Of a stretch of DNA of 64,000 bases, positions 1-64,000 are shown one piece after another. The position numbers were made by a program, and so were the translations under genes. The notes under the pieces were generated by a model. It saw only the letters and a list, made by a program, of their open reading frames with translations. It was not told the DNA's origin and searched no databases. Numbering within the stretch: position 1 is the first letter of the stretch; each line of letters starts with the position of its first letter. This stretch comes from Hallerella succinigenes (lineage in GTDB: Bacteria > Fibrobacterota > Fibrobacteria > Fibrobacterales > Fibrobacteraceae). Location of the stretch: assembly GCF_002797675.1 (NCBI RefSeq), contig NZ_PGEX01000001.1, forward strand, positions 2,666,001-2,730,000, read 5' to 3'.

Positions 1-35
1 ATGCGGACCCGAATACGGGCGTAAAGCTTGCTTCG

Positions 36-1355
36 ATGCTCTTGCCGATGATTTTTGCAGGAGTCCTTCTCCTTCCGCAAACGTCAAATGCGGCGGTGCT
101 TTCTCCCGAAGAAGCGGTGCAAACGGCAATTGAAAAGAATGCTTCCGCATTGATCTATGAAGAGAATGTAAAAAGTGCAGAAGCGAATGTAAAAAGTTCG
201 CGCAAGGGACTTTTGCCGACCGTAGACCTTTCGCTTTCGCGTTATTACAGCTACGGCGATGCGTATTCCAAAACACAGGCGGGTGTGACGTCGGATATCG
301 ATGGCGATTTAGGTCATAGCGATGCTTTCCAGATAGCGGTCAATTATACGGTCTTTGACGGCTTTAACGATATTGCTTCGTACAAGGCAAGCAAGGCGCA
401 GGTGGAAAGTTCCAAGGCGGCGTTACGTGCCGCGCGGGAATCCTTGGCGGCAAATGTGCTTACCGCATACTTTAGCGCGGTGAATGCGAAGTCGGCACTT
501 GTCCTTGCGGATTCGAACCTTTCTGTTTCGAGAGAGCGCTGCGAACTCGCCAAGAACAAGTATGAAGCGGGCTCGATGACGCGTCTTGATTTTCTTTCTG
601 CGCAAATGGACTTTTCAAGCGACAGCTCCAAGTACCTTTCGCTCGAATCAAGCCTTTCTTCTGCCATCCGAACCTTGGATGAATTCTTGGGAGGTGGCGT
701 CATTCACAGCGGAAACGATCTGCCGGATTCGATCGCCGTCGAACGGAAACCTTTTTGGACGTCGGAAGAAGGCCTCGCCCGTGCCAAGGAACGTGCCTTG
801 GAAAACAATGCGGACCTTGCGGCCGCCAAGGCGCAGATGAACTATGCGCAGGTGAACCGCCAAGGTTCGAATTCGAATCTTTATCCGAAGCTCAATTTGC
901 ACGGTTCTTGGAATGCGACTGCCAGCGAATCGGATAAGTCAAATCCAGAAAAAGCGAACAGCCAGTATTTTAAGGTCGGTGCCGCTTTGACGTGGAACCT
1001 GTTCAACGGTCTTGCGGACAATGCGGCATCGGAATCGGCGAAAATCGCGGAACGGTCTGCGGAACTGCAGGTCGAAAATGTACGCCTGAACGTAGAAACG
1101 CTAGTGTCGAATGCAGTCGAAGCTCATCTCCGTTCTTTAGACGCTCTGCAGGTTGCTGAAGGTAATGCGGAACTCGCCGCGGAAATGTTGAAGCTTGGCG
1201 AAGAACGCTTAAAGACGGGAAGCATCACGAACTTTGAATTCCGTGAAACGCAGAGCCAGTGGAGATCTGCACGTGAAGCGCTCCTTTCGGCCCGAATCGC
1301 CACCCGGACGGCGGAAATCCAGGTAAAGCTTTTGACGGGCGATATTCTGAAGTAG
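36..1355 (+). CDS. TolC-family outer membrane efflux protein
   Basis: Outer-membrane channel of the TolC/OEP family, the exit duct of tripartite efflux or type I secretion systems. After a hydrophobic signal peptide ending near SNAA come two OEP repeats (about residues 25-200 and 235-430). Both are helical and alanine/glutamate rich, as expected for the periplasmic barrel; the length of 439 aa is normal. The reading frame is open to the left edge, so the true start could lie outside the window. I use the ATG at 36 because it opens a plausible signal peptide 11 nt after a stop in another frame (22-24). An adaptor and inner-membrane pump would be expected further left. The family is clear; the substrate is unknown. 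Confidence 0.88.
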   Translation: MLLPMIFAGVLLLPQTSNAAVLSPEEAVQTAIEKNASALIYEENVKSAEANVKSSRKGLLPTVDLSLSRYYSYGDAYSKTQAGVTSDIDGDLGHSDAFQIAVNYTVFDGFNDIASYKASKAQVESSKAALRAARESLAANVLTAYFSAVNAKSALVLADSNLSVSRERCELAKNKYEAGSMTRLDFLSAQMDFSSDSSKYLSLESSLSSAIRTLDEFLGGGVIHSGNDLPDSIAVERKPFWTSEEGLARAKERALENNADLAAAKAQMNYAQVNRQGSNSNLYPKLNLHGSWNATASESDKSNPEKANSQYFKVGAALTWNLFNGLADNAASESAKIAERSAELQVENVRLNVETLVSNAVEAHLRSLDALQVAEGNAELAAEMLKLGEERLKTGSITNFEFRETQSQWRSAREALLSARIATRTAEIQVKLLTGDILK

Positions 1356-1430
1356 AATCCAGCAGTCTCTGGCTGATAATTTCAAGTTTTTTTTACATCC
1401 CACCGAGCAAGAATAATCTAATTCATAGAT

Positions 1431-2447
1431 ATGAATAAAATTCTGTGTTTGGTGGTATGTTTGACCGCTTTCCTTTTTGCCGAAGAAAAGCTCCCGATTT
1501 ATAAAACGGATGACCCCTCTTCCAAAATTATAGGCTACCTGACCGTTTCGGATGAGGTGGAAGAACTTACGATTCCGCCGAAAAAGAAGAAGGTGGTGAA
1601 GTACGTGAAGCAGCGCAATTCTAAAAAGAAAAAACGCGTGGTGAAGTACGAGGAACTTCCACCGGGACCTCCGCCGGAGTATATTCCGGTGAAGACTCGC
1701 TTTGCCAAAAAAGGCTATGTACGCCGTGCGGATCTCGCCCGCATGAAGGAGCGTGCAACGGACTTGAGCGGAATCTATTCTTCGCCGACGGGAAGCGTTA
1801 TTCTTTCCAAATCGCCAAATTCTCCGGGGCGGTTCAATATTGTCATTCAGAACGGACATGGAAGATTCCGTGCTGCGATTTCCATGGGGAACGTGCAGGC
1901 GATGAATCAGTTTGGGCATACACGCTTCAACTATGCGGAACCGGGCTGCGTCGTGGATGTGGACTTGTTTGAACGTAAAGTGCGCGTGGCGCAAAAGGGC
2001 TGCGAAGAATACAACAGTCCGCAGAATAAGCTTGAAGGCGCTTACAACGATTACAAGGAATACCGTCACCGCGCCGAGGTTTTTAACGATCCGGAGTTTT
2101 TCATGACCTTTCGCAAGTATGTTTGGTGTCCGGAAGGTCCGAGTTCTTGCGAAAAAATTCGCGATGAAGATGGCTGTGATGTACAAATTATTTGGAGCAA
2201 GGATTCCCGCGGTATGATCGAACGCCACTGCGGCGAACATGTTCACAAGTACCGCCCCATGGAAAGCATGATTCCGCACAAACAGGACTTTTACAAGGGC
2301 GAAAAACCGATCATGGTCAAGGCGAAACGCACCGACATGGCGAACGAATGGATGATCTGGTCTTACTATCCGGAAGCGAAGCGCTTTAAGATGGTGCGGT
2401 ACGGAATGCGTCCAGATGCCGCGTACACGGAAATTTACGAGCCTTAG
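1431..2447 (+). CDS. Secreted hypothetical protein with lysine-rich segment
   Basis: Not recognised. The first 17 residues form a classical signal peptide (MNKILCLVVCLTAFLFA), so the protein is exported. The next 40 residues could form an SH3-like strand region. A very basic stretch (about residues 45-65, repeats of KKKK and VVKY) and a proline-rich turn follow. The rest is globular with several cysteines, which could form disulphides in the periplasm. It follows the TolC-like gene by 75 nt on the same strand and ends at a bidirectional terminator. A Fibrobacter-lineage envelope protein is the most I can say. Confidence 0.75.
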   Translation: MNKILCLVVCLTAFLFAEEKLPIYKTDDPSSKIIGYLTVSDEVEELTIPPKKKKVVKYVKQRNSKKKKRVVKYEELPPGPPPEYIPVKTRFAKKGYVRRADLARMKERATDLSGIYSSPTGSVILSKSPNSPGRFNIVIQNGHGRFRAAISMGNVQAMNQFGHTRFNYAEPGCVVDVDLFERKVRVAQKGCEEYNSPQNKLEGAYNDYKEYRHRAEVFNDPEFFMTFRKYVWCPEGPSSCEKIRDEDGCDVQIIWSKDSRGMIERHCGEHVHKYRPMESMIPHKQDFYKGEKPIMVKAKRTDMANEWMIWSYYPEAKRFKMVRYGMRPDAAYTEIYEP

Positions 2448-2454
2448 TTTATAA

Positions 2455-2485
2455 AAAAATCCCGCGGAACTCCGCGGGATTTTCT
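2455..2485. terminator. Bidirectional rho-independent terminator
   Basis: A 7-bp GC stem (CCCGCGG / CCGCGGG) with a 4-nt loop is flanked by an A-run on the left and a T-run on the right. It therefore works for the secreted hypothetical on + and for typA on -. Confidence 0.85.
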
Positions 2486-2502
2486 GTTCGAAATCAAAAC
2501 GA

Positions 2503-4359
2503 TTAATCTTCGTCTTCTTCGACCGGAGACTTCGATTCCTGCTTACGCTTGTGCGGATCGAGCGTGATCTTGCGAAGGCGGAGAGCCAGCGGGGTCACTT
2601 CGACGCATTCGTCATCATTGATGAACGTAACGCATTCTTCGAGGGTCATGCGGCGGTACGGCGTGAGCTGAATGTTATCATCGGAAGCCTTGGAACGCAT
2701 GTTCGTCAAGTGCTTGCCCTTCGTCGCATTTACGATGATGTCGGTCGTTCGGTTGTGTTCGCCGATGATCATGCCCGGATAGACTTCCGTTGCTGGCGGA
2801 ATGAAGAGCGCGCCGCGATCTTCGAGTTTTGCGAGAGCGTAGCTCGCTGCTGCACCCGGCTCCTTGGCGATGAGAACGCCATTCGTACGGGCTGGAATGT
2901 CGCCCTTGTAAGGTTCGAAACCGAGGAAGAGGGATTGGGAAATCGCGTAACCCTTGGAAAGGGAAAGGAGCTTTGCACGGACACCGAGAAGACCGCGGCT
3001 CGGAATCTTATATTCGAGGTTCACACGGTTGTTTTCGTCGGTTTGCATGTCGACCATTTCGCCCTTGCGACGACCGAGTTCTTCGATGATTGGGCCGCTG
3101 TATTCGGACGGAACTTCCACTTTGAAGGTTTCCATCGGTTCGAGAAGCTTGCCCGCTTCGTCCTTTTGGAAAATCACCTGCGGAGAACCGATGGTGAATT
3201 CGTAAAGCTCGCGGCGCATATTTTCGACGAGGATCGTCAAATGGAGAATGCCACGTCCAGAAACCTTGAACGTGGACGCACCGTCTGCCTTTTCGACGAG
3301 GAGAGCCGGGTCGGCCATGTGAGCGCGTTCGAGGCGTTCCGCGAGGTTGTTGCCTGTGAGGAACTTGCCACCGTCCTTGCCGGCGAGCGGGGAAGTGTTC
3401 ACCGTGAAGAGCATGGAAATGGTCGGCGGATCGATGTGAATGCGCGGGAGGCTAACCGGCTTGTCTGTAGCAGAAAGCGTATCGCCGATATCGAAGGTTT
3501 CAAGGCCTGCGATCTGGATGATTTCGCCAGGGCCTGCTTCGTCGATCGGAGAAGACTGAATTCCATCGTAATGGAGAATCTTCTGGATGCGAATGTTCTT
3601 AACCTTCGGGGTATCGGAATCGTTATCGGTCATGAAGCTCTGGGCGACGGTCATGCCGGTTTTGAACGTTCCTTGCTGGACGCGGCCTACCGCCATACGA
3701 CCGAGGAAGCTCGAATATTCGAGGGTGCTGATCTGAAGAAGCGGTGCTGCATTCGGGTCACCCTTCGGAGCCGGAATCTTGTCGATAACGAGATCCATCA
3801 AGATGCGAAGATCGCCATCCGGATCGTCAATTTCCTTGCGGCAGATGCCCTTACGGCCGCTGGCGTACACGCAAGAGAAGTCAAGCTGGGATTCGTTTGC
3901 GTCGAGTTCGCAGAAAAGGTCGAATACCTTGTCCAATGCACTGTGCGGATTGCAACCGTCGCGGTCGATCTTGTTGATGACGACGATCGGGGTAAGGCCG
4001 AGCTGAAGAGCCTTCTGTGTCACAAAGCGCGTTTGGGCCATCGGGCCTTCGAAAGCGTCCACCACGAGGAGCACGCCGTCAACGGTGCCGAGAACACGTT
4101 CCACCTGGCCGCCAAAGTCCGCGTGCCCCGGCGTATCGACGATGTTGATGTGGTACCCTTTATAGTTCACACTGGCGTTCTTCGAAAGAATGGTAATGCC
4201 GCGTTCGCGTTCGATAGCTCCAGAGTCCATCACGCGTTCGTTCACTTCTTCGCCTTCGTGGAACGTGCCGCATTGTTTAAGAATCTGGTCCACGAGTGTT
4301 GTCTTACCGTGGTCGACGTGTGCGATAATCGCAATGTTTCTGATTTTGTTCTGATCCAT
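2503..4359 (-). CDS. typA: Translational GTPase TypA/BipA
   Basis: Ribosome-associated GTPase of the EF-G family, involved in 50S assembly and stress adaptation. The N-terminal GTPase domain (about residues 1-200) shows G1 AHVDHGKTT, the switch segment with RERGIT, G3 DTPGH and G4 NKID. EF-Tu domain 2-like, EF-G domain III/V-like and the BipA-specific C-terminal domain follow. The length of 618 aa is typical. The ATG start is fixed by the conserved opening [13 protein letters not shown]. Transcribed divergently from ruvX across about 90 nt. A 608-codon ORF on the opposite strand is a shadow. Confidence 0.97.
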
Positions 4360-4451
4360 CTTGGATGTCCTATTTAAGGTGCTTCCGATTTATTTTGCGG
4401 CAAAATTTAGAAAAATTTCAAAGCCTTGGCTTTTGTTTTTATATTTGGGAC

Positions 4452-4862
4452 GTGAATTATTTAGGCATTGACTACGGTGAACATCGCGTCGGGATTGCTT
4501 TTGCGGATTCCGAAATGAAGTGGGCGTTTGCCCGTGAAACAATCGATCAGAAGAAGACCGACCTGATGACGCGCCTTTCCGAACTCGTCAAATTGAATAA
4601 AATTGACATTTTTGTAGTCGGCATGCCGTACCGCCCCGACGGAAGAAAGGACGGCAAGAACGTGGTCGTCGAAGAATTTGTGCGTAAACTGGCGGAACGC
4701 TTTCCCGAAATTCCGATCAAGACGGAAGACGAAGCCTATACGTCGGTTGCCGCCTTGCAGGAAACGAGTTACCTGAAAAAGAAAAAGAAGCAGCAGGACA
4801 AGGGCCTTGTGGACCGCCTGGCCGCCCAGCACATTTTGCAATCTTACTTGGACAACTGCTGA
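4452..4862 (+). CDS. ruvX: Putative Holliday junction resolvase / pre-16S rRNA nuclease (YqgF)
   Basis: RNase H-fold nuclease of the YqgF/RuvX family, which acts in 16S rRNA 5' end maturation and perhaps recombination. The N-terminal signature YLGIDYGEHRVGIA carries the first metal-binding Asp. FVVGMPYRPDG and DEAYTS are the later family motifs. I chose the GTG at 4452 (about 136 aa, family usual 135-150) rather than the upstream ATG at 4365, because family members begin within a few residues of GIDYG. The stop is 1 nt from the convergent FISUMP gene. Confidence 0.93.
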   Translation: MNYLGIDYGEHRVGIAFADSEMKWAFARETIDQKKTDLMTRLSELVKLNKIDIFVVGMPYRPDGRKDGKNVVVEEFVRKLAERFPEIPIKTEDEAYTSVAALQETSYLKKKKKQQDKGLVDRLAAQHILQSYLDNC

Positions 4863-4863
4863 T

Positions 4864-5883
4864 TTAGTCCATTAAGCAACGAATAGAAAAGCCATTACGC
4901 CGATCGGGAGTCACTAAGGAGGCTTTTCTATCTCGATTGTTTAAATGTATGGCGTCCGAGTAGTAGAGAGTGCCTGCGGTCGTAGAAGTCCAGAAAGAAG
5001 TCGATTCCCTGACATACCCAAAATTACCGAGTTCGCCGCTGTAGTGTCCTGCTGGAAGAGCGGAAAAACCATAATCATCGGTGCCTTTTTGGGAAGCCCA
5101 TGGAATCCAGTCATCGGTTGCCATGAGTAAGTTTCCCGTTGTAGATAGGATAATGCCCGAGTTAGAAATGCCGCCAATGGCGCTTAGCAATGTTTTCCAT
5201 TCGGGCCATGAAGGAAGGTGATATCCGTGGGGGCAAATTCCAGGAACGGTATCCGGAAGGGCGCTACAGAGATAGTGATAACCGCAATTAATGCCGTTTG
5301 CATCATACAGGGCTACGGAATCGATGGCGGCCGCCCAGGAGTAAAGACGACCGTACTTTTTGCAATAAGAGGAGTCGTTCTCGTAACACCAACTTTTGCC
5401 CACAAGGCTTGGCGTGTTAACGCTGTCGGAGTAATTGAGGTTTTCCGCCATCCAGGTCTGTTCTCCGATCTTCACGGTCTTGTAAACCTTGCCGTCTCGT
5501 TTATCCGTAAAGGAACCCTTTACCACGGTAGAAGGATCGACGGCTACGATCGCGTTAGAAGAGGAACTTGTTGGGGAACTTGAAGAAAGAATTTCTGCTT
5601 CAGAAGAACTGCTGGAAATCGCGCTAGAAGAACTGCTTTGGACGGTACGCGAGGAGCTGCTGCGGATGCATCCGTCGGAACTGGTTGGAATAGATTCGCT
5701 GGAACTGCTTTGGGAGAAGCTAGAGACGCCGTTTGGGAGGGTGGATGAAGAACTGCTTTGGAGAATGCTCGAAGAAGAATCGGAAAAATCGCTGTGGCTA
5801 GGAGCACTTGAATTTTCGTCACAGGCGATCAAAAAAAGTAGCAGACCGATCCATAGCACAACCGATGTTTTTTCTAAAAGCAT
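4864..5883 (-). CDS. FISUMP-domain lipoprotein
   Basis: Surface lipoprotein carrying the Fibrobacter succinogenes major paralogous (FISUMP) domain, a family expanded in Fibrobacter and of unknown biochemical role. A lipoprotein signal peptide (LLFLIAC) is followed by a long low-complexity serine linker (about residues 25-110, runs of SSSSS). The globular domain follows with the diagnostic TVKIGEQTWMAENLNY, a tryptophan-rich core and terminal FSIRCLMD. Serine linkers of this kind separate domains in Fibrobacter secreted enzymes. It ends back to back with ruvX with no intergenic space. Binding to plant cell wall or a structural role is inference. Confidence 0.93.
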   Translation of the reverse strand: MLLEKTSVVLWIGLLLFLIACDENSSAPSHSDFSDSSSSILQSSSSSTLPNGVSSFSQSSSSESIPTSSDGCIRSSSSRTVQSSSSSAISSSSSEAEILSSSSPTSSSSNAIVAVDPSTVVKGSFTDKRDGKVYKTVKIGEQTWMAENLNYSDSVNTPSLVGKSWCYENDSSYCKKYGRLYSWAAAIDSVALYDANGINCGYHYLCSALPDTVPGICPHGYHLPSWPEWKTLLSAIGGISNSGIILSTTGNLLMATDDWIPWASQKGTDDYGFSALPAGHYSGELGNFGYVRESTSFWTSTTAGTLYYSDAIHLNNRDRKASLVTPDRRNGFSIRCLMD

Positions 5884-5993
5884 AGGACCTCCTATATTTT
5901 TGATGAATGATAGAAAAATGGTGAAAAAGGTCTATCGGAAACCACGAAGTGTTCGAAATGGAGGAAGGTCTCAGTGGATGGTAATGTATGATG

Positions 5994-6036
5994 TCAAAAA
6001 AACAAAAGCTCCGATTCGACAATGAATCAGAGCTTT
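5994..6036 (-). terminator. Terminator of tRNA-Leu
   Basis: On the minus strand an imperfect hairpin (AAAGCTC-GATTC / GAATC-GAGCTTT) is followed by a T-rich tail directly downstream of the tRNA-Leu 3' end. Confidence 0.8.
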
Positions 6037-6037
6037 A

Positions 6038-6121
6038 TGCGGTCGGACAGACTTGAACTGTCAAGCGATTGCTCGCACTAGCACCTCAAGCTAGCGTGTC
6101 TACCAATTCCACCACGACCGC
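6038..6121 (-). tRNA. tRNA-Leu (anticodon GAG)
   Basis: Type II tRNA. It has a seven-pair acceptor stem GCGGTCG/CGACCGC with discriminator A73, a D-arm with GGTGGAATTGGTAGA, and an anticodon stem CTAGC/GCTAG around loop TTGAGGT (anticodon GAG). The long variable arm (GCGAGCAATCGC) is typical of leucine tRNAs, and the T-arm is GACAG-TTCAAGT-CTGTC. CCA is not encoded. A terminator follows immediately. Confidence 0.95.
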
Positions 6122-6243
6122 GTTTGAATTGGTTACGGGCGACAATATAGAATAAAATCTGAATTTTGTCAAAGGAAATCGTAAAAAAAGACGCTCGCTT
6201 TCGCGAGCGCCTTTGCGCTAGAACAACCTGACTTTTGGAGGTA

Positions 6244-7521
6244 TCAGGTGTTACTGAAAATTTGGAATCCACCGTAAGATTCTTGTGCGTGTTCGCTCAA
6301 GTCGAGACCACGGAGTTCTTCCTTCTCGCTCACGCGGAGACCCATCGTCTTCTTGATCACGAGGAAGATGACGCAGGCAGCGAGGAAGCACGGAATCGCG
6401 TAAACGATCACTCCGATGCTCTGGGTGAGAACGCTGAAGCGTCCGGTGTAATCGAAGATGCCCACGGCGATCGTGCCCCAGATACCGTTCACGAGGTGAA
6501 CCGAAAGAGCACCGACTGGGTCGTCCAAACGGAGCTTTTCAAAGAGGAAGACCGCAAGGACAACCAGCACGCCAGCAATGGCGCCGATGATCCAGGAGCT
6601 GAGCGGAGAAACCGTGTCAGCTCCGGCGGTAATCGCAACGAGGCCCGCCAAGCAACCGTTCAAAGCCATCGTGGCATCCGGCTTCTTCGAAATGATCCAG
6701 GAAGTAGCCGTAGCGGTGATGATGCCTGCAACAGCGGCGAGGTTTGTCGTCACCAAGATGAGTGTGACATCGAACGGATTTCCGCTCAGAGCAGAACCAC
6801 CGTTGAATCCCCACCAGCCGAACCACAGGATGAACACGCCGATTGTGGCGAGCGGAATGTTGTGAGCCGGGATAGCGTGAGACTTGCCGTTTACATACTT
6901 GCCAAGACGCGGTCCAAGGATGATTACGCCGGCGAGAGCGCCCCACCCACCCACGGAGTGCACGAGTTCAGAACCGGCGAGGTCGTGGAACACGTGACCG
7001 AAATGCGTTGCAAGGAAGCCGTCTTCAGCGCCGAGCCAGCCGCCGCCCCATGTCCAGGAACCTACGATCGGGTAGACGAAGGCGACGTATACAAGCGTGA
7101 ACACGAGGAAAGAACTCAGCTTGATACGTTCTGCGACAGCGCCCGAGACGATCGTCGCAGCGGTAGCGGCAAACATCGCCTGGAACAGCCAATCGGCAAA
7201 GAGTGTAAAGTGGCCGTTGTATTCCGGTGAGAAGGCTTTCGGGTTGTTAAACCATTCACCGATGCCGAAGCCTCCGAATCCGAGGAAACCGTTAAAGGAT
7301 CCCGGATACATCAGCCCGAAACCGATGATACCGTAGACGGTAATGCCAATTGCCGGAACGGCGATGTTCTTAAAGCAGATGTTTGCACTGCTCTTGGCAC
7401 GGCAAAGGCCGGATTCCACGCAGGCAAATCCAAGGCCCATAATGAACACGAGCATCGCACTGATGCAGATCCAGAGGTTTTCGCTCACAAAGAGAGCGTA
7501 GTCGGGAGTGACAGTTTCCAT
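6244..7521 (-). CDS. amt: Ammonium transporter
   Basis: Amt/MEP/Rh channel that moves ammonium across the inner membrane. Hydrophobic segments fit 11 membrane helices, and the length of 425 aa is normal. The paired pore histidines appear in SELVHSVGGWGALAG and in LSVHLVNGIWGT; the D/N-rich signature ADTVSPLSSW lies between. A good ribosome site (GGAGAATAAAAA) precedes ATG 7521. It lies 12 nt behind glnK, the usual pairing in which the PII protein plugs the channel when nitrogen is sufficient. It is probably co-transcribed with glnK from the sigma-54 promoter at 7934-7949. Confidence 0.96.
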   Translation of the reverse strand: METVTPDYALFVSENLWICISAMLVFIMGLGFACVESGLCRAKSSANICFKNIAVPAIGITVYGIIGFGLMYPGSFNGFLGFGGFGIGEWFNNPKAFSPEYNGHFTLFADWLFQAMFAATAATIVSGAVAERIKLSSFLVFTLVYVAFVYPIVGSWTWGGGWLGAEDGFLATHFGHVFHDLAGSELVHSVGGWGALAGVIILGPRLGKYVNGKSHAIPAHNIPLATIGVFILWFGWWGFNGGSALSGNPFDVTLILVTTNLAAVAGIITATATSWIISKKPDATMALNGCLAGLVAITAGADTVSPLSSWIIGAIAGVLVVLAVFLFEKLRLDDPVGALSVHLVNGIWGTIAVGIFDYTGRFSVLTQSIGVIVYAIPCFLAACVIFLVIKKTMGLRVSEKEELRGLDLSEHAQESYGGFQIFSNT

Positions 7522-7533
7522 TTTTTATTCTCC

Positions 7534-7875
7534 TTAACCAATTGCTTCCGGGCCAGTTTCGCCAGTGCGGATGCGGACACATTGTTCAAGATTCTGGACG
7601 AAAATTTTTCCGTCGCCGATGTTGCCGGTTCGAGCACCTTTGATAATGGCGTCGATGCAGGGTTGCACATATTCGTCATTGAGGGCGATCTGCAGGCGGA
7701 TCTTCTTCAAGAGCTGTACTTCGGTTTCTGTTCCGCGGTAGCTCGAGGTATAACCCTTCTGCTGACCGCAGCCAAGAACGTTAGTGACGCTCATCTTGAA
7801 AATGCCGGCTTCGTAAAGGGATTCCTTGACGCTGCCGAGCTTTTCGGGCTGAATGTATGCGGTAACGACTTTCAT
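7534..7875 (-). CDS. glnK: Nitrogen regulatory protein P-II
   Basis: Trimeric PII signal protein that senses ATP/ADP and 2-oxoglutarate and controls the adjacent Amt channel. The protein (113 aa) begins [13 protein letters not shown]. Its T-loop contains [14 protein letters not shown] with a tyrosine at the usual uridylylation position, and the B-loop is [12 protein letters not shown] chose the ATG at 7875 over a longer upstream frame because PII proteins start at this point and AGAAAGAAA/GGAG lies just ahead. It leads the glnK-amt operon. glnK rather than glnB is inferred from the amt linkage. Confidence 0.95.
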
Positions 7876-7933
7876 TTTCTTTCTCCAGTTTTTGTCGTTG
7901 TAAGACCGGTTTGATCTTTTCGCTTTCATACAT

Positions 7934-7949
7934 TGCAAAAGTCGTGCCA
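7934..7949 (-). promoter_or_regulatory. Sigma-54 promoter of glnK-amt
   Basis: On the minus strand TGGCACGACTTTTGCA matches the sigma-54 consensus (TGGCAC-N5-TTGCA) at every defined position. The -12 GC lies about 60 nt before the glnK start, leaving a leader of about 45 nt. Nitrogen control of glnK-amt by sigma-54 is well established in other bacteria. The activator is not in this operon. Confidence 0.87.
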
Positions 7950-8125
7950 ATACGGAAAATGGCGAAATTTTCTAAATTTTAATGGTTGTAAATGCAAAAA
8001 TTGACAAAAATGTGATATAAAATCAACAAAACTACAAAATTGGCAAAATTCAAAAATATTGATTTATTTGTAAAGTGGTCGCCCGGAATCTTACAGATTA
8101 ACTACTCGCAGCTAGCCTGCTTTCC

Positions 8126-8713
8126 TTGAATTTGGTCGGTTGCGCTGCAGGTCACAAAAATGTTGATTCAAGCTGGACAGAAGCTCCGAAGACGATTTCT
8201 GTCCTTTTCACAGAGCCGATCGTGCAGAACAAGGATGACGTCGAAGACGATCTTCCGGAATACAAGGACAATTTCTCCGGCTGGTTCAGCGAACAGCTCA
8301 AGGCTGAATTTGCGGAACAGACGGGCATTACTCCGTCCATCGTGGAGCAGAAGAGCGATGACGCTTTCGATATGACTGTGACGAAGCTCGGCAAGAAGGA
8401 ATACAAGGTTCCGAATCCGAAGTTTGACGCGATTGGCGTGGGTGAAGGTTTTGTCGTCTCGATCGCTTTCCTCGATATTTCGCGCCTTTCGGAAACCCGC
8501 ATGATCGTCCCGGGCAGCTTCGAAACCAAGAGCTATTTGCAGTACCTCGGCCAGTATACGATTGCGGATGTGGATGGCAAGAAGGTCGTGACGAGCGGTA
8601 TGTTCAAGGCTCGCGTGACCCTCGGCTTCGCTCTTCAGAAGGGTGACTGGGAAGAAAACGTAAAGAACCTTGTTGAAGAAATCATCAAGGATACACCGCT
8701 CGAAAAGAAGTAA
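8126..8713 (+). CDS. Putative lipoprotein, start unclear
   Basis: Not recognised beyond an apparent lipobox. In frame, LLAASLLSLNLVGC reads as the hydrophobic core and lipobox of a lipoprotein signal peptide. A TAA at 8099-8101 sits immediately upstream, and the only listed start (TTG 8126) leaves just MNLVGC before the cysteine. The 5' end is therefore either a rare non-ATG start inside the h-region or has been damaged by an indel or point mutation. The remaining 190 residues are soluble and acidic near the front, with no motif I know. The gene stands alone and ends at a strong bidirectional terminator. Confidence 0.65.
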   Translation: MNLVGCAAGHKNVDSSWTEAPKTISVLFTEPIVQNKDDVEDDLPEYKDNFSGWFSEQLKAEFAEQTGITPSIVEQKSDDAFDMTVTKLGKKEYKVPNPKFDAIGVGEGFVVSIAFLDISRLSETRMIVPGSFETKSYLQYLGQYTIADVDGKKVVTSGMFKARVTLGFALQKGDWEENVKNLVEEIIKDTPLEKK

Positions 8714-8749
8714 TTCTTTTTTCGGTTTTGTTTGGGGAGAGAAATCTCC

Positions 8750-8787
8750 AAAAAAGAGCCTCTTTCGTTCGAAAGAGGCTCTTTTTT
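8750..8787. terminator. Bidirectional rho-independent terminator
   Basis: A perfect long hairpin (GAGCCTCTTTC / GAAAGAGGCTC, GTTC loop) is flanked by A6 and T6. It separates the lipoprotein (+) from the convergent cellulase (-). Confidence 0.92.
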
Positions 8788-8824
8788 ATGGATTACTTTA
8801 CTCCGTTCGCAATGACACGGAAGA

Positions 8825-10510
8825 TTACTCCAGGTAAATCGCTTGCAGTGCGGCGGCGAGGTAAGCGAAAGGCGCGTTCCAGTTGATTGCCACTTCGTTA
8901 GTCGCGTAGCTGCAGTGGGCATCGAGATAAGCGAGGGCTGGCTTGTCTGCTTTGGCGTAATCTTCGCACTTCCAGGCTTCCTTGCCGATATCCTGCTTGC
9001 CGAGGTGCGGTCCGCCGACGAGCATTCCCGGCACCGGATCGTCCACGTTATCCGCTTCGCTTGGGCGGTGGTGCGGATGATGCGGATATCTGTCGCCAAA
9101 GCCCGTGACGTAAGAAATTTGCAGGGGATTCTTGCCGAGGAGATAATCCAAGGACTGCTGTGCCGCATTCAGATATTTGACGCTTCCCGTTGCCTTGTAA
9201 GCGTGCAACAAGATGATGCCGTTGTTTGCGACGGCGCTGTTAGAACCCCAGGTCCAGTTCCACGGATGCATGGCAAGATAATAACCGGCAGAATCGACCG
9301 CCTTGAGCAGGCTTTCGGCTTCGTTCAAGAGTATCTGCTTCGCTTTTTCGTGGAGTTCCTTGCCGTAGAGCTTGGCGTCTTTTGCCATTCTGTACACAGC
9401 GAGAAAGTTCATGTCGCCCCACCAAGGGCCGTTGCCGTTTACGGGGTTTGCCTTTAATTCGTCAAGATATTTTTTTGACTGAGTTGCACGGTAAAGCTCC
9501 GCGGCGGCAAAACGGAATTCATCCTTGCCGTTTTCGTCCGCTGGCTGGTAGCTGCCCGTGTTCACGTCGGCAGGCTGCGAATAAAGGTTTTTCGGATTCT
9601 TTTTAGCCCAGGCGTATGCGCGTTCGGCTGCCTTCAAAAGCCGATCTGCGTAGGCTGCATCGAACTTCTTGTAAATGACGGAAGCCTGAGCCAAGGTTCC
9701 CGCAAAGTCGAGCGCCGCGGCAATTCCTTTTCCGATGGCGTAGCGGTCCGCTTTGTCGCCTTCCGGCATGACCGTCGAGCTGAACCTTAACGTGGTGAGC
9801 TTGTGGAAAACGCTTCCGTCTTGATCCTGCATGTCGAGCATCCAGTCAAGGTTCCAACGGACTTCTTCCAAAATGAGCGGAAGGTTCGGCATTTCGCGTG
9901 GAATATCCCACACAAGCTGATCTGCATAGGCGGTATAGTTTTCATAAAAATCGAGCAATGTCGAAACGGTAATTCCCGAATTCACAATGTACTTTCCGTA
10001 GTCGCCGGCATCGTACCAGCCTTTGGGGGCGCTGATGGTACGCTTTTCGCCGTAGACCAAAACCTTCGTATCGGGGTGGCCCGCTGCGCGAGCCCATTTG
10101 CCTGCATACTTGGAATCGAGCGCGGTGCTCGAACGCTGGAAATAGAACCACTTGAGTGCGGCCTTCGCGACATCTTCGTAAGGACGTTCCGTGATTTGGA
10201 TCGGGGCGCCGAGAATATCGCCGTTGCGCACGAGCTGATAGGTTCCCGGATTCTGAAGCCTCGAAAAATCGAACGCCTGGACTTCTTCGCCACTTGCGTT
10301 CCATTCGTAAACAAGCGGAGCTTCGACCGTCAGCACGCTTTTCCCTGAGCTCATTTCGCGGATTTCGAGCGGGTTCGCATCATTGCCAGGAATGACAGCG
10401 AGCTTTTGCGCCTTGGGGGTATAACCCAACTGGTTGACCGCAGGAAGTGCCGCTGCGCAAATGGAAACGCCGATAGCCGGCGAAAGAAAAAGTATGCGTA
10501 ATCTGAGCAT
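8825..10510 (-). CDS. Secreted family 9 glycoside hydrolase (endoglucanase)
   Basis: Inverting cellulase of family GH9 that hydrolyses beta-1,4-glucan outside the cell. A signal peptide (LFLSPAIGVSICAAA) is followed by an N-terminal Ig-like domain (NQLGYTPKAQK start, about residues 25-110) and the (alpha/alpha)6 catalytic domain. Catalytic features visible are DAGD (residues 167-170, base aspartates), the PHHPHHR motif, and the acid Glu at about residue 539 in TNEVAINWNAPF. I prefer ATG 10510 because AGGATGAGG lies just upstream; ATG at 10522 or 10546 is possible. No cellulose-binding module or dockerin is present. Consistent with a plant-fibre degrader. Confidence 0.94.
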   Translation of the reverse strand: MLRLRILFLSPAIGVSICAAALPAVNQLGYTPKAQKLAVIPGNDANPLEIREMSSGKSVLTVEAPLVYEWNASGEEVQAFDFSRLQNPGTYQLVRNGDILGAPIQITERPYEDVAKAALKWFYFQRSSTALDSKYAGKWARAAGHPDTKVLVYGEKRTISAPKGWYDAGDYGKYIVNSGITVSTLLDFYENYTAYADQLVWDIPREMPNLPLILEEVRWNLDWMLDMQDQDGSVFHKLTTLRFSSTVMPEGDKADRYAIGKGIAAALDFAGTLAQASVIYKKFDAAYADRLLKAAERAYAWAKKNPKNLYSQPADVNTGSYQPADENGKDEFRFAAAELYRATQSKKYLDELKANPVNGNGPWWGDMNFLAVYRMAKDAKLYGKELHEKAKQILLNEAESLLKAVDSAGYYLAMHPWNWTWGSNSAVANNGIILLHAYKATGSVKYLNAAQQSLDYLLGKNPLQISYVTGFGDRYPHHPHHRPSEADNVDDPVPGMLVGGPHLGKQDIGKEAWKCEDYAKADKPALAYLDAHCSYATNEVAINWNAPFAYLAAALQAIYLE

Positions 10511-10619
10511 CCAAGACCTCATCCTAAATTTTCTCCGAAAATACACTTTTTGCTTAGAAGAGAGCGTTCTTGTAAAAGATTTATGTTTTCAGGCGAAAAC
10601 AGCGAAATTTCGCAAAGAT

Positions 10620-11021
10620 TTATGGAATCTGAATTTCGAAAGATCCTGTCCAGTCGCTGTAATCGTTGTCGGCATAGGGCCGTACCGCCGTGATGGTGTA
10701 CGTGCAGGATGTTGCATCGCTTCCGACATAAAAACTCTCGCTATCTTGTTCGTTCGAAGACAGGGAGAAGTAGGTCGTCGCGTACTTCTTGTAACCGTTA
10801 TTGCAGACAAGATTGTAGTCCACGTACAGTGTGGGGAGGGAAATGCTCCTGTTGTTCTTCACTACGACGGTGATGTAGGAAGAATAGTTAGACTGGGATT
10901 GTTCGAAATAAGCATCGACGATTGTAAAATCATCGCCCGGGATGATTTCGTTGCTTTCGACTTCGAGACATCCGGAAAGCAGTGTGGCGCAGAGCGCGGC
11001 GAGTAATAAATGGCGGAGCAT
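10620..11021 (-). CDS. Small hypothetical lipoprotein
   Basis: Not recognised. The lipoprotein signal MLRHLLLAALCATLLSGC is unambiguous. The mature part (about 115 aa) has alternating polar/hydrophobic strands and two cysteines late in the chain (near CNNG and TSCTY), suggesting a small beta-sandwich resembling Fn3/Ig-like folds. It precedes the cellulase on the same strand with about 110 nt between, so it has its own promoter or reads through. Confidence 0.75.
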   Translation of the reverse strand: MLRHLLLAALCATLLSGCLEVESNEIIPGDDFTIVDAYFEQSQSNYSSYITVVVKNNRSISLPTLYVDYNLVCNNGYKKYATTYFSLSSNEQDSESFYVGSDATSCTYTITAVRPYADNDYSDWTGSFEIQIP

Positions 11022-11150
11022 GATCCAAACCTCCCTTTGAAGATAAATATAGCTTTTATTTCAGGTCAAAATATGTCAAAATTGCGTTCACCGGCTCCGA
11101 GTCGGACCCACTTCTTCGTGGCTCCTCATCCCGCACATTTTACGAGATAA

Positions 11151-11185
11151 CAAAAAAGGCCGCCTAAACGGCGACCTATTTTGTT
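11151..11185 (-). terminator. Terminator of the distal repeat unit
   Basis: On the minus strand AGGTCGCC-GTTTA-GGCGGCCT is followed by TTTTTTG. It occupies the same place as the two other repeat-associated terminators but with a different stem sequence. Confidence 0.8.
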
Positions 11186-11346
11186 AGTCGGAATAGCGGG
11201 ATAAGACGGTCGTTCACTTCGTTCTCTCCCGCCCTTCGGGTTCGCACAGGGTGCGAATCTCTCTTCGCCTTTGCGTTCACTTCGTTCACCGGCTCCGAGT
11301 CGGACCCACTTCTCCGTGGCTCCTCATCCCGTAAAGTTCTGAACAT

Positions 11347-11385
11347 AAAAAGAAAAAGGCCACCCAATGGTGACCTTTTTCTTTT
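11347..11385 (-). terminator. Terminator of the proximal repeat unit
   Basis: On the minus strand AAAAAGGTCACC-ATTG-GGTGGCCTTTTT is followed by a T-rich tail, immediately after a tRNA-Pro 3' end copy. Confidence 0.85.
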
Positions 11386-11546
11386 AGTCGGAATAGCGGG
11401 ATAAGACAGTCGCTCACAGCGTTCGCTCCTGCCCTTCGGGTTCGCACAGGGTGCGAATCTCTCTTCGCCTTTGCGTTCACTTCGTTCATCGGCTCCGAGT
11501 CGGACCCACTTCTTCGTGGCTCCTCATCCCGCACTGTACAGGAAAT

Positions 11547-11585
11547 AAAAAAGAAAGACCACCATTTGGTGATCTTTCTTTTTTA
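11547..11585 (-). terminator. Terminator of tRNA-Pro
   Basis: On the minus strand a long stem with core GATCACCA-AA-TGGTGGTC is flanked by AAGAAA and TTTCTTTTTT. It starts 1-2 nt after the mature tRNA. Confidence 0.87.
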
Positions 11586-11586
11586 G

Positions 11587-11660
11587 TCGGAATAGCGGGA
11601 TTCGGACCCACGACCTCTTGCTCCCGAAGCAAGCGCTCTACCAGACTGAGCTATATTCCG
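11587..11660 (-). tRNA. tRNA-Pro (anticodon CGG)
   Basis: Acceptor CGGAATA/TATTCCG with C1-G72 and A73, the identity elements expected of tRNA-Pro. The D-arm is GCTCAGTCTGGTAGAGC. The anticodon stem CTTGC/GCAAG surrounds loop TTCGGGA (anticodon CGG). The T-arm is GTGGG-TCCGAAT-CCCGC with one wobble pair. CCA is not encoded. Confidence 0.95.
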
Positions 11661-11723
11661 AGGACGCCCCTATTTTAGAATTTTTTTGGATTCTTTGCAA
11701 GGGGTGAATGCGAAAAAAGTGAA

Positions 11724-12194
11724 TTATTTACGTCTTCTGTCACGCGGAATCACGTTGAAGGTATTGTTCTCACCGATTTTCATGATGCTTGAACCGGAAT
11801 TGTTCGGCTCGGTTTTGTAAAAGACCACTTTATGACGCCAAACGGTAGCCACCTTCTTGTCGATGATGTGCTTCACATTGCCATATTCCGGGTTTCCGCC
11901 GCCGTGGATGATGCGCAAAACGGAAAGCCCGGCTCGTTTCATGCCTTCCATCAGGTTTTCGACGGCGGCTGCGGCTTCGTCTGCCACGTAGCCGTGCAGG
12001 TCGATTTCTTCTTCGGGTTCCGGGAAGTTCCATGCGGCCGGGTTCTTGCGCGGCTTCTTGAACTTTTTCACCTGGGCGCGCTGTCTTTCTTCTTCGGCCT
12101 TGGCGGCTTCAATCACGCCGTCCTTGTCGTGCATCGGGTTGTGATTCATCCATTCGAGTTGGAGCTTTTCGATTTCTGTCAGTTCGTCGCTCAT
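11724..12194 (-). CDS. Smr-domain protein
   Basis: Protein with a C-terminal Smr (small MutS-related) domain, a fold with DNA/RNA nicking activity in MutS2 and in collided-ribosome quality control. A charged helical N-terminus (about 1-70) is followed by the diagnostic EIDLHGYVADEA and IIHGGGN, variants of the LDLHG and HGxG motifs. The usual HGKG appears as HGGG. I start at ATG 12194 (MSDELTEIE) because it overlaps the upstream stop as ATGA and a longer frame would run into the previous gene. Last gene of a minus-strand train; the substrate is not predictable. Confidence 0.9.
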   Translation of the reverse strand: MSDELTEIEKLQLEWMNHNPMHDKDGVIEAAKAEEERQRAQVKKFKKPRKNPAAWNFPEPEEEIDLHGYVADEAAAAVENLMEGMKRAGLSVLRIIHGGGNPEYGNVKHIIDKKVATVWRHKVVFYKTEPNNSGSSIMKIGENNTFNVIPRDRRRK

Positions 12195-13021
12195 GATGCG
12201 TTTCCTATGGTGAAGTTGCGGTGATAATTCCAGGTCCACTGTTCCGGATGTTCCGAAATCCAGAGAGAAATTTCCTCGGCGATTTTTTGCGTTGTGCATT
12301 CGGGGGCGGACTTGGGTGCGTAAAAATTTTCGAATCGGATCGTGTGGCCTTCTGCCGTACGGAACGTGCGGAAGGTGACGATTCCTGCTCCCATCGCCAT
12401 CGCTTTGAGGGGGAGCCTTAAAAAAAGTTCGGTGGGCTGGCCTAAAACCTGGACTTCGTTTCCACGGCCTTCTGTCGCTTGGTCCACGAGCATCGCGAGC
12501 ACGCCTTTATTCTTGAGAAATTCTCGGAGCGTGTTTGCGACCGAGCTCGTTTCGCGTTCTTCAAGGCCTGGCGTTTTTCGAATGTCGTGCAAGAGTTCGG
12601 TCAAAGCCATGTCTGTAAAGCTGTGCGTAAAAAGATAGACGTGGTCCGAGTAGCGGGTGAGTACGCGGTGCATCATTTCGAAGGCGCCCTGGTGAATGCC
12701 CATGGCGACGACGGGAATTCCATTTGCAAGAGGCGTGCGGATGACATCTTCGTTTTCAAAATGCACGCTTTGGAGTGCATGTGGTCGTCGGCAAAGGTAC
12801 CGCAAGCCGTCGAGGTAATTCTTGTACAGCGCATAAAAGACTTGACGGGGTGAAGTCTTTTGAATCATTCCCGTGCTTTGCAAATGTTTTTGAACGCGGC
12901 CCCAGGCGCGCTTTGTGTGCAAGGCTTTGTAAATCGGGTAGATCAGCACAAATAAAAAATCCTCCACGAGCTTTGGCATATGCAACAGCAGTTGGAGAAT
13001 TATTTTGTATGTAATCCGCAT
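12191..13021 (-). CDS. Lysophospholipid/lipid A acyltransferase (LpxL/HtrB family)
   Basis: Membrane-associated acyltransferase of the LPLAT superfamily, most like the late (secondary) acyltransferases that add fatty acids to lipid A at the inner membrane. The N-terminal hydrophobic anchor is weak. The catalytic HX4(D/E) motif is IHQGAFEMMH, and the downstream LAMLVDQATEGRG matches the second family block. At 276 aa it is slightly short for LpxL (about 300). Its stop overlaps the Smr start by 4 nt and it lies 12 nt behind the UDP-sugar pyrophosphorylase, consistent with an envelope-biosynthesis operon. Confidence 0.87.
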   Translation of the reverse strand: MRITYKIILQLLLHMPKLVEDFLFVLIYPIYKALHTKRAWGRVQKHLQSTGMIQKTSPRQVFYALYKNYLDGLRYLCRRPHALQSVHFENEDVIRTPLANGIPVVAMGIHQGAFEMMHRVLTRYSDHVYLFTHSFTDMALTELLHDIRKTPGLEERETSSVANTLREFLKNKGVLAMLVDQATEGRGNEVQVLGQPTELFLRLPLKAMAMGAGIVTFRTFRTAEGHTIRFENFYAPKSAPECTTQKIAEEISLWISEHPEQWTWNYHRNFTIGNAS

Positions 13022-13033
13022 GGGCGTTAAAAG

Positions 13034-14275
13034 TTACGCGTCGAATTCAAAGATGCCGCGCCCGAGTTCACGATCAAAGACTTCCTGCGAAAGGTTCTCG
13101 CCGCCGTAAGTCAAGCGTGGAGAAATTTCGTAGAGCTTGCCCGGCTTCACGTTCACCTTCGCCTGTTCGAGCCAGTAGCGGTGGAGTGTTCCGAGCATCT
13201 TGCGGGCGGATTCCGGAGAATCGCTTCCGGTTGCATTCTTGACCGGGGCGAATTCATCTTCGCGTTCGACGCCGTATGGCAAAATTTTTCCGAGGAACGG
13301 GAATGCATCGAGCAGGAATTGTTCGAACTTCCAGCAGTTCTCGACGCCGTTTACGGTCTTGCGGGCGACGTGCCACGGAAGCTCCTGCGTGGAAATCTTG
13401 CGGAGAGCGTCCATGCGGAACGCATACATGCCGGTATTTCCTCCGTCGAATTCGAGCGAGCCGTCTTCGAGGGTTTTGTTGCGCAGTTCGTCCGAAATGT
13501 CCGAGTATTCAAGCACGGTCGGCTTCTTGTTCTTGTAAGCGAAGATGCCGACTTTTTCCTGGGCGTTCTTCTTGTGGACGACCTTGGCTGCACACGGGAG
13601 AAGGCCGTTGCTTGCGAGCGCACCGATGAACGTCGGATCGCACATCTTGACGAGAGCGTTATCGACGTTGCAAAGAAACACAAATCGCACGCCTTTTTCT
13701 ACGAACCAGGCGAGAGTTCCGCTCATCGCGAGTGCGCGGAAGCAGCCACCGTTTCCGTCCGGAGCTTCCACATAATTGCCGTTTTCATCCTGCAACGGAG
13801 TTCCGTCCGGTTTCAAGGCGCAGAGCATCCCCTGGTCAAAGAATCGGATGTAATCACGGTTGTAACCGAAGAAGGAATGGTCTTCAAAATGATGAATGGT
13901 TTCCGCATGATTCAGCGGGGAAGTCATAATCGCCCAAGGGACTGGCTTTCCTGCCTTGGCGCCGAGGTTCATCAAGCGGCGTGCCTGCATCCGGAAAAGC
14001 GTCGCCTTGCTCGGAAGGCCAAAGTCATAAGCGCCTTTCGGACCGTCAAAGCCCAAGCGGGAACCCTGACCGCCGGCGAGCGTAAAAGCGGCGACAGCGC
14101 CCTGTTGCAACAAAAGATTGCCGGTTTCCGTCCACATTTCACGGCGCATATCTTCGTTCGCCATGTGGAACGGCATCGGCGTAATCACGTCTTCTGCTTT
14201 GGATTCCTTTGCCGGAGCAGAATTCGAAAATTGCTTGTAAAGATTTTGGACTAAATCAAAATCGATATTCGACAT
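13034..14275 (-). CDS. UDP-N-acetylglucosamine/UDP-sugar pyrophosphorylase (UDPGP family)
   Basis: Nucleotidyltransferase joining UTP to a hexose(amine)-1-phosphate. The N-terminal signature LAGGQGSRLGFDGPKG matches the eukaryote-like UAP/AGX branch rather than bacterial GlmU. The substrate-loop region CNVDNALVKMCDP and a conserved GNTGMYAF follow. The length of 413 aa fits. The start overlaps the mraY stop by one base (TAATG). Next to mraY and a lipid A-type acyltransferase it most likely supplies UDP-GlcNAc for murein and lipid A, but glucose or galactose substrates cannot be excluded. Confidence 0.88.
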   Translation of the reverse strand: MSNIDFDLVQNLYKQFSNSAPAKESKAEDVITPMPFHMANEDMRREMWTETGNLLLQQGAVAAFTLAGGQGSRLGFDGPKGAYDFGLPSKATLFRMQARRLMNLGAKAGKPVPWAIMTSPLNHAETIHHFEDHSFFGYNRDYIRFFDQGMLCALKPDGTPLQDENGNYVEAPDGNGGCFRALAMSGTLAWFVEKGVRFVFLCNVDNALVKMCDPTFIGALASNGLLPCAAKVVHKKNAQEKVGIFAYKNKKPTVLEYSDISDELRNKTLEDGSLEFDGGNTGMYAFRMDALRKISTQELPWHVARKTVNGVENCWKFEQFLLDAFPFLGKILPYGVEREDEFAPVKNATGSDSPESARKMLGTLHRYWLEQAKVNVKPGKLYEISPRLTYGGENLSQEVFDRELGRGIFEFDA

Positions 14276-15423
14276 TAGCGGATCCCGAAGAAAATGACAA
14301 AGCTAACGATTAAAGCGAAGATACTCACCAGGTGCATTCTCCACACGATCTTTGAATTCATGAGCGGCTTCGATGCGAAAGAGCCTTCCCACTTCTTCTG
14401 GTAATGATGATGGAGCGGAGCGCAAAGGAAAACTCTCTTACCCGTACCGGTCATCTTCTTTGTCACCTTGAAGAAGGAAATCTGGAAAAGAACGGAGCAC
14501 GCTTCTGCGATGATGATGATGCAGACGATCGGGAGGAAAAGTCCGGCCTGCACTTGAATGAACATGATACCGATTGCCGCACCAAAGCCCACGGAGCCTG
14601 CGTCACCCATGTAGATTTCGGCAGGAGGACTGTTGAACCACAGATAGGCGAGGAGAGAGCCGGCAATCGCTGTCGCAAGCGGGAACAGTTCGTCGCAGCC
14701 CGGCAGGAACGGCATGTTCAGATAATTACTGAAGATGAAGTTTCCGCAGACATAAGCCACGACGCCCACAAAGACCATGCTCGTGAGAATCGGCACGGAA
14801 ACGAGGCTGTCGAGGCCGTCGGTAAAGTTTGTGCCGTTTGCGGTCGCCGCAATCACAAAGGTCATGAATCCGATGAACGCCCAGTTCGGCAAATGAATCT
14901 GGAACACATCCGCCGGGACAAAGGGAACGGTCAGGTGACCGCGCAAGTCCGGAATGAATTTGTAGCAGAAAATCGCAATCACGAGACTAAAGAGAAAATA
15001 AAGCCCCAAACGAACAGAACTCGAAATGCCATCCGCCTTTTCCATATAAGAAGCGGCGGTCGCCTTTCCCTGTGCGATCAAACGCTTGGTCTTGACTTTG
15101 GCAAGGTCATCGACAGCACCGACTGCACTGAACGCCGCCAGCACAAGGAGTGTCGAAACCGTGTAACCGTTCAGCTTGCAAGTGAGCAGTGAAACGAGAA
15201 TCACCACGACAACAAGCAAAAGTCCACCCATGATAGGCGGGGCCTTGATCTTGCTGTTCTGATCGAAATCCGAAGTCGCATCCGACTTTTGCAAGAATCG
15301 AATGTACGACGGCATGGTCGAGAGAACGAGAATGATAGAAAGAAGGGCAGCCAAGCCTGCACGAAACAGACGGCTGTCAAAAAGGGCAATATCGGTGAGA
15401 TGATAAATCCATTCGCAAAGCAT
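14275..15423 (-). CDS. mraY: Phospho-N-acetylmuramoyl-pentapeptide transferase
   Basis: Integral inner-membrane enzyme that makes lipid I from UDP-MurNAc-pentapeptide and undecaprenyl phosphate. About ten hydrophobic helices are evident. Family motifs seen in order are APPIMGGLL, GAVDDLAK (the Mg-binding DD), NGTNFTDGLDSL, MGDAGSVGFG and LHHHYQKK. The length of 382 aa is slightly longer than average. It sits away from the usual division/cell-wall cluster, between sufB (18 nt upstream) and the UDP-sugar pyrophosphorylase (overlapping). Confidence 0.95.
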   Translation of the reverse strand: MLCEWIYHLTDIALFDSRLFRAGLAALLSIILVLSTMPSYIRFLQKSDATSDFDQNSKIKAPPIMGGLLLVVVVILVSLLTCKLNGYTVSTLLVLAAFSAVGAVDDLAKVKTKRLIAQGKATAASYMEKADGISSSVRLGLYFLFSLVIAIFCYKFIPDLRGHLTVPFVPADVFQIHLPNWAFIGFMTFVIAATANGTNFTDGLDSLVSVPILTSMVFVGVVAYVCGNFIFSNYLNMPFLPGCDELFPLATAIAGSLLAYLWFNSPPAEIYMGDAGSVGFGAAIGIMFIQVQAGLFLPIVCIIIIAEACSVLFQISFFKVTKKMTGTGKRVFLCAPLHHHYQKKWEGSFASKPLMNSKIVWRMHLVSIFALIVSFVIFFGIR

Positions 15424-15441
15424 GCGAAAAATCTAGCAAAA

Positions 15442-16878
15442 TCAACCTACACTGTGCTCGAGCTTGAGCGTCAAAAGCTGCTTTGCTTCGGTAGCAAATT
15501 CGCCCGGCAGTTCCTTGAAAACGTCCTTGCAGAATCCGCCAACGAGAGCCTGGATCGCATCTTCCCTTCGAATGCCGCGGCTTTCAAAGTAGAACAGCTG
15601 ATCTTCGCTGATGCGGCTTGTGGATGCTTCGTGCTCTGTCGAAGAACTTAAGTTGCGGACGCTGATGTAGGGGAACGTGTGCGCCGCGCTCTTTTGACCG
15701 ACGAGCATGTTGTCGCATTCGGTGTAGTTGCGGGCGCCCGTGGCGCTCTTGCGAATGTCTACAAGGCCGCGGTAGCAGTTCACGCTGTTGTCGGCGCTGA
15801 TGCCTTTGCTGATGATCGTGCTCTTCGTGTTCTTGCCTAAATGGATCATTTTTGTTCCGGTATCGGATTGCATGTGACCATTGGTCAGGGCTACGGAGTA
15901 GAATTCGCATGTGGAATTGTCGCCTTGCAGAATGCAGCTCGGATACTTCCACGTGATGGCGGAACCCGTTTCGACCTGGGTCCAGCTGATGTGGGAATTC
16001 TTGCCGGCGCACTTGCCACGCTTTGTCACAAAGTTATAGACGCCGCCCTTGCCGGTTTCCTTGTCGCCTGCATACCAGTTCTGCACGGTGCTGTACTTGA
16101 TGTTTGCGTTTTCCAGCGCGATCAGTTCCACGACGGCGGAATGGAGCTGGTTGCTCGAAAATTCCGGAGCGGTGCAGCCTTCGAGATAGCTGACCGAAGA
16201 GTCCTCGTCTGCAATGATCAGGGTACGTTCGAATTGTCCTGCTTCTTTGTTGTTGATGCGAAAGTAGGTCGAAAGGTCCATCGGGCACTTGACTCCAGGC
16301 GGAATGTAGACAAAGCTTCCGTCGCCAAAGACCGCACTGTTCAAGGCCGCAAAGTAGTTGTCCCCACTCGGAACGACGCTTCCCATGTACTGTTCAATCA
16401 GTTCCGGGTATTCCTGGATCGCGTCCGAAATGGAGCAGAAGAGAATGCCCATTTCCATGAGCTTCTTCTTGTGGCTTGTGTAAATGCTCACGCTGTCAAA
16501 GACCGCGTCCACGGCGACGTTGGCGAGGCGTTTCTGTTCGTCGAGTGGAATGCCGAGCTTGTCAAAGGTTTCGAGCAGTTCCGGATCCACGTCTTCGATC
16601 GAGTCGTAAGCCTTTTTGGTCTTCGGGGCGGAATAGTAAACGATATCCTGCAAGTTGACCGGCGGGTACTTCGCTTCGCACCAGTGCGGCTCCTTCATCT
16701 TCTGGAGTTTTTCAAAGGCGTCCAAGCGGTATTTGAGCATGAATTCGGGCTCTTTTCGAATTTTAGAAGCTCGGCGGATAATGTCTTCGTTCAAACCTTT
16801 TTCGAAGGAGTCGTTTTCAATCGGGGTGACGAATCCATACTTATACGGTTCTCTGTAAGCTTCTTCTTCGGTGCCCAT
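15442..16878 (-). CDS. sufB: Fe-S cluster assembly scaffold SufB
   Basis: Core scaffold of the SUF iron-sulphur assembly system (normally SufBC2D). Characteristic segments are [40 protein letters not shown] and [17 protein letters not shown], with the C-terminal beta-helix ending in [15 protein letters not shown]-like sequence. At 478 aa it is full length. It is 1 nt from the upstream NifU-like gene and clearly co-transcribed. No sufC, sufD or sufS lies in the window, so partners must be encoded elsewhere. Confidence 0.96.
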
Positions 16879-16879
16879 G

Positions 16880-17701
16880 CTAGTTCTCCGGAGTGGTCAG
16901 TGTTGCAGAGGAATGGACGGTGTCGTTGTAACTGTTGTAAGCAGCCGAGAATGCGTCTTCCGGGATTACACTTAAGTTGTAGTATACGTTGTCGCGAAGC
17001 TGGTCTTCGATGTAGTAAAGCGTTCCGCCGGTGGAGGCTGAACATCCATTGCAGGCTCCCTGGAAACGAATCTTCACATGGGTGTCGTCCATCATTTCGA
17101 CGATTTCGAGGTCTCCTCCGTCGTTTTGGAGCGCTTGGCGTACGTTCAGGTGTAGACAGTCAGCAATGCGTTGCAGGCGTTCTTCCTTCGAAAGTGCAGC
17201 CCATTCCTTGTCGGCTTCGTTGCGACCTTCTACAGTCTGGGTGCGGTATCTGACCTTTTCCATTGTTTCTCGGGCGGCGAGTGCGACCGCCTTCTTTTCC
17301 GGGTAGGATTCGATGAGCTTTGCAATCAGCTTTTGAAGGCTAGCGAGTTCGGCCGATTTCGTCGAGAATGCCGGGGTTTCGGGATCGTCGCGCAGTTCCT
17401 TTTCGAGCTGGTTCACATCGGTCTTTCCGAGATATTCTACAGCCTTGCCCTGCAAACGTTCGCAAAGCGTGTCGGCGAGTGCGGTAAAGATCGGACCGCC
17501 ATAGGTAAAGAAGCGGGTTTCAACAATCTGATCCTTTTCCGGATCTACGGTGATGTAGATCTTCAAGCTTTCTTCTTTGCCGTCGATCAAGGCGAGACCG
17601 CGTTCATCGGCTTCCACTTGGAAAATCGCTCCGCGGTATTTGGGAGCTCTGGCAATCGCTTTCACTTTTTCAGAAACATAGGATTCAGAAATTTCACTCA
17701 T
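16880..17701 (-). CDS. NifU-like Fe-S scaffold/carrier protein
   Basis: Two-domain protein related to NifU. The N-terminal half (about 1-130) resembles an IscU/NifU_N fold, but the position of the active-site cysteine motif reads [16 protein letters not shown] without the expected GCG. The C-terminal NifU domain (about 175-240) has [18 protein letters not shown] and the cluster-binding CNGC pair within [14 protein letters not shown]. An acidic-rich linker joins them. It leads the operon with sufB 1 nt downstream. Likely a cluster carrier (Nfu-like) rather than a primary scaffold. Confidence 0.87.
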
Positions 17702-17755
17702 AGTGTCTCAAAATTAGTAATTTCAAGCCGAGAAAACTGGAAAAGGAGCTATAAG

Positions 17756-18625
17756 ATGCAAATTCCTAGTAAAAAACTTGGTCTTGTCCTCGAAGGGGGC
17801 GGCATGCGCGGCGTCTATACGGCCGGCGTCATCGATTTTTTGCTGGAACAGAACTTCTTAGTCGACGGAGTTGTGGGGGTAAGCGCTGGGGCCGTGCAGG
17901 CGGTCAATTATGTGGCAAATCAGCCAAAACGCGGATTTCGTGTAATTGCGACCTATGCCAATGACAAGCGCTATATGAGTTTCCGCTCCTTGCTGTTGAC
18001 GGGGGATCTGTTCAACAAAAAATTCTGCTACGAAACGATTCCAAATGAACTTGACCCGTTCGATTATGCGGCTTTTGAAGCTTCGCCGATCAAATGCTAT
18101 GCGACGGTGACGAACGTGATGACGGGGGAAGCGGAAAACCTCCTGTTGAAGGATATGACGACGAGTGAAGGAATGGACAAGCTCCGCGCTTCGGGATCCT
18201 TACCGCTCGTTTCGAGACTGGTAAACATTGATGGAATTCCGCATTTGGACGGCGGCGTTGCGGACAGTATTCCATACAAGGCTTTTCAGCGGATGGGATA
18301 CGAAAAGTGCATCGTTGTCTTGACCCGTGCAAAGGGTTACCGCAAAGATCCGAATGCGCTCATGCCGCTTATTCGCGTCAAGTACCGCAAATATCCAAAG
18401 TTCGTAGAGGCCTGTGCAAACCGTTATCGCGTTTACAATCAGACTCTCGAAGAATTGGAAGAAGCGGATGCCCGCGGGGAAGTCTTTGTGATTCGCCCGC
18501 AGAAGACCGTGAAAGTGGCTCGTCTTGAAAAGGATGTGAACAAATTAAACGTCCTTTACGAAGAAGGCTTCGAAGAGGCGAAGGCGATGTTCGATGACTT
18601 GAAAAAGTTCATCGCCAAAGAATAA
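17756..18625 (+). CDS. Patatin-like phospholipase
   Basis: Serine acyl hydrolase of the bacterial patatin family, close in layout to E. coli YjjU. The oxyanion loop EGGGMRGVYTAG is near the N-terminus. The nucleophile elbow GVSAG follows at about residue 45, and the catalytic Asp is in HLDGGVADSIP (about 165). At 289 aa it is cytoplasmic, with no signal peptide. I chose ATG 17756 with AAAAGGAG upstream; a longer frame from 17171 only reads antisense to the NifU-like gene. Transcribed divergently from it, and followed by a terminator. Confidence 0.93.
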   Translation: MQIPSKKLGLVLEGGGMRGVYTAGVIDFLLEQNFLVDGVVGVSAGAVQAVNYVANQPKRGFRVIATYANDKRYMSFRSLLLTGDLFNKKFCYETIPNELDPFDYAAFEASPIKCYATVTNVMTGEAENLLLKDMTTSEGMDKLRASGSLPLVSRLVNIDGIPHLDGGVADSIPYKAFQRMGYEKCIVVLTRAKGYRKDPNALMPLIRVKYRKYPKFVEACANRYRVYNQTLEELEEADARGEVFVIRPQKTVKVARLEKDVNKLNVLYEEGFEEAKAMFDDLKKFIAKE

Positions 18626-18629
18626 CGTC

Positions 18630-18659
18630 AAAAAGCTCGCCATAAATGGCGAGCTTTTT
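18630..18659. terminator. Bidirectional rho-independent terminator
   Basis: A perfect hairpin AAGCTCGCCAT-AA-ATGGCGAGCTT with A and T flanks sits between the patatin gene (+) and aconitase (-). Confidence 0.92.
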
Positions 18660-18673
18660 GAATTTCAAACGGC

Positions 18674-20932
18674 TTAGTTGCCCGAACGAATCTTGTTCAG
18701 AGCGCTGCCTGCCTTGAACCAGTCCCACTGCTGTTGGTTGTAGGTCTCGCTCAGCTCTGCGGTGTCTTCGGTTCCGTCCGCGTGATGGATCACGAGGGTG
18801 AAGTGGCAGCCCGGGGCGAAGTGCGTGAGACCGTTGATATCAAAATAGTCGCCTTCGCGGACTTTATCATAATCAGCCGGGTTCGTGAATGTCAGGGCGA
18901 GCATACCCTGCTTTTTCAGGTTTGTTTCGTGGATACGGGCGAAGCTCTTCACGATTACAGCCTTCACGCCGAGGTAACGCGGTTCCATAGCGGCGTGTTC
19001 GCGGCTAGAACCTTCTCCGTAGTTTTCGTCACCGATGACGATCGAACCCGTACCTGCATCGCGGTACTTGCGGGCGAGGGCCGGCACTTCGTAGAACTGG
19101 CCATCGTTTCCCTTCACCTGGTTCGTCTGGCCGTTAAAGGCGTTGACAGCACCGATGAGCATGTTGTTCGAAATGTTTTCCAAGTGACCACGGAACTTGA
19201 GCCATGGACCTGCCATGGAAATGTGGTCGGTCGTGCACTTGCCCTTGGCCTTGATGAGGAGCGGAGCGCCGGAAATGTTCTTGCCGTCCCAAGCCTTGAA
19301 CGGAGTCAAGAGCTGCAAACGCTTGGAGTTCGGGTCCACGGAAATTTGAATTTTCGAACCGTCTTCGGCCGGAGCGACATAGCCCGGATCTTCGACAGCG
19401 AAACCCTTCACCGGGAGTTCATCCTTGGACGGCGGAACAAGCTTCACCTGTTCGCCCTTGTCGTTCACGAGGAAGTCCTTTTCCGGGTCGAACAAGAGAG
19501 AACCGGAAAGGGCTGCGACGACTGCCATGAGCGGGCTTGCGACGAACGCGTGTGTGTTCGGGTTGCCGTCCGCGCGCTTGGCGAAGTTACGGTTAAAGCT
19601 GTGGACAATCGAGTTCTTTTCCTTCTTTTCGGCACCGAGGCGAGCCCACATACCGATGCAAGGACCGCAAGCGTTCGTCATGATTGTTGCTCCGAACTGC
19701 TTGAAGAGGTCGATGAAACCGTCGCGTTCGGCGGTGTAACGGACTTGTTCGGAACCCGGGTTGATGATGAGCGGAGCCTTCGGAGTAAGACCCTTTTCCA
19801 AAGCCTGCTTAATGAGAGAGGCAACCTGGGAAAGATCTTCGTAGCTCGAGTTCGTGCAGCTACCGATGAGGGCTGCGCTTACGACGTGCGTCGAATCGAA
19901 TTCCTTGAGGGATTCCTGCATTTCGCTGATCGGGAATCCGCGGTCCGGGCTGAACGGGCCGTTGTAATACGGCTTCAGCGTGGAAAGGTCGATTTCGATG
20001 ACCTTGTCGAAGTACTTTTCCGGTTCGGCTTCGACTTCCGGGTCTGCGCGGAGGCAGTCCGCAATCTTGTTCGCTTCGTCTGCAACGGCTTCACGGCCCG
20101 TGGCGCGGAGATAGCGTTCCATCGTGGCGTCGTAGCTGAACGTGCTGCAGGTGGCGCCGACTTCGGCGCCCATGTTCGCAATGCTTGCCTTACCGGTTGC
20201 AGAGAGTTCGCGAGTACCTTCGCCGAAGTATTCGCAAATGGCGTTCGTGCCGCCCTTTACCGTGAGCAGGCGAGCGACCTTCAGAATGACATCCTTCGGG
20301 CTTGCAAAGCCGGTGAGCTTGCCCTTCAAATGGATACCGATGAGTTTCGGGTACTTGAGTTCCCACGGAAGACCTACCATCGCGTCCACAGCGTCGGCGC
20401 CGCCGACACCGATCGCGAGCATGCCGAGACCGCCTGCGTTCACCGTGTGGGAGTCCGTACCGATCATCATGCCGCCCGGGAAGGCGTAGTTTTCGAGAAC
20501 GACCTGGTGAATAATGCCTGCACCCGGCTTCCAGAAGTCGATGCCGTACTTGGCGGCGACGGAGCTCAGGAATCCGTAAACTTCCTTGTTTTCTTCGAGA
20601 GCCTTCGGGAGGTCTTCTTCCTTACCGTTTTTCGCGGTAATCAAATGGTCACAGTGGACGGAAGAAGGGAGGGCAACCTTGGACTTGCCTGCGGTCGTGA
20701 ACTGGAGCAAAGCCATCTGGGCCGTTGCATCCTGCATGGCGACGCGGTCCGGGTGGAATTCCGCAAAGGACTTTCCGCGTTCGTAAACCTGATTTTCAGC
20801 GCCATCAATCAGGTGAGAGTAAAGGATTTTTTCTGCCAGAGTCAGCGGGCGACCGAGCAGCTTACGCGCTTTTTCCACACGTTCTGGGATGCGAGCGTAA
20901 CGTTCCTTGATCATGTCCAAGTTAAAAAGCAT
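18674..20932 (-). CDS. acn: Aconitate hydratase, mitochondrial-type
   Basis: TCA-cycle [4Fe-4S] enzyme that interconverts citrate and isocitrate. The three cluster cysteines are visible at about C359 (IGSCTNSS) and C422/C425 (ACGPCIGMW). The C-terminal swivel domain carries [19 protein letters not shown]. At 752 aa with this motif spacing it belongs to the mitochondrial-like branch rather than AcnA or AcnB. Single gene, ending at a shared terminator. A 737-codon antisense ORF is a shadow. Confidence 0.96.
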
Positions 20933-21017
20933 AAAAGTACCTCATAGACGTTCGCGTAGAATGTAGTAAATCAACGCCCATTTTTAGCCGTAGTAAGCGA
21001 TGTAGAAACGGATTTGG

Positions 21018-22043
21018 CTACAAGTCGAGCTCTGCTTGGGTTCCTTTGGGGACAGGCAGGTGCAGCGCTTGGTAAGCTGTCGGTGTCAAAATGCGTCCGC
21101 GAGGGGTCCGGGACAGCAGACCTTGTTGAATCAGGTAAGGCTCGTAAACTTCTTCAAGAGTGTCCGGTTCTTCGCCGAGCGATGCTCCGATTGTCCCGAG
21201 ACCTACAGGGCCTCCGGCGAAGTGCGTCGCAAGCGTCGAAAGGATCTTTCTGTCCATCGGATCGAGGCCGCGTTCGTCGATGCCGAGCATTTTCAAGGTG
21301 CGCTCGGCGACTTCCTTGTCGATGATACCTTCTCCGCGGACTTCTGCCACGTCGCGGGCGCGGCGCAGTACACGGTTAGCAATACGCGGCGTGCCTCTGC
21401 ATTTGGAACTTAAAATCTTTGCCGCTTCATCGGTGATGCCGACATTCAAAATCTTTGCGCTGCGGACAAGAATCTTTTGCAGATCCTTTGCCGGGTAAAG
21501 GTCCAGGCGGTAGTGCAGACCGAAGCGGTCGCGGAGCGGGCCGGTAAGAAGGCCTGTACGTGTCGTGGCTCCGACGAGCGTAAAATGCTTCAGCGGAAGG
21601 TTCACCGTTCTTGCCGCAGGACCGGAGTCGAGCATAATGTCCAAACGGAAATCTTCCATTGCGGGGTAGAGATATTCTTCAATCACGCGTCCCAAACGGT
21701 GAATCTCATCAATGAAAAGGATGTCGTTTTCGCCAAGGCTTGTGAGAAGTCCGGCGAGATCGCTCGCCTTTTCTAAAACGGGCCCGCTTGTAATGTGAAT
21801 GCCTACGCCCATTTCCTTTGCGATGATACCGGCAAGAGTCGTTTTTCCGAGGCCCGGAGGACCTGCAAAAAGGCAGTGGTCCAAGGCTTCGCCGCGGCGT
21901 TTGGCCGCTTCGATCGAAATCTGTAGGCTTTCCTTGATGTGGTCTTCGCCTGTAAAGTCCGCAAGGGATTCCGGACGCAGACTGCGATCCAGTTCCGCCT
22001 CTTCGAAATTTTCTTGCTCAGGAGAAATGATACGTTCCGACAT
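21018..22043 (-). CDS. ruvB: Holliday junction branch migration helicase RuvB
   Basis: AAA+ motor of the RuvAB complex, which drives branch migration of Holliday junctions. It shows Walker A GPPGLGKTT, Walker B DILFIDEIHRL, sensor GATTRTGLL and the arginine-finger region PLRDRFG. The C-terminal winged helix ends with RTPRGRILTPTAYQAL. The length of 341 aa is normal. It lies 17 nt after ruvA on the same strand. Confidence 0.98.
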   Translation of the reverse strand: MSERIISPEQENFEEAELDRSLRPESLADFTGEDHIKESLQISIEAAKRRGEALDHCLFAGPPGLGKTTLAGIIAKEMGVGIHITSGPVLEKASDLAGLLTSLGENDILFIDEIHRLGRVIEEYLYPAMEDFRLDIMLDSGPAARTVNLPLKHFTLVGATTRTGLLTGPLRDRFGLHYRLDLYPAKDLQKILVRSAKILNVGITDEAAKILSSKCRGTPRIANRVLRRARDVAEVRGEGIIDKEVAERTLKMLGIDERGLDPMDRKILSTLATHFAGGPVGLGTIGASLGEEPDTLEEVYEPYLIQQGLLSRTPRGRILTPTAYQALHLPVPKGTQAELDL

Positions 22044-22060
22044 GGAGTTCCTTTACAAGC

Positions 22061-22651
22061 TTAAACGTGTTTGAGCGCTTCGGGGATGAGCTTTGTGACG
22101 TCGACGTTCGTGCCGAGGATTTCGACCGCTTTTTCGACTGCCTTGGAGGCCGCAGGTTCCTTGACGCCGAGGGTGTGCAGGGCCTGGATCGCTTCGCTCT
22201 GGTTTGGGGCGAGGAGGGCAGTCTGTTCGCCGCCTTCCACGGCAGAAAGGGCCATCGCCTTGTCTTTCAAGGTCAACACGAACATTTCGGCAGTCTTTTT
22301 GCCGACGCCCTTGATTTTGCCGAGGGCCGCTTTATCGCCACGGGCGATGATCGAAAGGAAGTCACCCGGGGAAACGCTCGAAAGAATGCGCTGGGCGGTC
22401 TTCGGACCGACGCCGTTCACCGTAATCATGCTCAAGAAAAGCTCTTTTTCCTGCGCATCGGCAAAGCCGAAAAGTTCCATCGCGTCTTCGCGGACCACGA
22501 GATGCGTGAGCAGGGTAATTTCCGAACCTTCGGTGGGCAAACGTTCCCCTGTGCGGGCAGAGATTTGAACCCCGTAACCTACACCGCCGCATTCGACGAC
22601 AGCTAAAGTTGGGTGGCGTTCCACAAGAATTCCATGCAATCTTTCAATCAT
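22061..22651 (-). CDS. ruvA: Holliday junction DNA-binding protein RuvA
   Basis: Junction-binding tetramer that loads RuvB. It has an OB-fold N-terminus (GGVGYGVQIS), tandem helix-hairpin-helix motifs (VNGVGPKTAQRIL and IKGVGKKTAEM) and a C-terminal RuvB-binding domain. I start at MIERLHG (22651), the family-standard opening; an ATG two codons upstream (22657) is equally possible. The ruvAB order is conventional, and ruvX is separate at 4.4 kb. Confidence 0.96.
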   Translation of the reverse strand: MIERLHGILVERHPTLAVVECGGVGYGVQISARTGERLPTEGSEITLLTHLVVREDAMELFGFADAQEKELFLSMITVNGVGPKTAQRILSSVSPGDFLSIIARGDKAALGKIKGVGKKTAEMFVLTLKDKAMALSAVEGGEQTALLAPNQSEAIQALHTLGVKEPAASKAVEKAVEILGTNVDVTKLIPEALKHV

Positions 22652-22718
22652 ACGCATTAAATATATATACTTTCGTGTACTTTTGTGCAGTGGTTTTGAA
22701 AGTTCTTATATTTTCTCC

Positions 22719-23429
22719 ATGAAATCGTTCCAAAATAAAAATGTCGTTGTGACTGGTGGTGCTCATGGAATCGGAGCGACCATCGTAAATGAATTTGAAA
22801 AGGAAGGCGCGCAGATCGCGTACATTGACATTCGGGAAAATCCCTGTTTTGTCGGGGATCTTTCACAAAAAGAGGTTCTTGAAAAATTTGCTGATTTTGT
22901 CATTCAAAAGTTTGGACATGTTGATGTTTTGGTGAACAATGCGCTTCCGCTGATGAAGGGAATTGATGATTGCAGTTATGAAGATTTCAACTATGCGCTT
23001 GCGGTCGGCGTCACTGCACCGTTTTATTTGGCAAAGCTTTTTGCGCCTCGCTTTGCACCGGGAGCTTCGATTGTGAACATCTCTTCGAGCCGTGATCGGA
23101 TGAGCCAACCGCAGACGGAGAGTTATACGGCCGCGAAAGGCGGAATTGCCGCTCTGACGCATGCTTTGGCGGTGAGCTTTGCGGGGAAGGTCCGGGTGAA
23201 TTCCATATCGCCGGGATGGATTGATACGGATTTTAAGGTCTACGAAGGCGCCGATGCCACTCAGCAGCCTGCGGGCCGCGTCGGGAATCCGCTCGATATT
23301 TCCAACATGGTGCTTTTCCTTGCGAGCGAAAAAGCGGGATTCATCACTGGCGAAAATGTTTGCATTGACGGGGGAATGACCCGTCAGATGATCTATCACA
23401 ACGATTGCGGTTGGACGTATCGGGGGTAA
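22719..23429 (+). CDS. Short-chain dehydrogenase/reductase
   Basis: NAD(P)-dependent oxidoreductase of the classical SDR family (236 aa). The Rossmann glycine motif is TGGAHGIG (residues about 11-18) and DI follows strand 2. NNA, the catalytic serine in NISSS, YTAAK, and the C-terminal ITGENVCIDGGM are all present. The substrate is not predictable. The start at ATG 22719 is set by the Rossmann fold. Transcribed divergently from ruvA, it converges on the CARF regulator with only 3 nt between stops. Confidence 0.93.
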   Translation: MKSFQNKNVVVTGGAHGIGATIVNEFEKEGAQIAYIDIRENPCFVGDLSQKEVLEKFADFVIQKFGHVDVLVNNALPLMKGIDDCSYEDFNYALAVGVTAPFYLAKLFAPRFAPGASIVNISSSRDRMSQPQTESYTAAKGGIAALTHALAVSFAGKVRVNSISPGWIDTDFKVYEGADATQQPAGRVGNPLDISNMVLFLASEKAGFITGENVCIDGGMTRQMIYHNDCGWTYRG

Positions 23430-23432
23430 TTG

Positions 23433-24850
23433 TCACTCTTCCTTTAGAGCGTTTTGCAAAGTCTTAGTGGTGCAATCCAAGGCGTCTGCCGCAGCGATTT
23501 GCGTTTTGTACTTGCTGCAGGCATTTTCCGCAAGATCCCGTTGAAAGCGCTTTGTTGCTTCTTTCCAAGAAAGATTTTCATAATCCGAAATTCGCGCTTT
23601 GTTTTCTGCGTCAGCTTTTTCTTCAAAAGAAAGATCTTGCAGAATTTCTGCGATGGATTTAGTCCCGTTCCAGGCGATGATCTGATACGCAAGAGATTGC
23701 AGATTACGAAAGTTTCCCGATAAGCTTGAAGTCTGCAAAAAATCTTTCAAAGCAGGATCCATGGGAACTTCTAAAGGGGAACTTTCCAAACGCGTTGTTT
23801 CCCAGGTTTTTGCCCAGTCATCCTGCAAATCTTCCCTGCATTCTCGGAGCGGCGGAAGCTCCACTGTATAAAAGCTGATGCGATCGTAAAAGTCGGGGTC
23901 CAACTTCTTCCGCAGTTCATCTTCGGACAAGTTGGAGGCGCATACAATTTCCACGTTTGCCGTTTCTTCTGTGTCGCTGCCCAGTGGACGGTAGCGGTGT
24001 TTTTTGTCTTGTAGAGTTCGCACCAGCTTTCGCTGGACTGATTTGGGTAAATCCTGAATTTCATCCAAAAAGAGAATCTTTCCGTCAGCTTCCTTCAACA
24101 GACCCTTTCTAGAATCGTTGGCACCGGTAAAGGCGCCTTTCTTGTGGCCGAACATCGTAGATTCCGCTAGAGAGGAGTCCAGAGAGCCACAGGCAAGTGT
24201 CACGACCTCCTTTTCTTTAATGGGGGCGATGAAGGATTCTACTAAGTGGCTCTTGCCGATTCCGCGTTCGCCGAGTAATAACAAGGGAACTCCTTGAACG
24301 CGGGAGTAAACCTTGACCTTCTCTAGGGCGTTTCGCCTTACCGTGGATTTGGCTTCTGGGTTATAGGAGCGTTCCTTCGGATTTTCTTTTTCGTATTTAC
24401 GAAGTTCGCCGAGGTATGTGGAAATGGGGAAGTCGACATCGTCGCAAAAGGTCGCGCCTGTAATACGGTTCTTTTGGGAAGAAACCAAGCGTGTGCCGGT
24501 GGGAAAAGCTCCTGCTGCATACAGAATAAGCCAAACCGCGTGCATGGCTGGGGTTCCCGAAGAAACATTGATCACAAGATTTTTTGCGCCCTCGACTTTC
24601 GAAATAATCTGGTTTTTGATGATGTCGTAAATCTCTTTGTGCTGAGTCGGATTTTTGACGACGACTTCAATGGGCGTTAAAACAGGACTAAGGGGCTTGA
24701 CCTTGTTCAGTATGCTCAAATGCTGATTTTGATAAAGATAAAGAATCTGGCTTATTTCATAAGTCTTTTCGAAATGCGATAGCAATGATTTTAAAACATC
24801 GGATCGTTGTTGACCGCCATCCAAGTGAGCAGCGTGACCTTTTCTTTCAT
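23433..24850 (-). CDS. RtcR-like CARF sensor/sigma-54 activator, apparently frameshifted
   Basis: Enhancer-binding activator of sigma-54 RNA polymerase. The C-terminal two-thirds has Walker A GERGIGKS, the sigma-54 contact loop GAFTGA, Walker B ILFLDEIQDL and a Fis-type HTH at the end. The N-terminal part resembles a CARF ligand-sensing domain with strand-loop VINVSSGTPAMHA, as in RtcR, whose domain senses RNA-repair intermediates. The intact frame runs 23433-24824 (TTG start). The likely first CARF strand, KVTLLTWMAVNNDPMF, lies in another frame from ATG 24850. One extra C at the CC (minus strand, 24801-24802) would fuse the two. Divergent from sigma-54-driven small genes, which are probably its targets. 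Confidence 0.82.
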
Positions 24851-24958
24851 AGGAATAAATATACGAAAAACTTTTCTTATGTACAGAATAAAATTTCGTA
24901 TTTCGTTTTTTTTGAATTTAAAACCTCCAAAATATGCGAAAAAAACATTTTCTGCTTT

Positions 24959-24974
24959 TGGCATGACTTTTGCT
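24959..24974 (+). promoter_or_regulatory. Sigma-54 promoter of the two small genes
   Basis: TGGCATGACTTTTGCT is a full match to the sigma-54 -24/-12 consensus, about 50 nt ahead of the 25024 start. It lies between the divergent CARF activator gene and its presumed target. It differs from the glnK-amt promoter at only two of 16 positions. Confidence 0.87.
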
Positions 24975-25023
24975 TATTAGAAGAGTGAGATCGGATCCAT
25001 CGAACCTCAACCAAGGAGAAAAT

Positions 25024-25296
25024 ATGGAAAAGAGAAAGATCCCTCAAAAATTATTGGACGCCCACCAGGCTTCAAGCCAGAACAAGGAACTGGTGAAAAA
25101 ATCGAAGATGTGTGGCTGCTTCTTCTGCGGGAGCGTGTTTCCTGCGGCGGAAGTAGAAATGTGGGCTGTTGGTCAAAAGGATAAAACAGCCATCTATCCG
25201 TACTGCTTCGTAGATGCAGTGATTCCGGACGCCGCCGGCTTTGATCTGGATAAAGCATTTCTTACGGAAATGCACCAGTACTGGTTTGGCGTATAG
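25024..25296 (+). CDS. Small zinc-ribbon-like protein, sigma-54 driven
   Basis: A 90-aa protein with no named function. The centre reads CGCFFCGSVFPAAEVEMW and then IYPYCFVDAVIPDAAGF. It recalls small bacterial proteins with CxxC...CPYC zinc ribbons and the same VIxDASGF and MHxYWF endings. Here the first cysteine of the second pair is tyrosine (YPYC), so metal binding may use the extra N-terminal cysteine or be lost. The start at ATG 25024 is set by AAGGAG 8 nt upstream; a longer frame from 24970 would cover the promoter leader. First gene behind the sigma-54 promoter. Confidence 0.8.
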   Translation: MEKRKIPQKLLDAHQASSQNKELVKKSKMCGCFFCGSVFPAAEVEMWAVGQKDKTAIYPYCFVDAVIPDAAGFDLDKAFLTEMHQYWFGV

Positions 25297-25337
25297 TAAA
25301 AAACACTGCAGTAGCGGTACAACCAAAGAGGTAATAT

Positions 25338-25619
25338 ATGAACTCTTCTCTTCGCTCTCTCAAAATTCAGCAGCGCAACCTTGTTGTGCTCATGGAACGC
25401 TTGGAAAAGCGCCTTGAAAAGGCGTATGCCTTGAACATGGCGGAAGCTAGCGCAATTCGTGTGCGTATTCAGAAAGTTGCCTGCATGCTGGGCGATGTGA
25501 ATGATTGCATTTTGGATATGGAACTGTATCGTCTCCGTGTTTCTTATCCGGTTTTCACCAAGTGCGGTAAGGCGCTTGCTGGTCGTAAGACTGTGCGTAT
25601 TTACGCCCAGGCGGCATAG
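25338..25619 (+). CDS. Small helical hypothetical protein
   Basis: Not recognised. 93 aa, basic, with a predicted long amphipathic helix (about residues 10-45, RNLVVLMERLEKRLEKAYAL), a second helical part and an arginine/lysine-rich C-terminus (GRKTVRIYAQAA). Two cysteines fall mid-chain. A ribosome site (AGAGGTAATAT) precedes ATG 25338. It is 41 nt after the zinc-ribbon gene and probably shares the sigma-54 transcript, so it is a candidate effector of the same response. The basic helical make-up would suit RNA binding, which is only a guess. Confidence 0.72.
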   Translation: MNSSLRSLKIQQRNLVVLMERLEKRLEKAYALNMAEASAIRVRIQKVACMLGDVNDCILDMELYRLRVSYPVFTKCGKALAGRKTVRIYAQAA

Positions 25620-25682
25620 CGCCTTTGGCCGCGCGGCGGCCTTTGAATTCCAATTTCGCTAATGGGCCAACAAGGATGTGTA

Positions 25683-26399
25683 CTATTTCTTCTTAATGCG
25701 GAAGACAGGTTGACCTTTGGAATTTTTCCCTTCTTCAAAATATTCTGTAGCGCGGATTAAAGAGGGCCATTTTGCATAGCCGTAGTTTTTGGGGCTCAAC
25801 GGAATTTGACGATTGATTTGTTGCGATACCTTCGATGCGACAGCCCATCCGGATTCATCAGCCTCTTCGCTTATAGCTTTACGAATTGCATTCATGATTT
25901 TTGCGTTGCCTCGCAATTTGTTACGGTCTAAAGGCTCAATATCGTTGGTTGCTGCATCCGATTCGGTTGGCTTCTTGAATTTGTCGATGTAGATGAAAGA
26001 ATTGCACGAATCGATGAACGGCTGTGGCGTTTTTTCTTCGCCGAACCCGATAACCTGTTTTGATTTGGCCCTGAGTTTCATGGCAAGCGGCGTGAAATCT
26101 GAATCGCTGCTCACGATGGCGAAAATGTCGATGCTTTCCGTGAACAGGAGTTCCATTACGTCGATAGTCATTGCGAGGTCGGTCGCATTTTTCCCCTTCG
26201 TGTAGGGAAACTGCTGTATCGGCTGAATCGCAAACGGATGCAAGACTTCTTCCCAGGGGTTGCTACCTTTCCAGTTGCCATATGCCCTTCGGATGCTTGT
26301 CTCCCCGAATTTGGAGAGTTCTTCCATAATGCCGTAAATGGCGTCCGCCTTGGCGTTGTCGCAGTCGATAATTAGGGCTATTTTCTTTTCCATTTCCAT
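25683..26399 (-). CDS. NYN-domain RNase with C-terminal OST-HTH/LOTUS-like domain
   Basis: PIN-like NYN-domain protein of the LabA/DUF88 type, a putative metal-dependent RNase. The N-terminal domain (about 1-145) has acidic active-site positions in ALIIDCDNAKAD, KGKNATDLAMTIDVME and VSSDSDFTPLA. The C-terminal segment (about 165-235, AKIMNAIRKAI to SLIRATEYFE) resembles the OST-HTH/LOTUS RNA-binding domain. At 238 aa the two-domain layout matches known bacterial proteins. It converges on the sigma-54-driven small genes, so the RNA theme continues, but it has its own promoter in 26400-26742. Confidence 0.9.
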   Translation of the reverse strand: MEMEKKIALIIDCDNAKADAIYGIMEELSKFGETSIRRAYGNWKGSNPWEEVLHPFAIQPIQQFPYTKGKNATDLAMTIDVMELLFTESIDIFAIVSSDSDFTPLAMKLRAKSKQVIGFGEEKTPQPFIDSCNSFIYIDKFKKPTESDAATNDIEPLDRNKLRGNAKIMNAIRKAISEEADESGWAVASKVSQQINRQIPLSPKNYGYAKWPSLIRATEYFEEGKNSKGQPVFRIKKK

Positions 26400-26742
26400 G
26401 TTAGGGAATATATGAAAAATTTGTGGGGTGGTGCTATGTGGTTGGAAAAAGGAGTTTTTACAGAAAATGTAAAACTTGATTTTTTTTTGAGGAAATGGCT
26501 TGATTGGCTAGATAATATTTGATACATTATCCAAAGCAATATACTTCTTCGGAGCAATCCGACAACTGGCTGAAAATTGTTTCTACGGTTGGAACCAAGC
26601 CTATACAGTTTTCTGTATTTGGTGCGGGTGAAGTGCAAGAATGAAACAAAGATAGAACTTTTTCCATCAAAATTCCGTCTTTGTAAACGATCTGCTCACT
26701 ATGTGGGCCGATTATAGTTTAACGCTTTTCTAGAGGATTCTT
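26400..26742. other. Gene-free intergenic region with inverted repeats
   Basis: Divergent A+T-rich spacer between the NYN gene (-) and the glycan-type operon (+). No coding frame is convincing. Two perfect short inverted repeats are present: TTTTACA-GAAAA-TGTAAAA at 26456-26474 and ATACAG-TTTT-CTGTAT at 26603-26618. They may be operators or transcript hairpins. Promoter elements cannot be fixed by eye; TATAGT near 26715 is a candidate -10 for the + operon. Confidence 0.5.
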
Positions 26743-28959
26743 ATGAGAATTCTACTCGTTATCCATGGCTATCCTCCATACTACATGGCTGGTTCTGAGG
26801 TTTATACATACAACCTCGCACGGGAATTGGCGAAAACGAATGAAGTGTTCGTATTCCATCGCATTGAGGATAAAGATATCCCCTTGCACCAGTTCTTTGA
26901 CTCCTTTGAAGAGGGCGTGCATATTCGTAAGATCAACAATTACGAACCGACACCCGCCACCTTCTATGACAAATATCTGAATCCCGTAATCGACGACGCA
27001 TTCCGTGAGTATGTAAAAAGGGTCAATCCCGATGTCGTTCATATCGGCCATCTGTCGCATCTCTCCACGCAGATTCCTATCATCGCAAAAAGAGAATTCG
27101 GCCTCCCCGTTCTATTCACTATTCACGATTTCTGGATGTTCTGCCATCGCGGTCAACTCATTAATCCACAGAACTGGGAGATATGCCCCCTGCCCAATGT
27201 AGCGCAATGTACAAAGTGTGCCGCATTCCATTATCAAAAAGACGACTTTGAGTCTAGACTCATCGAGGAGCGCGATGAGCATATCCGCCAAACCCTAGAC
27301 TGCATTGATGTGTTTTTCGCACCGTCACATACGCTGGAGAACTTCTTTATAAACATGGGCGTTAATCGCCGTAAAATCGTTTATGCCAAATATGGGTTCA
27401 ATGTCTCGAAACTAGCCAAGCATTCCAAGGAGCTTCACCCCGAAATCACATTTGGTTTTACCGGCAGGATTATCCACACCAAGGGAGTCCACCTTCTTTG
27501 TGAAGCATTTAAAAAGGTCGAAGGAAACGCCAAGTTGCTCATTTATGGCGATTACGGAAGCGATTACGGCAATAGACTAAAGGAACACTATTCTAGTGAC
27601 CGAATCCAGTTCAAGGGTTCATACCATAATAATGAGCTGCAAAGTGTCCTAGACTCCCTGGATATTCTAGTGTGCCCGTCCATTTGGCTTGAAAATGCTC
27701 CGCTTGTTATACAGGAGGCACAAAGCGTTGAGCTCCCCGTGTTGGTAAGCGATAGGGGCGGGATGGCCGAACTTGTCCATGATGGCATAGATGGATTCAC
27801 GTTCAAGCTCGGTGATACTAAAGATCTTAGCAACAAGATACAGGACCTTGTCAATCATCCCGAAAAGATATTGAATCTTGTCAAGCCGATTGAGAAAGTC
27901 GTTTCGATAGAAGATGATGCGGCTCTATGCATGCAAAAGTACAACGAGATAAAGAAGCAGAACGTTGTGTACCCGCATAGTCCTTGCCCGCAGCGAATGA
28001 CGTTCATCACGAATCCCGACAAGTGCAATCTCCACTGCAAAATGTGTGACACGTTCTCAGAAGCGAATAGACACAGGCTAAAAGAGTCTCGTCGTCCAGA
28101 TTTAGACTTTAAAGTCGTCGAGGATACAATCGAAAGGCTTGTCCATCACGGCCTAAGAGAAATCATCCCCTCCACCATGGGAGAACCACTGCTGTACCCC
28201 CATTTCGAAGAACTCGTAGATTTGTGTAAGGTTCTCAATGTCAAGATGAACCTGACAACTAACGGGACGTTCCCTGTGAAAGATATTGAATACTGGGGTC
28301 CTAAACTAGTCAATATCATTTCGGATGTCAAGTTCAGCTTGAACGGGATAAACCCGGAAATCAATGAAAGTATCATGTGCGGAGCAGATACGCAAAAGCA
28401 ACTCCATAATATCGAACGATTCATCCAGATGCGGAACGAAGCTGCTTCTAAGGCAACAGTTACGTTGCAATGCACGTTCATGAGGTCTAACCTAGATGAA
28501 CTCAAGAATATGATTGCATGGGCTATCGAGCATGGAGTCGATCGTGTTAAAGGGCACCACCTCTGGAAAACGTCGGATGCTCTGGATTGCGAAATGCTCA
28601 GAACACCAGAAAATGCCGCCCTCTGGAATCAAACCTGTGAAGATTGCCACAAAATTGCCGACGGCAAGGTCAAGCTCGTGAATTTCGACCCTGTTGACTT
28701 GACAAAACCGGCCTTGAACAACGACAACACGTTCTGCCAATTCCTGGGAAAGGAACTATGGATAGAATACGATGGCTCGTACCAAATTTGCTGCTGTCCC
28801 TCAGAAGTCCGCAAGGAATTCGGCGATTTCGGGAATGTCAAGGAATTGTCGCCCTTGGCAATGTGGAACGAAAAGCTCTACTGCGATTTCATCAACAACT
28901 GGGGCAACAGTGAAAACTGCAAGAAATGCAACATGAGATGTGAACGCAAAGGAGAGTAA
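26743..28959 (+). CDS. GT4 glycosyltransferase / radical SAM-SPASM fusion
   Basis: Two enzymes in one 738-aa chain. Residues 1-about 400 form a GT-B retaining glycosyltransferase (GT4): N-terminal HGYPPYYMAGSE, GFTGRIIHTKG at about 240, and the nucleotide-sugar site WLENAPLVIQEA with LVSDRGGMAE at 312-344. Residues about 415-738 are a radical SAM enzyme with the cluster motif CNLHCKMC (C428, C432, C435), STMGEPLL, and a cysteine-rich SPASM-like tail (CCC at 683-685 and CKKCNMRC near the end). Cytoplasmic; no signal. First gene of a tightly packed operon. Proline codons and base composition differ from flanking core genes. Substrates unknown. Confidence 0.88.
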   Translation: MRILLVIHGYPPYYMAGSEVYTYNLARELAKTNEVFVFHRIEDKDIPLHQFFDSFEEGVHIRKINNYEPTPATFYDKYLNPVIDDAFREYVKRVNPDVVHIGHLSHLSTQIPIIAKREFGLPVLFTIHDFWMFCHRGQLINPQNWEICPLPNVAQCTKCAAFHYQKDDFESRLIEERDEHIRQTLDCIDVFFAPSHTLENFFINMGVNRRKIVYAKYGFNVSKLAKHSKELHPEITFGFTGRIIHTKGVHLLCEAFKKVEGNAKLLIYGDYGSDYGNRLKEHYSSDRIQFKGSYHNNELQSVLDSLDILVCPSIWLENAPLVIQEAQSVELPVLVSDRGGMAELVHDGIDGFTFKLGDTKDLSNKIQDLVNHPEKILNLVKPIEKVVSIEDDAALCMQKYNEIKKQNVVYPHSPCPQRMTFITNPDKCNLHCKMCDTFSEANRHRLKESRRPDLDFKVVEDTIERLVHHGLREIIPSTMGEPLLYPHFEELVDLCKVLNVKMNLTTNGTFPVKDIEYWGPKLVNIISDVKFSLNGINPEINESIMCGADTQKQLHNIERFIQMRNEAASKATVTLQCTFMRSNLDELKNMIAWAIEHGVDRVKGHHLWKTSDALDCEMLRTPENAALWNQTCEDCHKIADGKVKLVNFDPVDLTKPALNNDNTFCQFLGKELWIEYDGSYQICCCPSEVRKEFGDFGNVKELSPLAMWNEKLYCDFINNWGNSENCKKCNMRCERKGE

Positions 28960-28961
28960 TT

Positions 28962-29357
28962 ATGAAGATTCTTGTTTTCGGCAACATCGGTTCTGGAAAA
29001 TCCACATTGTCGCGAGTTATTTCAGAGAAGTTAAATGAATTTGAACTAGTCGAAATTGACGATTTTCGGAAACGCTATGGGGACGGAACTATGGAAGCCG
29101 AACAAGTCGCGAAACGGAATTTCTACAACGCCATCGTTCCAGAAAAAAATCAGATTATTGAGGTTATGGGTGCCGGGGATACAGGCGAAGCCCTGTTTGA
29201 AACAATGCAATCCATGCCGGAGCAGAAACTTGTCATAATATTAAAAACGCCCTTGGAAGAGTGCATTTTACGATTAAAGGAACGTCAATGGGTTGTTCCG
29301 TATCCGGCCCCGCCCGAAAAGGCTTTCTCACTTGCCGAAGAAACGGCCCCCCCCTGA
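28962..29357 (+). CDS. P-loop kinase-like protein, probably frameshifted
   Basis: N-terminal half of a small P-loop kinase (adenylate/shikimate/gluconate-kinase style). Walker A is FGNIGSGKST (residues 6-15), with ELVEIDDFRKRYG as the substrate-binding aspartate region. The frame stops at TGA right after a run of eight Cs (29347-29354). With seven Cs it would continue DPFWSDAWEMVPNERLH. The family-like end VDMDNISEESIKGLLLII lies in a third frame up to 29485, abutting the next gene. Two one-base indels therefore separate the halves. It could be a decaying gene, phase-variable at the C-run, or a sequencing error. Confidence 0.68.
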   Translation: MKILVFGNIGSGKSTLSRVISEKLNEFELVEIDDFRKRYGDGTMEAEQVAKRNFYNAIVPEKNQIIEVMGAGDTGEALFETMQSMPEQKLVIILKTPLEECILRLKERQWVVPYPAPPEKAFSLAEETAPP

Positions 29358-29481
29358 TCCATTCTGGAGCGATGCATGGGAAATGGTCCCAAATGAGCGC
29401 TTGCACAGTCGTTGACATGGATAACATCTCGGAAGAGTCTATCAAAGGGCTTCTCTTAATTATACAGGATATGGAGCAGTT

Positions 29482-30921
29482 ATGAAGCAAGAAGATATTA
29501 TTAAAACTATGACGGACGAGATGTTCCCCAAGAGCAAGGGGTTGAATGCAGCGCTTTTGATGGGTTCTTTTGCACGAGGAACATTTACGACAAGATCCGA
29601 TATTGATTTTTCGCTATGGGTGGAAAAGGATGGCTTTGTTGTCGAAGATTTCATCTCGCAACTGAACCTATGCCTTCCGGGTGTCAAGGATATTCGGTTT
29701 ATAGCCCTTCGTGAGAAGTTTGTCGTGTATTTCTCGGACTGCCCGAAAATGGAGTTGGCGATAACGATGCAAATGAGTGGCCTAGACAAGCATTTCCTTG
29801 GTTCAGAAATCGAGGCCAAGGAAAAGAGCATCGTTTTTGCAAATCCTGAGGTCGCCCCCGCTTTAAGGGAACATCTTGACGCGATTCTTTCAGAAAAGAA
29901 ACAAGGGCTTGATACAAGCAAGAAACGCCTTGTGAAGGACTTGGTGGATAAATTTATATATGAATTTGAAAACGCTTCCGATATGCACAGGAGGAGCGAT
30001 AGCTATCGATTTTACTTCGATTACAACATCGCTTTACACGTGGCAATCCAACTTTTGTACATTGCCCAGGGGCGAATAGACTTCTATTATTCACCCAGAA
30101 ACATCACAAAGTTTTTTGACAAGCAGCATAAAGAGGAATTTTTAGAACTAGCTTGCTCTTTGGCTCTCCCGGAAGCGAACAAAAAGAAGCGACAGCTTCT
30201 TAATTTCTTCTACAACGCGATAGAATTGTGCGGTTGCCACTCCGAGAAAGAAATAGACGACATCAAGTCGTTTCTTGAATACATCTACCAGAGGGACTAT
30301 ATATGGAATTTCCGCGATCTTTCCATGCTGTGTAAAAAATGCCGGCCTAGGGTTATTTTTCGCTCTTCGAGCTTTAGCCGCTATCAAGATAGCGACGCCT
30401 TTAATGTCGCCGTTGAAAAAAATGGGATTACGACCATAGTCGATATACGAGACGAAAAAGAGAAACAGGATAAACCCTACGACAGGAAATTGCTTAACGA
30501 TTACCATATAAGATACCTCCCGCTTCCAATGGATATCATGCGTTCGTTGGATTACGATTCAGAATTTCCTCACTACTCGGATATGGAAAAGGAATACCGT
30601 TGGTTCGCTTTGGGGAACAAGGAGTTTTTCCGTAAGTTTTTTACGGAGATTGACACTTCAAAAGAGGTGATAATGATTCACTGCCATGCAGGGAAAGACC
30701 GCACAGGATCGGTTTGCGCCCTCATTGGCTTACTTCTGGGGGAATCTGACGAGGTTCTTGAAAGCGAGTATCTCGAAAGCGAAATGGATGCTGATGTCCG
30801 GAATATTCGCTCTTTCATAGCGACAGTCAGGGAATGCGGGGGCGCAGAAGAATTTCTGCTTTCTTGTGGGGTCTCGACGCAGACAATAGAGCGATGGAAG
30901 GCCGATACCGCAGTGCGTTAA
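29482..30921 (+). CDS. Nucleotidyltransferase / tyrosine phosphatase fusion
   Basis: Unusual 479-aa fusion. Residues 1-about 110 form a DNA polymerase beta-type minimal nucleotidyltransferase with GSFARG (28-33) and SDID (39-42), the metal-binding aspartates. A helical middle (about 130-290) resembles the C-terminal domain of aminoglycoside/kanamycin nucleotidyltransferases. Residues about 295-479 form a bacterial tyrosine/lipid phosphatase of the IphP/Y_phosphatase3 type. Its P-loop is HCHAGKDRTGS (C401, R407), with TTIVDIRDEKEK upstream. The start TTATGA abuts the end of the broken kinase. Transfer and removal of a phospho-nucleotidyl group on one substrate is inference. Confidence 0.87.
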   Translation: MKQEDIIKTMTDEMFPKSKGLNAALLMGSFARGTFTTRSDIDFSLWVEKDGFVVEDFISQLNLCLPGVKDIRFIALREKFVVYFSDCPKMELAITMQMSGLDKHFLGSEIEAKEKSIVFANPEVAPALREHLDAILSEKKQGLDTSKKRLVKDLVDKFIYEFENASDMHRRSDSYRFYFDYNIALHVAIQLLYIAQGRIDFYYSPRNITKFFDKQHKEEFLELACSLALPEANKKKRQLLNFFYNAIELCGCHSEKEIDDIKSFLEYIYQRDYIWNFRDLSMLCKKCRPRVIFRSSSFSRYQDSDAFNVAVEKNGITTIVDIRDEKEKQDKPYDRKLLNDYHIRYLPLPMDIMRSLDYDSEFPHYSDMEKEYRWFALGNKEFFRKFFTEIDTSKEVIMIHCHAGKDRTGSVCALIGLLLGESDEVLESEYLESEMDADVRNIRSFIATVRECGGAEEFLLSCGVSTQTIERWKADTAVR

Positions 30922-30932
30922 GGATGAGGCAT

Positions 30933-31526
30933 ATGACAACATTATTGGAAAAGTTGCAAAAGATTGAAGATATGGATTCCAGGCGGATTGGCGTATTACT
31001 TCGCCATGGCGAACGCGAAGCTATTCCAGCGGGAAGCTATGGAAACGATGTTCTGCTCACCCCAAATGGGGTCGCTGATTCAACCCACTTTGGAAAAACT
31101 CTGTCTTGTTTCAAGGTGAACCGCATTTATACAAGCCCTGTTCCACGGTGTGTCCAAACTGCCGAGTGCATAAAAAAGGGGCTTAGCTCTAGTGCCCCAG
31201 AAATCATTTACGATGATATGCTTGGAAATCCTGGCTTTCATATCGCCGATGCCGATATAGCAGGCAAGGCTTATCTAGAGTATGGCTGCATGGGCGTCTA
31301 TGAACGCTTTTCTCGTGGCGAAATTGTAAATGGCCTTGCCTCGGCAGATTTTCTTCGGGTTCACCCCATACAATGGCTTAAGGCCAGAACTTCAGAAAAG
31401 GGCATGACACTCTTTGTGACACATGATGCGTCGATAGCTCATTTTGCTTTTGCCAACGGGATTCATGCTTATGATGCTGAGAATTGGATAAATTTTTTAG
31501 ACGGTATAATTCTTGATTTCACATAA
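30933..31526 (+). CDS. Histidine phosphatase superfamily protein
   Basis: Phosphoglycerate-mutase-like phosphatase of 197 aa. The phospho-accepting RHG is in VLLRHGERE (about residue 25). IYTSPVPRCVQTAE supplies the second arginine, and FVTHDASIA the C-terminal histidine. I use ATG 30933, preceded by GGATGAGG, in place of longer frames that overlap the NTase/phosphatase gene. Third phosphate-handling gene in a row, suggesting a phosphorylated sugar or alditol intermediate. The exact substrate is unknown. Confidence 0.9.
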   Translation: MTTLLEKLQKIEDMDSRRIGVLLRHGEREAIPAGSYGNDVLLTPNGVADSTHFGKTLSCFKVNRIYTSPVPRCVQTAECIKKGLSSSAPEIIYDDMLGNPGFHIADADIAGKAYLEYGCMGVYERFSRGEIVNGLASADFLRVHPIQWLKARTSEKGMTLFVTHDASIAHFAFANGIHAYDAENWINFLDGIILDFT

Positions 31527-31551
31527 GAACTTCTAGAGGAGTGCAAATAGA

Positions 31552-33225
31552 ATGTCTAAACCTACACTAGCCCTATATGGCATTAAAGACAGGAACAATA
31601 CTCCCTATCCGTCCTTCGTACATGATCACAACCTGTGCTTAATGCAGGATGGAAAGATTGTTAAATATTTGCAATTGGAGCGATATACACGGAGAAAATA
31701 CGACAATCGGTTAGACCTCTTCATTGAGGAACTGGTCGATGATGGAACGATTCCATTACCTGACGATTTTGACCTCGTGTGTGTCAATGATTTCACGGGT
31801 AACGCATTCATTTCGCATAGCGGAAGGTTGCATTTTGAAGCGAACAGGCTTGAAATTCTCTCCCCAGCATTGACTCCTGCACGGGCATATCTAAACAACC
31901 GCGAAGGGTGGGGCGGAAAGGAACTTGCTGCATATTGCTGCTCTCATGAACTAGCCCACATTTCTACCACAATTCCTTTTTATGGAGCATTTAAGGAGAA
32001 CAGTCTACTCATTTCGTTTGATGGGGCATCCAGTCTTGGCAATTATTCCGCTTTTTTATATCAAGATGGGATGCTCAAATTTGTTGAAAACAATTGGACA
32101 GATTTAGGCTTCGCATCAAAACTGTTCAACGACAACAAGCTTGCCTTTCGAACGCTTAATATTGCCCCCTATGCGCACTGCTCAGTTCCTGGAAAGCTGA
32201 TGGGCTTTGCAAGCTGGGGAACATATCAGCCAGAAATCGAGAACTGGCTTAGGGACAATCATTTCTTTAATGGATGCGGCCGACATCACGGGGTGGACAT
32301 ACTGCGGTCTGCAAAGGAAAGGTTTGGCGATGTTTGTCCAGAATTCGATACCAAGAACCCCTTTTTGCAAGATTGTGCAGCGACATTCCAGTACATTTTT
32401 GAAACAGCAGTGTTGACAAAACTTAAATCTCTTCAGGAGAAGTTCCATACCGACTATCTTTACTATGGCGGTGGATGCGCATTGAACATCGTGACCAACT
32501 CAAAGATTGTTGAAAGCGGAATGTTTAAGGACATCTTTATCGCTCCATGCTGCAATGATAGCGGGCTAAGCATCGGCGCAGCTGCATTCCTCGAAATGCA
32601 AAAGGGGAATAAGATTGAAATTCACAGTCCATACCTTTGTAATGTTGGCTTGCCGCATAATGATTTTGATATTGATGAAAATGAAATTTCCCGTGTAGCG
32701 GAAGTTCTTATGAAAGGCGGTATTGTCGGAGTGTGTAATGGTCCGGCAGAAGCTGGTCCCCGGGCACTTGGGAATCGCAGTTTGATCGCACTTGCAAATA
32801 GCCAGGAACTCGCAAAAAAAATGAGTATGGAAATAAAACGGCGCGAATGGTATCGTCCAGTAGCCCCGATAATGCTAGAGAAAAACGCAAGGAGAGTTAC
32901 GGATCAGAAGATTAACGGACTGGCTCGATTTATGCTTATGGACTTTACGATTAAGCCGGAATATAGGGCGCAGATGGCGGGTGTCGTTCACGCAAACGAT
33001 ACGGCAAGAATCCAGACTATTGCTAACGAAAGCGATAATCCCTTTATGTTCCGCCTACTTTCGTATTTGTACGAAAGGCATGGAATCCTCGCTCTTGTCA
33101 ACACATCATTCAATGTGCAGGGAGAGCCCATTGTGCATACGCCAGAGCAGGCCCTAGAATCGACGAAGCGAATGAACTTGGACGGTCTTGTGTTAAACGG
33201 AAAATTTCAAAAAATGGAGAAGTAA
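31552..33225 (+). CDS. NodU/CmcH-family carbamoyltransferase
   Basis: O-carbamoyltransferase of the NodU/CmcH/TobZ family, which uses carbamoyl phosphate and ATP to carbamoylate a hydroxyl. The N-terminal Kae1-like domain (about 1-350) has SHELAHISTTIPFYGAF with the metal histidines, LLISFDGASS and YGGGCALN. The C-terminal YrdC-like domain (about 380-557) has GPAEAGPRALGNRSL and EWYRPVAPIML. The length of 557 aa is normal. In such clusters it decorates nod factors, antibiotics or surface sugars. It is a strong pointer that this operon builds a carbamoylated product. Confidence 0.93.
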   Translation: MSKPTLALYGIKDRNNTPYPSFVHDHNLCLMQDGKIVKYLQLERYTRRKYDNRLDLFIEELVDDGTIPLPDDFDLVCVNDFTGNAFISHSGRLHFEANRLEILSPALTPARAYLNNREGWGGKELAAYCCSHELAHISTTIPFYGAFKENSLLISFDGASSLGNYSAFLYQDGMLKFVENNWTDLGFASKLFNDNKLAFRTLNIAPYAHCSVPGKLMGFASWGTYQPEIENWLRDNHFFNGCGRHHGVDILRSAKERFGDVCPEFDTKNPFLQDCAATFQYIFETAVLTKLKSLQEKFHTDYLYYGGGCALNIVTNSKIVESGMFKDIFIAPCCNDSGLSIGAAAFLEMQKGNKIEIHSPYLCNVGLPHNDFDIDENEISRVAEVLMKGGIVGVCNGPAEAGPRALGNRSLIALANSQELAKKMSMEIKRREWYRPVAPIMLEKNARRVTDQKINGLARFMLMDFTIKPEYRAQMAGVVHANDTARIQTIANESDNPFMFRLLSYLYERHGILALVNTSFNVQGEPIVHTPEQALESTKRMNLDGLVLNGKFQKMEK

Positions 33226-33226
33226 G

Positions 33227-33925
33227 ATGAATTGGCGAGATATTAAGGATTCACAAACGGAAAAGCGGTTCTATTACCATGGAGAACCTGTCTTTAAAGT
33301 TTTCAAGTCAATCTTGAAATTCCATGAGCCGGGGATCGCTCCCGTAGAGGACGAATCGGGATGGTACCATATCACCGTTGACGGATCCGAACTTTATTCG
33401 AGTCGCTATGAACGAACGTTTGGGTTCTATTGTGGTCTTGCAGCAGTAACATCAAAAGAGGGGTGTTGCCATATCGATGCTGCAGGCAAGCCTCTTTACA
33501 GCGAGCGCTATGCTTGGTGCGGGAATTTTCAGGAAAATATCTGTCCCGTTCGCAGCAAGGAGGGGGATTATTTCCACATCAATTCAAAAGGAAATCGCCT
33601 ATACTCGCAAACATTTTTCTATGCAGGTGATTTTAGAGACGGAATAGCCTGCGTAAAGTGCGTCGATGGCATGTGGCGCCATATCAAGGCTGATGGACAG
33701 TTCCTAAATGGCAAGGGATTCCTGGATCTGGGCGTTTTTCACAAGAACATCGCTCCAGCCCGCGATGAAAAGGGCTGGTTTCATTCTGATATTAACGGGA
33801 ACGAACTTTATCCTGAGCGCTATCTGAATATTGAACCGTTCTATAACGGTTTTGCACTCGTAACGAATTTCGACTGGACAAAGAAAATAATTGACGAAAA
33901 CGGGAGCACAATTTTATGCATTTGA
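33227..33925 (+). CDS. WG-repeat (KWG-type beta) protein
   Basis: A 232-aa protein made of about five repeats of about 38-40 residues of the form GWYHITVDGSELYSSRYE...F...G.A.V, matching the WG/KWG beta-repeat family usually seen on cell surfaces or as interaction scaffolds. There is no signal peptide, so it is probably cytoplasmic. It is 1 nt downstream of the carbamoyltransferase and overlaps the epimerase start by 10 nt, so it is translationally tied to the pathway. No catalytic motif; a scaffold or substrate-binding role is inferred. Confidence 0.82.
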   Translation: MNWRDIKDSQTEKRFYYHGEPVFKVFKSILKFHEPGIAPVEDESGWYHITVDGSELYSSRYERTFGFYCGLAAVTSKEGCCHIDAAGKPLYSERYAWCGNFQENICPVRSKEGDYFHINSKGNRLYSQTFFYAGDFRDGIACVKCVDGMWRHIKADGQFLNGKGFLDLGVFHKNIAPARDEKGWFHSDINGNELYPERYLNIEPFYNGFALVTNFDWTKKIIDENGSTILCI

Positions 33926-34851
33926 AAAACAAGAAAATTTTAGTAACCGGAGCACTCGGTTTTATTGGAAGGACGCTTTTGGAAACCCTTATTGAGCAGA
34001 ATTGTGAAGCAGAGCTTTATGGCATAGATATAAAGCCCTTTCCATCAAACGCCAATGCGCTCAAACAGAACATTCGCTACGAGCAACTGGATATCCGTAA
34101 TAAGGAGTTGGTGCAATCCTATGTCCGAAAGCACAAGTTCGACGGAATCGTTCATCTGGCAGCAGTGAGCCGTGTCGAAGATGCAGAAAACGACAAGAAA
34201 AACTGCATCGATACAAATTATAATGGAACCAAATACATCGCTACCGCAGCCGCCGAAAATAGGAGTTCCTGGTTTATTTTCGGAAGCAGTCGTGAAGTTT
34301 ATGGTGAACAAAAAAATTTTCCTGTTTCTGAAAATGCTGATTTACTTCCGCTCAATATCTATGGCTTTTACAAGCTGGAAGGCGAACGCATCGTGAAAGC
34401 CTCATTTGAAAAATATTGCGTTTTGCGATTCTCAAATGTATATGGCAATGCATACGATATCCCCAAACGCGTCATTCCTAAATTCGTTCAAACTGCCTTG
34501 CAAGGCGGAGAATTGACACTTGAAGGTGGTGCTCAGATTATTGACTTCACATTCATTGACGATACCGTCAAGTCAATTATAAGATGCATGGAATTTCTAG
34601 ACGCAGGTAAAATCAAAAAGGAAACTATTCATATCCTGCCAGGCAGAGAAAACAGGATTACAGATATAATTGACATTTTGCGGGAGAAACAAATGTATTT
34701 TTCTGTTCTGAAAAAAGATGCCCGCAGCTACGATGTTCAGCAATTCTTAGGGAACTCTAATCACATGCGCGATGTTTTAGAATTGGATCCGAGTCATTTC
34801 GTGACTTTAGAAGAAGGTATTGATAAATATTTATCAAGAATTGATTATTAA
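33916..34851 (+). CDS. NAD-dependent sugar epimerase/dehydratase
   Basis: Extended SDR enzyme acting on nucleotide sugars. The NAD-binding motif is TGALGFIG (residues about 11-18), with YGIDIKP after strand 2, HLAAVSR, FGSSREVYGE, and the catalytic tyrosine/lysine in YGFYK. RFSNVYG is the substrate-loop hallmark of the GalE/RmlB group. At 311 aa it is full length. Last gene of the accessory operon, followed 5 nt later by a terminator. Which sugar it handles cannot be told. Confidence 0.92.
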   Translation: MHLKNKKILVTGALGFIGRTLLETLIEQNCEAELYGIDIKPFPSNANALKQNIRYEQLDIRNKELVQSYVRKHKFDGIVHLAAVSRVEDAENDKKNCIDTNYNGTKYIATAAAENRSSWFIFGSSREVYGEQKNFPVSENADLLPLNIYGFYKLEGERIVKASFEKYCVLRFSNVYGNAYDIPKRVIPKFVQTALQGGELTLEGGAQIIDFTFIDDTVKSIIRCMEFLDAGKIKKETIHILPGRENRITDIIDILREKQMYFSVLKKDARSYDVQQFLGNSNHMRDVLELDPSHFVTLEEGIDKYLSRIDY

Positions 34852-34855
34852 ACCC

Positions 34856-34886
34856 CTCCCCGGCCCAGCGCTCGGGGAGTTTTTTG
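34856..34886 (+). terminator. Terminator of the accessory operon
   Basis: Stem CTCCCCG/CGGGGAG with a 10-nt loop is followed by T6, five bases after the epimerase stop. Confidence 0.88.
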
Positions 34887-34936
34887 TTATATTTGTACAT
34901 ATTTGCTTAATTATGGTGCGCTTGTTTATGTGCAAT

Positions 34937-35368
34937 ATGCTTAAAATGATTCTTTTGCTTTCGTGCGCATTGTTTGCTCAGGAAATGCCTTCGCCAGTAG
35001 ATTCTGTTTCGCAGAATGTTGACGAAGTAGAAGTTGTAAATCAGCGCCACTTGATATATTACGATTCTGGCTTATTTGGTTTTTGTAAAGAATATTACGT
35101 AGATGGAAAAGTCGTGGATTTGTCGGAGGTGACACAGCTCCTACTAGAGAACGAAAGTTCCAGACGCGATGCCAAAATCTCGAAGGTGCTTATGGGAATT
35201 GGGTACGTATTTGGGGGATTAAGTGGCTTTTTGCTTGGGTATGGATTTGTTCAGTCGCCGCCTTATAGTAAGTACATGTTTATTGGCTCAGCGATTTCTT
35301 TTTCTGTGGGCCTTGTCGGTGCGAGAGCATCTTCGCATTATCTAGATAAAGCGATTGACGAGTATTGA
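34937..35368 (+). CDS. Hypothetical membrane protein
   Basis: Not recognised. A short signal peptide or anchor (MLKMILLLSCALFA) is followed by a soluble part with DEVEVVNQRHLIYYDSG. Two close hydrophobic helices come near the C-terminus (GIGYVFGGLSGFLLGYGF and FIGSAISFSVGLVGA), rich in glycine. In-frame ATGs at 34913, 34928 and 34946 are alternative starts; none has a clear ribosome site. The 143-aa single gene stands between the accessory operon and the AAA-ATPase gene. Confidence 0.6.
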   Translation: MLKMILLLSCALFAQEMPSPVDSVSQNVDEVEVVNQRHLIYYDSGLFGFCKEYYVDGKVVDLSEVTQLLLENESSRRDAKISKVLMGIGYVFGGLSGFLLGYGFVQSPPYSKYMFIGSAISFSVGLVGARASSHYLDKAIDEY

Positions 35369-35528
35369 AAAAATTTGTTTAATAAGAAAAAAACTAGAAA
35401 TACAGAGAGCTCCTCATAAAAGCGACATAAAACTTTTTATAAGGTAAGACCCAATGGTTTTAACCTTTTTCATCTAAAATGCTCTTCGGAATTTGCAAAG
35501 ATTGTGGAGCATTGTGTATATTGTTGAC

Positions 35529-37112
35529 ATGGCAAGAAAGTTCCCCATAGGCATACAGACGTTTTCCGAAATCCGGAAAATGAACGCAATCTACGTTGAT
35601 AAAACCGCGCTAGTCCACAAGTTGGCCGAGGACGGCAAGGTCTATTTCCTTGCACGTCCACGCCGTTTCGGAAAGTCTCTCCTCATCAGCACGCTAGATG
35701 ACTACTTCAGCGGTCGCAAGGAACTCTTCACGGGGCTTGCCATGGAAAAGCTTGAAACCGAGTGGAAAAAACACCCGGTGCTGCGGTTCGATTTCAGCCG
35801 GAGCAAGTACACCAGCTTAAATGTATTGCAGACTCAACTGAATTCAATGCTTTCGGAATACGAGAGCATCTATGGGAAGAAGACCGACGATACGCTCCCG
35901 AGCGTTCGCCTGCAAAACGTCATTCTCGCCGCCGAGCAAAAATTCGGCGAAAAGGTCGTGTTCCTTGTGGACGAATACGACGCACCTCTCCTCGACACCC
36001 TTGTGGACAAGGAAACCTTCGAGGCGATGCGCCAGACTCTGCGCGACTTCTACAGCCCGCTCAAGAGCCTCGACCCGCATCTGCGATTCATTTTCATCAC
36101 CGGCATCACCAAGTTCAGCCAACTCTCCATTTTCAGCGAACTCAACAACCTGAAAATCATCTCGATGCTCGACGAATATGCGACCCTCTGCGGCATCTCC
36201 GAAGAGGAACTGCACACGCAGATGAAGCCCGAAATCGAGGCGATGGCGCAGGCAATAAACAAAAACTTCGAGCAGGTGTGCGAGGCGCTCAAGAAAAAAT
36301 ACGACGGCTACCATTTCTCGAAAAAATCCCCCGACATCTACAATCCGTTCAGCGTGATGCAGGCGCTACAGGATAAAGACCTCACCAACTACTGGTTCGA
36401 AACCGGTACGCCGGCCTATCTGATTGAGCAGATTAGGAATTACAACATCGACCCCGAAACGTTCGCACGCGGCATCGAGGCGACCGTCGAGATGTTCAAC
36501 GTGCCTGCGGAAAGCAATGCGAACCCGATTCCCGTGCTTTACCAGAGTGGCTACCTTACCATCAAGGACTACGACCCCGAACTGAACATATACACGCTGG
36601 CATACCCCAACGACGAAGTGACCGTCGGGTTCTCGAAATGCCTCATGCCGTATTACGCGCTGCCCACGATTGCGCAAAACGACTCCTTCCAGATTAGGCT
36701 CGTAAAGGCGCTGCATGCGGGCAACATTGAAGAGGCCCTGCTACAGATGCGGGCGTTCTTCAGTTCCATTCCTTACGATGCCGAGCATCAGGACGAGAAC
36801 CACTACAAATTCGTATTCTGGCTGATTTTCCGCTTACTCACCGAATTCAACGTCAAGACGGAAGAACGTAGCGCAGCCGGTCGTTCCGATGCTGTTGTGG
36901 AAACTAAAAACTCGGTTTACTTATTCGAGTTTAAACTGGACAAGAACGGCTCTGCCGACGATGCTCTGAAACAGATTGATAACAAGGGCTACCTGATACC
37001 CTATACCGCGTCACTCGATGCGAACGGCAATCCGAAAAAGCTCTTCAAGATTGGCGTGAGTTTCGATGCCGAAAGGCGCACCCTCGGCGAATGGAAGGTC
37101 ACGGAAACGTAG
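35529..37112 (+). CDS. AAA-ATPase-like / PD-(D/E)XK nuclease family protein
   Basis: Member of a family abundant in Bacteroidota and Fibrobacterota that pairs an AAA-ATPase-like domain with a PD-(D/E)XK-type nuclease domain. The N-terminal family opening FPIGIQTFSEIR is followed by YVDKTALV, a P-loop in ARPRRFGKSLL (about residue 40), and Walker B VFLVDEYDAPL. At the C-terminus RSDAVVETKNSVYLFEFKLDKNG gives the nuclease D...E-x-K core. At 527 aa from ATG 35529 it is full length. Family function is unproven; mobile-element or defence roles have been suggested. Composition is richer in G+C than the operon before it. Confidence 0.9.
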   Translation: MARKFPIGIQTFSEIRKMNAIYVDKTALVHKLAEDGKVYFLARPRRFGKSLLISTLDDYFSGRKELFTGLAMEKLETEWKKHPVLRFDFSRSKYTSLNVLQTQLNSMLSEYESIYGKKTDDTLPSVRLQNVILAAEQKFGEKVVFLVDEYDAPLLDTLVDKETFEAMRQTLRDFYSPLKSLDPHLRFIFITGITKFSQLSIFSELNNLKIISMLDEYATLCGISEEELHTQMKPEIEAMAQAINKNFEQVCEALKKKYDGYHFSKKSPDIYNPFSVMQALQDKDLTNYWFETGTPAYLIEQIRNYNIDPETFARGIEATVEMFNVPAESNANPIPVLYQSGYLTIKDYDPELNIYTLAYPNDEVTVGFSKCLMPYYALPTIAQNDSFQIRLVKALHAGNIEEALLQMRAFFSSIPYDAEHQDENHYKFVFWLIFRLLTEFNVKTEERSAAGRSDAVVETKNSVYLFEFKLDKNGSADDALKQIDNKGYLIPYTASLDANGNPKKLFKIGVSFDAERRTLGEWKVTET

Positions 37113-37348
37113 AACCGCCCTTGTCCCCCATTATGACCCTACAACAACTTAAATACGCCATCGCTAACAAGGGAGGCAAAGGCGGCAACACCATTTGCTC
37201 CGGCGTCATTAGCCACAAGCTCAACGGCCGGAACATTATCGCGAGGCACCTCGATGTTCACGACAAAATGACTGTCGGCTACGTAACGTGAAAAGGCGTT
37301 GCCCTTTCCCGTTATGCAGAGGCGTACATTGTCGCCTTAAAGCGACAT
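37113..37348. other. Intergenic region, nothing certain
   Basis: Between the AAA-ATPase gene and the convergent PorV-like gene. It includes a 52-codon ATG frame at 37133-37291 opening MTLQQLKYAIA, which faintly recalls the start of LysR regulators, but nothing downstream supports it. No terminator hairpin is obvious. Confidence 0.4.
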
Positions 37349-38599
37349 TTAAAAACCTAAACTGATTTCTGCCATATAGATGCGGCTTTCGTCTTGGCCC
37401 GTGTAATAACCGCGTTCTTCACCCCAGGTGGCAATTTGCACCTCGATAAAGCGCAACGCTTCAAGTGCGATACCAGCCGAAGGATAGCCTCCGTGGAAAC
37501 CTCCCGAAAGGCGAAGCTTCAAGGCGCGCAGGTTGTCGTTGTCGCCCGGAATCGCAAGAAGTACCTGTTCAATTTCCATACCGAAATTGATATGGCTAAG
37601 CGTCTTGTAATTGCGCGTCGTCGAAAAGGCGTTTTCGTAGTCGAAGGCAAAATTTACCTTGCGCGAAAATGCGGAATTCTTGTTCAGGAATCGGGGACTG
37701 TAAGCAAGGCCCATTGTAAAGTTCGGCACGATGCGTTCGCCTCCGAGTTCATTGAAGAAAATGTTATTGCAGGCGGCGCCCAAGCGAAGCTCTCGAGTTG
37801 CCTGGTAAAGAACGCCGAGGTCGATGCCGACACCGATGTCTTCAAATTCAAAGAAGTCCGATGTAGCGTCTTTCACGCGGTCGTTGAGCGTGTCGCCGAT
37901 TGAGTTGAAGTTCGAAGCATCGACGCTAAAGGATTGGATGATCTGGCGCTTGGCAAGTTTAATGCCTGCGCCGACGGCAAATTTGTCTGTGATGCCGTAG
38001 GCACCGCCCATCTGGGCGACTGCATCGATGTAAAAAGTATCCATGCCGAAGTATGGAATAATTAGACCGCCGTCAAAATACGGAGCCATGTTGCCGTCTA
38101 CCCAGAGGGCCGCTCCGAAGTTGTGGAACGCGAGTTCCGCATCCGCTTTGGCGATCATGTTAAAGAGCATGTGGTCGTACTTGTTGATCTTTTTGGTGAG
38201 CTCGGGATGCTTGGAAAGAGAGTCGGCTAACGCCTGGTCGATGCTTGCGCCTCCATTGCGGTCAACGTCATCCTTAGCGGATTCATAAAGATCCTGAATG
38301 TCGTTAAAGATTTCATAGATGTCTTGGGCATCATAAAAAGGCCCTGCACCGCCGATGTTCAAACGCATGTCGATGTCGTTGCTCGGGTAAAATCCGGTTT
38401 CTGGACGGATGTCGTAATGGCCGAGTCTTCCCATTTGGTTCAAACCGGCGTAGTTGTAGTAGATGGCTTCTTTACCGTCGACAATCGCGACGTGAGCATT
38501 ACCCATGGCGTAAGCGCGCAGAGATTTATGACGCGGACCTTGGGCTGCGAAAGCGGATATGGCACAGGCGAGAATCAGAAGGCGTGTAATTATTTTCAT
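37349..38599 (-). CDS. PorV/UPF0164-like outer membrane beta-barrel protein
   Basis: Exported protein with signal peptide LLILACAISAFAAQ, followed by GNAHVAIVDGKEAIYYNYAGL, the pattern at the start of FadL/PorV-type barrels. Many alternating amphipathic strands and a C-terminal aromatic residue (EISLGF) follow, as in outer-membrane barrels. The length of 416 aa fits a 14-strand barrel. PorV-like proteins act as shuttles for type IX secretion in Bacteroidota, but no T9SS marker is adjacent, so I only claim the fold. Downstream of the Ca-loop lipoprotein on the same strand, 11 nt apart. Confidence 0.75.
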   Translation of the reverse strand: MKIITRLLILACAISAFAAQGPRHKSLRAYAMGNAHVAIVDGKEAIYYNYAGLNQMGRLGHYDIRPETGFYPSNDIDMRLNIGGAGPFYDAQDIYEIFNDIQDLYESAKDDVDRNGGASIDQALADSLSKHPELTKKINKYDHMLFNMIAKADAELAFHNFGAALWVDGNMAPYFDGGLIIPYFGMDTFYIDAVAQMGGAYGITDKFAVGAGIKLAKRQIIQSFSVDASNFNSIGDTLNDRVKDATSDFFEFEDIGVGIDLGVLYQATRELRLGAACNNIFFNELGGERIVPNFTMGLAYSPRFLNKNSAFSRKVNFAFDYENAFSTTRNYKTLSHINFGMEIEQVLLAIPGDNDNLRALKLRLSGGFHGGYPSAGIALEALRFIEVQIATWGEERGYYTGQDESRIYMAEISLGF

Positions 38600-38610
38600 G
38601 GGTGAGCCTC

Positions 38611-39831
38611 CTATCGATTCCTAAACCATTCTTTGAAGGTTTCTTGGGTGTAATTGTTCCAACATCTGCCGATGCGCAACTGTCGAGTTTTGAGCGGATA
38701 TTGAATATGGGTAGAATCCGTGTCCAAGGAAATGGCGTGACGCAGATTTACCATGGAAGTGTCATCCAAATCCAGCTGTTCAAAATCCTTGGCAAAGTAG
38801 AAACGGTTGTTGGAAAGAAGAATCCGTTCGCCCTTGTCTTCCTTGAGACCGTTCATGTCGTGGTCCAAGCTGTCAACGCCTACGCCGACGATTGTTTCTG
38901 TATCGGTGACTTCTAGCGGAACGAGTCGTAAATCTTCATCCACGTAGCCGTCGCCGTCATTATCGTAGCCGTCCAAGATTTCTTCGTCTACGCAACCATC
39001 TCCATCGTTATCGATGCCGTCTCCAAGCTTGTAGAAGGAAACGGACTTTTCGACGGTTTCAGCGTCCGACTGCAAATCGTCTCCCAAAATTTGGGCTTTC
39101 CCGGTAGAATCGTCGATTTCAAAAAGGTCGGAATTGCTCAGACTGGAGGATGCTGCCGGAAGTACTGCGTCAAACAGCTGGGTCAAGTCTCCCTTAAGAG
39201 AATCCACGCTTGCGTTGAATTGGGCTAAAACGGCCGGATCCAGCAAGGCTTGGTCGTACAGAGACTGTAGGTCAAAGGAAAGGGATCGATCCTCGTTGAT
39301 AGAAATCTTGATGAACGAAGAATTCGTGTAGCGGAAGCGCAGGATCGTGTAGGCGAATTCGAGAATCGCATGGCTTGCCGAGAAGTTCGAATAGGTGACG
39401 GATCGGTCGGAAAGCTTGAGGGAAGGATCCTGCTCGGTCAGCGTGTCGCGACGGATCAGTTCACGCAGCGGAATAAGGCTGCTGTTCACCGCCTTGAAGT
39501 ATTTGGCGACTTCCGAGGAATCGAGATTCATCAGAGGAATGTCGGTGTCTGCATACAGCTCGTGGATGAGATTGTACGGGTTTCCAGCATATAAGTAGAG
39601 ATTTGCCTTGGAAAGCCCAAGCCAGGCTTCGGACAAGGTCGAATCTTTTTGGATTGCCTGCTTAAAAAAGTTTGCTGCATTTGCATATTCGCTGTTGCGG
39701 AAACAGTTTTGACCTTCATAGGTCATCATGGATGCGTCGCTCGTGTCCACCGAAACATCGTCCGATGGATCAAAAAGATTACATCCAAACAAAAGTAATG
39801 CGGCCCCTAATCCTAAATATGCAAATTTCAT
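38611..39831 (-). CDS. Lipoprotein with TPR-like region and Ca-binding loops
   Basis: Lipoprotein (signal MKFAYLGLGAALLLFGC) of about 406 aa. A TPR-like segment (GQNCFRNSEYANAANFFKQA...AWLGLSKANLYLY, about residues 40-85) is followed by a mostly helical middle. Two tandem calcium-type loops, DGIDNDGDGCVDEE and DGYDNDGDGYVDED, recall thrombospondin type 3 and bacterial DxDxDG repeats. I start at ATG 39831, preceded by GGGAG; the longer frame adds a non-signal extension. Paired with the PorV-like gene, suggesting an outer-membrane assembly. Confidence 0.78.
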   Translation of the reverse strand: MKFAYLGLGAALLLFGCNLFDPSDDVSVDTSDASMMTYEGQNCFRNSEYANAANFFKQAIQKDSTLSEAWLGLSKANLYLYAGNPYNLIHELYADTDIPLMNLDSSEVAKYFKAVNSSLIPLRELIRRDTLTEQDPSLKLSDRSVTYSNFSASHAILEFAYTILRFRYTNSSFIKISINEDRSLSFDLQSLYDQALLDPAVLAQFNASVDSLKGDLTQLFDAVLPAASSSLSNSDLFEIDDSTGKAQILGDDLQSDAETVEKSVSFYKLGDGIDNDGDGCVDEEILDGYDNDGDGYVDEDLRLVPLEVTDTETIVGVGVDSLDHDMNGLKEDKGERILLSNNRFYFAKDFEQLDLDDTSMVNLRHAISLDTDSTHIQYPLKTRQLRIGRCWNNYTQETFKEWFRNR

Positions 39832-39939
39832 CCTGAATCTCCCGAATCCGTCAAAAGCGACTGAATTCACATCAAAAAATAGTTTCATCTTTAAAAAAAC
39901 CAAAAACAAAAAGGAATTTCAGTTCATATATTTGGCTTT

Positions 39940-40719
39940 GTGGATGCTAATTTGGAATATTTTCCGACCCTCGCCTATAAACGCTCGGTCCTTTGGATGC
40001 GCTCGGTTCTTTCGGGCGAAAAAGAGCGTTTGGACGCCATTGCCCAAAAAATAGGGCGGGAATGTGCTTTGAACGAAGATAATTTTGCCGAAGAATTGCC
40101 GAATATCATCCATTTTTGCGAGTCTTACCAGAATGCTTTTATGCGTTACTTGGCCGCAGTCTTGCCGCAGCACAAGTCGGGCATCCAGTGCAAAGCGGGC
40201 TGCGGAAACTGCTGCCATCATTTTCCGATGTCGGTAGAACCCTTTGAATTGATTGAATTTTACGCGGCCATTCGCAAAAGCCCGAATCTTCTCTCTTACT
40301 TTGAAGAATGCCTTTTTCGTACCAAGACGTATTACACTTTGCTCGAAAAAGGAACAGAGCTTGGCGAAGAAGATCCGGAAGACTATGCCCTTGTGAATTA
40401 TTTTAACAAGGGCCTTGCATGTCCGTTCGTATTTCAATCGGGTAGTTGCGGCTTTTATCCGGCCCGTCCGGTGACGTGCCGCATGTATTTTAGCGAAACT
40501 CCGAGCGAATTCTGCGTGCCGGAACATTTGCTGACAGAACGGAACCATAGCTTCATCGTCTATTTGCCGGATGATGTAGAAGAGCAGATCGCCGATGTTT
40601 CGGCGCATTATGCGGAACTTTCCCTGCCGGAAGGCCTTTATGAAGGTATCCTTGCTTTGAACGTGTTTGAACCTTCCTTTGCCAAAATGGAAAGCGTGTT
40701 GGAGAATCGGAATGAGTGA
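39940..40719 (+). CDS. YkgJ-family cysteine cluster protein
   Basis: Protein with the YkgJ (UPF0153) metal-binding cysteine cluster: CKAGCGNCCHHF at about residues 87-98, ACPFVFQSGSCGFYPARPVTCRMYF at about 165-190, then EFC. These positions match the family's CxxxC-x2-CC...C...C layout, presumed Zn or Fe-S. 259 aa; an extended helical N-terminus precedes the cluster. No enzymatic role is established. It overlaps the next gene by 8 nt and shares its cysteine-cluster theme with the FliB-like protein two genes on. Confidence 0.87.
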   Translation: MDANLEYFPTLAYKRSVLWMRSVLSGEKERLDAIAQKIGRECALNEDNFAEELPNIIHFCESYQNAFMRYLAAVLPQHKSGIQCKAGCGNCCHHFPMSVEPFELIEFYAAIRKSPNLLSYFEECLFRTKTYYTLLEKGTELGEEDPEDYALVNYFNKGLACPFVFQSGSCGFYPARPVTCRMYFSETPSEFCVPEHLLTERNHSFIVYLPDDVEEQIADVSAHYAELSLPEGLYEGILALNVFEPSFAKMESVLENRNE

Positions 40720-41521
40720 AGGCGCTTTCCAAACGGATCTCTTTGGCGGTATTAAACGTTTTTTTTCGGGAGGAGAATCGGAAAAAGTCGAAGAAGCGCC
40801 ACCGCAGATTTCTGGCGATGGAACCGTTCTTTTTCGCTATGCGGATCGCTTAAAGAAAAGCATTCGCTGCCGCAAAAAGAATTTTGAAAATCTTTACGAG
40901 CTCGAACTGCCCGGTTACATGAAAACGGAAGAGTTTTACCCGGTGCGCGAACTCGCTGCGGAATGGGCCCGCGTGACTTTTAAGCGGAAAACCGCTTCCA
41001 ACAAGCAAAAATCGCGCGACTTGCTTGCTCGCATTTGGAAGGCGACGGATCAAATTCTCACCGACATAGGACAAAAACCGGTTATCGGGAATACCCGTTT
41101 TCCGCCGATCCGCCCCGTGGGAAACGTGCATGATTTGAACAAGGTCTTTGCGGCTATCAATGAAACCTATTTCCAAGGGGAATTACAGGCTCGCATTACG
41201 TGGAGCAACCGCGTCGGCGGTTTGAGTTTTCATTCGAAGCGCACGGATCCTTTGACCGGGGAAGAGGTAAATCTCATCAGCATCAGCCGCGGTTACGATT
41301 TTGAGAATTGTCCGTTGTATGCGGTTTTTGGCGTCGTTTACCATGAATGCTTGCACGTTGTGATTCCGCCGGTCATGGAGAATGGACGCCGTATCGTGCA
41401 CGGCAAAAACTTCCGTCAGCGGGAACGACGCTACATTTATTATGAACAGTGGATCAAATGGCATAAGGAAGTGCTTCCGAAGAATATCCGGATGATGCGC
41501 CGGGCCAAAAACTTTTGGTGA
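40712..41521 (+). CDS. SprT/YgjP-like metallopeptidase
   Basis: Putative zinc metallopeptidase. The C-terminal domain has the HExxH helix VVYHECLHVVIP, preceded by ARITWSNRVGGLSFHSK and ISISRGYDF. A third histidine follows in HGKNFRQRERRY, as in SprT-like and M48/YgjP-type proteases. The N-terminal 100 residues are charged and unassigned. ATG 40712 overlaps the YkgJ stop, giving 269 aa. Sits between two cysteine-cluster proteins in one operon. Substrate unknown. Confidence 0.85.
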   Translation: MSEGAFQTDLFGGIKRFFSGGESEKVEEAPPQISGDGTVLFRYADRLKKSIRCRKKNFENLYELELPGYMKTEEFYPVRELAAEWARVTFKRKTASNKQKSRDLLARIWKATDQILTDIGQKPVIGNTRFPPIRPVGNVHDLNKVFAAINETYFQGELQARITWSNRVGGLSFHSKRTDPLTGEEVNLISISRGYDFENCPLYAVFGVVYHECLHVVIPPVMENGRRIVHGKNFRQRERRYIYYEQWIKWHKEVLPKNIRMMRRAKNFW

Positions 41522-41528
41522 GGGGACG

Positions 41529-42554
41529 GTGAAACTTCGCGTTCCTTCTTTTTACTCGGATTTTCATTGTATTGCAAGCGCTTGCCATGATACCTGCTGT
41601 GCTGGTTGGGAAGTCGATGTCGATGTGGATTCGCAAGCGCGTTATGCCAAGGTCTCTGGAACTTTTGGCGAAGAACTCCGCTCTAAAATCGTCGATGGAC
41701 ATTTTGTTTTGACGGCAAACGAACGCTGCCCGTTTTTAAATGCTCAGAATCTGTGCGAAATTTATTGCCATCTGGGCGAAAAGGCGCTTTGCGATATTTG
41801 CCGGGAACATCCACGTTTTGTCGATGTCTTTGGAGATGTCGTAGAGCAGGGCGTTGGACTTTGTTGCGAAGAGGCGGTGCGTCTGCTTTTGAATGCAAAC
41901 GCTCCGCTTTCTTTCATAGAAAAAGAAATCGAAGCGGACGAAGAATTTTTGGACGCGGAATCCTTGGACGCTCGCAATTCCATGTTCGAAATTCGCACAG
42001 AAATTTTCACCCGTCTCGCAGACCGAAACCGTTCTCTCTCAAAACGACTCGCTGACATTCTGCAGTTCACGGCAAGCTTTTCCGCCGAAGAAAAGGTTTG
42101 CCCTGCCGCAGATTTACGCACCATTTGGAAGCATCAGACTGCCGTTCTCCTGCAGGGCGAAAGCCTTGGTGCGGAATGGGACTTTGCCAAATCCCAAATC
42201 GCACAAGCTTTAGAAGAAAGAGGCTTTGGAAAAGGTTCTATTCCGTGGACGGAGTCCGAGGGCGAAAAAATCGTCGCCTATCAGATTTTCCGCTACTTCG
42301 CCAAAAGCCTTTACGACGGTGACATGCTTTCAAAAGTCAAGTTCGCCGTTTACTTCTTTCTCGTTCTGCAAAACTTTGGAGGGGAGCTTTCTTCGGTGCA
42401 AAAGGAGCCTTCTTTGCAGATTTGCGCGGTCAAGCTTCTTTCAAAGCAACTGGAATATTCTGACGAAAACATGGATGCCCTGGCTGACGCGTTCTTTTCG
42501 AATTCTTATTTTTCGACAGGAGCCTTTTTACGGCTTTTGGATGAAAACGCATGA
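41529..42554 (+). CDS. FliB-like lysine N-methylase
   Basis: Related to flagellin lysine-N-methylase FliB. The family opening FHCIASACHDTCCAGWEV is followed by ERCPFLNAQNLCEIYCHLGEKALCDICREHPRF and GVGLCCEEAVRLLL, which together give the cysteine-rich metal site. 341 aa from a GTG start; a distal region of low conservation is usual. No flagellar genes are in the window and Fibrobacter lacks flagella, so another surface protein is the likelier substrate. It overlaps the next gene by 4 nt (ATGA). Confidence 0.88.
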   Translation: MKLRVPSFYSDFHCIASACHDTCCAGWEVDVDVDSQARYAKVSGTFGEELRSKIVDGHFVLTANERCPFLNAQNLCEIYCHLGEKALCDICREHPRFVDVFGDVVEQGVGLCCEEAVRLLLNANAPLSFIEKEIEADEEFLDAESLDARNSMFEIRTEIFTRLADRNRSLSKRLADILQFTASFSAEEKVCPAADLRTIWKHQTAVLLQGESLGAEWDFAKSQIAQALEERGFGKGSIPWTESEGEKIVAYQIFRYFAKSLYDGDMLSKVKFAVYFFLVLQNFGGELSSVQKEPSLQICAVKLLSKQLEYSDENMDALADAFFSNSYFSTGAFLRLLDENA

Positions 42555-43432
42555 TTCGATGCTTGGGAATTCTTTTATGGATTGTGGGACTTGCTTTTGC
42601 GGAAACGGAGTTCTCGCCTGATTCCGTCATTACGACATTCCCAGATAAAATTTCCATTCAATTCCTTGCACGTTACAATTATGCCGCTTTTAGCGGTGCC
42701 AGTACCGATGATGAACAAATGCAGACCAACTGTCCGATCGATCTCGGTTTGGGGGGCGGGTATGGCGATTTTACCTGGAGCACTTTGTTCACGTTTTCAT
42801 TCGGCACCGATCAAAGCAAACCGCGTACGCAGGCGACGAATTTACAGTTCAATTATTTCGGCGACCGCATTTTTGGGGATCTTTTCTTGAAAATCAATGA
42901 CGGGTTTTATTACCATAACGATTCCCTGGATGAATACGTTCCGTACAAATTACGCGTTATCGAAATCGGCTTGGACGTGAATTACCTTTGGAACAAGGAA
43001 CATTCTTTGCGATCCGTGTATTCGCTCGACCGCAGACAGTGGAAGCACAACGGCAGCTTTGTTTGGGGCTTTGGCGTCTTTTACAACGGTATTGTTTCGC
43101 GGGATTCCGTCCTTTCCTTTTACGAAGATTACCAAGGTTTTTTGCATGCAGGTCCAGACATTGGCTATTCGCATAACTGGGCCTGGAAAAACGGCTTCTT
43201 CATGAATTTGATGATCGTCGGGTCGGTTTCCCTTGGCATGAATATGACACGCAAGGAATGGATGCAGTTCTACCAGGTTTTCCCGAAATTTGCCGCGGGT
43301 TACCACAGCGATACGTGGTCGGTAAACTTCCCGTTCTTTGTCTCCGTTTTGCACTTAAATGAAAACGACGGCGAAATCGACGATATCTTTATGGAGGCGT
43401 CGGGCGGTTTTATGGTAACAAAACGTTTTTGA
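42551..43432 (+). CDS. DUF4421-like outer membrane protein
   Basis: Exported 293-aa protein (signal LGILLWIVGLAFAE) with antiparallel amphipathic strands, aromatic strand ends and a final phenylalanine (MVTKRF), the look of an 8-12-strand outer-membrane barrel. LRVIEIGLDVNYLWN, DIGYSHNWAW and FPKFAAGYH resemble the DUF4421 family. It ends by overlapping the convergent DegT aminotransferase by 23 nt. Last member of the 39.9-43.4 kb operon. Confidence 0.75.
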   Translation: MIRCLGILLWIVGLAFAETEFSPDSVITTFPDKISIQFLARYNYAAFSGASTDDEQMQTNCPIDLGLGGGYGDFTWSTLFTFSFGTDQSKPRTQATNLQFNYFGDRIFGDLFLKINDGFYYHNDSLDEYVPYKLRVIEIGLDVNYLWNKEHSLRSVYSLDRRQWKHNGSFVWGFGVFYNGIVSRDSVLSFYEDYQGFLHAGPDIGYSHNWAWKNGFFMNLMIVGSVSLGMNMTRKEWMQFYQVFPKFAAGYHSDTWSVNFPFFVSVLHLNENDGEIDDIFMEASGGFMVTKRF

Positions 43433-44510
43433 TTGTTTGCGCCAAGGCTTGGACGTCTGTAAAAGCGTCCACTGGCAAACAGAAAACTTCTTTTGACAGT
43501 CGATAGGCGTTTGTGTTTGAACGGGCGTCTTCTTTCGTTTTTTCAAAACGGGCAAAGCACGGCTCTGCCGACAGCGGACTGTTGTAATAAATGCGCGTCG
43601 GAACGTTTGCCTTGGAAAGCTTTGGAAGAACAGCCTCCCGATCTTTACAAGTCACCGCGTACTGCGCGTAAATGCTCGTATTGCCTTCCGAAATTTTTGG
43701 AATTTCAAAGCCCGGAATCGCGCTGAACAAGGCGCTGTACGTCGCCGCGTTCTTTTGACGTCTTAAAAGCTCTTCTGCAAAGTGCGCATGCTTTACATTT
43801 AAAATCGCGGCCTGGAGAGCGTCTAAACGGCTGTTCGTTCCAATCGTCTGGTAATGGTCTTCTGGATTTCGACCGTGAGAAGCATACATGCGGACTTGAG
43901 CAGCTAGAGCTTTGTCCGAAGTCAAAATGGCGCCTGCGTCCCCGTACGCACCAAAAGGCTTGGTCGGGTAAAAACTGGTTGCGGCGATTGTCGAAAGGCT
44001 TCCGGCGCCTTTCCCATTTTGCGTCGCCCCAATGCTTTGCGCCGCATCTTCCAAAATCCAAAGGCCGTGCTTTTGGGCAATCGCCTGTAATGCCTTGTAA
44101 TTAGCGCACTGTCCAAAAAGATCAACCGCGATAATTCCGACTGTTTTAGAAGAAATACGCTCTTCAACAGAACTCGGTGAAATCAAAAAGTCGAGGCCGA
44201 TATCTGCAAAGCGGGGGATTCCTCCAAGGAGCGCAACCGCATCCGCCGTGGCGACGAAAGTGAAATCCGGAACGATCACCTCGTCTCCCGGTTCAAGTCC
44301 TAAGGCGGCAAGCGCAAGGGTCAGCGCACTTGTTCCGCTTGCGCAAGAAATCGCTTCGCTTACTCCGGTGCTTTTGCAAAGAATATTTTCAAAATTTTGG
44401 ACTTCAGGCCCGCCGATCAAAGTGCCGCTTTCCAATACGGAAAAAATGGCGGCATCGATTTCTTCTTTATAGGCTTTGTATTGGGCACTCAAGTTCACAA
44501 ACGGAATCAT
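43410..44510 (-). CDS. DegT/DnrJ/EryC1/StrS-family aminotransferase
   Basis: PLP-dependent sugar aminotransferase. The opening VNLSAQYKAYKEEID and VLESGTLIGGPEVQNFE are family typical. Other blocks are ASGTSALTLALAALG, PGDEVIVPDFTFVATA, WILEDAAQSIG and the PLP lysine in SFYPTKPFGAYGDAG. The length of 366 aa is normal. It makes an amino sugar on a nucleotide carrier, usually for O-antigen, capsule or glycoprotein glycans. No partner genes are adjacent. Divergent from cysQ. Confidence 0.93.
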   Translation of the reverse strand: MIPFVNLSAQYKAYKEEIDAAIFSVLESGTLIGGPEVQNFENILCKSTGVSEAISCASGTSALTLALAALGLEPGDEVIVPDFTFVATADAVALLGGIPRFADIGLDFLISPSSVEERISSKTVGIIAVDLFGQCANYKALQAIAQKHGLWILEDAAQSIGATQNGKGAGSLSTIAATSFYPTKPFGAYGDAGAILTSDKALAAQVRMYASHGRNPEDHYQTIGTNSRLDALQAAILNVKHAHFAEELLRRQKNAATYSALFSAIPGFEIPKISEGNTSIYAQYAVTCKDREAVLPKLSKANVPTRIYYNSPLSAEPCFARFEKTKEDARSNTNAYRLSKEVFCLPVDAFTDVQALAQTIKNVLLP

Positions 44511-44542
44511 GCCGTAAAGTTACAAAATCTATTTTACTAGGC

Positions 44543-45316
44543 ATGCAAAATCCAATTCCTTATGGAGATCTCTTCCCTGCGGTACGTGAGGCGAGTGCCG
44601 CGGAACTCCGCTATTTTAGCGAAGGCTACGACGTCCAGATCAAAAAGGACCGTACTCCCGTCACCTCGGCCGATCTCGCGGCGAACAAAATCCTCGTGGA
44701 CGCTTTGCAAAAGCTCTATCCCGAAATCCCGGTCGTCTCGGAAGAATTCGACAAGCCCAATCCGGAAACCTTGAAAAAGGCTTTTTTCTTGGTGGATCCG
44801 CTCGACGGTACAACCGACTTTATCTCGGGACGCAAGGAATTCACCGTGAACGTTGCCCTCGTGGAACAGGGAAAGGTCGTGCTTGGAATTGTCGCCGTTC
44901 CCGCTTTGAACGAACTGTATTACGGCTACCGTGGCGAGGCTTTCTTCGCTCCCTTAGATGACGCAGGTTTGCTGAACAAGCGCACTTTGCATGTCCAAGA
45001 CCGATACCGCCCGTTCATGCCCGGGCGCAAACCTCGGGTGCTCGTCAGCGTGACTCATTCCGATTCTTGCACCTTGGACCACCTTCGAAAGATCGCGGGA
45101 GTCGAGCTCCCGGTTGGATCGAGCCTCAAGTTTTTGCGGATTGCAGACGGCTTTGCCAATTACTATCCCCGAAACTTTTCCCTGCATGAATGGGATATTG
45201 CAGCAGGGCATGGAGTACTGAAAGCCGCAGGGGGGAATGTTTACTGTTTTGGGACGGAAAATGAGGTCGGATATGGGCAAAAAGACTTCGTTTGTCCCCC
45301 TTTTGAAGCGTATTGA
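44543..45316 (+). CDS. cysQ: 3'(2'),5'-bisphosphate nucleotidase CysQ
   Basis: Inositol monophosphatase-fold enzyme that recycles adenosine 3',5'-bisphosphate from sulphate assimilation. It shows TPVTSADLAANKI, SEEFDKP (metal Glu), DPLDGTTDFISGRKEFTVNVAL, and HEWDIAAGHGVLKAAGG. 257 aa from ATG 44543; the longer frame runs through the divergent DegT gene. Other IMPase family substrates remain possible. Confidence 0.9.
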   Translation: MQNPIPYGDLFPAVREASAAELRYFSEGYDVQIKKDRTPVTSADLAANKILVDALQKLYPEIPVVSEEFDKPNPETLKKAFFLVDPLDGTTDFISGRKEFTVNVALVEQGKVVLGIVAVPALNELYYGYRGEAFFAPLDDAGLLNKRTLHVQDRYRPFMPGRKPRVLVSVTHSDSCTLDHLRKIAGVELPVGSSLKFLRIADGFANYYPRNFSLHEWDIAAGHGVLKAAGGNVYCFGTENEVGYGQKDFVCPPFEAY

Positions 45317-45348
45317 CCCCCAAAAACGGCTCTTTTGAGCACTTCATC

Positions 45349-45377
45349 TTGACTAATTGCTCATTTTTTTTTAATAT
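45349..45377 (+). promoter_or_regulatory. Sigma-70-type promoter of rpsT
   Basis: TTGACT (45349-45354) and TAATAT (45372-45377) are separated by exactly 17 bp that are A/T rich, about 40 nt before the rpsT start. Confidence 0.7.
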
Positions 45378-45416
45378 TGTCGCAACATTTTAAGGTTTTC
45401 ACCCGGAGATATAAAG

Positions 45417-45686
45417 GTGCCAAATCATCAGTCTTGCAAAAAGCGTATTCGTCAGACCAAGAAGCTGACCGAAATCAACCGTTCTGTCCGTTCCGCTATC
45501 CGCACGAGTCTTAAGACCATCCGTACGGCTAGCGATAAGGACGCTGCCCTCAAGGAAATGCCGAACCTCTTCAGCATGCTCGATAAGGCTGCTGCAAAGC
45601 ATCGTGCAGGTTTCAACGCTAACCGCGCTGCAAACTACAAGGCTAAGGTGGCTCAGGTGATTAACGGCTTGGCCGCTAAAGCCTAA
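45417..45686 (+). CDS. rpsT: 30S ribosomal protein S20
   Basis: Small-subunit protein S20 that binds 16S rRNA early in assembly. It is 89 aa, very basic and helical, with SCKKRIRQTKKLTEINRSVRS and KAAAKHRAGFNANRAANYKAK typical of the family. GTG start at 45417 with CCCGGAGAT upstream; non-ATG starts of rpsT are known from E. coli and relate to its autogenous control. Monocistronic between a promoter and a terminator. Confidence 0.96.
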   Translation: MPNHQSCKKRIRQTKKLTEINRSVRSAIRTSLKTIRTASDKDAALKEMPNLFSMLDKAAAKHRAGFNANRAANYKAKVAQVINGLAAKA

Positions 45687-45707
45687 TTAAACGCTTGCTT
45701 TAATGTG

Positions 45708-45747
45708 AGACCGCTGACATTTTGTCTGCGGTCTTTGCTTTTTTTGC
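45708..45747 (+). terminator. Terminator of rpsT
   Basis: Stem AGACCGC/GCGGTCT with an inner GACA/TGTC extension is followed by TTTGCTTTTTTT. Confidence 0.88.
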
Positions 45748-45807
45748 GGCTTTTCGCTTTTTTGATTATATTTTTGTTAGATTATTTGAAAACTTCAAGG
45801 AAGAAGA

Positions 45808-46794
45808 ATGTCATCTATTAACTTCGCTACTCGTGAAATTAGCTGTAAGGTCGTTTACTACGGCCCTGGGTTGAGCGGCAAGACGACAAATCTTCAAGTG
45901 ATCCATCAAAAGATGCCTCAGGACAAGAGAACCGATATGGTTTCCTTGGAAACTGAAGGTGACCGCACTTTGTTCTTCGATTTTCTCCCGCTGAATTTAG
46001 GCGATATCAAGGGCTTCAAGACAAAGTTCCAACTTTATACGGTTCCTGGTCAGGTTTACTACAACTCGACACGTAAGATTGTGTTGCGTGGTGTGGATGG
46101 TATTGTTTTCGTCGCGGATTCTCAGCGTTCTCGCGAAGCGGAAAATTTGGAAAGCTTGCAAAATTTGCGTCAGAACTTGGAAGATTACGGGGTAAATCTC
46201 GATGAAATTCCGCTGGTTTTGCAGTACAACAAGCGTGACATGGAAAATGTGTTCACTCTTGATGAAATGAACCAGATGCTGAATCCGAAGTCCATTCCGT
46301 TCTTTCCGGCTACGGCGCATAATGGTAAGGGTGTTGTGACGACGTTGAAAGCGATTGCGATGCTCGTGATCCAGCGCTTCAACTTGAAGCAGGGATTCCT
46401 CCGCAAGGCGGCAGACAGTGCCCATAATACCGGCGTTCATGACGTGACCGTGGGGAAGGAAGGTGTGTCTGTGGCTCCTGCAGTGGCTCCGGCTCCGAAG
46501 CCTGTAGAAGCTCCTGCAGCTCCGTTCCCGGCCGGTTCGATGCCGGACCTCGGCTCGTCGTTAGGTTCTTCTGCGGCGTCCCCGTTCCGCATGCCGAACT
46601 TTGTTTCTCGTGCGGCGGCGAACGAATCAGCCAATCGCGGAGGCTTGTTCCAAAAGAGCGCATCTCCGTTTGGACGTCCTGTTGCTCCGACCCCGAAGCC
46701 CAGTCCTTTCGGAAAGTCTGCACTCGATTCGGGTGACAAGGGCATATCCGATGATGACATTGAACTTCGCCCGTACATCCCTAAGAAGAAGTAA
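45808..46794 (+). CDS. mglA: MglA-like polarity GTPase with low-complexity tail
   Basis: Ras-like GTPase of the MglA family, the switch setting cell polarity and gliding direction in Myxococcus. The GTPase domain (about 1-195) has P-loop YYGPGLSGKTT, LYTVPGQVYYNSTR (switch II), VFVADSQ and the G4-like YNKRDM. Unlike standard MglA (about 195 aa) it carries a 130-residue Ala/Pro/Ser-rich tail ending DIELRPYIPKKK. It starts an operon with mglB 15 nt later. Confidence 0.94.
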   Translation: MSSINFATREISCKVVYYGPGLSGKTTNLQVIHQKMPQDKRTDMVSLETEGDRTLFFDFLPLNLGDIKGFKTKFQLYTVPGQVYYNSTRKIVLRGVDGIVFVADSQRSREAENLESLQNLRQNLEDYGVNLDEIPLVLQYNKRDMENVFTLDEMNQMLNPKSIPFFPATAHNGKGVVTTLKAIAMLVIQRFNLKQGFLRKAADSAHNTGVHDVTVGKEGVSVAPAVAPAPKPVEAPAAPFPAGSMPDLGSSLGSSAASPFRMPNFVSRAAANESANRGGLFQKSASPFGRPVAPTPKPSPFGKSALDSGDKGISDDDIELRPYIPKKK

Positions 46795-46809
46795 TTGAGG
46801 AGCTATTGA

Positions 46810-47229
46810 ATGAGCGATTTTACTGTATATACGGATGATGCGGACCGCGTTCGCCGCCTGATGCAGGCCTATTTGACGAATGTCAAGGCGGACTATATCA
46901 TGCTCGTGCATCGCGACGGTTCCGTGATTTCGGAAGTCGGTTCCATTGGAATGGATACGACTCCTCTTGCTGTTTTGAGTACCGCTTCATTTGGCAGTGC
47001 CCGTCAGATCGGAGCCATGCTCGGCGAAGGGGAATTCAAGTCGGTTTCCTATACGGGTGAAAAACGCTCCATTTATATCGCCCCGGTCGAAGACACGCTG
47101 TTGCTTGTGCAGATTTTTTCTGGCAACAAGCTTCCGAATCGTATTGAGGATTACAACAAACTGTTGGTAGAGAAATTGGTGGAGGCTGTGCCCGCGTTCA
47201 CGCAGAATACGAGCAAGATCCGCCGCTAG
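46810..47229 (+). CDS. mglB: MglB-like roadblock/LC7 protein
   Basis: Roadblock/LC7-fold protein of 139 aa, the expected partner of MglA; in Myxococcus MglB is its GTPase-activating protein. LMQAYLTNVKADYIMLVHRDGSVISEVG and ASFGSARQIGAMLGE are family-typical, with the strand YIAPVEDTLLLVQIF. Immediately downstream of mglA, and itself 9 nt before a membrane-anchored DUF2914 gene. Confidence 0.92.
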   Translation: MSDFTVYTDDADRVRRLMQAYLTNVKADYIMLVHRDGSVISEVGSIGMDTTPLAVLSTASFGSARQIGAMLGEGEFKSVSYTGEKRSIYIAPVEDTLLLVQIFSGNKLPNRIEDYNKLLVEKLVEAVPAFTQNTSKIRR

Positions 47230-47238
47230 GAGTTCCTG

Positions 47239-47709
47239 GTGCAAGGCTTGCCTCCCATTCGCTACATTCGAAAGACGACCTTGTTTTTTTTGGTCGTCTT
47301 TTTGTGTTTTATCGCCCATCGCATTTTTGTTTCGGTGAATGATCTCGAAGCGAAAAAGGCGCATCAGACAGATAAAGATTCCAAGGCTCCTTACAGTGTG
47401 GTCTGCCGTAATATTGTCGGCGGTCTTCCGTTTGGCGTGGATTCTGTGTTTCAGGTCCATACGCGTTTGCACTATTATTCGGCGGTTCCAAAACTTTTGT
47501 GGGATGTTCCAGTGGAACGCAAGATCAAGCATATCTGGTTCAACGGGGCGGATACCGTCCAGCAGGTTTTTTGCGTGATGGCGGATACGACTTGCGAAAG
47601 TTCCATCGCCCCTGTTTTGCTTGCTCCTGGCGAATGGAGCGTCGATGCGGTAGAAGGGCGTCGTCTTTTGTCCAGCCGCCAGTTCAAGGTTGAGCCTGCA
47701 AGGGAATAA
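47239..47709 (+). CDS. Membrane-anchored DUF2914 protein
   Basis: 156 aa from a GTG start. One N-terminal transmembrane helix (TTLFFLVVFLCFIAHRIFV) is followed by a periplasmic domain whose second half matches the DUF2914 pattern: KIKHIWFNGADTVQQ, SSIAPVLLAPGEWSVDAVEGRRLL and QFKVE. The function of the domain is not established. As the third gene of the mgl operon it could link the cytoplasmic GTPase to the outer-membrane proteins encoded next; that is inference. Confidence 0.8.
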   Translation: MQGLPPIRYIRKTTLFFLVVFLCFIAHRIFVSVNDLEAKKAHQTDKDSKAPYSVVCRNIVGGLPFGVDSVFQVHTRLHYYSAVPKLLWDVPVERKIKHIWFNGADTVQQVFCVMADTTCESSIAPVLLAPGEWSVDAVEGRRLLSSRQFKVEPARE

Positions 47710-47712
47710 TCC

Positions 47713-50610
47713 TTGCCACTGTTATTTCTTTTCATTTGTGTGTTGTGGATTCCGGGCCTTGTAGGGGCGGCGGATGGGGAGTACGCAAAGCTTTCCCTAG
47801 ATTCCGTTCCGGTATTTCGAGGCGTTCCTTTTTTGAGGAATGATTCGGCGAAGGCTCTCTCTGTGAACGAAGAGGGAGAACGGGATTCCTTAAAACTTCG
47901 AACGACTGGTTCCAAGACAATCCAAGTGATTGTGGGCGATGGCGGTACAGAAGTCAATCAGGAATTGCATCTTTCTGTTCAAGGCGAGGCGACTCCGGGC
48001 GTTTTTATCGATGCCCTTCTTTCGGATGTGGGCCGTGAAGCCGGGGAAGAACGCACCGCGACATTACAAGAAGTCGATGAAGTGCATTTTCGTGTAGAAA
48101 CGGAAAATCTCTTTTTGCATTTGGGCAATATGACCTGGCGTGAAAATACGCTTGGGCTTTCGGGACTCGAACGCACAACTTTAGGCGTGGCGGCGGGCGC
48201 AAAGATTGCACACTCCCAGGTGCGTGGTGCCTACGGTTTTGACGAGCTCCAACACGTGAATTCCACGTTCAACGGGGTTGACGGCCAGCAGAGAGGCTAT
48301 CTGCTTTCGACGGGAACCGTGGAAACCTATGTCGCGGTTGTTCCGAATTCAGAAACGGTTTACTTGAACGGTGTGCTGCTGACACGCAATGAAGATTATG
48401 TGGTCAACTATGCGGGTGGCGTTTTGGATTTTAAGGGAACGCTTATTCCGGGTTCGCAAGATGAAATCCGAGTGGAATTCGATGCGTACAATTCTCGCGG
48501 ATTGCAAATCTTAAAGGCTGCGGACGGGAATTACCGTGGCAAAAATCTGTGGCTTGATGTCGTCGGTTTTGAAGTCTCAAGCGATACGGCTCGTTTGCGC
48601 CGCAACACGTGGACTGAGAACGATATAAAACTGTTGAAGCAGGATGACGGTTCGACATTTGACCGTGCCGATTCTTTGGAAGAACTTCAGCGCCCTTGGA
48701 TGCTGCGCCGTGTTGGAGCGAGGGCGCGTGGGCAGTTGTGGAATCATCTGTATGCGGACGGGGAAATCGGTTACAGCGAAACGGACACGAATACGCTTTC
48801 TTCTCATGTGGGTGGACCTTCTGGCCGAGCCTTTCGCTGGTTCATTTCGAGCGATAGCACGTGGAATCAACGTTATACGCCTGTGCGCTTGACCATTGCC
48901 GGGGATTATCTGCAAGAAGGTTTTCTTCTGCCGAGCTTCCAAGGAACGGAGCGAAACTGGGATTCTTACACGCTGCGGGAAAACTGGAATTTGGACAGTT
49001 CGACGATTTCGGGATCTCTCCGATCCGATGAGATTTCGCTTAGACTCCGCTTGCCGGCATCGTTCTTTTTAGGCTCGGAATGGGGCTACCGTCGAAGCCT
49101 TTCACCAGGGGAAAATTGGAATTCATCGCGGGCGAGAGCTTTCTTGCTGCATCATACAAACGATGTAACGGGTGAAATTTCCTTGATTCGGATTGTTTCC
49201 GAAAATGAGTATGGCGTGGAGCGTTACCAGGGTAGAATGCAGGCGGAAACGAAAACGGGATTTGTCCGCCCGTTCGGTTATGCTTCTTATGGAATTTGGC
49301 TCAAAGATTCCGATTTTGTGGAAAAGGATCGCTCCGAAAAGGCGGATGCAAAAAGCGGTTTGAAATTTGTCGGTGATGGTTGGAGTTCGCAAGGCTCTTT
49401 GTTTGGAACGCGTGCTCGCACGGGAACTTCGATGAAAACCCTTGAAGATTCTTTGAAGATGGCAGGCTTTGAGCACTCGGCAGAAATCAACAGCAGATAC
49501 GTCTCTTTTTCGCATATGCTTCAGTACAAACGAATGGATTTGGATACCGCGGGAGCTTCGAACTCATGGATTTCAGAAGAATCCATGCACTGGGGCACTG
49601 GAAATTCTCCCTTTGTCGGTCAGGCTAGTTACCGCTTGGGACTTACGCGTGAAGTGCCTTATGTGCCGATTTACAAAGCGGTTGCGGCGGGAACGGGTGA
49701 CGTGATGTACGACAGTCTCGCCGGGGTTTTTGTCGAAGGGGTTGATAACGGTAATTACGTTTACGAGGGTATGGGACGTAGTGATTCTGCGGATGCGGTG
49801 CGGGCGAGTTCTGCCGAAATGTCGTTGAATTGGACTTTTGTTCCGCGGTATCTTGGAATCTCGCACGGCATTCTGCGGGATTTGGAATTTTCGTTCGACG
49901 GCTCCAGTGAAGGACGGGATACAACGGGCAAGACGGTTTTCCTTCCGCCGTTTTGGCGAGGAACTCTTTGCGATTTGACGAGCGGTATTTTGACGGGAGA
50001 AGCTTCTGTGCTGTGGAACGAACCGCAGAACCGCGGATCCATTGAATACAAGATCGGGGCGGAAATCGAAAAGCGCAATACGTCGCAAGGTTACTTTGAA
50101 AACCGCACCTGGCATAAGCTCGACGGCATTTATGCGGGTCGCGCCAAAGAAACCTGGGAATTGATTCCCGCTTTGGAATTTGTGGAGCTTGAAACCGTGC
50201 AAGAAATGGATTGGAAAATCTATGAAGTCACCGCATCTTGGAAACGGGAACTGCCGCTTCATTTGTATGTAATTCCAAAGGGATGGCTGCGCAAGGGAAT
50301 AGGCCATGAAGAAAGCGGTAAAATGGAAGCCTTTTTGCGCCAAGGTTCTTTGTCTTTAGGCTACGACGATACACGTTCCGTCCGCGTATCGAATGAATTT
50401 AGCGCTACGCATGTTTCGACGGAAAAAGAAACGCTCCCGTATCAGATGGTTTCGGGTTTCGGCAAGGGCGTTACATTCCGCAATGCGCTTACAGCATCGG
50501 TCGATGCAAATGAATATCTCTCGCTTGGACTTTCGTACATTATTCGCTTTGGCAGTGCAGAAAATGGAATTTTTCAAAAACTGTCGATGGAGGCCAGAGC
50601 CTATTTTTAG
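47713..50610 (+). CDS. Large outer-membrane protein with SprA-like segments
   Basis: Exported 965-aa protein from a TTG start at 47713, 3 nt after the previous stop. Its signal peptide is LFLFICVLWIPGLVGAA. The N-terminal third contains PNSETVYLNGVLLTRNEDY, VVNYAGGVLDFKG and IPGSQDEIRVEFD. This pattern is shared with SprA of Bacteroidota gliding and type IX secretion, and with related barrel proteins. The remaining 600 residues alternate like barrel strands and end in aromatic YF. It is much shorter than SprA (over 2000 aa). It stands between DUF2914 and an Omp85 gene. Confidence 0.78.
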   Translation: MPLLFLFICVLWIPGLVGAADGEYAKLSLDSVPVFRGVPFLRNDSAKALSVNEEGERDSLKLRTTGSKTIQVIVGDGGTEVNQELHLSVQGEATPGVFIDALLSDVGREAGEERTATLQEVDEVHFRVETENLFLHLGNMTWRENTLGLSGLERTTLGVAAGAKIAHSQVRGAYGFDELQHVNSTFNGVDGQQRGYLLSTGTVETYVAVVPNSETVYLNGVLLTRNEDYVVNYAGGVLDFKGTLIPGSQDEIRVEFDAYNSRGLQILKAADGNYRGKNLWLDVVGFEVSSDTARLRRNTWTENDIKLLKQDDGSTFDRADSLEELQRPWMLRRVGARARGQLWNHLYADGEIGYSETDTNTLSSHVGGPSGRAFRWFISSDSTWNQRYTPVRLTIAGDYLQEGFLLPSFQGTERNWDSYTLRENWNLDSSTISGSLRSDEISLRLRLPASFFLGSEWGYRRSLSPGENWNSSRARAFLLHHTNDVTGEISLIRIVSENEYGVERYQGRMQAETKTGFVRPFGYASYGIWLKDSDFVEKDRSEKADAKSGLKFVGDGWSSQGSLFGTRARTGTSMKTLEDSLKMAGFEHSAEINSRYVSFSHMLQYKRMDLDTAGASNSWISEESMHWGTGNSPFVGQASYRLGLTREVPYVPIYKAVAAGTGDVMYDSLAGVFVEGVDNGNYVYEGMGRSDSADAVRASSAEMSLNWTFVPRYLGISHGILRDLEFSFDGSSEGRDTTGKTVFLPPFWRGTLCDLTSGILTGEASVLWNEPQNRGSIEYKIGAEIEKRNTSQGYFENRTWHKLDGIYAGRAKETWELIPALEFVELETVQEMDWKIYEVTASWKRELPLHLYVIPKGWLRKGIGHEESGKMEAFLRQGSLSLGYDDTRSVRVSNEFSATHVSTEKETLPYQMVSGFGKGVTFRNALTASVDANEYLSLGLSYIIRFGSAENGIFQKLSMEARAYF

Positions 50611-50616
50611 GCGCAC

Positions 50617-51978
50617 ATGAAACAGTTCTTTTGGACAATCCTCTTTTTTGTCACATGGGCTTCTGCAAGCTGCGTGGTAAAGAGCCTTGCTCTAGAAGGC
50701 TTTGCGCCCGAAGTCGAAAAGGATTGGGCGTCGATGGTCGGGGAAAGTTGCGAAGACTTGGAGTACCGGTTGCAGGAAATGGTCGATGAACTTTCGGAAA
50801 ATGGATTCCCATTTGCTTCCGTTTCGCATCAGGTGGATTCTTTGGGGAATGCGACGGTGAAGCTTTCTCGTGGAAGCGCTTGGGTCTGGGCCGATGCCGA
50901 AAATGTGGAAGTTTCCAAAACTCAAAAGCAAACGTTTGCCCGACTTTCGGGACTTACATCGGGCGGGCCAGTGCGCCTTTCGGATTTGGAACGTGCAGAA
51001 CGCAAATTGGTGAATTCGGGCTATTTCGAATCGACGGCAAAGCCTAAACTTTATCGGGACCCGGTGCGCAATCGAATTGTTCCGGCTTTTTCCATGCGCG
51101 ATCTTTCGATCAACAGCTTTGAAGGCTTGCTTTCTTATGCAAGCGGTGAAGACGGCGGCTGGGCTGGAAACCTGAACCTTTCTCTGTACAATATGCGAGG
51201 CACGGGCCGCGACCTCCATGTTTCTGGAGAAACAGGCGAATGGGAACGCTCCATTGCGGCGTCTTACAAGGAGCCGTGGCTCTTTGGAACGGGCTGGAAC
51301 GGCATCGTCCGCGGGTCGTTTGAAGAGGATTCCTCGTATCGATCGGCGCTTTTAGAAGCGGGCCTTTCTCGGAGTGTGGGCTTTTATTTTGAATTTGCCG
51401 TCCTCGGCGGAATCGGTGACGACCGTTGGACGTACACGCTCGAAACGAGCTTCAAGAACGAAGACAGGATCGTCCTTCCGCGTCACGGCATGTCCTTGAA
51501 CGGAACCTTCCGCGTTATCAAGGACCGCACGGATTCTTCGCACGCCTTTACAACGGACCTCCATGCGAATGGACGTTTTTACACGCCGCTCACGGAAACC
51601 TTTGTTCTGCAATTCTCCTTCTTTGTGGGAACGCTTTTACCGACGGACCGCAATTTTGACAGGCAAGATCTTTTTACGCTCGGCGGCATGGAAAACCTGA
51701 AAGGCTACCGCCCAGGATTCTTCCGCACTCGCGCTTACGGCATCACAGAGCTCGATCTGCAGTGGCGAGTCATCGAAATGACGGCGTTCCATCTTTTCTT
51801 GGAACCGGCACTCTACCGTGCGCAGTCGCCGGAACACGGCTGGGCAGATACCTACAGCTACGGCATCGGCATTTCGCAGAACCGCGGCTATTGGAACTTT
51901 TCGCTGTATTACGCCCTGCATTCCGGAACGGATCCGCTGGACGGGCTCTTGCACTTTGGGGTGAAGGCGCTGTTCTAA
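50617..51978 (+). CDS. Omp85-family (BamA/TamA-like) outer membrane protein
   Basis: Omp85 superfamily protein of 453 aa: signal peptide, about two POTRA-like domains (residues about 20-165), then a barrel. The Omp85 loop-6 signature reads LGGMENLKGY, a KGY variant of the usual RGF/RGY. GTGRDLHVSGETGEW and YKEPWLFGTGW match barrel strands of TamA/BamA. Fewer POTRA domains than BamA suggest a dedicated assembly factor, perhaps for the large barrel encoded 7 nt upstream. Last gene of the mgl operon. Confidence 0.88.
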   Translation: MKQFFWTILFFVTWASASCVVKSLALEGFAPEVEKDWASMVGESCEDLEYRLQEMVDELSENGFPFASVSHQVDSLGNATVKLSRGSAWVWADAENVEVSKTQKQTFARLSGLTSGGPVRLSDLERAERKLVNSGYFESTAKPKLYRDPVRNRIVPAFSMRDLSINSFEGLLSYASGEDGGWAGNLNLSLYNMRGTGRDLHVSGETGEWERSIAASYKEPWLFGTGWNGIVRGSFEEDSSYRSALLEAGLSRSVGFYFEFAVLGGIGDDRWTYTLETSFKNEDRIVLPRHGMSLNGTFRVIKDRTDSSHAFTTDLHANGRFYTPLTETFVLQFSFFVGTLLPTDRNFDRQDLFTLGGMENLKGYRPGFFRTRAYGITELDLQWRVIEMTAFHLFLEPALYRAQSPEHGWADTYSYGIGISQNRGYWNFSLYYALHSGTDPLDGLLHFGVKALF

Positions 51979-52020
51979 ATGCCCCTGCATGGGACAATGG
52001 TAGTGGTACGAAGACTTCTA

Positions 52021-52992
52021 TTACGGATGCACGATTGGCGTCTTGGAGCCTTCGCCAGCGATTTCCCGGACAAGTCTTGGGACAAGATATCCCGGAACGC
52101 CGAGTCTTACTTCTTCGACAAGCTTTAACGCTTCCGCATCGGAAATCTCAAAATGTGCGACTCCTGTCGCATGGTCCAACTGGTGCAGGTAGTAGGGGAG
52201 AACGCCTTGGCTAAAAAGCTTAAAGGAAAGTTCGGTCAGCACAGCGCCGGAATCATTTATGCCTTTTAAGAGCGTCGATTGGTTGAGGAGCGTAGCGTTC
52301 AGCTTCTGCAGGTTCTGGAAAACCTTTGCCGATGCATCGTCCAGTTCATTCGGGTGATCCACGTGCACGACGACTACGAGTTTCTTCTTTTCGGCGACTT
52401 TCTGCAGTGTCGGGAAAATGGAGCCTTTGAATTCGGCGTCAAAAATCTGCGGATACGTCACCGGGGTCCGCGTGTGAATGCGAACGGTCTTTACTTGCTC
52501 CTTCGAAAGGATCATGTCAAAGAGTTCGTCGAGCTTCGGCTTCGGGAGCATCATCGGGTCGCCGCCCGAAAGGATTACTTCGTGAATGTCGACTGTCTTA
52601 GAAAGCCAAGCGTCTAGGCGGTTCGTAAAATTTTCAAGGCTCCGTTTAGGCTCGGCGCGTCTAAAGCAGAATCGGCAGTGCAGACTGCAGGTGAAGGTCG
52701 GCTCTATCAGAACGCGTCCCTTGTACTTTTGAAGGATGCCCGGTTCCTTTTCGCTTTTGCCGTCTCCTACAGGATCGTCGCAAAAACCTTCTACAATTCG
52801 ATTTTCTTCTTCGGTCGGCAAAATCTCTCGCAGAAGGGGGTCATTGGGGTTGCCTTTTTCCATTTTTGAAGCAAAATGACGCGAAACGAAGAACGAAAAA
52901 CGGGAATTGGCGACCTGAGTAGACGGCTCCGGAAGCTCCAAAAATGCGAAAAGATCCTTCAAACTAGTGAAAAAGGGAGTTGATTTAGCCAT
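52021..52992 (-). CDS. epmB: EF-P beta-lysylation radical SAM aminomutase
   Basis: Lysine 2,3-aminomutase-family radical SAM enzyme (323 aa). The cluster motif is CSLHCRFC, followed by RRAEPKR, VILSGGDPMML and PYYLHQLDHATGVAHFE; PLP would bind a late lysine. It lacks the long extension of catabolic lysine aminomutase. Its position divergent from efp, 46 nt apart, argues that it is EpmB, which makes beta-lysine for EF-P modification. The ligase EpmA is not in the window. Confidence 0.9.
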   Translation of the reverse strand: MAKSTPFFTSLKDLFAFLELPEPSTQVANSRFSFFVSRHFASKMEKGNPNDPLLREILPTEEENRIVEGFCDDPVGDGKSEKEPGILQKYKGRVLIEPTFTCSLHCRFCFRRAEPKRSLENFTNRLDAWLSKTVDIHEVILSGGDPMMLPKPKLDELFDMILSKEQVKTVRIHTRTPVTYPQIFDAEFKGSIFPTLQKVAEKKKLVVVVHVDHPNELDDASAKVFQNLQKLNATLLNQSTLLKGINDSGAVLTELSFKLFSQGVLPYYLHQLDHATGVAHFEISDAEALKLVEEVRLGVPGYLVPRLVREIAGEGSKTPIVHP

Positions 52993-53038
52993 ATTTTTTC
53001 TATCTTATGCAAAAATCTTTTTTAAGAGGCACATATCT

Positions 53039-53605
53039 ATGGGTACAGTCAGCACTAACGAGTTCCGCAAAAAGTTAAAAATTATCGTCGATGGCCAGCC
53101 TTGGGAAATCGTCGAAAACCAGTTTGTGAAACCCGGTAAAGGCCAGGCCTTCAACCGCGTTCGCATCAAGAACCTTGTCACCGGCCGTACGCTTGAACGT
53201 ACTTGGAAGAGCGGTGACACTGTTGAAGAAGCGGATGTGACCTACACCGAAATGACTTATCTCTACAATGACGGTGCAACCTGGTTCTTCATGGACAACA
53301 CTTCCATGGAAACGATGGAAATTCCGAAGGAAGCATTGAACGGATCCGAAGTTTGGCTTCTCGACAATGCGACGGTTCAGGTGACTTGGTGGAACGGTAA
53401 GGCTATCGAAGTCATTCCGCCGACTTTCGTCGATTTGATGATCGTGGACGCTCCTCCGGCAGTTCAGGGCAACACCAGCGGCAACGTGATGCGTGAAGCG
53501 ACTCTCGAAACCGGCGCAAAGGTGATGATCCCGCTCTTCATTGAAAACAACACGAAGATCCGCGTGGATACCCGTGACGGTTCCTATCTCGAACGCGCCA
53601 AGTAA
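53039..53605 (+). CDS. efp: Translation elongation factor P
   Basis: EF-P (188 aa) relieves ribosome stalling at polyproline. Domain I carries the modifiable lysine in FVKPGKGQAF (about K34). Domain II has TYLYNDGATWFFMDN and domain III ends TLETGAKVMIPLFIENNTKIRVDTRDGSYLERAK-like, the family hallmark. ATG 53039 is chosen because the N-terminus VSTNEFRKKLKI aligns with the family; the frame extends upstream into the epmB promoter. Confidence 0.97.
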   Translation: MGTVSTNEFRKKLKIIVDGQPWEIVENQFVKPGKGQAFNRVRIKNLVTGRTLERTWKSGDTVEEADVTYTEMTYLYNDGATWFFMDNTSMETMEIPKEALNGSEVWLLDNATVQVTWWNGKAIEVIPPTFVDLMIVDAPPAVQGNTSGNVMREATLETGAKVMIPLFIENNTKIRVDTRDGSYLERAK

Positions 53606-53630
53606 TTTTTAACAAATTCACTTGAAATGA

Positions 53631-53660
53631 AAAATCCCGAACCACCGGTTCGGGATTTTT
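53631..53660. terminator. Bidirectional rho-independent terminator
   Basis: Hairpin AAAATCCCGAACC-ACC-GGTTCGGGATTTT lies between efp (+) and the convergent hypothetical (-). Confidence 0.9.
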
Positions 53661-53678
53661 CTGTTTCAGGTTCAAAAA

Positions 53679-54287
53679 TTAAATGCAGAGCTTTTTGGCC
53701 CAAGAGTCTTTGGCTTTGGCGAGCTTTTCAATCGAAGCTTCGTCGGCACCGCTCGAATCCCTGAGTTCTTCTAGAGCCTTGTATTCATCGAGCATCGCCT
53801 GGGCATCGGGGTAGTCGGGGAGGAGCGCTTCGAGGGAGCCTTCGATTTTTTCGTCGGAGTAGTAGCGCAGGACTCCTTGCAGATAGGTCTGGACGAATTC
53901 TTCCTTTTTGCCTTCTTTTTTAAGCTTTAGAGCTTCGGCGAACTCAAACGGTTCAATTTTGTCCATCCAGGCTGCTTCACGGGCGTAAAGTTCATCGTCA
54001 AGGGCGATTGCGTTGTCTTCGCGGGAAATGCGCAGCTGTTCGGCGTACATCGGACGGTAAACCTCCATGTCGACTTCGATCCCTTCGCTTTTGAGGAAAG
54101 TTTCCAGGTTGCACAAAGCTTTTTCGGATGGGGTTTCCAGAACGCGTTCCTTGAGAATCGCGAGCTTGACTTCACGGGGAAGTCCGACGAATTTATCGTT
54201 ATCCAGGTCGGTCGAACGCAGGTGCAAAACAAAAGCGCGGAACAAAATCAGGGCAATGATGAGTGTAAAAACGATGGCGACGGTCAT
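53679..54287 (-). CDS. Hypothetical single-pass membrane protein
   Basis: Not recognised. 202 aa; an N-terminal helix (VAIVFTLIIALILFRAFVL) anchors a soluble, glutamate/lysine-rich helical domain with several TPR-like pairs (for example EALKLKKEGKKEEFVQTYLQG). No cysteine or catalytic motif stands out. Encoded alone between the efp terminator and the divergent fibro-slime gene, about 190 nt away. Confidence 0.72.
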   Translation of the reverse strand: MTVAIVFTLIIALILFRAFVLHLRSTDLDNDKFVGLPREVKLAILKERVLETPSEKALCNLETFLKSEGIEVDMEVYRPMYAEQLRISREDNAIALDDELYAREAAWMDKIEPFEFAEALKLKKEGKKEEFVQTYLQGVLRYYSDEKIEGSLEALLPDYPDAQAMLDEYKALEELRDSSGADEASIEKLAKAKDSWAKKLCI

Positions 54288-54477
54288 ATTCCGCTAATCT
54301 AAGAAAAACAGGACCGCTATCCAACTAAAAAATCGAACAAAAACGGAATGGCGAAGCTCACAAAAAATTGCAAATCGCGTCGTTTTCGTAAAAAAAGCAT
54401 TGCACAACGGGGCTATTGAAACGAAAAGATTTATATTTAGGTGGAATTATTCTTACATCCTTGGTGGAGATGTGTAA

Positions 54478-56979
54478 ATGAACTATAAAGCTTTGATGCT
54501 CGCTTCGGTGCTCTCGGCAGGATCCGCTCTGGCTGACAACCTGAATATTTCGCTTGACGTGATTGTTCGCGATTTCCAGCCGAGCCATTCCGACTTCGAA
54601 AACTTCTCGGAAGAATCGGTGAAATACCTGGACGCAATTTATGGTTATGGACTCCCTGGCTATGGCGCTGATTGGTATGGCCTTTCCGCATACCACAATT
54701 CTTGCGGTAACAAGGAATCCTATGCGAAGTATGGCGTTGGCGTCCCGCTCGGAAAAGATGGTCTTCCAATGTCGGTGAATGCCCTTTTGCCGAGCTATTT
54801 GCAACAGGTTTCCGCTTATGCAGCCCAGGGTAAAGGCGGTATTTTGACTTATGGTCAGTGCAAAAATTCTTCGATTGCAGGTGTGGTGAATCAGCGAGGC
54901 TTTGGCGAAAACACCGCGACCCAGTTTACGGGTGTCCAAAAGAATTCTTGCAAGGGTGGCATGTACTGGGAAAATGAGGTCGTTTATACTCCGGGCATGG
55001 TCAATCCGCACCTGACTTTCGATACGGACTCTTCGGGTTCTCCGCTTTATTTGGAAGGCGCTCATATTCACAAGCTCGGCGAACTTTGCGATAACGCAAA
55101 CTTTGGCCAGTGGTTCGAAGATGTGAGTGGTGTTAACAAGCGTTCTAACTTAACGCTGGATATTCCGAACGCTGCGGATAATCCTAATTACAAGGAACTC
55201 GATTACAACTATAATAACGGTGGCTACTTCCCGCTCGATGTGATCGATCCCGCTTCTCAAATGTATACGGGTTCTGTGCCTGGTTCCGATCAGTGGGGCC
55301 CGCAGAGCTTCTCGATCTTCTGCCCGCCGTATGGTTATCAGTACGCAAGTACGCAGGTGGACTTTATGGACCATAACACCTACGGCCTCTGTTCTGCATG
55401 GAATGCTGCAGGTGGCGCTCGTTCTCTTGCTTCTGCGACAGCTCAGACGATTGCGAATAATTTTGGCACCCTTGGTTACCAGCACTTGCGTAACTATAAC
55501 TTCACGATGATGGGGTATGCCAACTTCCGCTACTATAAGGATAACAATACAGACGAAACGAACCAGGAAATCTTTGAATTTGCTGGTGACGACGATATGT
55601 GGATCTTTGTGGACGGTGTGCTTGCGGTTGACCTCGGTGGTACCCACCTTGCCACTCCGGGTGTCGTGAACATTCGTACCTTGGCTCAGAACAACCACGG
55701 TTGCCATGACGGCGAACCTCTTGCTGCTGTTCAGCAGGGCAAGGGCGCTTGCGGTGCTGACGGACAGTGGGCTGATGGTTCTTGGCACCATTTGCACTTC
55801 TTCTATGCCGACCGTCAGTCGGATGGTTCTAACCTTTACATCCGTGCAAACCTCTCTGAAGTCGCTGCTTCTGCTTACGGTCAGCCGCGCATTCAGGAAG
55901 CGGAACTCGTAAAGAACGAAGAAGGCAACTTCGATACTTATATTTATCTGAACACTCAGCTTTCTCAGGAAACGATTGAAAAAATCAATTCTGCAAACGG
56001 TAACTACTTCCCGATTTTGGCTAAGCGTGGCTCTGATACCTTGGCTTACCAGGTGACTGGTTTCAAGTATGTGCAGAAGACTTCGAAGGGTTATTCTTAC
56101 GAAATCAAGGGTAAGCTTTGCGAAGATGCAACTTGCGCTTCTTTGAAGAACCCGGCTTTCGGCGACTCTCTTGCTTTCAACTATATCCCGAGCCCGGATT
56201 TTCCGGATGCCTATAATAACCAGTTCCACACAGACTTTACGGTTTTCTCTGCTACCGGTAAACTGGTGGATCACTATAGCTGGGGTCCGGTGACGACGGT
56301 GACGATGTCTACTTCTACGACGATTGTTCCGGCTGATACGACGATTGTCCGTCCGCCGTTCGATGTGGATCAGTTGCCGGATGGCGAACTCTCGGATAGA
56401 GAAACGGGTGAAATTATAATTTCCAAGCTTCCGGAAAGCTATTCGAATTCGGAAGATCCGGCTGCTTGGATTGCAGACTCCCTAGTGTATTACACGACTG
56501 CAAGTCCGGATAACCCACATGCAACGGTGCTGAACTCCAAGACTTCGAATTCGCCGGGATCTATGTCTGAGGCACGTTGCTCGGCGACGAATGGCGTTGA
56601 AAATTGCGTGAGCTTTAACTTTGTGACCGATGAAGCTTTCCGCGTGAACATTCGCATTTTTGACCACTTGGGTCACTTTGTGAACCAGTACAACCAGGAA
56701 GTTTCTCAGGAAGAATTCAACAAGCTTACCGGTTCCTACACTCCGAATGAAATTTGCTCGGACAAGACCGGTACGGGTACGATCGCGGCTAGCGTCAAGA
56801 TGTATCCGGTTTCGAAGGATGGTCGTAAGCTCGGTACCGGCGCTTACATCTACCAGATTTCTCTTGTTGAATATCCACAGCCGCACTGCGTGAACGTCGG
56901 TGGCGAACAGAGCTTTATGCCGGGCGAATATCGCCGTACGGAATACAAGCAGACTCGTGGCTTCCGTCGCGTGGAATAA
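54478..56979 (+). CDS. Fibro-slime domain secreted protein
   Basis: Large exported protein (833 aa) of the fibro-slime family, found in Fibrobacter surface proteins linked to adhesion to cellulose. A signal peptide (LMLASVLSAGSALA) is followed by the domain opening LNISLDVIVRDFQPSHSDFE. The PA14-like core motif FAGDDDMWIFVDGVLAVDLGGTH (given here as a shortened run, DDDMWIFVDG) falls near residue 375, then WHHLHFFYADRQSDGSN. A C-terminal module (about 690-800) has NIRIFDHLGHFVNQY and GTGAYIYQISL. The signature closely matches family members. The start is supported by GGTGGAG. Monocistronic with its own terminator. Confidence 0.95.
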   Translation: MNYKALMLASVLSAGSALADNLNISLDVIVRDFQPSHSDFENFSEESVKYLDAIYGYGLPGYGADWYGLSAYHNSCGNKESYAKYGVGVPLGKDGLPMSVNALLPSYLQQVSAYAAQGKGGILTYGQCKNSSIAGVVNQRGFGENTATQFTGVQKNSCKGGMYWENEVVYTPGMVNPHLTFDTDSSGSPLYLEGAHIHKLGELCDNANFGQWFEDVSGVNKRSNLTLDIPNAADNPNYKELDYNYNNGGYFPLDVIDPASQMYTGSVPGSDQWGPQSFSIFCPPYGYQYASTQVDFMDHNTYGLCSAWNAAGGARSLASATAQTIANNFGTLGYQHLRNYNFTMMGYANFRYYKDNNTDETNQEIFEFAGDDDMWIFVDGVLAVDLGGTHLATPGVVNIRTLAQNNHGCHDGEPLAAVQQGKGACGADGQWADGSWHHLHFFYADRQSDGSNLYIRANLSEVAASAYGQPRIQEAELVKNEEGNFDTYIYLNTQLSQETIEKINSANGNYFPILAKRGSDTLAYQVTGFKYVQKTSKGYSYEIKGKLCEDATCASLKNPAFGDSLAFNYIPSPDFPDAYNNQFHTDFTVFSATGKLVDHYSWGPVTTVTMSTSTTIVPADTTIVRPPFDVDQLPDGELSDRETGEIIISKLPESYSNSEDPAAWIADSLVYYTTASPDNPHATVLNSKTSNSPGSMSEARCSATNGVENCVSFNFVTDEAFRVNIRIFDHLGHFVNQYNQEVSQEEFNKLTGSYTPNEICSDKTGTGTIAASVKMYPVSKDGRKLGTGAYIYQISLVEYPQPHCVNVGGEQSFMPGEYRRTEYKQTRGFRRVE

Positions 56980-57004
56980 TTGGCTAGGCGCATTTTGAAA
57001 TTTG

Positions 57005-57033
57005 AATCCCGGGCTTTGGCTCGGGATTTTTTG
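57005..57033 (+). terminator. Terminator of the fibro-slime gene
   Basis: Stem AATCCCG/CGGGATT with a 10-nt loop, followed by TTTT-TTG. Confidence 0.88.
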
Positions 57034-57062
57034 TTGCCGATTGAATTATTAGATTTAATGAC

Positions 57063-58400
57063 ATGTCCCTTTTACTGATTCTGTATCTTTTTGCGCTTGT
57101 TATCATTGCATTGAACAGCGCCTCCCAGGTGAAAAGTGTCTCGGACTTTTTTGTGGCGCATCGTGGCGGTTCCGTGCTGATGATTACAGGAAGTCTTCTC
57201 GCGACGATTTTCGGCGGTTCGGCGATTATCGGTGCGGTGGATGCTGGTCCTTCGATGGGCGGTGCAGCGACATGGTTTATGCTTTCAGGGGCAATCGGTT
57301 TACTCGCGTTGTTACCTTTTTTGCCGAAGATTATGCAGGTGCGCCGTTTTACGCTCCCGGATATGATCGAAGATTTTTACGGAAAAGGGGCAAAGACCGT
57401 TGCTTCGATCGTGATTCCTGTGGCGTGGACGGGCGTGGTTGCGGCACAGATCATTGCGGCGGCGAAGCTTTTGCAGAGTTTTGTCGGCATGAATTATTCG
57501 GTCGCTGCGGTGCTCTGCGCTGTTGTCTTTATCGGCTATACGGCTTTGGGTGGGCAGTTTTCCATTTTGCGAACCGATTTTTTGCAGGCGGGATTTATTT
57601 TGCTTGGGATTCTTGCGCTTGCCTTCTTTACGGGGCAGACTCCGATTTTACATCCGGGTGTGGAAGCTCCGCAGTTTCCGTTTAATGCAAACTTTTCGGG
57701 ACTCGATCTTTTTTTGCTGCTTTTGACCTACGCGACGACATATACTTCTGGCCCGGATATGTTCTCTCGGCTGTTTTGTGCAAGGGACGAAAAGACCGCA
57801 CAGAAGTCTGTGCTGATCGTCGCCTTTGTGATGGCGATTGTCGGCGCCTGCATTGGTTTTTTGGCGGAGTATGCGGCGATAATTCCTTCGGTGAATGGGG
57901 AAGGGGCGAAAATCATTGAAATCGGAAAAATGGTCTTGCCGGGATTCTGGATGCCGCTCCTCGGTCTTTGCCTGTTGAGCGTGGTGCTTTCTTCGGCAGA
58001 TACGACGCTCTTGAGTTCTTCGATTATTTTAACCCGGTTGATTTCGAAGTCGAAGTTAGATGATCGTGCGGAAATCAATCGGACGCGCTGGGTCATTGTG
58101 CTCGACGGAGTTGTTGCACTTTTGATCGCTCTTCAGTTTACAAATATTATCGGGATGCTGCTCCTTGCGCTTGCGGTTTATGCGGGGGCATTTACGCTGC
58201 CGATTTTGTTTGGCCTTGTGGGGCTGCGTTCAAAGCCTCAGTTTGTTTCTGCGGCGATTGTCTGCGGTGGTGTTCTCGCTATTTTGGGGAAGCTTTTGCC
58301 GCAGACTTCCATTCCGCATTTGGGAGACTTCCTGTTAATTTTTGCTTTTGTCGTGAACGGTGGATTATTGCTGCTTGGGCGCATTCGAAAGGCTCCGTAA
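57063..58400 (+). CDS. Sodium:solute symporter family transporter
   Basis: Inner-membrane secondary transporter of the SSS family (445 aa, about 12 hydrophobic helices). Supporting blocks are FFVAHRGGSVLMITGSLLAT, IFGGSAIIGAVDAGPSMG, YTALGGQFSILRTDFLQ and LLSVVLSSADTTLLSSS, which carry sodium-site serines/threonines. The substrate (sugar, amino acid, pantothenate and others) cannot be read from the sequence. It precedes the purine gene by 38 nt, perhaps only by chance. Confidence 0.9.
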   Translation: MSLLLILYLFALVIIALNSASQVKSVSDFFVAHRGGSVLMITGSLLATIFGGSAIIGAVDAGPSMGGAATWFMLSGAIGLLALLPFLPKIMQVRRFTLPDMIEDFYGKGAKTVASIVIPVAWTGVVAAQIIAAAKLLQSFVGMNYSVAAVLCAVVFIGYTALGGQFSILRTDFLQAGFILLGILALAFFTGQTPILHPGVEAPQFPFNANFSGLDLFLLLLTYATTYTSGPDMFSRLFCARDEKTAQKSVLIVAFVMAIVGACIGFLAEYAAIIPSVNGEGAKIIEIGKMVLPGFWMPLLGLCLLSVVLSSADTTLLSSSIILTRLISKSKLDDRAEINRTRWVIVLDGVVALLIALQFTNIIGMLLLALAVYAGAFTLPILFGLVGLRSKPQFVSAAIVCGGVLAILGKLLPQTSIPHLGDFLLIFAFVVNGGLLLLGRIRKAP

Positions 58401-58438
58401 TTTCTATCTTTAACACATCGTTTTAATCCGAGGTGATT

Positions 58439-59491
58439 ATGTCTGAAGAACTGAATCTTAAATTTGTCGATCCGCAGCCGCTCCGCTACGGTGAAAACTC
58501 TCACCAGTCTGCTGTTTTCTACAAGGATCCGACTTGCACGGAAGCGAGCCTCGCTACGGCGAAGCAACTTTGGGGTAAGGAACTTTCTTACAACAACATC
58601 GTGGATGCGGATGCCGCTCTCGAAATGGCTCGTGAATTCAGCGATGGCAATGCTGTTGTGATCGTGAAGCACATGAACCCGTGCGGTCTTGCAACGGGCG
58701 AAACTCTTCGCGAAGCGATGGAAGCGGCTTGGGCAGGTGATCCGGTGTCGGCGTTCGGTTCCGTAATCGCTGTGACCCGCAAGGTCGATCTGCAGACGGC
58801 AGAATTCCTCAAGGGTAAGTTTGTGGAAATCCTTCTTGCTCCGGCATTCGATGACGACGCTCTCGAATTCCTCAAGAACAAGTCCAAGGATATCCGTCTT
58901 TTGGAAGTGGGCGAAATCAAGAAGGCTACCCACTGCAAGGTTTACAAGCACGTGATCGGCGGTATGCTCGTTCAGGACCGCGACGTGGACACCTACGAAA
59001 AGTTCGAAACGGTGACCAAGGCTCAGTTCCCGAAGAACAAGGAAGACCTCGCCCGCTTTACTTGGCTCGTGACCAAGCACACGAAGTCCAACGCAATCGT
59101 GATGGGTTACGAATACAAGCCGGGCTTCTTCCAGGTGATGGGTCTTGGTCCGGGTCAGCCGAACCGTATCGACTCGAACCTCCGTCTTTGCCAGCCGCGC
59201 GTGCGTGACAACGTCGCTCGTCTTCCGGAAGCCAAGGGCTTCTTCGATGCTGAAGGCAAGCTCGTGGACGAAGCCGGTCTTAAGGCTCTTGAAAAGAAGG
59301 TCTTCGGTGAAGTGGTGATGGGTTCCGACGCCTTCTTCCCGTTCCCGGATAACGTTGAAGCGGCTCACGATGCTGGCGTTCGCTATATCGTCCAACCGGG
59401 AGGTTCCAAGAAGGATGACCTCTCCATTGAAGTGGCTGACAAGTTCGGCATCGCAATGGTCTTCACCGGTATGCGTCACTTCCGCCACTAA
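58439..59491 (+). CDS. Stand-alone AICAR transformylase (PurH C-terminal domain)
   Basis: Formyltransferase converting AICAR to FAICAR in purine synthesis. It corresponds to the C-terminal part of PurH: LRYGENSHQSAVFY, the catalytic KHMNPCG and DPVSAFGSVIAV, then QPNRIDSNLRL and a final AMVFTGMRHFRH. The N-terminal IMP cyclohydrolase (MGS) domain of a normal PurH (over 500 aa) is absent, so cyclisation must be done by a separate protein. ATG 58439 (350 aa) follows GAGGTG. Confidence 0.93.
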   Translation: MSEELNLKFVDPQPLRYGENSHQSAVFYKDPTCTEASLATAKQLWGKELSYNNIVDADAALEMAREFSDGNAVVIVKHMNPCGLATGETLREAMEAAWAGDPVSAFGSVIAVTRKVDLQTAEFLKGKFVEILLAPAFDDDALEFLKNKSKDIRLLEVGEIKKATHCKVYKHVIGGMLVQDRDVDTYEKFETVTKAQFPKNKEDLARFTWLVTKHTKSNAIVMGYEYKPGFFQVMGLGPGQPNRIDSNLRLCQPRVRDNVARLPEAKGFFDAEGKLVDEAGLKALEKKVFGEVVMGSDAFFPFPDNVEAAHDAGVRYIVQPGGSKKDDLSIEVADKFGIAMVFTGMRHFRH

Positions 59492-59501
59492 TCGGATTCC
59501 A

Positions 59502-59954
59502 ATGACTTCGAAGAACGCACAGGATATGAATTCACGCGAGATCTATCTCACGGTTTTGAATTTTTTGAAGAACGCTTACAAGAAGGGTCCTGCTAAAGTC
59601 AATGCCAAGGAATGGAAATCGTTTCGGGACAAGTTAAAAGATTCGTCGCTTTCTGCGGAACAGGCGAAGGCGGTGAGCTTTTGGACCATGGAAAATCTGG
59701 CCTGCCACAAACCGTCCCGTGTTCAGCCTCGTGCGCTTCAGGAGTTTGAAGAACGCATTTTCCCAGGACCGGTTCACAGTGAATTTGTGGAAGCGGTTCA
59801 ATTTGGCATGGTCAGCGAAATGCAGGGCGAAAAAATTCTGGATGAATTTTTGGAAACGTCTTCGCAGTCTGTGCTTCCTGACCGAATGCTCTCTTCGCTT
59901 TCCCGTATGTGGGCCCGAAATATTCAGGGCTATCAATCTGTTAAGGTTAGCTGA
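59502..59954 (+). CDS. Hypothetical protein upstream of trmFO
   Basis: About 150 aa, basic at the front, mostly helical (YLTVLNFLKNAYKKGPA, KILDEFLETSSQS, LSSLSRMWARNI). It may be a distant Smg/DUF494-type protein, which would suit the tRNA-modification and topology gene neighbourhood, but the match is weak and I do not claim it. The start could also be ATG 59526, preceded by AGG. The stop overlaps the trmFO start (TGATG), so they are co-translated. Confidence 0.7.
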   Translation: MTSKNAQDMNSREIYLTVLNFLKNAYKKGPAKVNAKEWKSFRDKLKDSSLSAEQAKAVSFWTMENLACHKPSRVQPRALQEFEERIFPGPVHSEFVEAVQFGMVSEMQGEKILDEFLETSSQSVLPDRMLSSLSRMWARNIQGYQSVKVS

Positions 59955-61297
59955 TGCAGGTTCGTGTTATCGGCGGTGGACTCGCTGGCTGTGAAGCGGC
60001 TTTGCAACTTGCTTGCCGCGGTTTTGATGTAGAACTTTACGAGATGCGTCCAAATCAGATGACGCCGGCGCATCGTGATGGAAGCCTTGCTCAATTAGTT
60101 TGTTCGAATAGTTTCAAAGGCATGGAGCCGACTTCGGCGCATGGCCTTTTAAAACGTGAACTTCGCATGCTCGGAAGCTTCCTTTTGAAGTGTGCAGAGG
60201 AAGCTCGCGTTCCGGCAGGGGAATCCTTGACGGTGAACCGTGAACTGTTCAGCCAGTCCGTTGAAAAGGCGATTGCTTCGGCAAGCCGTATTCATTTGCA
60301 CCGTGAAGAAGTCAAGACGATCGAAGGGAATCTTCCGACGATTGTCGCAGCAGGACCTTTGGCAAGTGATGCTCTCGCCGATGACATCTTTGCGCATCTC
60401 GGTGGCTCACGCTTGCATTTTTTTGATGCCATCGCTCCGGTCGTAGAAACGGATTCCATCGACTTCGATTACGCCTTTTACCGCAACCGTTGGGAAAAGG
60501 GTGAAACAGCTGACTTTATCAACTGCCCGCTCGACAAGGAAACGTACGATGAATTTGTGCGTCGCCTGCGTGAAGCGGAATCCATTGAACCGCGCCCGTT
60601 CGAAAAGAAGGAACTCTTTGAAGGTTGCCTTCCGGTAGAAGAAATGGCGCGTCGCGGCGAAGATACGCTGCGCTTTGGCCCGATGCGCCCTGTGGGACTT
60701 GGCCTAGGCAACAATGGAAAGAAATGGTACTCGGTGATTCAGCTGCGTGCCGAAAATAAAGAAAAGACTTTGTTCAACATGGTTGGATTCCAGACGCGTC
60801 TTCGCTACGGTACGCAGAAGGAAATCTTTACCTTGGTGCCGGCTTTGAAGAACGCGCGCTTTGCGCGTCTCGGTGCCATGCACCGCAACACGTTCATCGA
60901 AAGTCCAAAACTTCTCGACGAAACGCTCCGCTTAAAGCTCGAAGTCGAAAAGGCTTCGAATCTTCCGCCGACATGGTTTGCGGGCCAGATTACAGGCGCA
61001 GAGGGTTATACCGAAGCGGTCGCTACAGGTTGGTATTCCGCTTGGAATATGGCGAACACTCTCTTGCACGGCAAAACGCGTGAACTTCCGCCGGAAAGCT
61101 GCATCCGTTCGTTGCTGCATCAGCTCGTGACACCGAATGAAGACTTCCAGCCGATGAACTTTAACTTTGGCTTGCTTCCGCATAAGCAGGATTACAAAAA
61201 GAAGGATAAAAAGCGCCTTCTCGCCGAACAGGAAGAAATGGCTTTGCGAGAATGGATCGCTGCGACGCCGGAAATTCATTCGGACGAAACGGTTTAA
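59954..61297 (+). CDS. trmFO: Folate-dependent tRNA m5U54 methyltransferase TrmFO
   Basis: FAD enzyme that methylates U54 in the tRNA T-loop using methylenetetrahydrofolate. The FAD motif is VIGGGLAGCEAA, then LYEMRPNQMTPAH, the conserved cysteine in LVCSNSFKG, and FINCPLDKETYDEF carrying the second catalytic cysteine. RPVGLGLG and AEGYTEAVATGW follow. The length of 447 aa is normal. It begins at the ATG overlapping the previous stop and ends at a bidirectional terminator. Confidence 0.97.
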   Translation: MQVRVIGGGLAGCEAALQLACRGFDVELYEMRPNQMTPAHRDGSLAQLVCSNSFKGMEPTSAHGLLKRELRMLGSFLLKCAEEARVPAGESLTVNRELFSQSVEKAIASASRIHLHREEVKTIEGNLPTIVAAGPLASDALADDIFAHLGGSRLHFFDAIAPVVETDSIDFDYAFYRNRWEKGETADFINCPLDKETYDEFVRRLREAESIEPRPFEKKELFEGCLPVEEMARRGEDTLRFGPMRPVGLGLGNNGKKWYSVIQLRAENKEKTLFNMVGFQTRLRYGTQKEIFTLVPALKNARFARLGAMHRNTFIESPKLLDETLRLKLEVEKASNLPPTWFAGQITGAEGYTEAVATGWYSAWNMANTLLHGKTRELPPESCIRSLLHQLVTPNEDFQPMNFNFGLLPHKQDYKKKDKKRLLAEQEEMALREWIAATPEIHSDETV

Positions 61298-61313
61298 CGA
61301 AAAATTTCCAAAC

Positions 61314-61346
61314 AAAAAAGGCTGGTTTCAAAACCAGCCTTTTTTG
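61314..61346. terminator. Bidirectional rho-independent terminator
   Basis: Hairpin AAAGGCTGGTTTC-AA-AACCAGCCTTT with A6/T6 flanks, shared by trmFO (+) and tgt (-). Confidence 0.92.
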
Positions 61347-61348
61347 TT

Positions 61349-62509
<1,161 letters not shown>

Positions 62510-63574
62510 TTAGCGGGTCTTGACGATGGTCCAAGCTTCGTCGAAAAGTCGGGCTGCGTCGCCCGGGTCCTTCAAGAAGACCATGCGTTTGATTTCTTCT
62601 TCGGTCGGGTTGATGACGCGGTTTTCGGTGAATTCCGTTTCAAGCACTTCGAGGGAAGCTTTGTTCGGCGTTGCGTAGTTGATGTACCTTGCAAGCTGTG
62701 CGCCGATCTGAGCGTCGAGAATGTAGTTCATAAAGGCGTATGCACCGTCGACGTTCGGAGCCTTGCTGCTGAGCGTCATTGCATCGACCCACATAAAGGA
62801 GCCTTCGATCGGAATGGCAAACTGGAGAGTCGAGTCTTCGTCGATGGCGGCCATGGCTTCGCCGTTGAAGACGATTGCGGCCCAGTCCATTTTCGAAAGC
62901 ACCTTGTCCTTGCCGCCGACAGAACCGTCGAAGCCGAGGAAGTGCGGGTCCTTTTTGGCCTGGAGAATGTAATCCACAGCCTGGTTGATTTCCGTTTTGC
63001 TCGTGCTGTTCGCATCAAAGCCCTTTGCCTGGAGCGCCATGGAGAGCATGGAACGGCTTTCTTCGAGAAGGCTGAAGTTACCCTTCGTATTGTTGGCGTC
63101 GAAGAGGAGGCTGTAGCTGACGTTCATCGGATCAATGGACGGATCTCGGTAAAGGATACCGGTCGTTCCCCAGAGATACGGGAGCGTGTAATCGTTCGTC
63201 GGATCGTAGCTCGGATTTTTGAACTGACTTGCAACGTTAACACGGTTCGGAATCTTGTTCGTATCGATCTTTCCGATAAGTCCGAGGTGAATCATCTGCT
63301 GGATCACCACGTCACTAGCGATGACGACGTCGTACTGCGCGGTACCGACGGTCTGCAACTTGCTGATCATTTCTTCTTGGGCTTCATAGAGTTCGAGCTG
63401 GAGCTTGTAACCTGTTTTTGCTTCGAAATCCTGGAGCATGGCCGGGTCGATGTATTCACTGTAAATCATGACAGTGACTTTCGTCGGCTTGTCGGAAGAT
63501 TTTTTTTCGCTTTTGCAGCCTACGAAGAGGCTAGCGATTGCCAAAAATGAAAGAGCAAAGAGAACCTTTTTCAT
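62510..63574 (-). CDS. potD: Spermidine/putrescine-binding lipoprotein
   Basis: Periplasmic binding lipoprotein of a polyamine ABC importer (354 aa). The lipobox FLAIASLFVGC is followed by TVMIYSEYIDPAMLQDFEAKTGYK, the family opening. YDVVIASDVVIQQMI, YLWGTTGILY and WAAIVFNGEAMAAI are PotD/PotF-like ligand-site segments. Lies downstream of the permease gene potC (46 nt) on the same strand, as in the usual potABCD order. Confidence 0.93.
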   Translation of the reverse strand: MKKVLFALSFLAIASLFVGCKSEKKSSDKPTKVTVMIYSEYIDPAMLQDFEAKTGYKLQLELYEAQEEMISKLQTVGTAQYDVVIASDVVIQQMIHLGLIGKIDTNKIPNRVNVASQFKNPSYDPTNDYTLPYLWGTTGILYRDPSIDPMNVSYSLLFDANNTKGNFSLLEESRSMLSMALQAKGFDANSTSKTEINQAVDYILQAKKDPHFLGFDGSVGGKDKVLSKMDWAAIVFNGEAMAAIDEDSTLQFAIPIEGSFMWVDAMTLSSKAPNVDGAYAFMNYILDAQIGAQLARYINYATPNKASLEVLETEFTENRVINPTEEEIKRMVFLKDPGDAARLFDEAWTIVKTR

Positions 63575-63620
63575 TTTATCCTTTGGATGATTGTGACTTT
63601 TTCAAACTTAAATTTAGAAA

Positions 63621-64000
63621 TCACTTGGACTTTGCCAGTTTGTGTTCCTTGCGAATGCCTTTCAAAACAAGCAGAAGCATGACAAACAGGGTCAGAGAGA
63701 AGATGATTGAGGAAAGGGCGTGAATCTGCGGAGAAATTCCGCGTTTGAGGGAACCATAAATGTATAGAGGCAGCGTTTGGGATTCCGGGCCACTGGTAAA
63801 GAAACTCAAAATGAAATCATCCAGGGAAAGCGTGAATGCAAGAAGCGCACCGGAAATGATCGCCGTTGAAAGCTGCGGCAAAATAACGCGGCACCAGGCC
63901 CCAGCCGTTGAAGCGTAAAGGTCTCTAGCGGCTTCGATCTGCTCCTTGCCAATACTTACGAGCCGGCTCTGTACAACAAGAACGACAAAGCTGATTTCAA
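63621..64000 (-). CDS. potC: Polyamine ABC transporter permease, cut by the window edge
   Basis: C-terminal part of an inner-membrane permease. The frame stays open to base 64000. It contains the EAA coupling-loop motif (EQIEAARDLYASTAGAWCR) and then LPQLSTAIISGALLAFTLSLDDFILSFF, typical of PotC, which ends shortly after the last helix (ALSSIIFSLTLFVMLLLV). An internal ATG would give an 86-aa ORF, but the EAA loop upstream shows the gene begins beyond the window. Followed by potD. Confidence 0.9.
   Translation of the reverse strand, partial: EISFVVLVVQSRLVSIGKEQIEAARDLYASTAGAWCRVILPQLSTAIISGALLAFTLSLDDFILSFFTSGPESQTLPLYIYGSLKRGISPQIHALSSIIFSLTLFVMLLLVLKGIRKEHKLAKSK

What the first reader, a model, noticed from the sequence alone, without database searches (positions are those of the whole stretch)
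26743..34851. Undescribed seven-gene operon for a carbamoylated glycan or small molecule
Tightly packed genes: GT4/radical SAM fusion, P-loop kinase, nucleotidyltransferase/phosphatase fusion, histidine phosphatase, NodU/CmcH-type carbamoyltransferase, WG-repeat protein, sugar epimerase, then a terminator. Codon choice (CCC/CCT/CCA for proline rather than CCG) and A+T content differ from the flanking core genes, suggesting horizontal gain. Kinase, nucleotidyltransferase, phosphatases and epimerase fit activated-sugar metabolism. Radical SAM plus carbamoyltransferase fit tailoring. I know of no named system with this set.
Basis: partly seen in the sequence, partly recalled or inferred. Interest (0 to 1): 0.72.

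Follow-up and report, generated by a model that had tools for sequence, protein, structure and literature searches.

The report
Mobile viperin-associated sugar-tailoring operon family
A block of seven genes that bacteria of unrelated phyla pass to one another keeps a fixed core of sugar- and radical-chemistry enzymes while swapping its decorating enzymes; in relatives it sits beside the antiviral enzyme viperin and stress-sensing regulators, so it probably makes a small defensive molecule rather than an ordinary surface sugar.

Summary
The seven genes, their tight packing, the terminator and the foreign composition are confirmed. The first gene (GT4/radical-SAM fusion), the WG gene and the epimerase have 88-93% identical counterparts in Fibrobacter genomes and the fusion is missing from the other 164 Fibrobacterota searched. 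The middle genes differ from copy to copy. Relatives occur in Bacteroidota, UBP6, Proteobacteria, Campylobacterota and others. WG is next to GT4-rSAM in 33 of 33 loci with enough flank. Carbamoyltransferase (17 loci) and O-methyltransferase (10) never co-occur, as if they were alternative caps. The window kinase is frameshifted at a C8 tract.

In Bacteroidota the operon often lies divergent from an RtcR-type sigma-54 activator. Of 16 informative activator loci, 11 have the cassette and two have other radical-SAM defence genes. In two genomes, true viperin lies between activator and cassette. The window has a related but frameshifted activator nearby.

Best reading: a horizontally exchanged operon making a small cytosolic, capped glycoside, probably a radical-SAM chemical defence. 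Function is untested. Part of the core (epimerase, GT4-rSAM, WG) matches the Undecim Cluster of Wolbachia phage WO, so the set is not wholly undescribed.

The parts
23433..24850 (-). CARF-like sigma-54 AAA+ activator (RtcR-like bEBP), apparent frameshift near 24800-24806
   Evidence: Sigma54_activat 1.5e-36, Csm6_CARF 5e-5 (below cut-off); intact paralogues 57-66% identical; frameshift located. Belonging to the system is inferred.
25683..26399 (-). NYN nuclease-type + OST-HTH/LOTUS protein
   Evidence: NYN 2e-36, OST-HTH 2e-8; first gene of the cassette operon in L115; beside a c4 paralogue in L122; also in many Fibrobacter genomes without the cassette
26743..28959 (+). GT4 glycosyltransferase fused to radical SAM/SPASM; core gene
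   Evidence: Pfam; invariant CxxxCxxC 428/432/435 and Ex7E 317-325; 90-93% identity in three Fibrobacter genomes
28962..29357 (+). P-loop (nucleoside-type) kinase, truncated; coding remnant runs on in another frame to 29485
   Evidence: AAA_18 1e-7, dNK 7e-7; PADLOC VakA 8e-7; full-length homologue L077:5041-5637
29347..29354 (+). C8 tract where the kinase frame breaks
29482..30921 (+). Pol-beta nucleotidyltransferase fused to tyrosine phosphatase (PF13350); exchangeable module
   Evidence: homologues L071, L077, L081, L102 with conserved GS...DxD and HCxxGKDRTG; also L171
30933..31526 (+). histidine phosphatase
   Evidence: His_Phos_1 2e-11; 55-56% to G130/G077, 27% to G080
31552..33225 (+). 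NodU/CmcH/TobZ-type O-carbamoyltransferase; alternative to an O-methyltransferase in other copies
   Evidence: Carbam_trans_N/C; profile hits TobZ, GdmN and other solved carbamoyltransferases; CT/OMT exclusivity
33227..33925 (+). WG-repeat beta-propeller protein; core gene
   Evidence: AlphaFold pLDDT 94.8; Foldseek matches to propellers; present in 33/33 loci with enough flank
33916..34851 (+). NAD-dependent sugar epimerase/dehydratase
   Evidence: Epimerase 1e-42; 88-91% identity in Fibrobacter
34856..34886 (+). intrinsic terminator; DNA similarity to the Fibrobacter copies ends here

Best explanation
It is one copy of a horizontally exchanged biosynthetic operon with a conserved chassis (GT4, radical SAM/SPASM, WG propeller, a phosphatase, often an NDP-sugar epimerase) and exchangeable tailoring genes. 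Shown here: the recurring architecture, the exchange of the middle genes, and the linkage to RtcR-type activators and viperin in Bacteroidota. Inferred: the epimerase supplies an NDP-sugar; the GT4 joins it to a phosphorylated small acceptor in the cytosol, as MshA-type GT4 enzymes do; the radical SAM domain alters the product; a histidine or tyrosine phosphatase frees a hydroxyl; the carbamoyltransferase (in other copies an O-methyltransferase) caps it; WG holds or presents an intermediate. The product is a small intracellular molecule made on demand when a CARF/RtcR-type activator senses damaged RNA or infection, and it acts against phage in the way viperin's modified nucleotides do. The frameshifted kinase and activator leave open whether the window copy works fully.
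For: Conserved order across phyla. WG in 33/33 loci, HP or PTP in 28/33, CT and OMT never together (17 v 10). Activator linkage: 21 Bacteroidia genomes with the long activator; of 16 with enough sequence, 11 have the cassette beside it, one viperin, one PDC-M51A radical SAM + kinase, three neither. Viperin precedes GT4 in G1022 and G944 (NCBIfam 312 and 270 bits, cut-off 180). RtcR domain in 5/9 activators, best 1.5e-5. Activators of this kind beside restriction and CoCoNuT systems: PMC4012209, PMC11090510. Paralogues of the window activator lie beside Mokosh-like and candidate defence genes. No membrane segment in the cassette proteins tested.
Against: No phage assay or product is known. Most copies have no viperin and many (Fibrobacter, Campylobacterota) no activator. 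The activator profile was built from cassette-linked members, which favours such loci. No sigma-54 promoter was found by a simple scan. The CARF assignment is below Pfam cut-offs for most proteins and the AlphaFold test failed. The window activator is of another subfamily and frameshifted. The Undecim Cluster authors predicted polysaccharide/LPS functions for the same core.
Confidence: 0.45

Rival explanations
1. A surface-glycan decoration operon: an epimerase-made sugar is transferred by the GT4 to lipid-linked or cell-surface polysaccharide and carbamoylated or methylated; swapping of tailoring genes diversifies a phage- or host-exposed epitope.
For: GT4, epimerase, carbamoyl- and methyltransferases are usual in polysaccharide loci; mosaic middle with conserved ends resembles antigen loci; the Undecim Cluster was predicted to serve EPS/LPS synthesis; GT4 profile matches include polysaccharide and protein-glycosylation GT4 enzymes.
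Against: No flippase, polymerase, export or membrane protein; copies checked stand among unrelated genes, not in capsule clusters; viperin and RtcR-type activators have no reason to be there.
Confidence: 0.2
2. An RNA repair or RNA modification system: kinase, nucleotidyltransferase and phosphatases heal or tag RNA ends, with radical SAM and carbamoyl steps on RNA, under an RtcR-type sensor.
For: RtcR-type activators; NYN/LOTUS gene in the G844 operon; kinase, NTase and phosphatase in the window.
Against: Kinase and NTase are missing from most copies; no RNA ligase or RNA-binding core gene; GT4, epimerase, O-methyltransferase, class II aldolase and APH fit small molecules better.
Confidence: 0.1
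3. The window copy is a decaying passenger of a real system: acquired from a Fibrobacter-like donor and losing function through frameshifts in the kinase and the activator.
For: Frameshifts at 29347-29354 and about 24800; absent from five congeners.
Against: The other six genes are intact with catalytic motifs kept; the kinase is absent from most copies; homopolymer shifts may be sequencing errors or phase variation.
Confidence: 0.15
4. A ribosomal-peptide (RiPP) pathway: the SPASM radical SAM modifies a small peptide that the GT4 glycosylates.
For: SPASM domain; small ORFs of about 100 aa between activator and GT4 in some Bacteroidota loci.
Against: No precursor-like peptide in the window or most copies; no leader peptidase or peptide transporter seen; SPASM enzymes also act on sugars (own knowledge).
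Confidence: 0.08

Closest known systems
Undecim Cluster of Wolbachia phage WO (WD0611-WD0621; PMC9203015) and its relative on Arsenophonus plasmids
   Same: Epimerase (UC2), GT4-radical SAM fusion (UC3, 37% identity over 99%) and WG protein (UC4, 45%) in a row; mobile between unrelated bacteria; function unknown
   Different: No carbamoyltransferase, kinase, NTase-PTP or histidine phosphatase found there; it has threonine-aldolase-like genes, transporters and other genes; different gene order
Prokaryotic viperins (pVip)
   Same: Radical SAM chemistry with a nucleotide kinase; a viperin gene lies in the same run of genes in G1022 and G944
   Different: The window has no viperin; its radical SAM/SPASM domain belongs to another family (viperin model 35.7 bits, cut-off 180)
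RtcR and RtcR-like CARF sigma-54 activators
   Same: CARF/RtcR-like N-terminus + NtrC-type AAA; placed beside an operon with defence-type genes
   Different: No rtcBA genes seen beside it; the window form has a short N-terminus and a frameshift
NodU/CmcH/TobZ O-carbamoyltransferases
   Same: Full N- and C-terminal domains
   Different: Own subfamily of the cassette (64-73% identity among the aligned copies); substrate unknown

Membership tests
Undecim Cluster (phage WO) | Eleven conserved genes WD0611-WD0621 | tested here: not met
   Only epimerase, GT4-rSAM and WG match L175; CT, HP, NTase-PTP and kinase do not
Undecim Cluster (phage WO) | Epimerase, GT4/radical SAM fusion and WG core | tested here: met
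   All three genes present in both; order differs
Undecim Cluster (phage WO) | Carried by phage WO or endosymbiont elements | tested here: not met
   Chromosomal locus of a Fibrobacterota genome; no viral contig in IMG/VR matched
Prokaryotic viperin defence (pVip) | Protein scoring above the viperin model cut-off | tested here: not met
   Window GT4-rSAM 35.7 bits v 180; met by linked proteins in L171, L172, L155
Prokaryotic viperin defence (pVip) | Anti-phage activity | not testable with these tools
   Needs plaque assays
NodU/CmcH O-carbamoyltransferase | Carbam_trans_N and Carbam_trans_C domains | tested here: met
   8e-24 and 6e-51
NodU/CmcH O-carbamoyltransferase | Carbamoylation of a hydroxyl | not testable with these tools
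   Needs enzyme assay; H132-x3-H136 and D157 invariant in 13 homologues
RtcR-like CARF bEBP (window 23433-24850) | CARF-type N-terminal domain | tested here: inconclusive
   Csm6_CARF 5e-5, below cut-off; RtcR in 5/9 long relatives, best 1.5e-5; fold prediction failed
RtcR-like CARF bEBP (window 23433-24850) | Sigma-54 AAA domain | tested here: met
   Sigma54_activat 1.5e-36
Capsule/LPS polysaccharide locus | Flippase/polymerase/export genes and several glycosyltransferases | tested here: not met
   None among cassette genes; one GT4 only

The most novel reading that the evidence does not exclude
A new class of modular chemical immunity: radical-SAM operons that build a variably capped cytosolic glycoside under RtcR-type damage sensors, working with or in place of viperin, of which the Undecim Cluster of phage WO is an endosymbiont offshoot.
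Probability: 0.35. Interest if true: 0.88.

Novelty: new variant of a known kind. Interest (0 to 1): 0.76.

Why it matters
If right, viperin is not the only radical-SAM chemical weapon of bacteria: a whole exchangeable operon family makes further antiviral small molecules, with tailoring genes swapped perhaps to outrun phage resistance. It would also give the first functional lead for the GT4-rSAM/WG core of the Undecim Cluster, highly expressed in Wolbachia but unexplained, and a place to look for new carbamoylated, nucleotide- or sugar-derived antivirals. Even if the defence reading fails, a WG propeller tied without exception to one GT4/radical SAM pair is a new biochemical association to test.

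Tried and rejected
Cassette in viral contigs: one pattern hit, none confirmed. Simple sigma-54 promoter scan upstream of the operons: no consistent site. Literature for radical SAM + WG repeat + carbamoyltransferase and for viperin + glycosyltransferase + carbamoyltransferase: no relevant paper. WG against solved structures by sequence: nothing significant. AlphaFold of the activator N-terminus with three sequences: pLDDT 46, unusable. NTase-PTP as a phylum bait: no fusion elsewhere in Fibrobacterota, only separate domains. NYN as an obligate part: rejected, it is common in Fibrobacter without the cassette. Window activator as a cassette-only gene: rejected, its paralogues sit by other candidate defence operons. 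Capsule-locus reading tested by looking at neighbours of split-gene copies: housekeeping genes, not polysaccharide genes.
Full report
What is there. The window is positions 2666001-2730000 of a single-contig 3.13 Mb genome of a Fibrobacterota species, in a genus of the same family as Fibrobacter (the three matching genomes are named Fibrobacter). ORF and Pfam searches confirm the seven genes and their order. GC (44.4% v 50-52%), GC3 (0.48 v 0.60) and proline codons (CCG 25% v 69%) differ from the flanks. A conserved terminator closes the block. The kinase frame is broken at a C8 run; its homologue in L077 continues in the other frame.

Horizontal gain. GT4-rSAM is 90-93% identical to copies in three Fibrobacter genomes and absent as a fusion from the other 164 Fibrobacterota searched, including five congeners. 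At DNA level the window copy is closer to G080 (89.9%) than G080 is to G130 of its own genus (87.1%), and DNA similarity starts at the first codon and stops just past the terminator. GC of the Fibrobacter copies (41-44%) matches the window block.

Exchangeable middle. Between the conserved ends, the window has kinase, NTase-PTP, HP, CT; G080 has class II aldolase, a distant HP, radical SAM, APH, a second radical SAM, and CT at 70%; G130 and G077 have only an HP at 55-56%. A scan of 84,980 species found the full GT4-rSAM in rumen and gut Bacteroidales, UBP6 and an alphaproteobacterial MAG at about 70-80%, and as two adjacent genes in Arcobacter, Thiotrichaceae, Parabeggiatoa, Persephonella and an Asgard MAG at 41-45%. 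L071 and L081 have the window's set without the kinase; L077 has kinase, NTase-PTP, CT and WG in the window's order with HP moved ahead. Campylobacterota copies read EPI-GT4-rSAM-WG(-OMT)-HP. The cassette is patchy: 5 of 393 genomes in the Bacteroidales order and 3 of 249 in the Arcobacter order at the thresholds used.

Regularities. Over 33 loci with at least 2.5 kb downstream, WG is present in all, a histidine or tyrosine phosphatase in 28, an epimerase in 18, CT in 17, OMT in 10, and CT and OMT never together (chance about 1e-4 if loci were independent, which they are not fully). OMT is fused to HP in L069/L083 and to WG in L084/L104, tying WG to the chemistry. WG is a confident beta-propeller model (pLDDT 94.8) resembling BamB and designed propellers only at fold level, with no solved sequence relative. 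Catalytic motifs of GT4, radical SAM, NTase and PTP are conserved. The proteins tested have no membrane segment and no transporter is included.

Regulator and viperin. Divergently upstream of many Bacteroidota copies lies a sigma-54 AAA activator of about 600 aa whose N-terminus matches Pfam RtcR, a CARF-type sensor, in 5 of 9 members, best 1.5e-5. Searching with this activator instead of the cassette gave 21 genomes. Of 16 with enough neighbouring sequence, 11 have the cassette next to it (G480, G175, G354, G408, G357, G561, G844, G985, G963, G1022, G944), G431 has viperin at a contig edge, G201 has PDC-M51A radical SAM plus a nucleotide kinase, and G261, G886, G958 have neither. In G1022 the order is activator | viperin, CMP-type kinase, GT4, rSAM, NTase-PTP, CT; in G944 viperin ends 13 bases before GT4. 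These viperins pass the curated cut-off (312 and 270 v 180 bits). The profile was built from four cassette-linked activators, so the fraction is biased upward, but viperin and PDC-M51 were not sought and point the same way.

The window's own neighbourhood. A shorter, frameshifted CARF-like sigma-54 activator (23433-24850) and an NYN/LOTUS gene (25683-26399) lie on the opposite strand. In G844 an NYN gene heads the cassette operon. In G129 the same pair is adjacent in a run with Mokosh-like and PDC-S27 genes, and other paralogues, including a second copy in this genome, lie by candidate defence operons. So the window cassette lies in what looks like a defence island, but that the activator controls it is inference.

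Comparison with known systems. The nearest named relative is the Undecim Cluster of Wolbachia phage WO: UC2 epimerase, UC3 GT4-radical SAM, UC4 WG protein (PMC9203015). Its authors predicted polysaccharide, methylation and antibiotic-related functions from annotation and homology. RtcR-like activators beside restriction and CoCoNuT defence operons are on record (PMC4012209, PMC11090510). I found no paper joining viperin, GT4-radical SAM, WG and carbamoyltransferase.

Verdict.

Noticed in passing
29347-29354: C8 tract breaking the kinase frame, the only C or G run of 7+ in the window; could be phase variation, decay or a sequencing error.
   Followed up: partly
24800-24850: Apparent frameshift in the CARF-like activator; a 65% identical intact paralogue lies at 1814322 of the same genome beside Mokosh-like genes (L128).
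   Followed up: partly
L072:3999-4292, L076:9695-9976, L077:4667-4981, L102:13446-13748, L166:8333-8677: Family of about 100-aa proteins (motif like KTxHFxxRQWERxxxD) between activator and GT4, or just after GT4-rSAM in L077; no Pfam match. Position recalls the BrnT-like proteins near RtcR-linked CoCoNuTs.
   Followed up: partly
L175 and L176: Phage WO Undecim Cluster and Arsenophonus plasmid share epimerase-GT4-rSAM-WG with the window cassette, at 31-45% identity.
   Followed up: yes
L156:7374-9412: RtcR-type activator divergent from PDC-M51A (radical SAM) and an adenylate-type kinase: another candidate radical-SAM defence operon.
   Followed up: partly
L069:4576-9289 and L081:3769-8289: MoxR/vWA-type conflict genes next to the cassette in two related genomes.
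   Followed up: no
L068 and L079: Two different cassettes in one alphaproteobacterial MAG; the small-ORF flank of L068 matches a Fibrobacter locus (L067), so contamination or recent transfer is possible.
   Followed up: no
window 35493-37112: AAA-type ORF just downstream of the cassette with a 38% identical homologue in G025 (L064) near a distant carbamoyltransferase.
   Followed up: no
L168:7190-7804: Dioxygenase-like ORF divergent from an RtcR-type activator that has no cassette.
   Followed up: no
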